Source: Tachypleus tridentatus (taxonomy: Eukaryota > Arthropoda > Merostomata > Xiphosura > Limulidae). Taken from it: 64,000 nucleotides of DNA. Positions 1 to 64,000 of the stretch are shown here, one piece after another (position 1 is the first letter of the stretch; the number at the start of each line of letters is the position of its first letter). The notes under the pieces are model-generated. The model was not told the origin of the DNA, did not search any database, and saw only the letters and a list, made by a program, of their open reading frames with translations. Location: the NCBI RefSeq assembly GCF_004210375.1, contig NC_134833.1:143956127-144020126 (forward strand), written 5' to 3'. The translations under genes and the position numbers were made by a program.

Positions 1-815
1 AAAGATGTATTTTGTTGAAAAATACATCTATAATGTATATATATATATATATACATATACAATATATATACAATAATATATACAATATTATACCTGCATA
101 ATATTGTATAATAAATTCGACGAGATGCCACAACATTAGTCACATACCTAAATTAATTTAGTTATTGTATCGTGGAACAAAATGGAATCAAAACACCATA
201 GATTGTTGACGAGATAAAACTCCGGGAAGTATACTCTTGAAGCATACTCAATATATATATATATATATATATATTGCTAAACCGTGATATTTAACAAGAT
301 AAAGAATATATGTATATATATATTTTGTTTATGTACATCATCTGTGTAGTAAATATACTTAAAGTTATTCAGTCAATGTGTTGTTGTCGTGGCCATTAGA
401 ATAAGTTCACCGAAGTGGTTTGAAACACCCAATGGGACTATTTTAAATTCGTTGCCTAGCAGCCATTATTTCAATATAGAAACTGGACATAAAACAAAAT
501 AACACGCGAGTTTAAAGACAAAGAAATTAGATAAAGATAAGAAGTAAAAGACATTCTTAAACATGAACAAAATGCTTTGTTGTACGTCAATAAAAGTAAA
601 ATCCAGATAGACATGCGCAGATAATTCACAGAAACAAAACAGAGAACAAACATTAAAAGAGTCTCAAACGTTAAGTTTCAAATAAACTATAATAATAAAG
701 AAACTAAATTAAGTGCTTTTTGTGAATATAAGTTTCAAAAATCAAACGAAACAGAGAAGATGCCCTAATAGGAAGAAACGTTGCCAAGTGCCTCTCATAC
801 TCGTAAAAAAATTTT
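1..815. other. AT-rich intergenic sequence with TA microsatellites
   Basis: TA runs lie at 36-55 and 249-273. No coding or repeat family was recognised, and short open frames have no recognisable domains. Confidence 0.7.
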
Positions 816-884
816 ACAGGTACCTTATTTTATTCCATTTCATTTCTCAGTGTATGTACGTATGACAAGCGGATGTAATGTGAG

Positions 885-1146
885 GGCCTGGCATGGCCTA
901 GCGCGTTAAGGCGTGTGCTTCGTAATCTGAGGGTCGCGGGTTCGCGCCAAACATGCTCGCCCTCCCAGCCGTGGGGGCGTTATAATGTGACGATCAATCC
1001 CACTTTTCGTTGGTAAAAGAGTAGCCCAAGAGTTGGCGATGGGTGGTGATGACTAGCTGCCTTCCCTCTAGTCTTACACTGGTAAATTAGGGACGGCTAG
1101 CACAGATAGCCCTCGAGTAGCTTTGTGCGAAATTCCAAAATAAACA
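885..1146 (+). mobile_element. tRNA-headed SINE, family A, with 12-bp target duplication
   Basis: The head has a GGCCTGGCATGGCC start, A-box-like and B-box-like text (GGGTTCG) and an anticodon-loop CTCGTAATC-type stretch suggesting tRNA-Thr origin. The body carries TAAAAGAGTAGCCCAAGAGT and GACTAGCTGCCTTCCCTCTA. ATGTAATGTGAG flanks both sides (873-884, 1147-1158). Confidence 0.9.
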
Positions 1147-1159
1147 ATGTAATGTGAGA

Positions 1160-3890
1160 TAATAATATTTTAGAAATTACTTATTTTTTACTTTCTTACT
1201 GTTAACAGAAACAATCCGTTACGTTCTTGTGAAATATATATGCAATAAAACATCGTTGAACGTAACTAGTTTGTTATAGAAGGCGTGGTCCTTTTTATCT
1301 TGGAACTTCAATGCGTGCAATAACCAAAGTAGTTGAACATGTTTCACAGAAGTTCTGCGCTGTAATTTTATCCAATAATTTTGTGGAGGAAATACTGGGA
1401 AAATGTGTATATTGGGTTTTAATTTTCAAATGTTGAAGTTACTACGACATCTGTTCAAGGTATATCACTGTGCCTTCAGTGGCATGGCGATACGTCAGCA
1501 GGTCTATAACACTAGAACTCGGGTTTCAATAATCGTGGTGGGCACCGCAAAAATAGTCCCTTGTATTTCTTTGTGCTTATCTATCATAGAAACAAACTAA
1601 CATTAATTAATTCAAAGCAACGCAGCATTATTAACATTTGTAAATACATAGATTAATGATATTTGTATTTTAATCAGAGTTACGCTCTCTATGAGGGAGG
1701 GTTAATAAAGAAACAAAAAAGAGAAAGAAATAGCTTTATGGAGGTTTTGATTTATCATTGTTTGACCCTTTATTAGTCCAAACATGGAAAACTCTTGTTT
1801 CCCGCGTACTCAACGATCGACTCATGATATCCATGTGTTTATAATAAGAAAGCTACTGAGTAATTGTTAAAGTAATTTTTTAAAATGTTGCAGCAGTCAA
1901 ACATAAAAAGATTATATATCTTATATAATCACAAAACTTGTTCTAAATATATTGTTCTCTTTCTTTTGTTGTTTTCAAGTTTCGAAACGCACTACTTTAA
2001 TCTTCTGCATAAATTAAATCTGATGCATCGTTGGCGTCCGTGTCTCCATGGCGACAGAGATGTTATATCAATAACTTTATTAGAACTTTTTATAAATTGT
2101 CCAACGTTTACTAGACTAAACAGAGTTGTTTCGAGTTAGAGCTATCTATCTAATAACGAAGGAAATACATGATTACAATGATATTTACAAGACATTAAAA
2201 AAAAATATCAAATTGTAAAGTGATCTAATTCAACTAATAGACATGCCATATTAAAATGTCATTATGTTTTTTCTACATCTTTCTGCTCTTTTATTAACTT
2301 ACACCCATATGTTCTAAAAAATTCACACACAAGGCTCAGCAAGTATTCGCTTCTTTCTTCGAGAAGGATAACAATATAAACATAATTTATGTTCACTGAA
2401 TTGATCAACGGGTTAAATATTGGGTTGAGGAATAATTCGTGAGCGTTTTTTCAAGTTAAAAAATATATTCATAAATGAAACGCTTTCGCAAAATATTTCA
2501 TGTCAGTTGGTAGATAATTTTTTGCTCTTATAGATGGTGTGTTTGATTTTCATATGTCTTTAATTTTTGCTTTCATTTTCAGCTCATTAATTGGAATGTC
2601 AAGTGGACAAAATCGAGCATTTTCGACACCATCTGCTTTTCGCATTTAATTTCTTGCAATTTCGTTTAAAACAATGCATACTATATACCTAGGTATTACA
2701 TGAAATAAAGTTTCATAATAAATGTTTTGGGTGTAATGTGTTCATGCATTGAAGTATTGTATAGTCTTGCATGTAATGCTTGAATGAAATTATTTAAAAA
2801 CGCTCACGAATTATTCCTCAACCTAATATTTACAAAACTGAGGTACCTCTTATTTATATATTTCTTAATATGGAACACATAACATAATTCATAAAGCTGT
2901 AAACACTTCGTGCGCGTGGCTCAGCTATAAGCTTAAAGGCTCATAAATTTGTTTCTCAGGCTTCGAAATGATATAGTTATGATGATACCTACTAGGTGCC
3001 ACAAAAATAATATTATTAGCATAAAATAAGTTGTAACTTATTGCAAACTTATAATTTTTAGTTGCTTTATTTTTAAATTGAATTTCATGATGGCGTTCAC
3101 ATTTCAAAATGTTGATTAAATCAGCGAGCATAATTATTAGTCTTAGAATTTATATATATTATGATTATTAACGCCACATGATGGGTTAAATAATTCTTTG
3201 CAAGCAATAGTGAAAACGCATAACTATCGAAATACTGAAACATTTTTGCACTAACAATAGCTCATGCCCGCAAGTTAATTGTGATTTTAAACATTGTTGC
3301 TCCGCCTAAAATAAAAATATGTTCATGCTTAGTTTCTAAGACAGACGTTTGGTGGTCTCTAATACTCAAGATTTTCAAACATATTGTAACATATGGATTT
3401 TGGATGTGTTTTGCTAAACGTTCTCTGGAAAGAGAATCGCGGTTTGAAATTCAAACAGCTCAACTCTTTTGGTTAAATAATACAATTTGATGCTTCATAA
3501 ATAGTAATTTTTTAAAAAAATAATACAATTTGATGCTTCATAAATAGTGATTTTTTTAAAAAAATAATTCTTAAACTAGCTTAATTTAAAGTAAAAACTA
3601 CCCAATAAACACCGCACTTACAGGGACCGGAAATATCTTAGTTCATAACATTCAAAATTTGGTGCTCTTTCATGTAGAAGGTTTAAAACTTTTCCTTTGG
3701 ACACACACCCAGAAATAGTTATGTAAATCAATAATATTGTTAGGTAACTTGAAATTTGCCATAAATGTAAAAAATAGTTCACCAAAATATTTCATTATAG
3801 CACACAAAACGTACTCAACTGCCAAATATCATACAAATCTCATGATTATTTTAGAAATTTAGAGAATTGTTTAGTAAAATACAAAACAAT
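1160..3890. other. Intergenic sequence without recognised gene
   Basis: Apart from the family B SINE at 1471-1597 only a local direct repeat is visible. ATACAATTTGATGCTTCATA with its flanks occurs at 3478 and 3521. AACGCTCACGAATTATTCCT at about 2800 is the reverse complement of text near 2435, a pair of inverted ends about 380 bp apart. Confidence 0.55.
1471..1597 (+). mobile_element. tRNA-headed SINE, family B
   Basis: CTTCAGTGGCATGGCGATAC (A-box region), CTCGGGTTTCAATAATCGTG (B-box region) and GTGGGC, then a tail TTGTGCTTATCTATCATAG. The head is distinct from family A. Confidence 0.75.
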
Positions 3891-3963
3891 GAATACAGGT
3901 ATCTTATTTCATTCCATTTCATTTCTCAGTGTATGTACGTATGGCAAGCGTATATAATGTGAG

Positions 3964-4125
3964 GGCCTGGCATGGCCGAGCGCGTAAGGTGTGCGACTCG
4001 TAATCTGAGGGTCGCGCGTTCGCGCCTGCGTCGCGCTAAACATGCTCGCCCTCACAGCCATGGGGGTGTATAATGTGACGGTCAATCCCACTATTCGTTG
4101 GTAAAAGAGTAGTCAAAACAAACAA
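3964..4125 (+). mobile_element. SINE family A, internally deleted
   Basis: Head and first half are present, then the sequence jumps from GTAAAAGAGTAG to the CAAAACAAACAAAC tail. The 69 bp upstream (3895-3963) match the upstream flank of the SINE at 885. Confidence 0.88.
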
Positions 4126-4359
4126 ACAAGACCTATAATGAACAATTATAGAATAACTTCCTGAAAAAAAACTAGAAATTCAGAGACAGCTTGTAATACA
4201 ATAACAAAAAAAAAAACCTTCTAGACACTTATTACTTTAATCAATTACAATATACAACTTCTTGTTTTATTATTGATAAGGATGTTTTTGTTTGTATTAA
4301 GTATTTGGTATCAATGATATTTTTATAATATAACTACATTTAATAGCTCTGCATTATTG

Positions 4360-4641
4360 TTTGTTTAGTTTCTTTTTTGAATTTCACGCAAAACTACACA
4401 AAGGCTATCTGCGCTAGCCGTCCCTAATTTAGCAATATAAGGCTAGAGGAAAGGCAGCTAGTCTTCACCACTCACCGCCAACTCTTGGGCTATTCTTTTA
4501 CATACGAATAATGGAATTAACCATAACATTATAATGCCCCCACGGTTAAAAGGGTGAGCACGTTTTGTGTGACGGGAATTCGAACCCGCGACCTTCGGAG
4601 TACAATTCGAGTACTTTAACCACCTGGCCATGCCGGGCCTC
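4360..4641 (-). mobile_element. SINE family A, full-length, minus strand
   Basis: The tail lies at 4360 (GTTTGTTTAG...GAATTTCACGC) and the head ends GGCCATGCCGGGCC at 4641. Body motifs are all present. Confidence 0.9.
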
Positions 4642-5320
4642 CAGAATAGTCATATGCAAAGATATTCATAGAAATTACGTGTATTTTAGAATGTTCTCGT
4701 ACTGATAACATCATTACATGAATTCAGTCATATATTAGAATATTCATAGAAATCTACATGTATTATATAATACTCACGTGCTACAATTTTTATATTAATT
4801 CAAACATATTCCAGAATAGCCATATGTTGGAGTATCCATAGAAATCTACGTTGTAATACAGAATGCTCCCTTGCAGCTAAAATTCAATCATATTCCAGAA
4901 TTGTGAATGTTAAACTTTACATAGAAATATACGTGTATTATAGAACGTTCACTTGCTAAAATCGCTATATGAATTCAAGCACATTCCAAAATAGCCATTG
5001 CTATAGTTTTTATAGAAATCTGTGTGTCATAGGATGCTGTGGTGTCAAAATTTCCTTATGAATTTAAGCATATTCCAGAATATTCGTAACTAAAGTTTCT
5101 TTAGAAGTTTGCGCATGTTATAGAATGCGCTTGTGCCAAAATTTCCACGTGCTTTTATTCCTTTTTAGAATATTCGTGTGCCAAACTTTCAATAAAAATA
5201 ATGTATTATAGAATATTCATATGCTAAAACTTCAGTGTAAACCTAAGTACATTTTAGGTAGAACGCTTGCGTGCTAAAATATTCATATAAATCTAAGTGC
5301 ATTCTAGAACATTCTGTTTT
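4642..5320. repeat. Degenerate tandem repeat, about 85-90 bp period
   Basis: Units restart with an AGAATA(T/G)(T/C)CATATG-like box near 4642, 4735, 4811, 4895, 4987, 5074, 5165 and 5210. Each is followed by CATAGAAATCTACGTGTATTATAGAATGTTC-like text. The copies are strongly diverged, so this is an old array. Confidence 0.65.
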
Positions 5321-5335
5321 ATATTATATACAATT

Positions 5336-5466
5336 GGTTTGGCTGTTGTCGTTTCGCGAAAAGCTACACGAAAGCCTAACTGTACTTTGTCCACCACGGG
5401 TAATGAAATCTGCTTTTTAACGTCGTAAGCCCGTAGACTTACCGCTGAACTCTTGAAAGGGGCGGG
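5336..5466 (-). mobile_element. SINE family B, minus strand, diverged
   Basis: AAAGCTACACGAAAGCCTAA, GTCCACCACGGGTAATGAAA and CGTCGTAAGCCCGTAGACTT keep the family B order in reverse. Confidence 0.65.
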
Positions 5467-5817
5467 GCACATGTTACATGGAAGAGACACGTGTTAGTAA
5501 TTAAATTTCAGTTTCATTATAACAGGTAGACGTTTTCAATCACACAATGTGCATAACGCTATGTAACATAAATTTTGTTCCTGGATAGTATGTGTTATTT
5601 CTTAATAGCTTATGATGTAAAAGTACAGAAAATGGCCATTATTCCCTTCAAACTTTGCTTTTGTAACCTGGATAATAAAATTTAGAAATTACCCTATTTT
5701 CTATATAAAACGGGCAAATTTGCATATTTCTATTTACATAAGTTCTGAATAAAACAACATATTAATCAAGATTTACATGTATTTATAGTAAAGTTATACA
5801 AAAATGAACAAAAATGT

Positions 5818-6890
5818 TTAGAAGTGAGTAGTTTTTCGAGATTTGCGACTGTAATCTAAATCACTTTCACGTATCAGTCCCCAAATAGTCTCCCATCATG
5901 TTTTCGTTATACGCTTCTTGGTAGCGGCGTTCAAAGTCCAGTATATCTTGGTGGAAGCGCTCGCCTTGCTCCTCTGAGTATGCTCCCATGTTCTCCTTGA
6001 ATTTATCAAGATGAGCGTCAAGGATGTGGTTTTTTGGCACATCCTGCAGCCCATTTTGCCGTAGTTTTTCACCAGAGCCTCAACAAGTTCCACATAATTT
6101 TCGGCCTTATGATTGCCTAAGAAGCCCCGAACCACTGCGACAAAGCTTTTTTCCTTCCTACTGAGCTTCTTGGGAAATTCTGTGCACTCCAGGATCTTCT
6201 TTATTTGTGGTCCAACGAAGACACCAGCTTTGACCTCTGCCTCAGACAGCTTAAGGAAGAAGTTTCGAAGGTACTTGAAGGCTGCAGACACCTTATTAAG
6301 AGCTGTGACAAACTGTTTCATAAGACCCAATTTTATGTGCAATGGTGAGAACAACATCTTCTACAGGTCCACTAGTGGCTCGCACTTGACATTGTGCCTC
6401 CCAACAGAGAACTTGGTCCATTGTGGTCAGTGCTTCTTGTTGTAGTACGCTCTTTTGTCCTTTGTACCATCCTGCGAAAGAGCAAAAGAAAATTGTTATT
6501 GTGAAGAATAAATTTATTTTATCCACAACTGATGTATGAGAGGTTCATGCAAAATATTTTATGTGATATTGTTTCTATACTATTGGAAATTTAAAAAAAA
6601 ATTAAATTTTAATAGTTTTACTATTTATATAATATAAAATCTTACTGTTCAAGGAAAAAAAATTGTCCGTCTTACCTTCTAGAGTTTTTTTGCAGTGCTT
6701 ACAGGTAAAACGAGGTGCCCAGGGTTTGTCTTGATCCCTGACAAGCATGTTGAAATATGTCTTGTAGGCTTCACACATTTTAGCAGATGCTGTCACAGAG
6801 TACTTTTTCGCTCTTGTCTTGATAAATTGGTCACATACACAGCAGAATGCGTCTGGAGAATGCTTGTAGCTTTTTGATGCTATTTTTGAT
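5818..6890 (-). pseudogene. Broken copy of an uncharacterised multicopy arthropod gene family
   Basis: I recognise this as a protein family repeated in arthropod genomes and usually annotated only as uncharacterised. The N-terminal exon (to 6676) contains a CxxC-bearing stretch, then SVTASAKMCEAYKTYF and CKHCKKTLEG. A 204-bp GT-AG intron (6675-6472) follows. The second exon begins GWYKG but jumps directly to the C-terminal third (SVGRHNV, then PLHIKLGLMKQF and VVRGFLGNHKAENY), so a large central part is deleted. Other lesions are stop codons near the junction and before PLHIKLG, a small deletion before FVAVVRG, and frameshifts after GCRM and after MMGDY. The stop at 5818-5820 matches the usual end. 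The kept intron argues for DNA-level duplication rather than retrocopying. Function is unknown. Confidence 0.75.
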
Positions 6891-6980
6891 AAAATCAGAT
6901 AGGTCTATGTGTTTACTTAGGCAGCTAGAACTAAACTGAAATGGTGAGTGGTGAGCCCCTGTGTATATATTACTATGGAA

Positions 6981-7079
6981 AGTTCTAGAAAATTCTCGTA
7001 AGTTCTACAACATTCTAGAAAATTATTGTAAGCTCTACAACATTCTAGAAAATTCTTGTAAGTTCGAGAGAATTCTCTG
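6981..7079. promoter_or_regulatory. 30-bp tandem repeat with heat-shock-element-like boxes
   Basis: Three 30-bp units (6981, 7011, 7041) plus a partial fourth each contain TTCTAGAAAATTC or a one-base variant. This fits the inverted nTTCnnGAAnnTTC arrangement bound by heat shock factor. The array is about 90-190 bp upstream of the start of the broken gene on the minus strand. The motif match is seen directly; regulation by HSF is inference. Confidence 0.45.
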
Positions 7080-7099
7080 TCAGCTACTCAGCACTGAAT

Positions 7100-7790
7100 C
7101 TACCTGGAATGTTCTGGAACAATGGGTAAATTTGAAAATTTCATTACCCAGGTCACAAAAGCAAAGCTTGAAGAGAAAAATAGATCTTTTCCATTTACCT
7201 TAGGTATAAGCAATTGGGAAATAAAACTTTCTGCTCAGAAACAAGAAAAAGTAAACGTTTTGTTACATAGTGTTATTTTATGATGGAATAGCTTTCTTCT
7301 TATTATTATTTTACCTTACTGATACAAGTTTTGAGACGCTCTTTAGTTTCGGAAAATGGAAATGAGATAGCATAAGCGCTGGTGCTGCTATCGTGCTACT
7401 AAGAGCAGATTTGTGAACCTAAGTTACACAGCTTTATTTAGGCTGTTTTTGTTCTTAATAGCTAATATTCTGAACACATTTCCTTCACACCCTTGTACAT
7501 ATCATGTTTATTCACAAGTGCACTACTTTTATCGTCTCTACATTATATTAGACGACGCAAAATTGATACATGTTATACTACACGTGCTTACAGAATACAC
7601 CTGGAAAAAATCGATTTTTATCGATTCCGACAAGTTTGTCACGACAAACACCGAGGGCTGAGGGGACAGTCAGCTGTTTTATAATTGTAAATCATTAGCT
7701 TAATGAATTGCAATCATGTTATACAAATAGAAACATAAATTATAAATCACTGGCTTAAAGTCACACATATACGTAAAAAAAACTAATTTA
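7100..7790. other. Intergenic sequence, nothing recognised
   Basis: Only short open frames without domain similarity are present. Confidence 0.6.
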
Positions 7791-7795
7791 TTTGT

Positions 7796-7925
7796 GCCTC
7801 CCCTTCAGTGGCACAGCAATATGTTTGCGAACTTATAATGCTAAAATCTGGGTTTCAATACACGTGGTGGGCAGAAAACAGCTAGCTCGTTTTGTATCTT
7901 TGTGCTTGATTACAAACAGCAACTA
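7796..7925 (+). mobile_element. SINE family B
   Basis: CCCTTCAGTGGCACAGCAAT, CTGGGTTTCAATACACGTGG, TGGGCAG and tail TTTGTGCTTGATTACAAAC. Confidence 0.78.
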
Positions 7926-7995
7926 TAACAATTTGTTTGTAAAAAACAAAAGATGTTGTAAATATATGATTGTTCTTATCAGAGTTTTTAAAGTT

Positions 7996-8123
7996 TTTGT
8001 TTCTTTTTTTATGCTAATAGTAAACCACAAAAGCTACACAATGGGCTATCTGTGTTCTGGCCACCATGGCATCGAAACCCGGTTTATAGTGTTATAAGTC
8101 CACTATCATATCACTGGGGGTGG
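7996..8123 (-). mobile_element. SINE family B, minus strand
   Basis: AAAAGCTACACAATGGGCTA, CACCATGGCATCGAAACCCG and CATATCACTGGGGG in reverse order. It lies 70 bp from an opposite-strand copy. Confidence 0.8.
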
Positions 8124-8249
8124 TATTTTTATTCAAATATAATGTGACTTTCTCACTTTGAATTATATCAGTTGAAATAGTTTTGGGTATTATTTTTACC
8201 TATTCATAGTGTTATCACCAGAGGCCGCTAAATTAGAAATGTTTTTGTT

Positions 8250-8485
8250 TCTTTGTTCACTACATTTGCGCTAGCAGCCTTAAATTTTGAAATGACAGAC
8301 CAGAGGGAAGGCAACTAATCAACAGCATCCACCAGACCACCACCAGCTCTTGAAATATTCTAATTCAACAGTGGAATGTGATGCACCTACAGCTCCAAGT
8401 TGCCGAGCGCAATGTTACTACAAGGGAACGAAAGCCATGGACTCTCGAATTTAAGTCCGGCACTCTAATTACTAGGTTACATGAT
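8250..8485 (-). mobile_element. Old SINE family A relic, minus strand
   Basis: GCGCTAGCAGCCTTAAATTT, AGAGGGAAGGCAACTAATCA and CACCACCAGCTCTTGAAATA keep the body order of family A in reverse, heavily diverged. Confidence 0.6.
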
Positions 8486-8769
8486 CCGTAAAATTCTAAA
8501 TAATATATCGTAAGAGATACTTTACTTTTGCACCCGCTTTATTTGTTTTATGTAAACATGGTAACACTGCAGGAAATGCACCAACATAAGATACACTGTC
8601 TTCTTTACCTTAATACAACATGAACCATCTGTCTTCTGTACACATGTAGTAAAGTACAAATTTTTCTGTCTTCTAGACTCTAGTAATACAGAGACTGAGA
8701 AGTCTGTCTCTTCTACCTTCTCACAGGAAAAGGCCTACAGGTGTATGTTTCCATGACATCTTCTGAAAA

Positions 8770-11400
8770 TGTCCTTGCTGAAATGCTATGACTTTACTGA
8801 AGAACGATTTCATCAAAAGTTCAGAGAACTTAAACCTGACACTGAAGAAACTGTACTTCAGTTTGTGAAATGTCTAACGTATTACTTCACAAGATGACGT
8901 GGGTGAATGTGAAAATAGTTTGAAGGATTGGCAGATGAAGTTGGCTTAAGAATCGATTGTGGGAATACACCTAGGAGCAAAGAAGATATCAGATTGAATC
9001 AATAGCAACTTCTATTGACTGAATGTCATCAGAGAAGTGACCAGATTATACATGTAAAGTAACATCTGCCAAAGGGCAATATCTAGAGGGAAGGTAGTCA
9101 AGGTACCGTTAGGTGAAGTGCCTCTTATAGAAGAGTTGTTTAGCAGAGTAGCTGTAGACTTCATCAAACTAGTATTTGTGTCTGACAAGAGCAACTGGTA
9201 TATGCTGACAGTAGCTGACTATGCAACACATTACCAAGGATCCATAGCACTGTTGAAGACAGAGAAAGAGTGAGTAGCAGAAGCCTTCCTGGAAGTGTTC
9301 TGAAGAGTAGGTTTTCCAAAAGAAGTCTTGAGTGGCAGAGAGACCTAGTTTACCTCAAAATGTATGCAAAATTTGGGTAGACTCATCAGTATTAGGCAGC
9401 TTTTTACCACCCCACACAACCCTAGATGTAATAACTTTAGTTTAGAGAGTCAATGGAGTGTTAAAGAGCATACTGAAAAAAAAATGTTATAAAAGAGATC
9501 ACGGGACTGGGACAGGTATTTGCAGGCAGTATTATTTGCTTATCAAGAAGCTCCACAAGCAAGTCCAGAATTTTCATCCTTCAAGTTACTGTACAGAAGA
9601 ACAGTACAAGGTCCAATGGGGATATTGTAAAAGCTATAGACAGCAGAAAAAGAGTCAGAAGTGAAAATCACATACCATTACATTTTAAATCAAATGGATG
9701 AGATCTCTTAATTCGCTGAAGAGAGCTAATATGCAACTCAAGCAATCAGAAGCACTTCTTTGACAAGAATGCCACAGATCAAAGTCGGACAGAAGTTCTT
9801 GGTTCTGCTATTAACAAACAACCTACTCACCCTACAACGAAACAGAATTTTTGAAGTGCAAAAAGTGGTCAACAGAAAGAACTATAGGGTGAAAGTGGAT
9901 GGAATGACCTACCATGCCAATGTGTTGAAGAGGTACTGTGAGAGGGAAGGGGACCTAACAGGAACAGCTATTGATACACAGATAACTATTCAAGGTATGG
10001 CATTCGCAGATGCAGAACTTGAAGATGGTGACTTAGCCATGGGAAATGAAAACCTATTAAATTTAAAACAACTTGGTAAAAATAAGACGTACAAAAGTGT
10101 TAATATTAGTAAAGAACTGACTATCATGCAGAGGAATGAGCTAGAAGATCTACTGTACCAGCATGTAGATGTCTTTATAGATAGACCAGGAAAGACAGAC
10201 CTTATGCAACAAAAGATCGAGTCCCAGTCATAGTGAAGCCCTACCAGATGCTATGTTAGATGAAATATCTGATAAAACAAGAAGTTGAGACAATTTTAGA
10301 AGTTGAAATCATCGAGTCATCAAATTCAGCCTATTGTTGACTATGTTTGACTTCGAACTTGTGGACGACCCAGGGGCTATCACGGCGAGATTAGATGGAG
10401 TCAAACTTTTTAAAGGTTATTGACAGATTCCAATGGTAGCAAAATCCAAAGAGAAGACAGCCTTTGCAACACTAGATGGATGCTACAAGTTCGAGAGGAT
10501 GCTAATTGGATTAGTCAACTCAAAAATAACATTCAACTGAATGATAAGGAAGAGGCTGCAAAAACCCACCACCATCAGGCATTATATGGACGATATCCCG
10601 CACCATACAGCCAGATGGGAATACAACCTAAAGAAAATCAAAGAATTGTTTGGGTAAGTAAGGGCAGCAGGTCTGACCATCAGACCACTTAAGTGTTATA
10701 ACGACTGTTCTGTGTTACACTTTTGTGAAGTAATGTAGACGTTGTCATGGAAGAAGAGAAGCCACACCACATAAAAGATGCACCAGTTTTAACGACCAAA
10801 TAGCAAGTCAAATTATTCTGTGGTTAAAAGAATACTAGAGGAAGGTTATACCAAACTACCATGCAGTTGCTGCACCGTTGATGAACATGACCAAGAAAAA
10901 CCAACTGAATAAGGTGAAGTTGAAAGAACCAAAGCAGATGGCATTCCAAAAGTTGAAGAACGAGTTAGTAAGTTCAACAATCTTTAGAATTCCAGACTTC
11001 AAAAAACCGTTACTTGTTCAGGCTGATGCTTCAGATATTGGAATCTGAGCAATATTCTACAAGAACATAAAGATGGACAGTTTCCAGCAATCTGAATAAG
11101 TAAAGAGCTGTTGAGTGGTGACAAGAACCACTCTGTGACTGAACGAGAGCTTCTGACCATTATATGTGCCATGTAAAAATTTCAGAACTACCCCTAAGGG
11201 AAAGAATGAACCCAGATGTGCAAAACTGACAGTGTGAAGATCATGAAGTAGGTACTGTACCTCCAGAAATATAGGTTCAGCGCTGAAGCCATCAAGGAGA
11301 CTGCAAATGTTGGTGTTGACTGTGAATAGACTGTGTGTGAACAGAAAACAGTCTTTGTACTTAGTGTAAAAAATGTCATAAATATTTTCTTGATGTAGAG
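8770..11400 (+). mobile_element. Decayed Ty3/Gypsy-type LTR element with integrase before reverse transcriptase (Gmr1-like order)
   Basis: Many stops and frameshifts are present, but the parts lie in one orientation. A Gag/capsid-like stretch (8774-9010, YDFTEERFHQKF and LQFV) is followed by a large deletion. The integrase core follows (9115-9430: PLIEELFSRVAVDFI, DYATHY, VGFPKEVLS), then the integrase C-terminal region ending in a FHVN-like YHANVLKRY (9900-9945). Next is the start of RT (10120-10210, LEDLLYQHVDVF), palm fragments and a YMDD box at 10583-10594. The RT-RNase H connection and RNase H lie at 10830-11330 (FRIPDFKKPLLVQADASDIGI). No intact LTR pair was found. The element is dead. 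Confidence 0.8.
9760..10233 (+). pseudogene. Open remnant spanning integrase C-terminus, linker and RT N-terminus
   Basis: This is the longest open piece of the LTR element (157 codons). It begins in the GPF/GPY-type C-terminal integrase region, including FEVQKVVNRKNYRVKVDG and YHANVLKRY. It crosses an acidic linker and ends in the sequence that normally opens the Gypsy RT domain (ELTIMQRNELEDLLYQHVDVF). It shows in a single reading frame that integrase precedes RT in this element. Confidence 0.72.
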
Positions 11401-12160
11401 CTTACTGTTACATGTACATGACTATTTTAATTTAAGTATGTTCCAAGTGTTAAATTTACTTATTTTTAGAAGTGACTGTTTATTGCAAGTTCGTTTTGTG
11501 GCTGTATAGTATCAGATTTGTGATATAACACAATGTTACTAAATCTGCTCGTTGTTTTAAGTGTGTGTGTTGTTACATCATAAAATATTGTTGGGCAATA
11601 TATATATAAACGACCAAGGTAATAATTAAGTTAGTGAAAGTGAAGTTAGATTGCATATGAGTTCAATAATAATAGGCGATTTCTAACGTGTGTTTTACAG
11701 CTTGTATTGTAATACAGCGATAGAGGTAAATAATTTATCTTGTCAAAGATCATTCAAAAGCAAATGAATCTGCCTGTGTGGACTTTGAAGAAAGAGAGAA
11801 TTATTAATGATCTGGATAAAAGCGTGGTAACTACAAGGTAACATAAGTGAATTTATCAATGATTGTATTGTGATAGCAGAGTATAGAAGAATAATTCGTC
11901 TCGTTAATTGGGTAGTAAAGTAACTGAACCAGACTGTATGAACTTTTGATGAAAAATAGATTTATTTAAAGCTTTGAATTCATCTTTGTAATGTATGTTT
12001 CTTAAGTTTTAATATATTATTTTGAAACAAGTGGATTGTGTGCTGTCCTTTTATTATTGAAATCTATCGCCAACAAGTAACTGACACCTACTGTAAAGAG
12101 TTGTTATTGATAAAAGTGACAATAAACAAGACATGTTTTGTTATCATGTAGTAGTGATAC
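11400..12160. other. Possible 3' LTR region of the 8.8-11.4 kb element
   Basis: Non-coding sequence directly after the RNase H remnant, with a TATATATAAA box near 11598. No matching 5' copy was seen upstream, so the LTR identity is a guess. Confidence 0.25.
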
Positions 12161-12164
12161 CCTG

Positions 12165-12325
12165 GTATGACTTGTCGGATAAGGCGCTCGTCTTGTAACA
12201 TGTGAGTTACAGGATCGAACCTTGTTATCGAACATGGTCGACTTTTCAGCTGTTGAGACTTTATAACGTGATAGTCAATCCCATTGCTTGCTGGGAAACT
12301 GTAGCTGAAAACACGGTGGCGTCAC
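12165..12325 (+). mobile_element. Old SINE family A relic
   Basis: ACCCTGGTATGACTTGTCGG, AAGGCGCTCGTCTTGTAAC, GATCGAACC and TTATAACGTGATAGTCAATC follow the head and early body of family A. The 3' half is missing. Confidence 0.55.
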
Positions 12326-12662
12326 TTCAAAATTAAAAAAAGGGCAAGAGGAAAAGGTACTTTAATCACGTGAAAATGAATTGCAGCAGAATATCGTAAT
12401 GCGATGGATCTAAAATGTGTTTGGCTATTGTCCAACTAATTGGAAGTGCCAGTTCAATATGCAACCTTTCAAAGTAGAAACATTGGTGTTGTCCCTGTAA
12501 TAGTAGAGTGAATCGATTACGACTTCAAAGACTGAAACACTGCATTACCATATAAAAATATGTGAAAATCAAGTGCCTTTCTCATAAAGGATACTCCCTA
12601 TAAATAATTTTAGCAGGGTCCAATTTTTCAAAATTATTCTCATCTAAGACTCTGCACTCTAC

Positions 12663-12941
12663 GGGCCTGGCATGACCAGGTGGGTTAAGGCGTTCGACTC
12701 GTAGACTGAAGGTTGCGGGTTCGAATCCCGGTCACACCAAACATGCTCGCCTTCTCAGCCGTGGGGGCGTTATAATGTTACAGCTAATCCCAATATTCGT
12801 TGGTAAAAGAGTAGCCCAAGAGTTGGCGGTGGGTGGTGATGACTAGCTGCCTTCCCTCTAGACTTACACTGCTAAGTTACGGACGGCTAGCGCAGATTGC
12901 CCTCGTGTAGCTTTGCGCGAAATTCAAAAAACAAAGAAACG
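12663..12941 (+). mobile_element. SINE family A, full-length
   Basis: Close to consensus: GGGCCTGGCATGACCAGGTG head, GGGTTCGAATCCCGGTC B-box region, complete body and a CAAAAAACAAAG tail. Confidence 0.92.
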
Positions 12942-12984
12942 TATTTCAAATTGGAATTCTACAACAGTTTTTAATTTTTCGATT

Positions 12985-13070
12985 TAATTTAATTTGAAAA
13001 TGTATAATCCATATGAATAAATTACTTATGCTCACTTTTTAAGCTTACGGTGCTATTTATTTACCTTTTA
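12985..13070 (+). repeat. Diverged duplicate of 15400-15477
   Basis: ATGTATAATCCATATGAATA AATTACTTA and GGTGCTATTTATTTACC match GTGTATAATCCGTATAGATA and AGTGCTATTTATTTATCC in the same order. Confidence 0.6.
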
Positions 13071-14050
13071 AGTTACTAATTCTTTATTGATACATCACAA
13101 GCCAAAAATTAACACAAGTTGTTGAGTCTTCACACTTAATTACCAAAATATTTAACATGAAGAGTTGCGGCCTTCTTCTTTACCTTAACCGTGTTAAAAA
13201 ACAAAAGTGTTCAATACTAATAAATATATACTAATTAAATTAATTATATAGTCAAGTAGTTACTTCCAGCTATTTGCCTTCCTGTGGTCTGTAGTTCAGA
13301 ATTTGGAATAACATCATATTACCTGGACTACACACTGACAAATAAGTCGCGAAAGAGCTCCATTAAAGGAAGTAAAGTGTGATTTAATGAGTGCCATAAA
13401 CTTCTTTAATATGTTACTTAATTTTCAAATGAGAATTAGACCATAAACAGTAAAATCAGTCAAGTTGAAGATGCGTGCTCTTTACAGATAACTCCGAGTT
13501 CGCTTTGTTCAGCAATATAAAATAACAATTTTTTTTTCTGAGGTGGAAAGGAGAATGGTATAACAGTTAACACACAACATCGACAATAGATGGAGAAGAT
13601 TAGGATAAATTTGGGATTGTATCTCAGCCGGTGGTCTACGTAAAATTGATGGTGCCCAGACTAACAATAATTTCGTTTTATCGGAAGCACAGCCCATCGG
13701 GAGGGGATTCATCTTTAAACAAGACAGGTGGTCCAAGCACGCTGCAAGTGTAGTTAAACAACATCTTGACCGTAAGGAGTCGATATAACACTCATAAACA
13801 TGGCTTAGTCTATGAAAAATCCCTATACGAACATCTTTCTTGAAGCTTTAAGGGCTTACGTAAATTTGAGAAAGTCAAAATACGACCAAATAATTTGATT
13901 AAATTATGCGTAGCGCTATAGGACATTTGGAAAAATATTTTGCAGTCATACTTTAATAAATTACATGGCACCAAAATAATAAGTCAATGGGCTTACGTAC
14001 AAAACATATGTGAATTGTACAACTTACTCGCTTTTCTTTTGTATTTTCTA
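13070..14050. other. Intergenic sequence, nothing recognised
   Basis: A 75-codon minus-strand open frame (13736-13509) shows no domain I recognise. Confidence 0.5.
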
Positions 14051-14058
14051 TCTTAATG

Positions 14059-14218
14059 CAGTGGCGGACTTAAGGTCCTGTGGACCCAGGGACTAATAAT
14101 TTTTGTGGGCCTTATATCCCATGTAATTTTACATAGAATCAAATTATTAATGAGCCTCCATTAAGATCATTGGCCCTGGGGCTGAGGCCCCTCTTGCCCC
14201 CACCTAAATACGTCACTG
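14059..14218. mobile_element. 160-bp hAT-like MITE with 8-bp target duplication
   Basis: It begins CAGTGGCGGA and ends TACGTCACTG, short imperfect inverted ends. It is flanked by TCTTAATG (14051-14058) and TTTTAATG (14219-14226), a 7/8 match with the 8-bp duplication size typical of hAT elements. The interior has a GC-rich palindromic stretch (GGCCCTGGGGCTGAGGCCCC). Confidence 0.6.
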
Positions 14219-14924
14219 TTTTAATGTTTTATATGGTAAATAAGTTCACCATATTATTACCATTACTTGTTGTTCATGATTGGTGTATGTGTATAACTAA
14301 TGTGTGTTTTCACGTTTATTTTTCAATATTGTATGAATATATATTATAGCGAACGTAACCACGAATTCACACATATTTTTAGAACGACGTAGTTTTATGC
14401 GAAACAATTTGTATACCGCATCATATCGTAAGATCAATTATTTTTACTACCCTCAACTGCTTACATTGTTTTAATCCTAACTCTTGTCAGTCAATAAGTA
14501 AGTTCTTTTAAATTACATGGTTAAAAGGGTTGAAAGTTTACAGTTAAATAAAAGGTGATGCAAAGGTTTATAATTTGTAACTGCAGTTTATCAGTTTATT
14601 TTTTTCTCTGCACTCGTGAGATGTATAACCAAATTATGGAATATAAAAATAAATATTCAGTTTACTTTAGAGAGTCAAACTGTTTCTACTTCTTTTCTAG
14701 TTATAACGATTTGCGATCAGGTTTTAAGTTTCTCACAAGCTTTTTTATTGTTTTAAAAAACAGCTAGGCTGTTATCTTTCTACCGCTTGGTGGTGCGTTT
14801 GAGGTAGCAACACGTTCCAAAATATAAAATATCCAGAACTATCATAAATAATAAGGCTACAGCCTGAACATTACGTTGTCTCGTACGTTTTTCATTAGTC
14901 AACTTCGTCGACATAGGCCATGGT

Positions 14925-14975
14925 TTTCATTGTTAAAAGGCCTACAAATTTATATCACTACAAACAAGGAAAATG
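14925..14975 (+). repeat. Diverged duplicate of 15798-15847
   Basis: GTTAAAAGGCCTACAAATTT and ACTACAAACAAGGAAAATG recur at 15803 as GTTAAAAGGCCTACAAAATT and ACTACAAACAACGAAAATG. Confidence 0.65.
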
Positions 14976-15477
14976 CTGATTGCAGTCATGTTAACAAAAC
15001 AGCAGTGAATCCAGCATCATCTGTCTGTAGCTGTTACTGTTTTCCACCAAAGGTGTTTTATCGTATTATTAAGGGAATTTTTCAATGACGGAGAAAGGGC
15101 ATAATGTTACTAGTAAAGGAATTATACTATAAATAACTCAGTGTATTATGTTAAATGGTGGTATTATGTTCTATAAAAACGTGATTCGATTGAATCAGTA
15201 TAAATATATATGTGTGTGTGTGTGGATGTGTATAAGTAACTCAAACTGGTATATTTCGCAGGAATATAATAAAATATAATATTTTAAAAATAATAAGTAA
15301 TATAAATGCTGTTTAATATATTTTTAGCTAGATCATATACAAATTTTTGTTGCAATTGGATACAACAAATTGCATTAACTCAATTTACCTTTTTGAATAT
15401 TACTCGGAATGTGTATAATCCGTATAGATAAATTACGTAATACTTAGTTTTTAAACTTATAGTGCTATTTATTTATC

Positions 15478-15760
15478 CGGGCCTGGCATGGTCTAGCGCG
15501 TTAAGGCGTGCGCTTCGTAATCTGAGGGCCGCGGGTTCGCGCCCGAGTCGCGCCAAACATGCTCGCCCTTTCAGCCGTGGGGACGTTATAATGTGACGGT
15601 CAATCCCACTTTTCGTTGGTAAAAGAGTAGCCCAAGAGTTGGCGGTGGGTGGTGATGACAAGCTGCCTTCCCTCTAGTCTTACACTGCTAAATTAGGGAC
15701 GGCTAGCAGAGATAGCCCTCGAGTAGCTTTGTGCGAAATTCTAAAACAAACAGTCTCTAA
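15478..15760 (+). mobile_element. SINE family A with 15-bp target duplication
   Basis: Full-length copy with CTAAAACAAACAG tail. The flanks TGCTATTTATTTATC (15463-15477) and TGCTTTTTATTTATC (15761-15775) match at 14 of 15 positions. Confidence 0.92.
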
Positions 15761-16479
15761 TGCTTTTTATTTATCATTACACTATAGGAGGTTATTTTCA
15801 AAGTTAAAAGGCCTACAAAATTATACAACTACAAACAACGAAAATGTGTACCATCTAATTATTTCGATACCTTAAAAGTGTTTTCTTATGCTATTTGGGC
15901 TTAAAAAGCTCTTACACTGCTGATTTATGGTCATTTCGATATCTTGAAAGTGTTCATTTTACTGCTGGGCAATACATTTGTAGTAATGACACATCCTAAT
16001 ATATAAAAGTTAGAGGATATAATAAATTATAGCCTAAACATTGCATTTAGTATTTCCTAGTGAATGAATTGCACTATAAGTAAATCAACATATTAGGATA
16101 AAATTCGGTTGAATCAGAAGATGGATAAAATATTTTTGATCTGATTTTTAAATTTTTAAAAAATCTGACATATTTCCACAAACAATTACTCAAAGTTTCA
16201 TCCCTGTTTGAGTGGAATCCCTTAAGCATCCTACATTTTGAAATATATTCATTTTTTAGAGGCATGGCCAGAGTTTTTGCTTTCTAGTTAGGAAGATCAT
16301 GTGATCTTGGTTATCTGATGAAATATTTCATCAAAACCATTATACGTACACTCCCACTGTTACTTTGTGCCAAAAGATTGACAGCAACTCCTTTAATAAA
16401 CTCCAACACAGTGGTACTGTAATTGTCTGTTATTTCTTTTATGGATCTTCGTGTTTAACCATACTTTAAATACACCAAT

Positions 16480-19000
16480 TTTCAATATATACTGAACACC
16501 CAATCGAATAAACACTCTCTTACTTTCTTTAGTGTCCTTTTAATACCTAAGTGTTCAACTGTTGGAAGTTTTTGGAAATGATGGAGTGATGTTGAATGTA
16601 GAGACTGTAAAAGTACCAACCTTGGACACTGTTTCTGTCCGCTGCTACTTTCCTTTTTGTAAGCACAATGAATCACACTGTGACCACATTTTTATCTCTT
16701 GGCTATATGAAGCAACTTTTTCACTGTATAGATTGCCTTCTCTCTGTTATCTTTGTCAACTTACATTTGCCAATATCAGACTCTTAAGATCGGACGTTGA
16801 AAACTATTTTGATCTGGAGTAGAACTGATCCTTGGCAATCAGTAGTTATCCTTCTTTGTAACTTCCATATAGAATCTTGTGGATCTGTCTTTCAACATAA
16901 GAAGGATAGGAGATGCCCAAGGACTAGTACTCAGTCCTATGACTTCTTGTTCCTTCATACTTTCTATTTCCTTGAAAACATACGCCTGCTTGGCAAATGG
17001 GAGTCATTTAAGTATTGAGGTTTATTAGAGAAGATATCTTAATATTCCGTTATTCATGATGTACTAAAAACACGAAGGTCCAAAAGTCTTGATAAAACTG
17101 AAATAGAAACTCTTATACCCCGAGCGCTGTTGAAAGTTGGGAATCCAGATTGTCCGTGAAGAAGAAAGGTCCACCTTTCGAAAGCGCTCAGGTTATAAGG
17201 GTTTCTATTTCAATTTTAATATTCCATTAGTAAGTAGTATATAATATATAGTATTGGTCAGTCATACGTCTTCATACATCACATCTTCAGTGATATAGCT
17301 CTTGTAAATAAGGTGGTAAACTGCCTCTTTATATGAGGATTTGAAATCAGACGTCTTACGTCTTGTCTCAAAGGTTACTATTTTTGTGTTGCTCGGTGTA
17401 AAAGTACTACTCATGCATTGCCCCATCTAGACTTGACTCGAATTCTATGATACGTAGTGAGGACAGCTTTAATTATGACACCTTTATCATTCATATCAAT
17501 GAAAATTTTTCTAACTAGTCAGTAAAGGCCTGAGTGTTTGATTCTATTATATCCCAGTCACTAGACATGAATTTATTCCTAATAACTCCTGATATGTGTA
17601 TTTCACACCATGGTAGTTCAGAGTCTGCTTTCCTTGTTGTTAGTGAAAGTCCAAACTCTGATGTAGTGATTATCATATAGTGCACAAGGATTTTCTAATC
17701 ATATACTGTGAAGCCATTGGAAACTATCCTAATATCGCATCCATATCTTCATACAAAGTGATTTTCCAATATGTACTCTTTCTCGGTGTTAATAATCCAC
17801 ACGTCACGTGGTGCGACAATACTTTCTGCAGTTAATGCAAGTTCCAACTTCCCTCTTACTTGAACTTTATGTGTACTTGTTGTTTGCATCACTACATCTT
17901 TTTTCATCATTGTTGGAGGAAATTTCCAACCTTTCGTAATCAAGTAGATCAAACTATTATGAATGTAGAAGTGTCAGTCAACAGCATGAATCACAACATT
18001 GTTGTGGTTCCCATAAATAAATTTGGACTCGTGAGGTGATTACTTTAAACAATAAACTTTTTTAATTTATTTGGGGTAAATGACGTGTTTTTATCAGAAC
18101 TTTTCTCAATGCATCCTGCTTATTCCTGTTTCTGATAACTGATTATTTAGCCTGTTGTAGTTCCTTTGATCTGGTTGAACTTGAAATCTTAAGATTTTGG
18201 GTATTGCCTCTTTTGTATATTAACAGGGGTTTATTTCGTAAGTCGCAGATGTAATGCCCAGGCTTTCTATATCTGTAACAGTTTCTTCTTTCTGGTATCC
18301 TTTGGGAGGAGCTCTTATTGGGCAGTCTGTCCATTGAAGTTACATATGAAACATCTACTTTCTAGTGATTTATTTCCTTCATTCTCTGTAACTAATCATT
18401 TAACTCCTTTCAGATTATCGTCAGAGAGAGTTGATGTTTTAATGCTTCACGATCTGATGATCCTTTAACCTCTAGATGGTGCTTTAGTCTTTTATCTGTG
18501 AGAATAATGGATTCATTTTCTTTGGCAATTGAAGAACTTCCGTTAAAGACATGTTCTCATTTTGTTTTAACCTAATTCTCATATCCCCATATATTATGAC
18601 AACAGTAAATATGCCATGTGCTAATTAATCCACCATTTCACGTTCATCATCCAGAGAAGAATGTTGGTCAGACCTTTACAAATCTTTCGAAAGTTTGGCT
18701 AAGATCTTTTCTTTCCTTTGTATGCTGTTCTGGAACATTACTCTAGATACTTTCTTTTAGTATGCCATTCCAAAGCTAGTGGATGAGGCAGCTACCAGTG
18801 TTTCAGTTCTCATTAATTGTTTCAAAGCAAGTCTAATACGTTTCCCACAGTACCTTTCTGTCGTAGTGCATTGATTTCTTAATTTGGAGATGTTGTGAAA
18901 TTGACCAGCTAAGTTCTGGAACTGGATTTGGTAAAGACATAGCTTGAGTAGTCCAGGAAGGTCTTGAAGTGACAGATGGGAAACCCATAATGATAATAAG
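16480..19000 (-). mobile_element. Decayed Ty3/Gypsy element, minus strand
   Basis: Read on the minus strand from 19000 downwards, a Gag-like region leads to a degenerate zinc knuckle (CYRYRKPGHYIC near 18290-18250, second Cys replaced by Tyr). A protease-like region follows at about 17950-17750. An RT start is at about 16985-16830 (VIGLSTSPWASPILLM, KKDNY then a stop). An integrase zinc-finger-type stretch lies at about 16570-16490 (VEHLGIKRTLKKVRE). The rest of RT and RNase H is deleted, and there are many stops. A 167-bp foldback insertion splits it at 17049-17215. No LTRs were recognised. Confidence 0.62.
17049..17215. mobile_element. Foldback insertion with 43-bp inverted arms and 10-bp target duplication
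   Basis: Arms 17094-17136 and 17175-17217 are inverted copies of one another (AACCCTTATA...GAGCGCT...GAAAG type). The direct repeat TTAATATTCC at 17039-17048 and 17216-17225 flanks the unit. The centre contains a GAAGAAAGGTCC stretch like the ends of some Penelope-like elements, so it may be a terminal hairpin of another Penelope family. That affiliation is inference. Confidence 0.6.
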
Positions 19001-19409
19001 TGTAGACCAAATATGAAAATCTATTTGGTGAAAAAAGCATTTTGGGTTGAAAGTCTTGGGCAGATGCAGAAAGAGATGTGGTTGTTTAATTTTGTCTATC
19101 TGAAATTCGTTTTCCAGATGCTTTATCCTGTATGCAATGTGACTTTTCTAGTTCTTTTTATTTTGTCAATGTTTTTTTTTATTTCCATTAATTTATTTCT
19201 GTGCTTCTTTAGTCTTGCCGTGGTAATCCCTCTGTACTATCAAATTGCTTCATCAATCTTATTTTTAATCACATCTTTTCCTTTATATGTTTCATCTTTT
19301 TATTTGTACCATTCTTTCAAAGTCCTGACTTACTATTCTATTTTTTGTGTTTTTTCTTCATGGTCTTCTTTTAATATTTTGCCCTTTACATTTTGATTTT
19401 ACTTTAATA

Positions 19410-19684
19410 GGCCTGGCATGGCCAGGTGGTTTAAGTCGTTTTACTCGTAATCCGAGGGTCGCCGGTTTGAATCCCCGTCGCACCAAACATGTTCGCCCTT
19501 TTAGCCGTGGGAGCGGTATAATGTGACGATCAATACCACCAATCGTTGGTAAAAGAGTAGCCCAAGAGTTGGCGGTGGGGAGTGATGACTAGTTGCCTTC
19601 CCTCTAGTCTTACACTGCTAAATTAAGGATGGCTAGCGCAGATAGCCCTCGTGTAGCTTTGCCGGAAATTAAAAACAAACAAAC
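19410..19684 (+). mobile_element. SINE family A, full-length
   Basis: GGCCTGGCATGGCCAGGTGG head, complete body and AAAAACAAACAAAC tail, with moderate divergence. Confidence 0.92.
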
Positions 19685-19765
19685 TTATTTTAATTATGTG
19701 TCTTCTTTTTATTTTAATTATGTGTCTTCTATTTTATTTTAATTATGTGTCTTCTTTTCATTCTA
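19685..19765. repeat. Three copies of a roughly 26-bp AT-rich repeat
   Basis: TTTTAATTATGTGTCTTCT recurs three times directly after a SINE A-tail, with small length differences. It was probably seeded from the SINE target site. Confidence 0.7.
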
Positions 19766-19992
19766 ATTCCCAGTTTTTAGTTCTTTATCTTATAATTTTC
19801 TACCCCTCTTCTTTAGATTTTCTGTCTCTTTCTTCTCGGCCTTTTTTAATTGTTTCATCATCTCTTGTAACACCTTGACCTCACTTTTTGATTGGGTTGT
19901 CATGGTGATATATTCTACTCCAGTTGATATTTTCACTAAAATAAAATAACACACTTCAGAAATTGGTGTTGTAACGTGTTACTAACATCAAT

Positions 19993-20200
19993 GAAGGGCC
20001 TAATAGTTAGGACAATCTACTTGTAACCTGATGATAGCAGGTTCGAATTCCATCACAGAAAGTGCTAAATCTTTCAGATGTGGGGCAATAAGTTGCTATT
20101 ATCAATTCTACTTCTTGTAGGAAAAGAACAGTCCAAGAATTGGGGATGGACGATGTTGACTACCTCCTCTCTATTTTATCGTGAAATTCAAGAATCAAAC
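19993..20200 (+). mobile_element. Old SINE family A relic
   Basis: GAAGGGCCTAATAGTTAGGA, ACTTGTAACCTGATGATAGC, AGGTTCGAATTCC and GTCCAAGAATTGGGGATGG mark a diverged copy. Confidence 0.55.
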
Positions 20201-22715
20201 GTGTATTCATTTAATTTTAATCAATCTTTTTATTTTATTTTTTTTTATAAGAGAGAGGTCCTGAAAATTATACAGACTCGCTGGTGCTAAATTTTCACCT
20301 CTCTATACATTTGTAAAGCAGTTATGAATCAGGTTACAGGTTTTATAGGAGGAAATATTACGTTTTACTGTAGTAGTGAATGAAAAACCTAGTCTTAGAA
20401 GACAGGAAATGACGTTTATATCCGTTGTAAGTATCTACGATAATGTTTAGATACGATAGGGACGTCGAAAGAAATATATACTTGAATTTGAACGTTGAAA
20501 AACGATTTGATCTACACTTCTTACTAGAATAATTGAGGTTTAATTCAAATATACAAAGCTGTAAGATTTAGGGAGATTCATAGAAGAGAAATGATGAAAC
20601 AATCTAATGTTTACAGTGAGGTGACAAGTTAATAAAACAAAAACAAAAAGAGGAAAGAAATGGTTCCACATAGAGCGATTTCACGCCTCGTTTTGATGGT
20701 TAATATACATATTGATGTTGAGGTAAATGATTTTGGTGTAGTCAGCGATCGGACTGTTGTTTTTAAACCATCTGACATGAAAACGAATAAACTAATTAAT
20801 ATACTATGACTTGCGCATGAACTTTGAACCGATACTTTCTAGATGTTTACGTTTTGTTCAACTAATATTACTCTCCGCCCCATAATGATTGCGAGCTTAA
20901 AATTAATTTATCTACGTTCAGAGTCACTTACCAAGTACGATAACAATGGGGAAATTGGCTATTAGTGAGTTGGGGGGGGGGATGAGGGCATCTAAAATAT
21001 GTCTCTTATTATAGGGGGCAATTATCGAACTATATATTGTTTTGTTTTTGATGGAACATAAAGTTATGATGTATGGAGTGTAATATCGCACGTATATCTA
21101 ATCACGAAAATATTTTCAAACTCACAACGGGAATTGTTCTAGACGTTTGTCTGGAATGAAGTTATCTGCTGACGTAGACAAAAGAACGATACACCTGTAC
21201 GCTTAGCAATGGTCTGGCACGCGTCTCACAAGCAGATTGTTGCTTAGCAACGGAAATAGACACCGCTTTGTGGCGAAATAAAGTATAAAATTTGTATTTC
21301 ATCATCAGATTAATTTTAATCATAAACAACATCTACGATCTTTCACTTAGTCATCTTACATTAATTACCAATCAACTAAAACATTACATTTTTGTTTTAG
21401 AATAACTAAATATATTATATTATTCCTTTGTTCACGGCAGTTTTCATGAGCAAGAAACCGTGACATAAGACTACAGGTGGCGTTCGAGCGCTTGTACTTG
21501 GGTCAACCAACTCAGATTTGGCCAGTCGGGCCTTCACCCCATTTGCTTTGGTAGACATTCAACAGGATTGGACGATATCTGTAAAGAGAGATAAACTCAC
21601 AGGAAACGATCAGTTTCCGACTGCTTATAAATGTGTTTTTGAACGAGGATATTAATATTTCTCAGTAAAACTGCATTTCTCACGTACATTTAAAACAACA
21701 ACACAGAGTGGAAAATTTTATTAAATGAACATTCCTTGAAAGAGAAATAAAGTTAATTTATTTCAAACATCAAGAATGTTTTTGTACGTCGTAATCCGAC
21801 GTTAAAAATTTGATATTGGTACATATACAAATGCCTGAAGTTATTTAGGCTCTCATATAGTAAATTTCATGAAACATTGCGCAGTAACAAGTGTTTCTCG
21901 TATAGCCATTGTATTTGCAGTTTATCACTGATACATTCGTTTGTATCCATTAATAAAAACATGTATAATAATGAATAATAGGTGACTAAAATTCTCAAAT
22001 AAGCGAATCTCTAATTCTGTGATCAAATCACAAAATAGTCTTATTGAAGTAAAACCAGGAATCAATGAAGACGAATAGGGGTATTTATTAATGATTAAAA
22101 GTTAAATATTTTTATTAGTATAAGATTAGGGCAAAATACTAGGTTGAAGAAAATTCTTTACTACATATGTCAAAACAGTTATATTAAAAAATACACATTT
22201 AGGAGAGTCGTGGTATTACACGCTAAGTACGAAGTGGTAAAAATTTACACAATATCTAAGTTAAATTAGTTTTGCTAATCATGTTGACAACAGTTAGCAC
22301 TTACCTGAAAATGTGATTATTCGTTGAGTTTTGGGAAAAACTACTCGAGGAATATCTACATTAACCGTCTCTAATTTTGATAATGAATATTTGATATTAT
22401 AATTTTTTTTAGAAGCAGTGATCACAGAAAATACTGGTAGTGATAGTTTTATATTTTTAAACAGTCTTCATTATGTTATCATAAAATACCGATAATAGGA
22501 TTGTGATGTTTTATTGTAGCATTAATAATCACAGGAATTACTAATAATGAAAATTTAGCATTTTATTTTATAAGTAATGATCTCGGAAAATATTGATAGT
22601 AACTTATACTTTATTTTTAAAACAGCTGACTTCATCTCTCGATACTTCCCGATACTCATAACGTCAAACTTCGGATTTTCTAGTCCTACTACTACGAATA
22701 TGCTTGACCTTAAAA
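20200..22715. other. Intergenic sequence; CpG-containing block with an X-box-like palindrome
   Basis: No gene was recognised. A G10 run lies near 20970. GTTGCTTAGCAAC at 21239-21251 is a perfect palindrome resembling an RFX site. A 47-codon minus-strand open frame (21558-21415) lies in a CpG-richer stretch. Confidence 0.4.
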
Positions 22716-22972
22716 GGGCCTGGCATGACCTGGTAGTTAGGACGCTCGATTCGCAATTTGAGAGTGGCGGATTCGAATCCCCGTCATACCGAACATGCTC
22801 ACACTTTCAGTCGTGGGTACGTTATGATGTGACGTTGATTAAAGAATAGCCCTAAAGTTGGTAGTGAGTCATGTTGACCAGTTGCCATTACCTCTGGTCT
22901 GACTCTGCTAAATTAGGGATAGCGAGTGCAAATAGTTCTCGAATCTATGTGCGAAATTAAAAAGAAACCAAA
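22716..22972 (+). mobile_element. SINE family A, diverged
   Basis: GGGCCTGGCATGACCTGGTA head. The body is shortened near GTGACGTTGATTAAAGAATAG. The tail is AAAAAGAAACCAAA. Confidence 0.85.
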
Positions 22973-23625
22973 TGATCTAAGCTTCATCCGTTCTCTATAT
23001 AACACCCAGATTAAAACATTGAAAATAGAGTCCATATAAAATATTAATTGTAATTTATAGGTCACCTCCGAGGTTTTTTTAAATTTGTTATTTAAAATTT
23101 ATTAATGCAACCATTGTTTATTATTTCATGTTCTCACTGTTGTAGGTCAATCATACGCTAGAAATATATTCAGGTACGGAAAAGGGTTAGTAGCAAAACG
23201 TAACTTTTGTAGATCTTGAAAAATAAAAATTTTAAGTATATAAAAGCATTATTTACGGACAATGTTGAAGCATTGAAACATCAAATAATGAATTTGTAAG
23301 GTAGAAGAACACACACACACACGTAAAAAAATAATAAAATTTATTCAGACGGTTGCAGAGGGTTTCCGCGTGCTCAAGTTTCTCAGAGGAATATATTATT
23401 TTGTGGTCGCAGCGGGATAGTTAAAGCGCCACTTTAGTTAAAAATTATTTCGTGTCAATGACGTAAGAGTCTTTGTCATTTAAATCGTATTTTTTCTCGA
23501 AAAATACATATTATATATTTCGATTTATATAATTCATGCTGTTAACCAAAGCTGACCCTAGTATGTTTCAAATAAAATAAACAAAAAGAAGACACTGAAA
23601 TTGTTTACATTTAGACTGTGTGTGT

Positions 23626-23738
23626 GTTTTCTTATAGCAAAGCCACATTAGGCTATCTGCTGAACTCACCGAGAGGAATCGAACCCCTTATTTTAGTGTT
23701 GTAAATTGGAAGACATACCGCTGTACTAGGGTGGAGGC
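23626..23738 (-). mobile_element. SINE family B-like, minus strand, diverged
   Basis: AGCAAAGCCACATTAGGCTA, GAATCGAACCCC and CATACCGCTGTACTAGGGTG. First of three neighbouring copies. Confidence 0.65.
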
Positions 23739-23840
23739 ACATTCGCACTCTGTTTCGTCGATTTTTTTTTCTAAATGTTTTATTTAAGAGTTCATTTGTA
23801 GCTCGAAGAGAATCAAATAAATATATCCAGTGAATCAGCG

Positions 23841-23965
23841 GTTTGTTTTGTTGTTGCTTTTAAAATTAAGCACAAAACTACACAATGCTCTGTCCACCAC
23901 GCGTATTGAAACGCGGTTTTTAACATTATTAGTCCGCAGACCATTCGCTGTGCCACTGGGAGGCC
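23841..23965 (-). mobile_element. SINE family B, minus strand
   Basis: TTAAGCACAAAACTACACAA, GTCCACCACGCGTATTGAAA and TGTGCCACTGGGAGG. Second of three. Confidence 0.8.
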
Positions 23966-24020
23966 TCAGCTGTTTATTAATACGTACGGCAAGTAGCGAC
24001 TGAATTTCACTCTCTATAGG

Positions 24021-24147
24021 TGTTGGTATTTGTTATTAAGCACAAAATTACACAAAGAGACATCAATGCTCTGCTCACCACGAGTATCAAAAGCCGGTTT
24101 CTAGCAGTATAAGTTCGTAGGTATGTCGCTGTGTCACTGGGGGGCGT
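24021..24147 (-). mobile_element. SINE family B, minus strand
   Basis: ATTAAGCACAAAATTACACA, CTCACCACGAGTATCAAAAG and GTGTCACTGGGGGGC. Third of three. Confidence 0.8.
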
Positions 24148-24941
24148 CTAAGTCGGTCTCATGGTTTAAAGCCAAGGGTTCATTTCTTTAACACTTAACA
24201 ATTAGGCATTTATAACAAAAAAAAAGTAATTTTTTAAAAGCCAATTATAAATATTAATCAACTCTGTTACTGGGGTACTGAATTCAGTGAAGATAAAAAA
24301 GGAGATTATTATTTAATATAGTTACATGTAGGTTTTAAACTATGGGCTAAGCCTAAAAGGATAAGTCAGAATACAAAAGTTGACTTACGACAGTATTTAA
24401 CAAGCAAGTGAAAATCTGCATTGGCACTAATAGAGAACCTTAGCTTCTTAGACACATGCGTTCTTCCTGCTAGTAATTGTAATGAATCAAGTTATTTGTG
24501 TTTACTCCAGTAAACAGATGCACGACTATCCCTATCAGAAGCAATTTAGTGAAGAAAATTATATTTTATACAGTAACCTAAGTCGTTGATATTCCAAGTG
24601 AATAACATGAAAATTAAGTTGAAACATAATGATAGACATAAAATATTAAGAAGCCTACAGATAGAGGGAAGGGCCAAGCAGGAGAGTTTGAATGTATTTT
24701 GAGGAAATAAAATAAAAACGTAATGACACGTTTGACGTCAATAACACATCTCATCTACAGCAATGTGCTAATTGAATGTGAGATTCACCTAAGTGTAGCT
24801 ACACAAAAGAATAATGGTAACAACTCCAGGTGGACTACGACATTCTGGAGTTATTAGAATGAAAATACTAATTGACAAGCTTTGATTAAGTAACTGATTT
24901 TCCAATTTTTATAGCGTAATAAGCCTGTTATTATTTGCGCA

Positions 24942-25188
24942 GGCCCGGCATGGCCAAGCGTGTTAAGGCGTGCGCCTCGTAATCTGAGGGTTGCGGGTTC
25001 GAATCATCGTCGCACCAAACATGCTCGCCCTTTCAGCCGTGAGGGCGTTATAATGTTACGATCAATCCCACTATTCGTTGGTAAAAGAGTAGCCCAAGAG
25101 TTGGCGGTGGGTGGTGATGACTAGCTGCCTTCCCTCTAGTCTTACACTGCTAAATTAGGGACGGCTAGCACAGATAGCCCTCGAACAG
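24942..25188 (+). mobile_element. SINE family A inserted in a family B SINE
   Basis: The copy lacks its A-rich tail. It is flanked by TTATTTGCGCA (24931-24941 and 25189-25199). The duplicated bases belong to the 3' end of a minus-strand family B element that continues to about 25302. Confidence 0.82.
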
Positions 25189-25302
25189 TTATTTGCGCAA
25201 AGTTACACAATGGCCCATCTGCACTCTGTCAAGTGTAGAGAATCGAACCATGGACTGTAGTCTCGCATACCTGTAAACTTACCATTTCCCCACCAGGATA
25301 TC
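25189..25302 (-). mobile_element. SINE family B, minus strand, interrupted by family A
   Basis: CGCAAAGTTACACAATGGCC, AGAGAATCGAACCATGGACT and CATACCTGTAAACTTACC. Its tail side continues before the family A copy at 24942. Confidence 0.65.
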
Positions 25303-25572
25303 TTATAGCGTTAAAGTTGTCTTTTAACTAAACGTATTAAGTTAAACTGCAGTTATTGTTTGGCTATATTTTCGCCACATTTCAAGAAACTTGACCTTTC
25401 AAATCAATCTTCATTATTTACTACAAAATATCAACTGAATTTCATTTAGATCATAAACTGAATTTCATTTAGATCATATCATTTACATTTAAAATTTTAA
25501 AGAAATGATATTACATGTGAATGATATTACAAAAATAAATTAGCATTTGTGCTAATCTTTTTCTATCCAAGA

Positions 25573-25832
25573 GTCCGGCATGGCCACGTGGTTAGAGCGC
25601 TCGACTCGTAATCTGAGGGTTGCAGGTTCGAATCCCCATCACACCAAACGTGCTTGCACTTTTAGCCGTGGGGACGTTACAAAGTTACGATTAGTCCCAT
25701 TATTCGTTGGTAGAAGAGTTGGCGGTGAATAGTGATGACAAGCTGCCCATCTTGTCTCACACTGCTAAATTAAGGACGGCTAATGCAGGTAGCCCTCGTG
25801 TGGCTTTGTACCACATTAGAAAAAAACAAATA
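25573..25832 (+). mobile_element. SINE family A, slightly shortened body
   Basis: GTCCGGCATGGCCACGTGGT head, GGTTCGAATCCCCATCACAC B-box region, body missing about 15 bp near GTAGAAGAGTTGG, and AGAAAAAAACAAATAAA tail. It ends just before the 33-bp minisatellite. Confidence 0.87.
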
Positions 25833-25856
25833 AATTTTTCTTTAACGTTATTCTTT

Positions 25857-27112
25857 CAAAACCATTTACTGTAAATAAGGTCTAGTCCCCAAAACCATTT
25901 AGTGTAAATAAGGTCCAGTCCCCAAAACCATTTAGTGTAAATAAGATCCAGACCCAAAACCATTTAGTGTAAATAAGATTCAGTCCCCAAAACCCTTTAG
26001 TCCCCAAAACCATTTAGTGTAAATAAGATCCAGCCCCCAAAACCATTTAGTGTAAATAAGATCCAGTCCCCAAAACCATTTAGTGTAAATAAGATCCAGC
26101 CCCCAAAACCATTTAGTGTAAATAAGATCCAGCCCCCAAAACCATTTAGTGTAAATAAGATCCAACCCCCAAAACCATTTAGTGTAAATAAGATCCAACC
26201 CCCAAAACCATTTAGTGTAAATAAGATCCAGTCCCCAAAACAATTTAGTGTAAATAAGATCCAACCCCCAAAACCCTTTAGTGTAAATAAGATCCAACCC
26301 CCAAAACCATTTAGTGTAAATAAGATCCAGCCCCCAAAACCATTTAGTGTAAATAAGATCCAGCCCCCAAAACCATTTAGTGTAAATAAGATCCAGTCCC
26401 CAAAACCATTTAGTGTAAATAAGATCCAACCCCCAAAACCATTTAGTGTAAATAAGATCCAGTCCCCAAAACCATTTAGTGTAAATCCAGAAAACCAGCC
26501 CCAGTCCCCAAAACCATTTAGTGTAAATAAGGTCCAGTCCCCAAAACCATTTAGTGTAAATAAGATCCAGCCCCAAAACCATTTAGTGTAAATAAGATCC
26601 AAAAACCATTTGGTGTAAATAAGATCCAAAACCATTTAGTGTAAATAAGATCCAGTGTCCAGTCCCCAAAACCATTTAGTGTAAATAAGATCCAGTCCCC
26701 AAAACCATTTAGTGTAAATAAGATCCAGCCCCCAAAACCATTTAGTGTAAATAAGATCCAGTCCCCAAAACCATTTAGTGTAAATAAGATCCATTTTAGT
26801 ATAAATAAGATCCAACCCCCAAAACCATTTAGTGTAAATAAGATCCAGTCCCCAAAACCATTTAGTGTAAATAAGGTCCAGTCCCCAAAACCATTTAGTG
26901 TAAATAAGATCCAACCCCCAAAACCATTTAGTGTAAATAAGATCCAACCCCCAAAACCATTTAGTGTAAATAAGATCCAGCCCCCAAAACCATTTGGTGT
27001 AAATAAGATCCAACCCAGAAAACCATTTAGTGTAAATAAGATCCAACCCTAAAACCATTTAGTGTAAATAAGATCCAACCCCCAAAACCATTTAGTGTAA
27101 ATAATGTCCAGT
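25857..27112. repeat. 33-bp minisatellite, about 38 units
   Basis: The unit AAAACCATTTAGTGTAAATA AGATCCAGTCCCC varies mainly at its end (CCAGTCC, CCAGCCC, CCAACCC). A few units are shortened or fused (for example 25981-26010, 26480-26510, 26585-26660, 26785-26810). Because 33 is divisible by three, the minus strand stays open for up to about 210 codons with an 11-residue repeat. These open frames are a property of the repeat, not evidence of a gene. Confidence 0.95.
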
Positions 27113-27114
27113 CC

Positions 27115-29350
27115 CCTTAACGTTAACAAATTAATTAATATTTTCTTTGACGTTTTTACAAGTTCCCTGTAACCTGTTGTATCTTAAGTGTATAGGTTTA
27201 CAAAGAACATTCAAACCGAAATACTTCGTTAACGGTACAATAATTTACGCAAAAAGTGAACTTGTACATTTTTACGGCTAATCAATCGAGAAACTAGATA
27301 TTTGCTACAACTAACACTGATCCAAACACTTCATTGAACTAAACTGAATAGAGAATATAAATGCTTATTTCACCATTCTCTGCTCGCTGAAAGCAAAGTA
27401 CTGATTTTCGTATTCATAATAAAATCATATTTCTTGGTACTACCCGAAGTTACCATACTTTCATGACAGAATTTGGAACTTTTTAGGCATACTATTACAA
27501 AATTACTTGATCTTAACTTCACGCACCCTCTAACTTACTAATCAAAACATTGAAAATGTAGTCCATAAAGTATTAATTGTAACTATTTGGTTATCTAACC
27601 GTTCTAATTATTTTCTTGTTTTTGATTTAGTGTTGTTTAAATGTAATACTTTATTTTATACCCACAACCTATTAATGTATAAACCAATTAATTGTTAGGC
27701 TAATATGATCCACAACTGGTTTTGGACAAACCTTTTATTTATATCCTTGGTGGAATATAAAATTTATAAGACGGAATAATAACTCATATAAATTTTCTTT
27801 TGCTTTGTAGAATAGCAGAGAGAAGATATCTGTAGAAGTTAGAACAATCAATCCAAAGTTTGACAAACATGGGAGCAAATGATATTCAAATATATACATC
27901 AACTAGGTGAAGATAATTTGGTTTTATTTTGTATTAAAAAAGAAAGAGTTATATCTCTACTTTATTTAAAATATTAGAATATGTAAAATGTGGAACTGAA
28001 ATGCTCTTACGTTACTTTGTATATTGCGTTATAAACTTTTCTCGTGTGTAATAACATTTGCAAAAGTTTCAGTTATATAATAATTTCAACATTTGGGTAT
28101 TACTATTAGACAGTTTGACTGTCCGGCAAACTTTAGCTATGCCTTTATAGAAATCACTTTTAATCAAATTATTCTGAATGTTTATTTCTTTTGCTGTGAA
28201 TTTACATTGTTTGCAAATATTATATAAGGTATCATGAAAATGATTCATTAACTATTATCCGTACAGTCATGCACTACGTAACAAGGAACCAGTTATTCTA
28301 TATGACGTCATGAAGGTTCAAGCCAATGACACAACCTTCCGAGTTAGACTCGGAAACACGAGCAATACTTTTTAACATTATTAATGTTTAAATGATATTT
28401 TGTATGAACCAAAAACTTAATAAATCAAAATTGCTTTATAATTTTTAGGGATCCTTAACGAGAGACAGTTGAGCACGATATAACAGCTTTGAAAAATGTC
28501 TTTAAACGAAATCATATTTTTGTTTTTACAGCAATAAAACTACATTCACTAGATGTGCTTCTCTTAATTATGATTTGTTAAAACATCACTTTAACTTATT
28601 AGAAATTAATACAACTACAAACTTGGCTGTTAGAATATCCAACGAATTACTTCTGTAAATAGACATGAATTCGAGAACTGTGAAATGAGCGACTTTGTAT
28701 GCGTGTCTTTAAACATGATCTGAGAGAATAATGGACGAAAACACATCAGTTAAAATATTTGAAAAGTGCTAAAAGTTTCTTTCAATCAAGAGGATAAATC
28801 AATATGATTTTAACAGTTCAATATGTGCATTAACCATAATGTACATGTACTCATATCGTGCACCTCGCATGGTAAAGCAACAGTGTCACACATTACATTC
28901 CAGGGATTGAGCAACTACAGGACTACGACCTTGGGTGATAACGCTACACAGATTCTTTAGTCACTTTTGACTCGTATTGCCACCTGTTGAGGAAAAAAGC
29001 TATTAATAAAAAACTGAACGTTTTAGTCACACGGATTAGATCGAACAACGAACGTGCCATTAACTATCATTATCTCATACTAGCAGAAAATTTGTCATAT
29101 GGGCAGTTGTTTGTGCTAATAATTAATCATCCTAGTATTCACACATCACCGTAATAAAACTTAAAACAAGCATTTTCTAGAAAAGTACGTTTTTCTGTAA
29201 AGTACTGGACACAACTCATTGCATCAAAAAGATTCAACGTACTGAACTTAAAAATTTCATAAATTTTACTGTAATGTTTTTACACATTAAAAATGTTATC
29301 TTTTATTTAAGGACTTCCGTTTTACAATGCTACATTTAAAATTACATAAA
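27115..29350. other. Intergenic sequence, nothing recognised
   Basis: AT-rich single-copy-looking sequence between the minisatellite and the SINE at 29354. Confidence 0.6.
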
Positions 29351-29353
29351 TTT

Positions 29354-29587
29354 TGTTTCGGAATTTCGCACAAAGCTACACGAGGGCTATCTGTGCCAGC
29401 CGTCCCTAATTTAGCAGTGTAAGACTAGTGTAGTTATCACCACCCACTGCCAACTCTTGGGCTACTCTTTTACCGTCACATTATAACGCCCCCACGGCTG
29501 AAAAGGCATGTTTGGCGCGACGGGGATTCGAACCCGCGCCCCTCAGATTATGATTCGCACGCCTTAACGCGCTTGGCCATGCCGGGC
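29354..29587 (-). mobile_element. SINE family A, minus strand, partly deleted
   Basis: Tail side GGAATTTCGCACAAAGCTAC at 29360; the head ends TGGCCATGCCGGGC at 29587. Two short internal deletions are visible. Confidence 0.88.
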
Positions 29588-29589
29588 AA

Positions 29590-32497
29590 TAACATAAGTA
29601 AGTGGAGTCCTAGTGAAAGTAGTGTTCTTGTTGTGGGAAGAGTAATTTTAGTTACAATTGCATTCTGTTATAAATAAGTGGTTGCTGCACATATCAAATA
29701 TTTTTATAATTATCTGAATCTTGAATATTAATTTTGTTTGTGGTATTATATAGATGGCACCATATTTCATAAGCATCAATCAACACTTTTGGCATTGTGA
29801 TCTGGTTGTATTTTAGCATAATAGATGCTAACAATGTATTTATTTCGGTCACATACAAAGATAGATATACTTAATGGCCACACAATTACAGTAAGTTTCA
29901 TCTCAATCCTAGTACAATCTCGTATAGTATAACAGGCAATTGAAATTCAATTATCCTATCATTATCCCTTTCTTTCATTTTCCTTTAGAGCTTGAATTTT
30001 AAAAAAACCTATTAAGCAAATACTGATTTTCTTATACAATAAATACTTTCTCTCTCGTAAACCTAATTTTCTGTGGTGAAACAATTACCTAAACGTCAAC
30101 GTTTTCGTCATGTTCCTTCTTTTCAAAACTAGTTTCACATAGGTCTAAATTATTTTTTTTTAACTAACGCATAGAAGAATAACTATTTATTAGTCAGTGA
30201 ACAAGTTTTGTCATTTCTTGATAATAATTTATGTTTAAAAAGCATGAGCTTTCTGGATAGACTATGCACACAAATTACACACCATTTTCTGTTTCGAAAT
30301 AAACTGTCAGTGGCTTAAGAAACATGTTTAATTACATTCGATCATTAGTGATTCTTAACTCATCTACATAAAGTTGAAAGAGTTTTTTTTAACTACTGTT
30401 AAAGAAATATTTAATGAAGTTTTACAATAAATATCAAGAGAAGTATAAATGCTTATGTTTTCTTCGTCAACACAAGTTTCACTATTTTCTACCGTTAGTT
30501 ACCAAGATAGATGAACAAAGTTGTCTAATAACCGAAATGAACAAAAAATTAGTAGTATGTATACAGTTGTGTATGAACATTTTTCTCTGGGTAGCAGCCA
30601 TAAACAAAATGTACAGTAGGAAATCGTGAAATATTGACCAAATAAAAGGGTACATCACATGTGCATTTACAGAACTTGATGGACAGAAAGACATTGTATC
30701 AGAAAGATTGCAGACGTGTAGCAGGTATACTCTAGAATTTTGTGAACAGCGACGGGTTTGAACACCTTCGAGATAACTTTCCCATAATTTCATGTCATAT
30801 GTTCAGTGCTGTTAATATAATCATTCAACTGTATACTTTAATTCTAATTACTCTAAATACTTTAGCAATTACCAACTGTATACCAAGCTTTTGAGCCACT
30901 CTGTATATTGGAAATCACTTTTTTTTATTGGAAAATGTGCCAACATGTTTAACGAACTCATGTTTCACTTTAATAAATATTGAAATCAAAGTACATTCTA
31001 TAAATTTAATATTAAGCAAAAATAATAATTCCTATTTTAATATTTAATAACTAAATAACTAATAAAATACAACTATGCAATTTTAAGTATCTTGTAGCCA
31101 AACTCAAACTGTATTTAGTGACATGTCAGTAAACTTATACGTTTGCACCAATAATGGCTCTCAGCACGTCTAACATTACGCATTGGAGTGACAGACAGAC
31201 AACAATAACAAAAGAAAAACATGACAAAAAATATTCGAGTTCAGCTAAAAAGGTTGTATTTCTTTAGATAATTAGTTCTTTAAAATATGAAGATAATTTT
31301 AGACCAACCTGTATTATTACTAATAGATTAGAAGTGAACACTTTATTACATTTTGATGATCCAGAAAGATAAATATTCTACCAGCTTCTGATTGAAGTGG
31401 ATCAAATATTATTAGTGTTTGAAAAATAGCTGTTATAACATTTTGGTGCTATATGTTCTAAATGTTTCATGCTACACTGTTTCACAACATTACCATAGTT
31501 TTAAATGGAAAGTTGTATTATTACATCTGTATGTTTAATAAAGAAACGAGTTCCAGATGATCTAGTTCTATTATTTAGTTTTTGGACTGGACATCTATAT
31601 TATTACAATTTGGTGCTCTATGAATACAATATACTCATTTCTAACTTTTTCACAATAATGGGGAAGAGGGAAGGGTATATGGTAATGGCAAAAATGGTAC
31701 AGTTGAAGAGTTGGCAGTAGATTCTACTGTTTTTTTCTCTCCCAGTGGTTAAAAGCTCAAAATTAGGTATAGATGCAGACAGCTTTACTATGAAGAAATA
31801 AAACTTTATAGGTTTTGTTTGCAATTAATAAATATTCATATGACACAAAACTCTTAAATGAAATGATTATAACAAAAGCAACATGTTGTCAGAACAATAC
31901 ACACACACATACAGACATTTTCACATTTCCAGCTCTATACTTGAATTGGTTATTCTATGATGGACAACTACATCTTTCTGTCAAATAGCTTCAAAAATTA
32001 ATTTGTTTTTTTAGTTAAACCTTGTTGTCTCTGAGACTCAAAATCATGGCCAGGTCAGCGAAGTCCAGAAGGAAGACAGCAAGCAAAAAACACCCATTGC
32101 CACAATCACTTTGATTCATTTGAAAATAAATTAGAAGATTAACAGCTACTCTTCTTATATATCCACAGCTGAGTGTGTGAAATGTGTTCAAATTTTGTAC
32201 CTTCTGACCTGTAGCACATGACACATTAACTACAAAGCTACATCCTGTCCTTTCTGCTTCTCTAATCACCTACTTCATAAATTAAATTACAAGATTCAGA
32301 CCAACCTGATACACACAGTACCCACTGGAAACTCTGGTTATCAAATTTTATCAGTATTACAGTTGAAGTCAAGTTAACATGAAAGAATGTATTCCGAGAA
32401 CTTGGAAAACATTAATGAATCCTTTACTGCTTTGGAAAATCTACATTTACTTCCTTTTACAGATTTATCTATACAAAATATTCACAGAATGTTCTTT
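29590..32497. other. Sequence downstream of PNO1
   Basis: It holds the PNO1 3' UTR on its right side; I could not fix a polyadenylation site. CpG becomes scarce to the right of about 31.5 kb. No other gene was recognised. Confidence 0.5.
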
Positions 32498-35400
32498 TCA
32501 AAATCTCTCTGACAGTCGACTTGCCATCTGTCGGAGATTTCCATAAACCTTGGAGGGAGGGCTTCCTACATGCACAAAAATGAAGCATTAAAAGTAATTA
32601 CCAGCCACATTAGTAAAGCAAATTACTTGAATAAAACAACAACAACAACAAAAAATCTTACCATGTAAAACTTTTTTTGTAAGGTTACACTTGTAACATT
32701 TCAAACTACAAAGATGTTTTATATACTATTTTTCTTCTCAAGTAATTTCATTAAGTTTTCAAGTTAAATCACATCTAAATAGTATTGTTATTATATTTTT
32801 AAAACATGATGCTTCCTCATAATAGTTTTACAAAACATTCAAATGAATATTTGACTTTTTTTCTCCCTGAGAAATCAAAAAAATATTATCTAAAATCATA
32901 GGGAATATTTTTCAAGTATTTTCCTCTTTTAATTCTCATGTACTTATTCCAAGTAATACTTCTTTAGACATGTCCTAACCACACCTATACAGTGGTACCT
33001 CGGTTCTCAAACTTAATCTGTTCCAAAAGGCTGTTCAAAAACTGAATAAATTTTTCCCATAAGAAATACTGTAAATTAAATTTACAGTATTTCCATAAAT
33101 ACTCCATAAATTACGCATTATGAAGCATTTTAAGTAAAAATATTGCTTATTTACATCTGTATAATGATACTTACATGCATAAAGTCAACCACAAAAACTA
33201 TAAACACAATAAAAAAACAATAAACGAAAATTTAACTGCACTTTACCTGTGCTGAGGAAAGCTGATGGCATAAGTGAAAGGCGGTGAAGAACGTGGAGAG
33301 TAGGAGGGTTATTATTGTTTGGAAGGGGAGTCACCTTCCATAAAAACGTCAGGTAACTCTCCTTCTGGGGTTCTTTCTCTTTTCTGTCTCTTTGCACCAC
33401 TACAACCTGCTTGAGACTCACTGGACCTATTTCTCACTAAAATCTTGTCTAATGAGGTTTGTTTCTGCCTGGCACCCTCCCCATGTCTCACCACACTATG
33501 TGTGCCACTTCTCTTCCTAAATTTTTCAAACCACCCCCTACTAGCCTTAAAGGCATCACTTGTATCAGCACTCGTTCCAGGAGGTCAGCATAAAACTGTT
33601 TTGCTTTCTCACAAATGATGGTCTAAGAAATGCTATCACAGGCTGTTTTTTGTTTATCCAAATCAACAACAGTTTTTCTACCTCTTCCATTGTTTGTGAT
33701 CTTTGTTTCGTAAGCACTGTCACTCCTTTTGCAACATCAGCTCCTTTGATGACTTCTTTATTTTTCAGTGTGGGGCAGACTGTAGACTTTGCCATGCCAA
33801 ACTGTGTAGCAAGGTCAGATACGCGAATACCACTCATACTTTGCAGTGAGATCTTTTTTTACCTCTATTGTGGCTCTAACAACTTTTCTTTTTGGTTTGC
33901 TGCTTTCATTATCATTCTTTGAACCCATGGTGGCTTATTTAATCAGAATATTTAGAGAAACAACAAAGAAAGAAAAACGAGAACGTTCACAGCAGATTTT
34001 AGCAGGGATGTGGACTGAGTGACAGGTGCAGGTAAAATGTTTTAGGCAAGCTTAGCATGGGCCAAAAATGGTCGAAAGGTCGTTCGGGTCATCAGTTGGA
34101 TTATTTTGAAGGTTCGGATCACGACATTTTGGTTTGGGAACCCAGTTTATGTTTGACAACTGAGACACTTTTTTCTCAAACAATATGTTCGAAAACTGAA
34201 TTGTTCGAGAACCGAGGTACCACTGTATTGGGGAAAGAGCTTCTGTAAATAATGTTTTGTAATGTTTCTCAGCTTGAAACAGGTTTGTATTTATGTTTGA
34301 TATTTTAAAAGCAAGAATACTGTATGTTCCAGCCCTTATTAAGGGAACCCTAATTTGTACACATGAAGGAAAGTGAAAATACATATTTAATATTTAGTAA
34401 ATCTCATAAAAAAATTGTATGAATTGATGTAATGATTCCACCACATCATTAAATAATTACTTTTGTGTCACTTTAAACCTTAATATATAGAACAACCAGT
34501 ATCATTTGGAATATTATCATAAAAAACAGTATAGAAATGTAGTTACCCATAATTAAGCTGCAAATAGCAGTCCTGGCAGCTCTAATATTCTGGTAAGAGC
34601 CTAATATATGGATTTTGCTGCAAGAAAAAATTATCAAACCAATTAACACTATCAAATTCTTACCACAAAAACAAGATTTAAGACATTTCACAAGCACATA
34701 CAACTGTATAGCTAAGTTTAAACAATGATGTGCTTTAAGGTTCAAGGAAAAGTTTCATAAGTTGATACTTGTTTAATAACACAAAACTGCTATATTTGTC
34801 CCGAAGAATATAATTCCATGTATTATACTTGAAACATTTAATGACAATCATTGCATTGCAAGGTATTAACAATCATGTGCTTTAGGTTTAAAGGAAAATT
34901 TGCAAATGTTAACACTAGTTGGATAACACCAAATTAACTGCTACGTGTGTCCTAAAAAGTTTTCCATACAAAAGAAATGAAACATTTAACAGCCAAACTA
35001 CGAAAAAGATAGGTAATCCTTTCTAAACTGAAGATAAAACAAACAAACATAAACACATTGTATTAGCAACTTTGTACAATGGCATGTTTGTTCTTAAGCT
35101 GAAAATAGCAATTTGGACCCAAAAATACTTAAAATTATAAATAAGTCCAAATTTCAAATGCTGCACAATTTTCTTATTTATTTTACAATGTATCTCAGGT
35201 AACAACTAACTCATTATATCAAAATTGTTGTTGTTAACTTTAGTAAAGCAGTTTATTTCAGATGCATTATGATGTATGTGGATTTCTCTAAGTGTGGATA
35301 TTAAAGAACAGACCTACCTGTCAGCTAACACAATCCTCGTTTTTGTGACATTTTCAATAGTAAACTTAGTCTTGCCTCCTTTACCAGCTATTCTTCCTAT

Positions 35401-38400
35401 AGCTCTGGCAAGATGATCTCCTTTCAATGGTTTCACTAAACAAACAAAAACACCTTTAAATAACAACTATGCTAATGAAATGTTATAAGTAAGTGATACT
35501 GGTTAATTATAAATAGGCATATTTTCAAAGTCGTTCCATTAAAATGTTTTCACAACCATGTTATGTTACCTAAACATCCTTGGTTCTATTAATATTTTAA
35601 AAGGTAAAAATATGAAATTTTAATTTCTTCATCTTACCTCAAATATTTTTTAAAAACCTCAGTCTTTCCCAGTATGAGAATCGTGACATTTATTGTCAAA
35701 GCCTTTCTCCTTTTCTAATTTATTTATCACCCCTCTGAGAAGTACAGAATTTAACTAAAATTACTCGTTATAATTTCTGCAGTCTTCAGTTTTAATTAAT
35801 TACAGAAACATAAACTGGAAAAACTAGTTCCAGTTGCCGAGCCCATCTTTCACAACTTCTGTTTAAAAAAAATGCCAACGGTTCTCTAAAATTTAATACT
35901 ATATTATTTATCACCAATGGAAAGCCAGCGTTTTAATCTATCAAATGATGTACTACAGTACTTTGTAAAAGTGTTGGGACAAAGTCAAATATTAGATTTC
36001 AGGCTTCTTTCAAAGAAATATGTAATTTTATTAATCTTCATATTTAGTACAACAGAAACTTCAAAGTAAATGTTTTCAAACTGCTACATTCTCATCGAGT
36101 CTTCTTGATACTGTAGATCTGAACACTTTTCTGTCATTTGGTACATTGTTGTTTATCTCATGCTTGAGATCAGTGGCAGGCTTCCTTCTGTCCCAAAAGC
36201 TGCATAAACAAAGATACTTAACATCAGTATCATTGAGTTTAGGTGTTCTGTCTCTTCCCTTCATATTTCCAAATTTATCTGTCTTGGTCTCATGATCAAG
36301 GATGTACTTGACAATATTGGGGGAGCATTTCAAGTCTGCAGCAATTTGCCAGAGTCCAACCAGCAACACATAAAGTTTTTATGTAAATTCTCTGCTCTAT
36401 TGACAATTCTCTATGCTTCTTGGGCTGTGGCATGACAATAAAACTTAACATATACCATTAAATACTGTTTTTATCAAGCTTAATTTGTGGAGTGTTATTA
36501 AATTTATTTAAACATTAAAAGTAGTCAATAGCTATCAGCTTATTACCTTTACTGGTAAAGGCACCTGACAACAGACCCAACATTCATTGCACTGACTTTG
36601 TATAGATGGCATATGTGTGTCATTTGCTGACACCAAGACAGCAGTGTGGGAGAAAAATTGAAATGCTAGTCAAAGTAAAAAAATCTAGAAAATGGATAAA
36701 AGAAGTGATTTTAGAACCTCTTTGGGTTATACCAAAGAACTTTGGGATGTTTCATGGTAATCAGGAGTGAGAAAGTTGAAAATACTTTTGTTGTGGACAA
36801 GCATGCACACACAAGTCATTTCATAACATGGTATCAATGCTAAGTTTAAGATATTTTAAAACTGCTATATACTAAACTGAAGCTCCTCAGAAGATGAGAT
36901 GTTTTAAAGATTCTCAACTGAAGAAATTATAACATAAGCAAAGGAAAATATACTAACTGAAGATGATATTATAAGATACAGTTGTGTAGTTCACCCTTCA
37001 GTTTGGTTTGGTTTGAATTTTTCGCAAAGCTACTCGAGGGCTATCTGTGCTATCCATCCCTAATTTAGTAGTGTAAGAAGGAAGGCAGCTAGTCATCACC
37101 ATGTGCCACCAACTCTTGGGTTTCTCTTTTACACACGAATACGGGGATTGACCGTCATATTATAATGCTCCCATGATTGAAAGGGCAAGCATGTTTGGTG
37201 TGAGGGGGATTTGAACCTGCGACCCTCAGATTATGAGTCGAGTGCCTTAACCACCTGGCCATACCAGGCCTCACCCATTAGTAACAAGAAACAATTAACA
37301 ATAAATGAAATAAGCTAATCAAGTGCTGAAATCTCTTTAAATATTGTTTAACTCAGTATTTTAATACTTCTTACCATCTTTGATTTCAAAAGATTCCAGA
37401 AAAAGTTCGTCTAATCTTACTAGTGCTAATGCATCCTAAAATAATAAAAAAAAGAAATTTTAGTAATAAAATCAAAAGTAGTAAAAAAAGTTATACATGA
37501 CAAATTATAAGTAAAAGTTTGTTTTACTTGCAGTTTTTCAGATCCAAACTACATTTGTGGTCTTTTTTTTTTTTTCAAACACTTATATTTACTTCTTATA
37601 CACAATACTTAAAACATTACACAGGCCTACATATTTAAACTTCATAAAAGTTATTTTGGTTTTAATAATGGAAATTCTGTAATTCTGCTGTGCATATTTT
37701 GAAAATAATATTAATTTTTTTCTATCACATTAGAATTGTTTATAAATTAGGAATGTAAAAACACTCTTAGATACAATTATTAATTTATTTACCATGATAA
37801 ACATTTTTTGTTATTATTATGGTTGGCTTCTAGAATGAACGATAATACTCTCATGTTTAGATTAATTAAGATAAATCTATAGTCAGTGGTTGTCAACACT
37901 TTCAGCATGATTCAGTTACATAAAAGTGGCAAGATGTTTTGTGAAAAATCTATACATGATGGAGAAAAATGGATATAATTTTTAGATTCAATTAGTAGGA
38001 ATTATTGTACAACATGCAAACATTTTAAGACAATTAAACCATCACAGGCTTGTGTTAAAAAGGATTTACTTCAAAAAAGATGAAAACACTAACATATTTT
38101 TCGTTTCTGTCACTTTCTCGTATTATTTTTAACTTTGATAAATAAAACAGATTACATTCTGTTACCTGACATGACAATTACATACAAATATATAAATTAA
38201 ACTGCTACATGATCATAAAGCAGTGGGATAAAAATACAGAAATAAGATTACTCACTTCAACTTCAAACCCCAAAGCAAATGCTTTAACAAAATCAGCTGC
38301 TTTCTGTAAGGCACTAATGTCTGTTGTGTTCTTGCATGTCTGTAAAGGTGAACAAAAAACAATTTCACTGGATGTCTATCAATCTTTCACAGGAAACATT

Positions 38401-41400
38401 ATTCTCTTTATTCAGCTACTCTTCTTACTTTTAAGTAAGCTGGACATTTTATTAAATATTTGTGATGGGATGTAGTTATAATCAAACCTTGAAAGTGGGG
38501 TTAAGGCAACTCCAGAAGAAAGTGTATGAAAAAATTTTTTTTTTTATTTGGAAGCGATGAACAATTTTTTTGTTGTTGATGATGTTGTTTGTTGGTCTGA
38601 AAAATATTAACCAAACTTTTACAGTTTACACAAGCTTTTGATTTTGTGTGAAAAGTTTACCACACTTGCAATTCTCCAATTCCTTCTATAATATTTGTTT
38701 TTCTATTAAATGTTTCATTCTGTGAAATTAGTGTTGATATATATAATGTATATAAATTTAACTGGGTTTTTAAAATATAGCACAGACAGATCAAAATTTC
38801 CATAAATGTTAAGTTATTGTGCCTCAAAGCAAAACATGACCAGTTAATGTGGCAGAACTGTTTGAGAGTGAATGGGACAGACTTATCAATTACCTTAACC
38901 AAGCTTCCTTATATTGTAAGTTACCCAAATCACAATCAACTGTTTAATATCTTTCAATTTAGGTTTCAAATAATTTTAACAATCAAACTGTAAACAACTG
39001 ATGAAAAAAAAAAAAAAGAGGTAAATAGATAAATAATTATCATTTGATAGTAAGAAACATTATGAGAAGCAATTAAATCAAAATTACAGTTAGGCTTAAC
39101 AGATTTTTTATCATTTAGTTAAATTCTTGGTTTGCTTAAAACATAGGATAGTAAGGTATACAACTAAGAAAACAACAACATACTAATATTCCAGAACATT
39201 TCAAAAGGTAGATCTTTTATTTTCGTATATATGAAATACCGTATGTTTTGTTGTACAAGATGCACTTTTTTTTTTCCCCAAGAAAAGGGATCTCAAAATC
39301 TTCCTGCATCCTACACACTGAAGGTTAAAAGTTTTATGCCTCTACTACTTTTGAAGTATTCTGAAGAATAATAAAAGATTATACTGATGTTGAACAAATG
39401 AATAAATGATAACTGTGAAGAATATTTTTTTCCCTGAAGATAGCCTTGAAAATTGGGGTGCATCTTATACATCAAAAAATATGGTAGTTCAATATTTATA
39501 TTAAGATGCTTCACTTGTGTACTATATGTTACAGACATGATATCATAGAAATTGGTGAAAAAGTTCCACACACATCACATTTAAATATTGTGTAACAGCT
39601 CACTAAATGTAGGTACAGATACTGAGCACCTGCTGTAAGGGACTTGAATTATTTGGTAAATGTACTGTTAAAAAGAAAAATTATGAATTTATGATGCATA
39701 TGAAATAACAGGAAATAATTACATGACACTATCACATTTTGTATATCTCTAATAAGAAACAATATACAAATGGATAACTCATACTAGTGTTCCATTTCAC
39801 ATAACATTCAGAGTTTCATACAATTTACTGTTTAATTTGGCAACAGTAGAGACACTCAAGTATAGCTCCACATTTTCAAATGGGATTAACAAATTGCTAT
39901 AAAAATTAAAAGTCAATATCAAGCTGATAGGCAATACTACTAAATACAACAAGATATAACGTACCTAAAGGGCACTTACAATAATTTCTACTACTTGCAT
40001 TTCTTACTATTAGGAACCTATTGTAGCAAAGACTTGTGATACTAAATAAAGAAGACTCTTCAGTGATGATGAGAAAACCCACTTGTCAAGAAAAATATAT
40101 GTAAAAATGGCTTGTTTGGGTTGAGAACATTTTTATTAGAGCAGTGAACAACATTTTGACCTTCTTCGGTCATTGTCTGACATCAGCAGAAAAATAATCA
40201 ACATTTGGCAAATACTAGTAACAAAATTGACATTCCAGTTAACACCAAATTTATTAAAAACCAGGCACAAAACTAAGATCTATACTATGTAAAAACTACA
40301 CTGACAAACATCACACCAACATTATTTATAAAATACAATGTGATAACTGCCATGACTTCTATATTGGAGAAACAAGTAGAAAAATGGAAACCAGATTCAA
40401 AGAACACAAAGTCACCTTCACACGTTTTCCAATACTGCAAATCAAGTAAACACAACATAACCATAGAAAACAACCAAATACTAAATAAAGAAACAAACAT
40501 AAACAAACGTAAAATTAAAGAAGCCTTACTTACACAACTCAAGACCAAAATAAACCAATACAAAGGAACACCTTTATACCTATATTAATAAATATAATCA
40601 AACATCTAATCATGCCCTCTACATTTCTACACTCAGTTACACAATCCCCTTCAAACATATGGTCAGCTACCTCTTTCTTTCTTTTTGAACCTGACAATGA
40701 CCGAAGAGGGTCAAAATGTTGTTCACTCCTCTACATAAAAACTTTCTCAACCCAAACCAGCCATTTTTACATATATAAAGAAGACTCTTATGAAACATTT
40801 TTGTGATATTAGAAAAATACATTTCTATTTAATGCACTCTTCACACAGCAATCCAACTGACGATACTCACTCTAATTTCAACCATTCTTGTTTTAAGGTT
40901 GAAACGAATCTGTAAGTGTAGATGCTCTACAACTGGGGTAAAAATCTTCATCCAGTTTTCTTTGAGAGGAGTATAACGATTAGCTGGAATGGCTACTTTT
41001 CTCATTTCTTCTTGACCATCCTAAGAATACAAAAATGTTGCATAAAAATTTCAATATATTATCAAAAACTTTAATTACTGTATACAGGAAGAAACAAAAT
41101 CAACACTAAAGAAAAGTATTAACCTAATATGAATCAAAATTATGTAATTTGTGGGGCTTTTTAGAAGCAGAAAGTGGCCATAAAAACTTATTCTGATGCC
41201 TTCTATATTTTTTCACAATCTTAAATAATTAATAACACAAATCAAATAAGGATTTCTTACATGCTCTTGAGAATAAAGGGAGCTTAGGAAACTTGCTATT
41301 TTTGTGAACAACTGCAATGATTTAAGATATTATATAAAAACATCAAAGTCACTTTCATTGGCACATTTCACAGGAGAGGCAAGTCTCATTTTTAATCTCT

Positions 41401-41959
41401 TAAACACTTCTAATCATCTATCTTGTTTATGTGTTAACTCGTTAATTTTTGGAAAATTTCAATTATTCATTACCACATAAATTATGCATTTTAGGCAATA
41501 ATAGAGATTTTATGATCATTAGTGATTGGTCCCACCAAAACAGCATACCCTTCTGTTATACTACACCTTTAATGTATTACCTTATTACGGCATGACAACA
41601 CTCAAATTATTGATAAATAAATGTTCATCCTACTAAATTGGACTTACTTAGCCTGGCCTTCAATGTAGTGTTATTACATTAAATACTAGTCCATTTTACA
41701 AAAATTACTGAAGCAAGTGACAAGCATTTATTTTTAAAATTTGCTTAACTAATGCAAGGGAAGTACTCAAAAGATTCTGATAATTAAAATATTACTGTTT
41801 ACCCACCAAGAGTTTTTCTTTCTTTGCTGGTGGAAAACTTGGTCTCTTTATAACTTCAGTTTCCATAGCAGTTTCCATTTCTAGTTGTGTTCTTTTTCTA
41901 TTTCTCTGTCTGTGTACCTTTTGAAAGGGCTCTTGAGAGTTATCACACGTCTGCTCCAT
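32498..41959 (-). CDS. PNO1: PNO1, KH-domain RNA-binding 40S ribosome assembly factor (7 coding exons, complete)
   Basis: PNO1 is the conserved partner of the NOB1 endonuclease in late 40S subunit maturation and acts on pre-rRNA in the nucleolus and cytoplasm. Coding exons in order of translation are 41959-41807, 41020-40871, 38339-38256, 37435-37375, 35435-35318, 34617-34547 and 32565-32498. All introns are GT-AG and the phases join to 234 codons plus a stop, slightly shorter than the human protein (about 252). The variable N-terminus ends in a KRPSFPP-type segment. The strongly conserved [17 protein letters not shown] block is in exon 2. The KH GxxG loop (GKGG, residues 167-170) is in exon 5, followed by TIENVT and the SKIHILGS block. 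The C-terminus ends in SERF. The ATG has A at -3 and G at +4 with an in-frame TAA upstream, and a good 3' splice site lies 9 bases before it, so an upstream non-coding exon is likely. Introns carry several transposons. Confidence 0.95.
32990..34225 (-). mobile_element. Tigger/pogo element, internally deleted, with intact TIRs and TA target site
   Basis: The ends CAGTGGTACCTCGGTTCTC (32990) and its inverted partner ending CCGAGGTACCACTG (34225) are flanked by TA at 32988-32989 and 34226-34227, as in Tc1/mariner/pogo insertions. The length is 1236 bp. The element occupies the last intron of PNO1 in the same orientation as the gene. Confidence 0.9.
33312..33928 (-). pseudogene. TIGD1/Tigger-type transposase with the DDE catalytic domain deleted
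   Basis: The start is [15 protein letters not shown] at 33928. The CENP-B-type helix-turn-helix follows after a frameshift ([14 protein letters not shown], then [20 protein letters not shown]) up to SVVRHGE. The frame then jumps to the acidic/basic C-terminal tail ([13 protein letters not shown], ending [12 protein letters not shown], stop at 33312). The whole catalytic region between them is missing, so this copy could only be moved by a transposase supplied elsewhere. Confidence 0.85.
35956..36420 (-). mobile_element. Tc1-like transposon remnant with N-terminal transposase and one terminal repeat
   Basis: An open stretch at 36369-36076 reads [19 protein letters not shown] followed by [15 protein letters not shown] and STVSRRL. 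That is the paired helix-turn-helix, GRP-like linker and second HTH of Tc1 transposases. The catalytic domain is missing. A terminus-like CAGTACTTTGTAAAAGTGTTGG starts at 35956 after TA. The matching end beyond 36420 was not found. It lies in PNO1 intron 4. Confidence 0.62.
37001..37270 (-). mobile_element. SINE family A in PNO1 intron 4
   Basis: Full-length minus-strand copy from the TTTGGTTTGGTTTGAATTT tail to GGCCATACCAGGCC. A short TCACCC repeat lies on both sides. Confidence 0.9.
37882..38010 (+). mobile_element. hAT-like terminus fragment with a repeat shared with 59.4 kb
   Basis: It begins CAGTGGTTGTCAACACTTTC, like many hAT ends (CAGTGGTTCTCAAC). It includes GAAAAATCTATACATGATGG, continuing as AGAAAAATGGATATAATTTTT, which recurs at 59432-59480. 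No second terminus was found. It lies in PNO1 intron 3. Confidence 0.45.
39239..39484. mobile_element. 246-bp MITE with about 27-bp TIRs and TA target
   Basis: The left end CCGTATGTTTTGTTGTACAA, continuing GATGCAC, matches the inverted right end (CCATATTTTTTGATGTATAAGATGCAC). TA lies on both sides (39237-39238, 39485-39486). There is no coding content. It lies in PNO1 intron 2. Confidence 0.7.
40061..40775 (+). mobile_element. Truncated Penelope-like element with GIY-YIG endonuclease and inverted ends
   Basis: A 14-bp direct repeat TAAAGAAGACTCTT (40047-40060 and 40776-40789) flanks the unit. Inverted arms of about 83 bp lie at 40096-40177 and 40693-40775. Between them is the GIY-YIG endonuclease domain: [20 protein letters not shown] starts at 40321, with a CxxC linker motif. 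A one-base shift near 40400 moves the frame, which then runs through CKSSKHNI and ends in [13 protein letters not shown] with a stop at 40585. The reverse transcriptase is missing. It lies in PNO1 intron 2. Confidence 0.8.
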
Positions 41960-42559
41960 TTTGCTGATCTGTTAAGCTCTATTAAAAAAAGGTTTATATA
42001 CAAAATTAATAGAACATTGTTCACTTTAGCCCACATGAAGATTGCAATTTTAAAAAAAAATAAATTAGGTGATTTCAATGTTTCAAATGAGGCTTTTCCC
42101 CTTTTTGTAGAACGTGTTCCTCTATTCACATCAGTGATTTTCACAGTAGTTGCATTTAAGTGATAAAAACCATAGCCTTTTGTTTCTAATAAGTTTAATA
42201 ATAAAAGCAGTTTAATAATTTAATCAAGAACTCTTATAATTATAAATACTTTTTGATTAACAAATGATAACGTGGCAATTAAAAAGGTTTTTCTTACAAA
42301 ATTTTATTTGGAAAAAATGTGCAAGTTTTAGGTTTGATTTGACTAATAATTCATATTTACATGAGTTTAGCATAACATCTTTCATATAAAATAAAGACTA
42401 AACCTGTACACAATTACTCAAGAAAAAAACTATACAAAAATGATTTCCCGAAATATTTCAAAACATAGCCAGCATGAATTCACTAACAGGAAATCTTGTT
42501 TTACCATTCTGCTAACTTTTATTTGTGAGGATGTTACTTGTTACTTGGAAGAAGAAAAA

Positions 42560-44140
42560 GACATAGCAATGTAACATTTTCAAAAAGCTTTTTATAAAGC
42601 ACCATACAGAGCATATATGATACAAAAATCACACTGTTGGGGTGATGCAAGACTAAATTTACCTGAAGGATGGCTTAGTGAGAGAAAACATACTTATAAA
42701 TAGAGTTAAGTGAAACCAAACCTTTGTTACTAATGGTGCGTGTCAGATATTAGTTATTGGCTTTTATTTACTTGCATCACTAGCATCAATAGGAGCATAA
42801 TTAATAAACTGGCAAGATTTAATGATGATATTGAGCTGTTAGATATTCTTGATGCAATCATTCTGGTGACTTCTCTCATTATTAGGACCAGATATCAAAG
42901 GAAACGATTCAGTCAGATAATGGCGTGCTTATGTAGCAAGCAGTTTCATTCAAATTCATCCATTGACATTATACAAAGTTTGAATGAATTCTGGATCAGG
43001 TTTGAATTTCACATAAAGTTACTCGAGGGTTATCTGCACTAGCCGTCTCTAATTAAGCAGTGTAAGACTAGAGAGAAGGCAGCTAGTCATCACCACCCAC
43101 TGCCAGTTCTTGGGCTACTCTTTTACCAGTGAATAGTGAGATTGACTGTAACATTATAATGCCCCCATGGCTAAAAGGGCATGTTTGGTTTTGAACCCAC
43201 AACCCTCAGATTATGAGTCGAATGTCTTAACCCACCTGGCCATGCTGGGCCTGAATTCTGGAAAATAAAACTGAGCTGTGGTTACTCTTATATAGAACAT
43301 ATATAATTCCTACTAGAATGGTTAGCAGATAACACATTCAGGGCAGAAAAGACTTTACTGAAACACAGGACAAGCGGCAAGCCTAATTATATGTGAAGTA
43401 CTAAATTATCTAGAATGACTTGAGTCAATTCATTAGTATGGGCACAGTAATAAATGTAAAATTTAATAATTTATTATGTCACATTTTTAATGTAAATAAA
43501 AATCCAGACAAAAGGCATGACTAAAGCAAAGGGCCTTTGCAGTGGTAAACAGGTGAATAAAGTCAGCACAGATGTACTTTCAGGCCCATGCGCAGAATGT
43601 TTGAAATGAAGGTTCTAAGTTGTCAACACAAAGTGCAAAGTACAAATGACAAGAGCAAAAACTAAGACTTTATCAAAAGAATGTAGACTATACAGAAAAT
43701 GTTAAGTACCATAAGCAGCTGGACTAAAATATAGATAATCAAAATTGTTTTCCATCACAACCTTCTCTGTGTACATGTACGGCTTTATTGAAAGTACCAC
43801 AATTTTAAATTGTTTTTGGAGATATATTTAAGTCAAAATGGTTCTTAACTCTATACAAGTCACTAGTTAGCCCTCATTTGAACAAATATGGACTCCTTAT
43901 TTATGATATTTATTATTTGATAAGATTTGAAGGAAGGTTATTCAGATGATTCTGGGAAAATAAAGTTTGTTTCATGAGGATATGTTAAGATACTTTATAT
44001 ATTCTTGAGGAAATAGGAGTCATTAAAGAAAACAAGATTATTTAGGGGATAAAGGTCCCTCACTATTGTATGCTTTATTGTGCAGATAAAAGGACACAAG
44101 TTTAAAATTTGGAAAGGGCAGGTTAATTGCTAGTTAAGAC
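42560..44140 (+). mobile_element. CR1-like LINE remnant, split by a SINE
   Basis: The plus strand carries WLSERKHTYK (palm-thumb region), then LLFTCITSINRSIINKLARF leading into a degenerate catalytic box FNDD at 42818-42829 (usual form FADD). After the SINE at 42996-43251 it continues with FLTLYKSLVSPHLNKYGLL near 43830 and a C-terminal tail near 44090-44150. Stops and frameshifts are present throughout. Confidence 0.6.
42996..43251 (-). mobile_element. SINE family A inserted in a CR1-like LINE, 11-bp target duplication
   Basis: TGAATTCTGGA at 42985-42995 and 43252-43262 flanks a minus-strand copy. The LINE is therefore the older resident. Confidence 0.92.
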
Positions 44141-44539
44141 AGTTTTATTTTTTTAACATAATTATCTATTCATGATATGAGCTGCTGTTGGCATCTTACA
44201 AGTTTATGTTGGGAAATTATTTCCTGAGAAATAAATGGAAATTTTAATTTTTGCTCCTTTTTTTTTTCTTGCAAAAACAATTTTCACGGAAGCAATTGTC
44301 TCCTGCCCTCAATACATCACACTATAAGATTGAATAGTCAAATCAAATTAATATCTTAGATTTTTAGCTTTTGGGAAAGAGGATGCCCTTTGCTGAAAAT
44401 ATAAGTGCGTATATATAAAGACATGCACACATATACACGTTTAACTGTTTAAAACCCACAGCATTTTGTGTATTCTGCCAGAAGTATTTATATGATATCC
44501 TAATAATTATCAACATACCTTAAAAGAATTTTCAAATTA

Positions 44540-45218
44540 CATTAAAACCTGTCCAAGGCAGAATCACACGAGACCGAGTAAAGTTTCTGACTTGAGCAGG
44601 TTTTCTGGCTTAAACAGTGAACATGCATTTCCTTAATTATATATAATTTTTAAGGGAAACGTTACACTTGCTTGACTCGAGAGCAGTAAGACATTTGTGA
44701 ATAAAGTTATTATACTGTTTATGCTATATTTATTAGATTAAGAACAAAAATAGACATACAAAATATACACAAGTACACAAAATCTTAATTAAATTTATTT
44801 GGAGAAAGTGTCCAATGTCAACTGTTCATTTGTTTTTAATGGACTTTCTCATGTGGTTAAAAGAAAATGCCAATTCTACAGCCTTTTCATGAAGTTCATT
44901 TTCTCCCCTTCATTTTGCATACAATTTGATTCTGTTAATATAACTTAACACTTGAGATGAAATAGGAATTTGTATTTCCTTACTATATTTTCCATTTTGT
45001 TCATCTTCTGAATCTCTCATACTGTTACCATCTTGCGATTTTATTATAGATTTTAAATCAGTTTGTTAAAACATTCTTAACAATGTTCACAAAGCAGGTT
45101 CTGCCATATAGAGGGCCTTTTATAAGACAAATCTTAAGATAATTCTGCAAAATTTTGATATTTCTGGCTTGCACAGGTTTCCACCCTATGCAGTTTCCAG
45201 CTTAAACAGGTTTTACTG
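44540..45218 (-). mobile_element. Pogo/jerky-like DNA transposon remnant with TIRs
   Basis: The ends CATTAAAACCTGTCCAAG (44540) and the inverted CTTAAACAGGTTTTACTG (45218) are flanked by TA on both sides. Inside, the minus strand reads GENELHEKAVELAFSFNHM, which resembles the C-terminal tail of jerky/Tigger-like proteins. The length is 679 bp, too short for a full transposase. Confidence 0.6.
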
Positions 45219-45219
45219 T

Positions 45220-47600
45220 ATTTATAACTAGTATTATAATGTTGTGGATAACAACATAATTTAGATTACTTTTCAGGCAAAGAAACACAAATGTTATTGG
45301 ATAATACCACAATCTGATAAGGAATCAATGCTTTCAGCATTGGCTTCCATTTAAGGAATTAATATTTCCCACAAACTAGCATCTTCCCATTTTCTAATAT
45401 TTTCCTCTCACTCCATTCATTGTGAAAGATTTTTCTTCCACTCTCTTACAAATCTACACATTTATTACACTCTCATGCTTTCCTTTACAAATTCTACATC
45501 CTCTCTCTTAATCTTATATATTTTTATTCCATCTTGTATATCCCCACATCATATGGTTACAATATTACTGTAATTTTCTTCCTATTTCCTTTTCAACTTT
45601 ATATATCCTTCAATCTTTATTACCTTCTCATTCAAACAAGCTACATGAGTAATAATGAAAAAACATAACTGGTATTGCGTACGGACAAACATATCATTCA
45701 AACTGTCTACTTATAACGAAAATGAATTGTTTTGTCAGTTGGGTACACACACTGTTAACTATACTTTTGGATATAAACCAAATAATAATCTTACAAAATT
45801 CAGCCAATCCAAAAGACTTAGACATAAGTCCATACGTATGTTAACAATGCAAAATAATCATAATAAAATTAGAAATAACTAAAATTAAGTATATTAAATA
45901 TTCTAACCATCAGTATGCATCCAAGTAAAAACTACCACATTTTTGCTAACAGTTACACATAGCTTAGCTGACCTTGTACAGTTTAGTTAGTCCTAAATCC
46001 ATAAACTAAGTTTACAATGTGAATAATTTATAATGAAAATTAAAAAAGTGGTACAGCATAAGATAATCTTAATAAAACAAAGACAAATAAATTCTAAAAC
46101 ATTAAATTTCTAATTAATACTGTGGTAAGTTATACTGGTAACACATACTTTTCAATTTTATCTCAATTTTGTTGTAAGTTTTTCTCACATATTTTTATTG
46201 CCTTTGCACCATTATCTTCAGAACTTCTTATTCAGTTATTATCCTACATATTTCATGATTTTCACTCTCTTCATCTCTCATCCTCATCTATTTCTTTTAT
46301 TGTTTTTGTTCCTTTTCCAATTACTCTTAAATAAGGTTTTCACCACCTCTATTTTTGATACACACGGACATGTTTATTTTTCATTGTAGTAACTGTAATA
46401 TTATTTCTTTCCACTTCCATCCACTCAAATGTAAAGTTGGTGCTTCTGTTTAAACAAAAGATGTTGTGGTTTGAAATTTTTGTAACTGATTATATATATA
46501 TATTATTCATCATGCTTGAACCAATTTTTAAACAACTGGGTCAACTCAAGAGTTTACATAGTTTAAGAGTTGTTGTCACCTAGTGGAACTGACACAGGTT
46601 ACAGAATTTATTAAACCCAAGTCCTCCTTGGTGTTTTCATTACTCACTCATGCATTAAAAGTTAAACAGATTATTTTAGAGCAAAATATAATGAATAGTT
46701 CAGGTGAGCTTAAAAGTGTCATGTTAGCTCATGTAGAATCAGACAGTAAGTACATTTTTGTACTTACACTATGTATTTTCACAGCAGTATACATAAAACA
46801 AAAAACAATGGTTTTATATGAAATATTTAATCACTTTGGGCCTTGAATCAAACTCTAAATGGTTATGCAAGTAATCATGGCACCCTTAGTCTAAATGTAA
46901 GATGTTTTCATTTTTTTTTTTTATTTCTTTCTCCTCTCTAATATACCTGCTTCATAATTAATTATAGAATTAAAGTATTTGAAACAAGTACAACTGTCCA
47001 TCTTTTTCCTGCTTCTTTGACCAATGTTTCATGTTAAATTTACTGTTTAAAGTGCTTTGGCCTCAATATATTTTGAATGTTTTATTGAATATTCCTATTT
47101 TGTTACATCAATATCTCAAATATTTATACTTTTAACTACTTCTATCTGCTTGCTTCCATCATATTTAATTGTTTACTGTTCTTTTCCCTTTCTAAAAACC
47201 ATCTTTAATTTATCTGAACTTAGTTTTAATTTAAACATCAAAAGTTAGGAAAGCATTAGAAAACAACAGGCCTAAAATATGTAACAAAAATAACAAACTG
47301 CAAATACTATTTTGTATTCACATTCCTCTCATTTTAGGCCAATTATCTAACACAAATGATGAGTTCTGGTACTGATCAAAAATCTCTTGGCTAGTTACTT
47401 CTGGGAGACAAAAGGTAGACCTGAAACACTGTTTTCAAACATGCCTATGATTTTCAATTCAAGATGAACAAGTTATGAGGAAGATGATAACAAAAAGATC
47501 TGCAGTTTACACAGTTTTTAACACATAATCTAAAGCTAAATGGTTACTAAATTTGAAGTTGGTTATTCTTTTATATATTTTTAAGGTATGCTTAGAATGC
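45220..47600. other. CpG-poor sequence, nothing recognised
   Basis: Pyrimidine-rich stretches give hydrophobic short open frames (46122-46389, 47057-47248) that look compositional. It may be intron if PNO1 starts near 54.3 kb. Confidence 0.5.
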
Positions 47601-47619
47601 TTTTCATATTCTGTAAATA

Positions 47620-48455
47620 ATCCATCTCCTTGACTACACAGATGAAGTCAACAAATTTCTAGCTCGTATACTGCTCACCAAAAAGGCTACATTTCATGTC
47701 TTGAATAAAGTACATCTTCATAATGTCCACACTTGTGGCTTGGAAAGCTCCATAACACCAATAAAATTGTGTGAGATGGATCAAAGATGATTGTGCAATG
47801 CTGTCCCACATGTAAGAGGATTATTGGTCCTTTCTTTTTTTTTGCTGAGAGTACTGTCACTGAGAATTTGTACCTTGACATGCTGGAGAAATCTGTGGTC
47901 ACACAACTGGAGGAAATGCAAACATAGATAATCTTTCAACAGGATGGTGCTCCACATGATTGGAGTTTTCTGGTCAGATAATTCCTAGATCAGATATTTT
48001 AAAGGGGGTTGATTTGTCACGTTAGGCCAATTCCACAGACTCCACATTTGTCAGATTTTACTGCATTTAACATCTAAGCCCGCCCTCTACATTCCGACAC
48101 TCATTACACAACCCCTTTCAAACATGTGGTCAGCTTCCGGTCAGTTACCTCTCTTTCTTTGTGAACCTGACGATGACCGAAGAAGGTCAAAACGTTGTTC
48201 ACTCCTCTACATAAAAAATATTCTCAACCCAAACAAGCCATTTTTACATATATATTTACTGCACTAGACTTTTTCTTTAGGGGTATGTCAAGGATACCAT
48301 ATATTGTACACCTATATGAAACATCACAGAGCTAAAGATCAGGATAAGGGATGTCATCATTACTGTAACTATGAGTATACTGCAGCAAATGTGGACTGAA
48401 AGTGTATATTAGTTAGACATGTAGAGAGCCATTAATGGTTCAAATGTAAAAACTG
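47620..48455 (+). pseudogene. DDE transposase relic of the Tc/mariner-like superfamily, split by a Penelope fragment
   Basis: The plus strand reads KATFHVLNKVHLHNV, then (other frame) FFFAESTVTENLYLDML, FQQDGAPHDW (48, second catalytic Asp context) and PHLSDFTA. After the insert it continues LDFFFRGMSRIPYIV and a C-terminal region. Several frameshifts and stops break it. The order matches a widespread arthropod transposase in which DEATFHV and FQQDGAP surround catalytic Asp residues. Ends and TIRs were not identified. Confidence 0.68.
48066..48254 (+). mobile_element. 3'-end fragment of the same Penelope-like family, inserted in a transposase relic
   Basis: The sequence is closely similar to 40600-40775, sharing CCGAAGAAGGTCAAAA, GTTGTTCACTCCTCTACATAAAA and the CCATTTTTACATATATA end. 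The direct repeat TTTACTGCA lies at 48057-48065 and 48255-48263. Removing the insert and one repeat restores the reading frame of the host transposase (SDFTA joined to LDFFFRG). Confidence 0.82.
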
Positions 48456-48519
48456 TTTGAGTTGAAATATAAGATGTTGAAAACTGCATAGTTGTATTTT
48501 ATTAGTTATTCAAGCATTG

Positions 48520-48945
48520 AATTTTAAAATAGGAATGATAATTCTGGGTAACACTGTACTTAAAAAACAACTCCCATTTGATCAGTCACATTCATTTCCT
48601 CCAAAAGTAGAGGACATTGAGCATAAACATAATAACCTTAGGTATAAAATAGCCTCCTTAGTAATAAGTGCTATGTGATGTAGACAAAGAGAAATTAATT
48701 TCTGTAAAAAGAAATCTTTGTATGATTTAAGAGATAATCATAAGATAATTATAAAATGTTTTGATAAAGGTAGAGATTTTGTGGTCATGGATAAAGATGT
48801 ATACATTAAAAATATTAATGATTATCTTCATAAAGAGAACAACAAAACACTACAGTGTAGTTCTACTAATAATGAAGAAAAACATGCTCACATTTCACTA
48901 AAAAGACTTGTAAAAACTCAACACTTCATACATGTGTGACAGATA
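48520..48945 (+). mobile_element. Possible N-terminal remnant of a Penelope-like polyprotein
   Basis: A 73-codon open stretch (48718-48939) and the sequence just before it contain KCFDKGRDFVVMDKDVYIKN. This resembles the segment before the RT domain in Penelope-like proteins (ADKGRGVVIMDKDDY-like). No RT motifs were recognised downstream, apart from a possible short GIY-YIG echo near 50545. Confidence 0.4.
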
Positions 48946-50534
48946 ATCTTAATTTAAAAGAATAGCAGACCACTCAAATATTACTGTCTTCCCACAGATT
49001 GCAAAGAAAGTATCCCTTTGGTTGGCATTTCTGGAACAAAGCAGCTAGGTTATTTGCATCAACCAACTGATAAAATCATAAAATGTAAAAATAAATCAAG
49101 TGAAAAACTAAACAGCATTCAAAAGTCAGATAAAAGATTCAAAATTAAAAAGGCCAATGAATCATAAAAATTTTAAATCATTTTCTAACATGAAGGATAA
49201 ACCATTAGAAAAGATGTCTAAAACAGTGTTGTCACTCATGATCGTTAAGATGGCATGACAGTAAAATGTGGTTTATTGTAACTTAAGTTTCAAAGAGGCT
49301 ACACATTGGTTGATCAGTCCCAGATAAAAGAAAATCATGAGTTTAAAAACTGTGACTAATGTGTAACCAAACCAGAAAAATTTTCTTCTTCTGATCCTTT
49401 TGGAAACAAGACAGCCAAAGAGCAATAGAATGTTTGATCTGAAATTGCTTATTATGACTTTACTCACACCAAGTCACTTGCCAACTGGCACAAAGCCAAA
49501 TCTTCAATACAGGATTATAATCCATGTATGGGATAGACATGGCTGTAACAGCACCAGAGCAGATGGACTTAGTTGCAGTGTTAGAGAGCTCGTTCCCATA
49601 AATACTGACATGGTTACTTATCCATAAAAATTAATGGAAACAGAAGATAAAGAAAAATTGGCCAGTAGTTTTTTTTTTATCATTGATGAGAATAGGGTGA
49701 AAACTAACATGAAGTGACTCCAGGGCCAGTAGAGAGCTAAGAGAGTTAGTGTAAATGATACAATCAGTGTACTAGATATCTTTTACATGATCCAGGGTAA
49801 ATGAAATGGCATACAACCTGACAGGGAACACAAAATATGTAGAAGGGATCCTGTAAGCAACAACCAAGCCACAACATACCATTAATATAAACAGGATTAG
49901 AAGACTGATTTGAAAGATGTTCAACAAATAGAAGGCAGTACTTTCAATCTGGAGTAACCATCCTTATTAGATAACTTTAATCCTATTCTAAAATTCATTG
50001 TTAAGAACACCAAAAAATTAAGTATCTTGTCATTCCTTCTCATTCAGGTTACCTTAGGAGACAGCTCATTTGTAACAAAACTGTATCACAAAGCCCTGTG
50101 ATAAACTAGTTTTTACCTTATCACTCACTATACATTAAATGTGTGATTACTACTGCATATCTAAGCTGTATCAATAAACCTTGTACAACTAAAGAAGGTA
50201 AGTTCAAAGTTATACAAGAACTAAATATTAACAGATATTCCAAAAAAAATTATTGTTTATCTTTTACTAAACTATGAATGCAGTGTTTACAATGACAGTG
50301 CAAAAACTTTTCCACACAGAAAAACATCAGTTTAATAAAAATTTTGTTGGACTGTACATTAGTCTTAAGATTTCAGCTCAGGTAGGTGTGCTGATGAGCA
50401 AGTCTTGCCATCAAGAGTTACAGAGAAACCATGTAGAACTTTGAATAATATGCTAGTAGCACCATCCTTTAAACTCAAAAACTACAATAAATAAAATGAA
50501 ATTTTAGTCATGAGAATGTGGTATATAGTTTAAT

Positions 50535-50605
50535 ATGCACATTTCATTGTTCCATATGTACTGGTGAAACAGACAGAATCTTCAGGGATAGAAATAAATG
50601 ATCTT
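50535..50605 (+). mobile_element. Possible GIY-YIG endonuclease scrap
   Basis: One frame reads CSICTGETDRIFRDRNK then a stop, like the YIGET...R core of a Penelope-type endonuclease. It could be the 3' part of the element whose N-terminal piece lies near 48.7 kb. The stretch is short and undecided. Confidence 0.3.
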
Positions 50606-51009
50606 CTCTGAGCTCTGCATGTGTTAGAAAATAAAGTCATAAGCCATAAAATTCAGTATTTTTAGGGCAAGGCCTATTGGGTCTTAGATCTATCATTTTC
50701 AAGACACCAAGGCAAAAACAAATTCACTAGAGGTCATAAGGCCACAGTACACATTACATTAATGTTAATTAAAGACATGAATTTCCCAATTAGTTTAGTA
50801 AATATGGCAGTAAATGTTTTTTGCTATAGGCTTAGAAAGGCACCCTATTCTTCCAAATTATGTTTTTCAGGTAGGTAAAAAATAATGTAACCAATAAGAC
50901 TTACAACAGAACATCAATTTAAAGATTAAAGAACAAAAAGAAAAGGTTTGTCATACTGATTTAAAATATGTGACCTTAATAACATTTAGTCTTTGTCCCT
51001 TCATGACCC

Positions 51010-51530
51010 CAAATGATGTTTCACCGAAAATCATTTACAACTTTTAGGCACCTCTCTCTACTTATTAATTTGTCTAACTTTAAGAAGGAAAATTCCTGTT
51101 AGGAAAACCATTATGAAGGTTTCCAGGACTTGACCTCTGGTGACCTTACAAACAATGAGTAAGTTCCAGGTGCTTATACCCAATTACTAATTTATCCAAT
51201 TTTGATAATGATCAGACGTACATATAACAAGAACAACTGCTTTATAGAATTTCTAGCTTATGCCCCTCCTAGCATGAAAGGATCTTTGACCTAAGAAACT
51301 TTTATGCACCACTATCTATTTATTACTTTGTCTAACCTTAAAATGATTAAAGTATCTGGAAGAAGAAGAAATTTAAAGGCCTAAGTTCCATCAAGAAAAT
51401 TCAACCCCAACATGTCTGACTACCTGACCAAGATTGCTAAAATCAAATACATGATCTCCAAACAGCAGCCTTTTGAAAGTTTCAACTGACAGACAGACAG
51501 AAAGGTAGAAAGACACACTACCATGGTATA
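51010..51530. repeat. Degenerate repeat of about 125-135 bp, three units
   Basis: Related blocks at about 51047, 51171 and 51305 share GCACC(T/A)CT-CTA-TTATTAATTTGTCTAACTTTAA text, preceded by TTTGACC or CTTGACCTC. The end carries a GACAGACAGACAG stretch at about 51488. Confidence 0.45.
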
Positions 51531-54261
51531 AAGTCAACAGTATTTCCAAACAGTGCTACAAATAGTATTTTTTTGCATGATTACTAACACAGACTAATGC
51601 TGATAAACTGTAAACTCGGCCCACACTACAACATAGCACATGATCATAAACTATAAATAACACACTGTACTGGAAAACTTACTATTTGTAATTTAGTAAC
51701 TTTAACTGTAGTCATCTAATGTTGTAGCCCTAACATTTTGATGGTTTTGCACATAAAATTTATTGAACCAAATTATTAATACAACCTATTTCTCTTCATT
51801 TCATAAAAAAATCAGGATGTAATCCAGATATTTACTGTTAAAAAAATTGTTACTAATTCTGGCACTTGGTCACCATAGGAAAAAGTTTTGTTGTATGAAC
51901 ATCAATTTGAATTGCTTGATAATAGCCTGTGGTATGTTATGGCTCAATGAACTGCATGAATTTATCACTGCCAATCCAAGGTATAAATTTTACTCCATCC
52001 ACTATGCGAACTGTGTGTGGTATATTATTTGTAACAAGGTAGTTTCTGTAAGTTTAAGTCTACTGTTTGTGACCTCCAATGACTTCCCTTTATTGTGATA
52101 TGGAATACAAATTTAGATAGTGAGAACACAACATCTAAAGGGATATCAAACAATGGCCATGAATTTTAGTGGTTTTCAGATGGTATCATGGCTATTTAGA
52201 AAAATATGGCAGGATTTGCTATCATTAATTTCCTGTCAGTACTGTGGCCAAACATTTTGTTGACAAATACAATAAAACTGATGTGGCTTGTCTCATAACA
52301 GCAAACATCATTACCCATTGCAACAGATTTTTTTAATTAGAAAATAAAGACATCCTAGTAATATAAAAAACATGTCACAGTTACACAACAAAATCAATGG
52401 AATTTTAATTATTATTTTTCACAGCTAATTTGTATAAATATTTTATGTACACTTTAAATTGTAAAATATTGTCTGTTTATGCACACTTCCCTTCACATTA
52501 GCTTTATGTACAATATAATTTTAAAACAATAATGTTTGTATAAACTTGCTTGAAGTTTGCCTTGTTGAGCAGTCTCAAATTATTTCTAAATCTTTTTTAT
52601 AAGCCTATGATGAGTTAACAATTGTGTTATTTGTCTCGATGAAAATGTAATGACAAAATGTTTGTGTAAATATAGTTATGTTTTCCAGAGTAACAGGTCA
52701 CGTTTTATTTTTTCAACAAATAAAAAGGACTTAAGAAACAGCCAACTAGTAATGTTAACATAGAAAGATGGTCATGCAAAGATGTTTGCAAAGAATTTGG
52801 ACACTATAAAATGGTTGAAACTTCCAATGATCTCTTCTGTATTTTACATATATCATAAAATGAGGTTCAACAAGGATTTTGGAGCTAGGCAGTTAGTGTA
52901 ATTTGCTAATATCTTATTCTTATTTTCAGCTTGTTTTTGATTACTTTTTTTTTTTTAACTACCCTTCATTTAATATGACAGATATCTTTAGGTACAACTT
53001 AGGATCAAGTTGTTTTTTAAATTCTAAACTGTTCTACATGAAAATGTATCCTATATGCAACAAAACCTGTAACAAGCTAAAAATATGGATCATACCATTC
53101 CTTTATTTTCTCCCTATAAATTTTCAGAAGTCAATTTTACTAACACTCCATTACAAAATAGTCATAAGATAGATTCTTGTCATTGTGAAAGGCAGATAAT
53201 GCATTTCTTTATTTTTCTGATCCAAACTGTGCTGATGAGTACAATGGGCAAAGCTACAGTTCACAACAGAAAGTATAGGATACCAAAAAACACATTAGGC
53301 CTCATGTCACAAATTATATTTGCCATTTTTACCTTTGGGGGAAAGAATTCTTTAATATAACCAATGCATAAATGATTGATCCACTGCATAATATTGATAC
53401 AAATTAGGCATAATGCCATATTGTTCACACACCTAAATTAAACTCAGCTACATGGTGAATAAAATAGGACTTAAGAACACTTATAAATATCACCATTCTG
53501 ATAAATCACAAAAACAACAACAACAAAAAAATAGGCTTTTAAGTCATAGATTCTATTTTAACTTCAGTGAAAAACAGCCTGTAATATAATCATGTAGCCA
53601 GTAGAGCATACAAGCTAATATAATTTGAAAATGCATTTACAGACATATTAATTTCAGATCAAAAGATGTAATGATCTTTTTATACAAATGAGCTATTAGA
53701 CTTTGAAGAACTGTATAAAGTGTTGGTATCCTTGAAGTAATAAAAACTTAATGGAAACATTTCAGAGGATGACTGATAAAAGAACCGTTTGAAAATGTAT
53801 TTAGTTTTTCCTTAAACAAAGAATGGTAATAAAAGATTCTTTTGGTACTGTCTACAGTAATACTAACATTAAATAAGTGATTTACTCAGTAATCAAATAA
53901 TATTTTGAGGCTTAGACTACTGATTTCCTACTGCAGTGTAGAACCTAACGCGACATTGAACTAAATCCCACTGGGGTGCTTGGTATTATACAATCTCGTC
54001 TTCTTTATCTTCTGTTTTACTTAGAAGCTCTTATTTCTACTCTGCTCGTGACGACTAACCTGAACAGAAAAGTGTCACTCATAACCTAAATTACTGTTTT
54101 CTAGAAACGTTACAGAAAATTATCCTTCCGACAAAGAGTACATTCCCTTGGCGATAAATGAAATGACATGTTCGTGAACTTCCGCTCACAAAAACAAGTA
54201 AAAATGAACAGATGATTATAGTTAATATTAATACTTAAATTTATAATTCTAATCTCCTTAC

Positions 54262-54380
54262 CAACACCTGAGAACACACGTGGAAGGATCACTTTCACGC
54301 TCTTCAAGTAGAAAGAAAAAAATAATAGAGGGCACTAATATATAAAATCTTAATCTTCCTTTACGTTTAATTTGCGCAAT
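54262..54380 (-). promoter_or_regulatory. Candidate non-coding first exon / promoter region of PNO1
   Basis: On the minus strand a strong 5' splice donor (GTGTTG then GTAAGG) sits with its last exon base at 54262. It lies in a CpG-containing stretch (about 53.94-54.42 kb) that contrasts with the CpG-poor 44-53.9 kb. The PNO1 ATG exon has a polypyrimidine tract and CAG acceptor just upstream of the ATG, so it needs an upstream exon. Linking the two over about 12.3 kb is inference, and the transcription start is not identified. Confidence 0.3.
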
Positions 54381-54396
54381 GATTTTATTACTTATT

Positions 54397-54485
54397 GTTC
54401 GCTCTTCTATGTAAAATATTTTCTCAACCCAAACGAGCCGTTTTTGCATATATATTTCTCTACAAGTGGGTTTTCTCGACATCAC
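54397..54485 (-). mobile_element. Short terminal copy of the same Penelope-like family
   Basis: The reverse complement matches 40061-40140, sharing GAGAAAACCCACTTGT, ATATATGCAAAAACGGCTCG and TTTGGGTTGAGAA. It is flanked by a 17-bp direct repeat with one mismatch (TGATTTTATTACTTATT at 54380-54396 and its variant at 54486-54502). It is only 89 bp long and sits next to the candidate PNO1 first exon. Confidence 0.75.
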
Positions 54486-54630
54486 TGATTTTATTACTTG
54501 TTATTTATTTGTTCTCGAACGGCCCAGCAAAATGTTTGAGAGATTGGAAAGCAATTTTCGGGTTTCAAAAATGGCAGTGATCAAAGCACAAACATTCACT
54601 TGTGCATTTTCGCGCTTTACAGCAATAAAA

Positions 54631-54914
54631 GGCCCGGCATGGCCAGATGGGTTAAGGCGTGCGACTCGTAATCTGAGGATCGCTGGTTCGCATTCCCGTC
54701 GCACCAAACATGCTCGCCCTTTCAGCCGTGGGGAAGTTATAATGTGACGATCAATCTCACTATTCGTTGATAAAAGAATAGCCCAAGAGTTAGCAGTGGG
54801 TGGTGATGACTACCTGCCTTCCCTCTAATCTTACACTGCTAAATTAGGGAAGGCTTGCGCAGATAGCCCTGGAAGAGCTTTGCGCGAAATTCAAAACAAA
54901 CAAACAAAAACAAT
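54631..54914 (+). mobile_element. SINE family A with 12-bp target duplication
   Basis: Full-length copy with GGCCCGGCATGGCC head and CAAAACAAACAAACAAAAA tail. ACAGCAATAAAA (54619-54630) and ACAACAATAAAA (54915-54926) flank it. Confidence 0.92.
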
Positions 54915-55194
54915 ACAACAATAAAACGTTATTTATCTATTTACTGACGACACAAAGTGTTTTAAACCTTACTAAAAGGTGTTGAATTAAATATTATGTT
55001 ATACTTATTTATATTACGAGTTATTTGTACTTACAATTTATAATGTACATCAATCATTTGTCAAAAATGAATAAAACTGATAAAAAATGAATGCGATATT
55101 TCTTTTTTGTTTATTATGATAATATTACTATTACAAAAATGAAGTTATGACATATATTGCGAAAAACGTTTTGGAGATTCTGAAAAAAAAGCTT

Positions 55195-56110
55195 TGCAAA
55201 GTCATATAATAAAGTTTAATATTTTACTGGACACGCAACATGGTTTTATTAAGAGAAAATCTTGTATTTCAGATCTTTTGACACTCTTTGAAAATGTTAC
55301 TATTTATGTAGACGAAAAAGAGAGTGGACATTTAGTGTATCTGAATTTTTAAAAAGCATTTGACAACGTGCGACATAAAAGTGTGTAAAAATTTTATCGC
55401 TATGAACTTGGGGGTTAAGTTATAAAACTGGATAGAAGAGTGGCTGGAAGGAAGAAAGCAGAGGGCTGTTCCAAATGGAATTCAGTCAAATTGGATTAAT
55501 ATCACAAGTTGGGTACTTGTAATGGTTGGCCAGTTTCTAAAGCCATCCAACCAGTGTGCTATTTTTAATGGTAGAACAAATAAGATTTTAGGTCGTATTT
55601 ACAGAAAAATTGAATACTAGTCTAAAGACGTTATTAGTTCATTCTATAAATCACCGGCTAGACTACATTTGGAATATTATGCTTTATCTTGGGATCCTTA
55701 CTTTAGGAAAGATATTAAATTGTTGGAAAGGGTTCAGAAGGCTTACTAGAATAGTGCCTGGAATGGAGGGACTGGTTTACGAGAGAAGTTGAAATCTCTC
55801 AAACTGTTTTCTCTTACAAAAAGAAGCAATAGGTAGGATCTGATTAAGATGTTTTAGGTTGTAAAGGGAATTTATAATGTTGATGAATCATTGTTTTTCA
55901 TTCGTAACACTGAGGATAGTAGGACTAGGAGACATAAATATAAATTTTGGCAAGGTAAGAGTCATCTTCAGCTAAGACAGTTATATTTTTTGATATAATT
56001 GTTGTTCTTTAAAATGGGTTGCCTTAGGATGTTGTAGAGGCAGTAAATTTAAGCAAATTAGAAAAATTGATAAAGAAACAAAGAATAAGGGCTGGATTTA
56101 TTATTTTTCT
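55195..56110 (+). mobile_element. CR1-like LINE remnant with internal deletion
   Basis: The RT start is recognisable: QHGFIKRKSCISDLLTLFE, GHLVYLNF then a stop and KAFDNVRHKS. WLEGRKQRAV-like text follows at about 55440. The sequence then skips the catalytic box and resumes in the C-terminal region (LHLEYYALSWDPYFRKDI, LLERVQK, then LFSLTKRSNR and a final tail to about 56060). Frameshifts and stops show that it is dead. Confidence 0.68.
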
Positions 56111-56206
56111 TTTTAAATGTATTTATTTAATAATTTTAGTTTACTTTAGAGTGAAATAGCCGAGATAGGTCATTTGGTCTCATGTTGTCTCAAAACGTTG
56201 TGTTAT

Positions 56207-56310
56207 GAAGTGCAAAGCTACACAGAGAGCTATTTGTGCTTTGCTCACCACGGGTATCGCATCCCAACTTATAGTGGTATAAGTCCGCAAACATATTCCA
56301 CTAGGGGGCA
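56207..56310 (-). mobile_element. SINE family B, minus strand
   Basis: TGCAAAGCTACACAGAGAGC, TCACCACGGGTATCGCATCC and ATTCCACTAGGGGGC. Confidence 0.75.
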
Positions 56311-57078
56311 CGTATAATGAGAATGGCGCAAAATCTAAAAAATATTGTCAGATATTTCAGTTTAAAGATCTCACGAAGTTTCGAGAAACTTCAAAAGACA
56401 ACCTGGGACGTCTAGAAACGGTTGTGTCTCTTCACCTCGTTCTAGGTTAAGGATTAAGCTATACGAGAATGATGACGTTGACACCAGGTCTTTCAATGTT
56501 ACATGTGCGTCTGTCTAAAGTAATTTTCAGTCTTTTCGTATAAAAAAAATATTTGTAGAATTCATTTTCCGATTCAAAATGTGTTCGAATTATGTTTTAT
56601 CAGAGCTTATATTGCTATATAAAGTACAGATACGCATATCATTTCATTATTAGCTTAACTATGATTAATAGAGCAGTTTAACAGAATATAAAAATGAAAC
56701 CATAGTTCCACTGAAGAGATTTGTTTATATGGGTCACAACATAATTTGATTCAAAGTCCAGATTACAAAAAAGTAAAACTCTCAACACACCCAACATAGT
56801 GTCTAGTATCCCCCCCCAAAACAACAACATCAACTAACAAACCAACAAAAAAAAAATACAAAAGCGCTTCAGTCCAACGTTACGTTGTACAGACTACATA
56901 ACAGAAAACATAGAAAGTTGATTTTTTATCAAATGTATTATGGGAACGTAAAAATGATGTTGCATTATAAAGGAAATTCTGGTGCTACTGAAAAGTGACA
57001 CAAGTTATATAGTGATAAAGCTACAACAGAAGTTCTCATACTATCTCGAATAGCTACTATCGATAATTTATTGCAGTC

Positions 57079-57322
57079 CACCTAGCTTAGACAGGCCAAA
57101 CGATTGATTCGTAATCTGAAGGTCGCGGGTTCAAAGCCCCATTGCACCGAACATCCTCACCCCTTTAGCCATTACGGTAAATTCCACTATTCGTTGGTAG
57201 AAAAGTAGCCCAAGTGTTAGCGGTGGATGGTGATGTCTAGTTGCCTTCTCTTTAGTCCTACACTACTAAATTATGGACGGCTAGTACAAACAGCCCTCAT
57301 GTAGCTTTGCGCAAAATTGAAA
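57079..57322 (+). mobile_element. SINE family A, strongly diverged, upstream of SCCPDH
   Basis: Anticodon-loop and B-box region GATTCGTAATCTGAAGGTCG is retained. The body is shortened after CCTTTAGCCATTACGG and ends AGCTTTGCGCAAAATTG. Confidence 0.8.
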
Positions 57323-57697
57323 ATTCACAATGAAATTAACAATACCTTAGACGAAGCCATTGTAAAAAATAGGGTACTTAGTGAATACATCTGATATTTG
57401 GTATTGCTTTTGATGAAAGTTTATTCCTTTGTAGAAGTACATAATTATTGAAAAGTAAGCCAAAGCTCTACTTATTCTAAATCTTGTTTTACTATATGTG
57501 CGAGGCATTATTTGTAGCTTATTTTTGCCTTTATTCATTCTAACCTTCGGATAAATCCATATACTAGGGAAATTTTGGATTGGTCCACTAAATTATTTAC
57601 CGCATGATGGCGTAGTAATCTTTGATTTGTCATGACTTTTAACAACCCGTGAAAGCGGTTGGCATATGACAGTGACTGGACGGTTGTTGGTGGAGAA

Positions 57698-60055
57698 ATG
57701 GCAACTAAAGAAGATAGAGAGTTCGACTTTGTAGTGTTTGGAGCCACTGGTGTCACAGGGCAATATGTTGTTGAGGAAGTTGCAAGAATTTACAAAGAAG
57801 AGAACTTAAAATGGGCAGTGGCAGGACGAAATGTTGATAAGTTGAGAAATGTCCTCGTTGAGGTGGCGAAGAATATTGGCGAAGGTACTTGGAAGTTGTG
57901 TAGGCTTAAATATTACCTAGCTCTACTACTACGACAAGTATTACTACGTTAAGATATGCGTGGGGTAATGTTGTTCTGTAGGGCCGGGTAAGGACGTACA
58001 TAGCAGGAATGATGTAATAAGTTGGGTGTTGTCATGGAAGAGGAAACTAAGTAGTTTTAATAATTATTAAGACCTAGCGCCATTTATATTATTATGTTAT
58101 ATTTACATTTCGCAATGAAACTTCGAATGAAGTTATTGTTAACATATTTGAATGTTTCGAATTTTATTAAGTTTTCATATATCTTAATTTGTAAGTTGTA
58201 GAACATTTAATTTGTAATGATTTAAGAGTTTATTAAGTGTCTTAAGATTACTATTGTTAATTATAGAATTAACACTTATATGACACTGTCAGTATTCATT
58301 GAAAGGAATAGAAACCGTTGGCTACTTAAACTTTATAATTTTAACTAGTTCATTAAATGCTTAAATTAAGATAAAGTCTAATACGTCATTTAGTTCAATA
58401 CTGTTGTAGAGTTGTAATTTGTACAATCTATGACACTCAACTCTTTATAATTAACCCTGAACAAAGGTAATTTAGAATGACCACTATGCTTGATAGTGGT
58501 GTGTGTGTGTTCTTTATTCACCAGAGTAGCACTATATTTATATAGAATTTGTAGCATTAATGTTATTTTATTCTTTGAGATTATTTAGTAGAGAAATTAT
58601 TTATAATAACAAATATAAATTGAGTTTTTTATTTTGTTCTCCACTTGTCACTGAGTTGCATTAAATTCAGAAATTCCATTGAATGTAGATTTTCAAATAT
58701 TCAAAATCATTCAGTTATAAGCAATATTTTTAATGGCTATTTACTTGAAGGATCTAGTCATTACTTCATATTCTTTAAATTTCATGTAGGAGTAAGGATA
58801 ATAAATACTCATTGGTGAATTATTCAGTGTATTAACCTGGTACCAAAGTAACTGTTCTTAAGGGTAGTCTAAAATAACAAAATATTAAACAACTTATTAC
58901 ATGGAGAAGATCAAGCATAAGCAGAAATAGCAGTCATCTCTATAGTTTCTAGGCTTATGCCATACCATTGGAATTCCAAAAGCCAGACATTTTTCTCACC
59001 TTCAGTACATTGCCTTAACTGTTTTGATGTAAGTGGTGCAAACATTCTGTGGAGGGCATGATTTGCTTTTGTTTTTAAGTTTTATTCCAAAATGTGTACC
59101 TTCTGACAAATTCTGGTGTTTTTGCTTTGTTTCTTTACAAAAAAATTTACTACAATTATAACATTATGTTGCTGCCATAGTAACAACATTGAAAAAAGAA
59201 TAAATATTGAAGTGCATGTACAAAGAAATACTATCAAGAAATGACATGATGTGTGCCCTGTTAACAGTTCATATACTAGCAGTGTTTCTCCAGGATTACA
59301 GAATCTTCAATAAGACTTGTTACGATTGGTCTAGAAACCTCTATAGCCAGAGATGTGAACTTTTTAAACATAATAAAATCTGACCTAATTCCAATAAAAA
59401 AAAATTATTCACTTGCATAAACAAACAACTTTGTGAAAAAATCTATACATGATGGAGAGAAATGGATACAATTTTTTGATTTGAGTGTACAGGAATTAGA
59501 ACCTGTAAAAATTTCCAGATAATATAACTTTAGCAGGTCTGTTATTACTTCATTTTTTTTTTTTTCAGACAACTGAAAACATCTTAAACATCCTTACAAC
59601 ATTAAGCTAGAAATTAACATAGTAACTTAGATTCACTGAACTTTGGAAAATGTTTTTGATATTTGAAGTAATTTAAGAATATTAAACAAAAGTTATTAGT
59701 GTAGGCCTACTATGCACAATAAATTTTTAACAGTAAATTGCAATACTCTAAAGTATGGTTGTAGATAAAAACCAAAGGTTTCTGCATTTTAATTTTATGA
59801 AATTAAGTGCTGATGGTATGTTATGATCTGACTTATCTCTTAAATTTAAATAAATCTTTCATTATTAAACTTAACAAATTTTATTAATCACTCTTATAAA
59901 TGGCTGTAGAAATTACAAAATATCTTAAATGTGTAAATTGTTTTTTAGAAGGATCCTTGGATGGAGTGAGTGTAATTCAAGCAGATGTGAATGATGAAGA
60001 TTCTCTGTATGAAATGTGCAAACAAAGTCGACTCATTCTTAACACTGTAGGACCA
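57698..60055 (+). CDS. SCCPDH: Saccharopine dehydrogenase-like oxidoreductase (SCCPDH type), exons 1-2, 3' end outside window
   Basis: Exon 1 (57698-57884) encodes 62 codons plus one base. It starts with an acidic N-terminus, then a beta strand and the dinucleotide-binding loop GATGVTG (residues 15-21), then a WAVAGR strand typical of this Rossmann family. Intron 1 (57885-59948) is GT-AG. Exon 2 (59949-60055) restores the frame and ends in the family's LNTVGP motif directly before a GTAAGT donor. The next conserved block (YRFYGEP-like) was not found before 64000, so the gene is cut by the window edge. The chosen ATG has G at -3 and +4; an in-frame ATG at 57659 has a weak context. The family is associated with lipid droplets and membranes in animals and its substrate is not settled. 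The exon 2 end is the seed of a large minisatellite. Confidence 0.87.
57885..59948 (+). other. SCCPDH intron 1
   Basis: GT-AG intron of 2064 bp, CpG-poor after about 58.1 kb, with the dispersed repeat at 59281-59500 and no other recognised content. Confidence 0.8.
59281..59500 (+). repeat. Dispersed repeat related to 37.9 kb
   Basis: A stretch of about 50 bp at 59432-59480 (AAAAAATCTATACATGATGG, then AGAGAAATGGATACAATTTTTTGATT) matches 37940-37985 in the same orientation. A CAGTGTTTCTCCAG hAT-end-like motif lies 150 bp upstream. It falls in SCCPDH intron 1. Confidence 0.45.
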
Positions 60056-60792
60056 GTAAGTATTTGTTTGTCTTAACACTGTAGGACCAGTAAGTATTTG
60101 TTTGTCTTAACACTGTAGGACCAGTAAGTATTTGTTTGTCTTAACACTGTAGGACCAGTAAGTATTTGTCTGTCTTAACACTGTAGGACCAGTAAGTATT
60201 TGTTTGTCTTAACACTGTAGGACCAGTAAGTATTTGTTTGTCTTAACACTGTAGGACCAGTAAGTATTTGTTTGTCTTAACACTGTAGGACCAGTAAGTA
60301 TTTGTTTGTCTTAACACTGTAGGACCAGTAAGTATTTGTTTGTCTTAACACTGTAGGACCAGTAAGTATTTGTTTGTCTTAACACTGTAGGACCAGTAAG
60401 TATTTGTTTGTCTTAACACTGTAGGACCAGTAAGTATTTGTCTGTCTTAACACTGTGTGTATTTGAAACTGTAATTTGTCTGTCTTAACACTGTAGGACC
60501 AGTAAGTTTTATGCTATACATAATTGAAAGATTTGATCTTATTCATAGCTGTCTTAAGATTTGTCTGTCTTAACACTGTAGGAGACCAGTAAGTATTTGT
60601 TCAGTGATGTATTTGTCTGTCTTAACACTGTAGGACCAGTAAGTATTTGTCAACACTGTAGGACCAGTAAGTATTTGTCTGTCTTAACACTGTAGGACCA
60701 GTAAGTATTTGTCTGTCTTAACACTGTAGGACCAGTAAGTATTTGTTTGTCTTAACACTGTAGGACCAGTAAGTATTTGTTTGTGTGTGAAA
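60038..60792 (+). repeat. 34-bp minisatellite carrying repeated copies of the SCCPDH exon 2 end and 5' splice site
   Basis: The unit is about 34 bp, CTTAACACTGTAGGACCA followed by GTAAGTATTTGTTTGT. It begins inside the coding end of exon 2 and continues into intron 2. About 19 copies of ACCAGTAAGT can be counted between 60053 and 60775, twelve of them in a near-perfect run to about 60435. After that come irregular units, some with inserted bases (GGAGACCAG) or truncated. A separate stretch beginning AAGTTTTATGCTATAC occurs at about 60505 and again at about 60796, so a larger segment was duplicated too. The second copy probably marks the original intron sequence. Confidence 0.93.
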
Positions 60793-60839
60793 AATAAGTT
60801 TTATGCTATACATAATTGAAAGATTTGATCTTATTCATA

Positions 60840-63010
60840 GCAAGATTTGGAGACCCGTGTTCAGTGATGTTCCTACAAGGAAGGGGGGGGGGGCTCTGAA
60901 GCTTTAGTTGAAGACAATCCTAGACATTCTGGAGATAATTTTGCCTTGTTTTCCTGTGCCTTTGTTTATTTTGTTGGTTTCTCAGTCTTCCTGTGTGATA
61001 GTGATAAGCTTTCAAACTTAGTGTAGAAATCTGAGGTTAAGTTCATTATAGTGGACAAAGCCATAACAAAAACTTGTGTAGCAATGTTTCAAACAGGAAT
61101 TAGAACAGTCTGTAAAATAAAGGTGGTTGTAATGCCTGGGAGTGAATATTTAGTTCTCTACTCACAAGATATTGTGGTTCATGCAGGGGTTAACTGCTCA
61201 GTTGTATGATGAGGTAGTTTTGCCTCATTCACATGGTTATCAAGACTGACTTTAGCCTACCACCAGATGGAAGCATTTTTCAACTCCCAAATAATACATC
61301 TGCTCCTTAAATAGAGGCTCTAAAGTGGAGTTTGTAGATAACTTGCATATATCACTGTCTGCTAGTGGGAAAGTGGTAAGATTTTGGATTTGTAAATCTT
61401 GCATCTAATGTGTTATTTTCCTGCCACTAAATCTTTGGTTCAGGATCATAATCTTCACTGAAGTGAAGCTTTTGCTATGTGCATTGTTTTGATTGGACGT
61501 TTTGTTCAGCCCTGTTGATGTTGGCATCTTGACTTTCATTGACCAATAAGGTGGGTCATTGTTCTGCATCTATTCAAGGTTCCAATCCTGACATTATCTC
61601 CTTGGTACACTGGTAACCAAAATAGATTCTGTACTCATCCAAGGGATCCACTAGTTGGTTGGAATGCTGTGAGCAGTTCTGCTGATTGTCTATCTTCTGT
61701 GTCTGAGGGGTTTGGCTTTTAGAATTTCTGGATGTGGTCATCTTAACTACATATTTGTGAACACTATTGGTCCTTGAGTCAAGATTAATCATTCAGTTCA
61801 CTTCCACTATTCACCCAACCTGATATATTTGTCTTATACTGCTCTTTGGATTTGGGAACCAAGTTTTATCTCATTATGGTTGGTCTGGGAGGGGGTATGT
61901 ATATATCTATGTATAATAGCTGTTTTAGTTATTCCAGGTTTTTATTTCTGTGTTTGGCCTAAGAGGACAGGACTAGTGCAGTTAAGGGTTTTTATCTTCA
62001 GACTAGCATTATAAATTCTGCTAAATTGTATAAGCTTTTATTACTTCCATTTCTTAACCCTCTATACATGTCATTCAATAGAAGATTGGTTACTTCTGGC
62101 ACTATCTCAAACTGTTAGAATGTTGCACCTGGATTCTTCTTTCAGAAACAACAAACACAGGTTTCATTTTCAGAGTTAAGACACTTGTTCTTGCTCTAAC
62201 TCAGTGATGTCAGTTTGGGTGTTTTTTATTTTTCTTTTATTTCTGTCAGGCTTAGCAGATTCCCATCTGGTTCCACACTATGGAACAAGAAGCCTGATGT
62301 TATCTCTTGCTACACGTATCGTTTTTTTTTTTTTTTGGAATGGCAGCATCACTTGAATCTATTTATGCCTTTTGTGAAGAGAGCACAAGAGACCTTTTTA
62401 ATGGTCTTTATGTGACCAGTGGATCATAACTGTCAATTAACTGGATTTCCCAATTTCCTTGTTAAGGATCATTCTTCAATCTTGAAGGGTTAACTTCAGA
62501 CACTACTAAGACCTGGGTTCATCTGCTCTCAGCTTGTCCAGAGATTCTTCTTATGAATCCCTTGCTTCAGGGACAGATTGCATATCCCATCAGTTGGGAA
62601 TTTCATGGTCTATGCACAGATAACTATCTACACAACATTTTAGTCATTTTTATTTTATGAAAAGTGCTGTCTCAGGGACTTGGGTTATTAGTGTTACTCT
62701 AAATCTGTCGTAGTTTCTTCCATTTTCCGTCAAGGGGGCACTTTATGCTCATTTTCAAACCTTGGCTCTTTTTTGGGACCACTCCCATCATGTTGCTGTA
62801 CTAACGTGCCCTATTCCACAAGTGATGTCTTTTTAGTAACAGATCAGTTGTTTCAATCCAAATAGGTCCTCCCAACAGAATAGTTTAGATTGCAAGGTTT
62901 TATGGTGGAATGGCTCTCATTTTCAAACACTTTGATGGGTTAGCCACTCTTTGGGAATACTTAACTACTGGTAGTTTGGTCTACAATGCTTAACCATTGA
63001 GCTTTGGCAA
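60840..63010 (+). other. SCCPDH intron 2 sequence with possible decayed retroelement
   Basis: A G11 run lies near 60885. The stretch 61130-63000 has less AT-rich, coding-like composition with repeated short open pieces on the plus strand, but no motif I can name. The expected third SCCPDH exon was not found here. Confidence 0.35.
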
Positions 63011-63017
63011 CGGATGT

Positions 63018-63536
63018 ATTCTGTGTGTTAAGGCGTTCAACTTGTAATATGAGGGTTGTGGGTTTGAATCCCAATTTTTGTACTTAACTATTACATTTAC
63101 TGGTGAGTTATAACTATGGTTATGCTACAGAAAGTTTTCTACAACTTGTGTTACTGTAGTTCTTCTTTTAATGTTGTAGACTAAATGTAAACATTGATTT
63201 TAGGCTATCTGTTTTTTATTTTTGTTTTTACCTTAATTTCATTTTATGAATTTTACTTAACTTTTTTACTGCATTTTTGGTTCAAATAGCTTAGCTGCTT
63301 TGTGCCATGAAACCAAATCAACCAACCAATCAAATCCCCATTGCATCCAACATTCCCACCTTTTCAGCAGTGGGGGTGTTATGTGACAGTGAATCCTACT
63401 ATTCATTGGTAAGAGTAACCCAAGAGCTGATGGTGGGTGGTTATGACTAGCTTCCTCACCTCTAGTCTTACACTGCTAAATTAGGGATGGCTAGCACATA
63501 GCTCTTGTGTAGCTTTGCACAAAATTAAAAAAATAA
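63018..63536 (+). mobile_element. SINE family A split by a 260-bp insertion
   Basis: The head part (63018-63072, GTTAAGGCGTTCAACTTGTA, GGGTTTGAATCCC) and the rest (63333-63536, AATCCCCATTGCATCCAAC, CCCAAGAGCTGATGGTGGGT) are separated by unrelated sequence at 63073-63332. Confidence 0.8.
63073..63332 (+). mobile_element. Insertion in a SINE, possibly a third short element family
   Basis: AATCCC is repeated at both borders (63067-63072, 63333-63338). The right end carries TTCAAATAGCTTAGCTGCTT and CATGAAACCAAATCAACCAA, a simple-repeat-like tail suggesting a retroposed element. Family not recognised. Confidence 0.4.
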
Positions 63537-64000
63537 CAACCAAGCATTCTGCCAGGACTTGAGTAAAGCTCTAGGACTTCCTTCCAATTCATGTTATCCA
63601 AGCTATGATTTAATGTAGTGGCATTTATGACCTGACATGGAATATATGGCTATACAGAAGGTCAAGGCTTAATGTAGAAGTTATGCAGTTCTTCACATGG
63701 CTTGGGGTTTAATTTCTATGCTTTCCATGTATCCGTACATAAATGTTTGCCAATGAAAATGGCACATGTATTCTCATTGTGTATTGAGAGTAAGTTGAGT
63801 CCATTTCAACCACAAGTGCCAACCATAATTTGTGTTTTGACCTGGCTTTCTAGCAAGGAATTTTACATCTTCCAAAACTTCCATGTATAAGGTGTACTTA
63901 TTGACTACTATTTGATATTAAAAATGTTTGTTTTGTGACATAGATAGAAAGTAAGAAAAATTGATTGTTAGCTAATTGTTTGCATGTTGTTTTGATCTTT

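Follow-up and report, generated by a model that had tools for sequence, protein, structure and literature searches.

The boundary between exon 2 and intron 2 of the horseshoe crab SCCPDH gene is reiterated in a minisatellite of near-identical 34-bp units that carries 19 copies of the 5' splice site GTAAGT. The array lies in a stretch of 64,000 nucleotides of Tachypleus tridentatus DNA, referred to here as the window, in whose coordinates all positions are given (Table 1). Coagulogen, a horseshoe crab protein, agrees with this origin. The coagulin family PF02035 scores above its cut-off at 19 places in the genome, and four of these, located on one contig, cover successive pieces of the profile; none of 14 control genomes matched, although these are all bacterial or archaeal and so tell little about other animals. 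Two of the exons differ by a single substitution over 88 query residues from the solved coagulogen 1aoc_A of Tachypleus tridentatus, with 7 residues at the exon junction, omitted from the query, appearing as a gap, which points to a horseshoe crab and probably to Tachypleus. Although the 19 donors are equivalent in their local sequence, the first is the only one that restores the normal coding junction, and transcripts spliced from any of the others would run into one shared stop codon. We consider it likely that the array grew by local duplication of the junction and rides along as a passive part of intron 2.

The gene that harbors the array can be followed through the window and beyond its end. 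A tblastn search with a human SCCPDH sequence, run against the window plus 30 kb downstream (offsets continue the window numbering), returned nine colinear matches extending from 57698 to offset 79988, with E values from 1.4e-12 to 0.086. Exon 2 alone matched with an E value of 0.006; the match at 73935 (E 0.009) contains an internal stop, probably the mark of an exon edge; and a tenth match, on the minus strand (E 4.4), was taken as chance. When joined, exons 1 and 2 form an open frame of 98 aa that matches Pfam PF03435 (Sacchrp_dh_NADP, the N-terminal saccharopine dehydrogenase NADP-binding domain) with an E value of 2.9e-6 and a score of 28.1 bits, above the curated cut-off of 25.1. Exon 3 (81 nt, phase 0, in frame) begins with YRFYGE at offset 65480, 1.5 kb past the end of the window, and is separated from exon 2 by an intron of 5,424 nt that runs from GTAAGTATTT to CTGTATATAG. 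Splicing through donor 1 yields the open frame LNTVGP/YRFYGE, with no stop through exon 3. By homology, donor 1 (60056) is the coding junction of SCCPDH exon 2. The sequence-only reading had placed the start of the repeat unit in SCCPDH exon 2, within the codons for LNTVGP; the domain match, the homology along the gene and the clean VGP/YRFYGE junction uphold this assignment and make it very unlikely that the repeated sequence is not an exon end.

SCCPDH appears to be a single-locus gene in this assembly. Exons 1 and 2 match one locus in the genome, the other match (E 0.298) lying on another contig and containing internal stops, and no second SCCPDH copy that could serve as an outgroup was found in the genome search. 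A genome-wide Pfam profile search, which missed the split exons of SCCPDH here, yielded a single match elsewhere, below threshold and on a different contig. Among the 27 PDB sequences that matched exons 1 and 2 up to an E value of 1, none was significant, the best being a complex I subunit (E 0.078).

Table 1. Features of the SCCPDH exon 1 to intron 2 region (window coordinates)
Feature	Position	Strand	Basis
Coding portion of SCCPDH exon 1, from ATG to GAAG; donor GTACTT	57698..57884	+	tblastn, E 1.4e-12
SCCPDH exon 2 (107 nt, phase 0), acceptor TTTTTTAG, 3' end GGACCA	59949..60055	+	joined exons 1 and 2, Pfam PF03435
34-bp minisatellite across the exon 2/intron 2 boundary	60037..60784	+	TRF and GTAAGT count, 19 donors
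Twelve uninterrupted units	60037..60444	+	2/408 bases off consensus
Donor 1	60056..60061	+	only one of 19 joining exons 2 and 3 in frame without a stop
In-frame TAA met from any of the other 18 donors	60074..60076	+	translation of extended exons
Aberrant unit without GTAAGT	60445..60482	+	unit comparison
Colinear but interrupted copy of intron flank, unit fragments between	60503..60610	+	comparison with 60795-60870
Second unit block, donors 15 to 19	60620..60784	+	unit comparison
Intron 2 flank, partly repeated within the array	60795..60870	+	flank-array comparison

The repeat was delimited by TRF, which reports a period of 34 bp and, by its own count, 22.0 copies. Each unit combines 19 nt from the 3' end of SCCPDH exon 2 (TCTTAACACTGTAGGACCA) with the 15 nt that open intron 2 (GTAAGTATTTGTTTG). 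GTAAGT occurs 41 times in the entire window and exactly 19 times inside the array, from 60056 to 60769, bearing out the initial description of a minisatellite built from a coding exon end plus its 5' splice site, with about 19 donors. The order CTTAAC...TGTAG, GACCA, GTAAGT that had been read in the unit was also confirmed, with a distance of 5 nt from AG to donor. Two other parts of that description hold in modified form: the unit does recreate the exon end and the donor, but its exonic part amounts to 19 nt and not to some 15, and the 34-nt step between donors is constant for donors 1-12 alone, after which an irregular zone breaks the array and makes the spacings 72, 87, 50, 28, 34, 34 and 34 nt. 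Units 1-12 are contiguous and vary at a sole position, a T/C site with C in two of the twelve units, a near-identity suggesting that the expansion was recent or that the units have been kept uniform by exchange.

Neither the window nor a genome search limited to its best candidates yielded the unit sequence at another locus. The window contains 18 occurrences of the 23-mer CTTAACACTGTAGGACCAGTAAG at up to three mismatches, all 18 within the array; 100 shuffled windows contained none, and the 23-mer has no exact match among viral contigs. A genome search with the exon end plus two units, in which common words were skipped and the best candidates only were scored, returned ten matches, all of them at the SCCPDH locus and inside the window; within that scope, the result fits a local origin, and a dispersed repeat or transposon as the source of the unit was rejected. 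No inverted repeats of at least 14 nt were found within 59900-60950, and no Rfam families at gathering scores in the window.

Local sequence does not set the first donor apart from those that follow. A 9-base donor score gives a 19-way tie, leaving donor 1 without an advantage in local strength. On a crude matrix, CCA/GTAAGT is outscored by 56 of the window's 3662 GT sites; the U1 duplex at this donor is worth -7.5 kcal/mol (52 of 3662 GT sites pair better), and that at the exon 1 donor -5.6. The consequences of donor choice are a different matter. From donors 2-19, VSICLS would be added after exon 2 and the first stop, in 18 of 18 cases, is the TAA at 60074-60076, located 13 to 692 nt upstream of the end of the extended exon. 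Given that this stop precedes the end of the extended exon and lies upstream of the later exons, nonsense-mediated decay of such transcripts would be expected. The sequence-only reading was therefore right that the first donor alone keeps the normal exon, but its expectation that later donors would change the frame two times in three misses the point: 14 of the 18 shift the frame and four keep it, a split made irrelevant by the common TAA, at which all 18 would be truncated.

The zone that interrupts the array is itself made of recognizable pieces. Positions 60503-60549 are an exact 47-nt copy of the flank at 60795-60841, and after this copy come three shorter blocks (8, 7 and 13 nt), which stand in flank order with pieces of the array unit between them. 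A test restricted to these three small blocks, with the 47-nt block excluded, showed that their chain of 28 nt was reached by none of 2000 flank shuffles and by none of 5000 other window 39-mers. Read most simply, the array end and about 76 nt of flank were duplicated once, and unit pieces then invaded at short homologies (TAAGT and ATTTG, for example).

Minisatellites of this architecture have precedents in other animals. In amphioxus they are called mirages, reportedly after an original description in Nucl Acids Res in 2002. Two papers (PMC3087553, PMC3902484) describe mirages in Adh3, in the globins BflGb6 and BflGb9 and in troponin C, with imperfect ones in PGBD5; Adh3 units measure 10-72 bp, the two BflGb6 haplotypes contain units of about 150-160 bp, 6 in one and 3 in the other, and somatic and length instability is reported. 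Like these mirages, the SCCPDH array spans an exon-intron boundary, starting inside exon 2, and its units repeat a splice signal. Unlike them, it resides in a horseshoe crab and not in a cephalochordate, and in a different gene, the cephalochordate lineage being, in the reports found, the place where mirages occur and not part of their anatomical definition. With 19 donors and near-identical units, it also differs from the 6- and 3-unit BflGb6 mirage described there.

The second precedent is the VNTR in intron 18 of human ABCA7, which, according to PMC5954066, has a 25-bp unit beginning at the exon 18 donor GT, 23.7 copies in the reference and a size that varies between about 12 and about 427 units. 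When the donor one unit onward is used, one unit stays in the transcript, and this retention, 2 +/- 1% at steady state, is independent of VNTR size in that account; exon 19 skipping, in contrast, increases with VNTR length. Since PTC transcripts rose substantially when translation was blocked with cycloheximide (same source), the 2% underestimates second-donor choice. As far as the VNTR is described there, the SCCPDH array resembles it in lying directly at the exon end and in offering a donor in every unit except the aberrant one at 60445-60482, and SCCPDH exon 3, at 81 nt and in frame, could be skipped in frame as is ABCA7 exon 19. The two differ in that the described start of the VNTR is the GT itself, whereas the SCCPDH array also repeats 19 nt of exon end; furthermore, ABCA7 is known to vary in the population and to undergo exon 19 skipping, while the SCCPDH array is known from one assembly.

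Tandem duplications that copy splice signals are also described, in PMC4974935, for ATP2A1, for potato RdRp and for 24-bp repeats in fission yeast. The SCCPDH duplication copies splice signals as these do, but its duplicated segment straddles the boundary where theirs, as described, are exonic, and it has created no new intron, the old one having been lengthened at its 5' end. PMC2812944 mentions human repeats of variable length that sit at exon-intron boundaries and may give rise to new introns. In the paper collection searched, no report linked SCCPDH, tandem repeats and splicing. The SCCPDH array is of the mirage or ABCA7 kind; the kind is already known, and its host here belongs to another animal lineage.

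These features are most readily accommodated by a passive minisatellite of local origin, removed with intron 2 whenever donor 1 is used, and we hold this explanation with good though incomplete confidence. The exon 2/intron 2 junction of SCCPDH would have been tandemly duplicated in place, and the array presumably then enlarged by unequal exchange or replication slippage. With the expanded part being intronic, the gene would continue to work as long as the spliceosome picks donor 1, which adjoins the real exon body, and the remaining array would leave with the 5.4-kb intron 2. Donor 1 would be expected to dominate in vivo, and transcripts arising from rare use of donor 2 or later would be lost to nonsense-mediated decay. 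The copy number of the array presumably varies, and the net effect is likely to be either none or a slight, length-dependent loss of SCCPDH mRNA. The ancestral intron 2 may have started with either GTAAGTATTTG or GTAAGTTTTATG.

Three other explanations were weighed against this one. The irregular zone, which blends flank and unit pieces at short homologies, is what a misassembly might produce, and the legend of Additional file 4 of PMC3087553 indicates that a mirage seemed aberrantly assembled in the amphioxus draft. An artefact affecting part or all of the array would mean that the true allele is shorter and that 60445-60619 derives from mixing of consensus or haplotypes. We think this quite improbable: the window is without any N and belongs to a 169-Mb contig in a 2.17-Gb assembly of 205 contigs, no alternative contig was found in the genome search, and the small blocks do derive from the flank, a result that alone cannot separate biology from misassembly. 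A different possibility is that the units supply 5-nt microexons (GACCA), or a series of short introns, with TGTAG as acceptor and GTAAGT as donor, as the joint repetition of AG, GACCA and GTAAGT and the branch-like CTTAAC would allow. An acceptor-like AG beside the donor was part of the sequence-only reading, and its placement and its rank on the crude matrix stand: 98 of the 3595 window AGs score above the two intronic array TAGs examined (top 3%) and 147 above the exonic array TAG, compared with 1100 above the real exon 2 acceptor, which ranks below the array TAGs. The branch-point geometry is poor, however, the branch-like A of CTTAAC lying 8 nt from its own unit's TAG and, toward the next unit, having closer AGs (at 14 and 18 nt) ahead of that unit's TAG at 42 nt, and for this reason the array TAGs probably do not work as acceptors. 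In addition, the insertion of one 5-nt microexon would shift the frame, and the smallest intron in such a series, 29 nt, would be below the sizes known for animals. We regard working microexons or short introns as extremely improbable.

The third explanation gives the array a function: as a length-dependent splicing attenuator, its identical U1 sites would compete with donor 1 or fold over it, generating PTC transcripts or exon 3 skipping, so that copy number tunes SCCPDH output. In support of this idea, the 19 donors are identical and fairly strong (-7.5 kcal/mol with U1), and exon 3 (81 nt, phase 0) is like ABCA7 exon 19, which is skipped in frame more as the VNTR lengthens (PMC5954066). The folding model also predicts that donor 1 is occluded, its mean unpaired value being 0.13 in the array versus 0.61 in a one-unit version, with predicted accessibility across the 19 donors ranging from 0.13 to 0.40. 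This predicted drop would argue for some effect of the array and is one of the few hints toward a functional effect. The fold itself is less telling. RNA consisting of exon 2 and the first 12 units folds better than ordinary shuffles (z -3.71), none of 100 of which equaled it. When the units themselves were shuffled and then arrayed, however, an equally good fold resulted from 71 of 200 dinucleotide shuffles and from 47 of 200 letter shuffles, indicating that the strong fold results from repetition itself; a special RNA structure of the array was rejected on these grounds. One, two or three units as RNA, and three units as DNA on either strand, were not distinct from shuffles. The precedents speak against attenuation as well: PMC3087553 and PMC3902484 report no splicing disturbance from the mirages of Adh3, the globins and troponin C, and frame-shifting events in ABCA7 are independent of length (PMC5954066). 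Taken with the shuffled-unit folds, this leaves the attenuator an unlikely explanation, and the passive minisatellite of local origin is preferred.

The genomic background is rich in tandem arrays. Twenty evenly spaced 10-kb samples from three contigs of the same genome were searched for arrays with a period of 10-100 bp and at least five copies, which cover 21,912 of the 200,000 bases and occur in 4 of the 20 stretches, two of them mostly array. Outside that count and by the same criteria, the window contains 1,866 of 64,000 array bases, and three downstream loci contain 0 of 30,000. With arrays this frequent, one that crosses an exon end somewhere would be expected. The periods in the four array-bearing samples range from 35 to 74 bp, and the arrays cover 9,562, 3,832, 7,905 and 613 bases.

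Other repeats were noted along the way. A larger minisatellite at window positions 25857-27116, with a 33-bp unit (CCCCAAAACCATTTAGTGTAAATAAGATCCAGC) and a TRF score of up to 1651, begins shortly after a SINE-like element and differs by eye from the SCCPDH unit. The 21-mer TCTTACACTGCTAAATTAGGG occurs five times in the 64 kb (near 15678, 25140, 54829 and 63466 on the plus strand and 29424 on the minus strand) and belongs to a dispersed element that resembles a SINE and has a tRNA-like head; such an element is known from horseshoe crab sequences. The minus strand at 33312-33584 holds a remnant like a Tc5-type transposase DNA-binding domain (PF03221, 1.1e-3, under the cut-off). At another locus, a tandem repeat at about 1871-2480 reads as the repeated open frame YELLNKYIKT; with a coagulogen exon some 200 bp away, it is probably intronic.

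Exon-boundary minisatellites, which we found reported from lancelets and human genes, are now extended to a chelicerate. Because its 19 serial donors are equal and use of any but the first would include a stop, the SCCPDH array constitutes a natural test of how the spliceosome chooses among identical donors, one in which each junction reveals which donor was used. By analogy with the length-dependent skipping of exon 19 in ABCA7, the array might even be a natural copy-number rheostat for horseshoe crab SCCPDH, its length setting the rate of exon 3 skipping or of misses at donor 1, with slips to later donors decaying, a role we consider rather improbable. If it did act in this way, the stop in the first intronic unit would ensure that whatever is spliced from the later of the 19 identical U1 sites decays.
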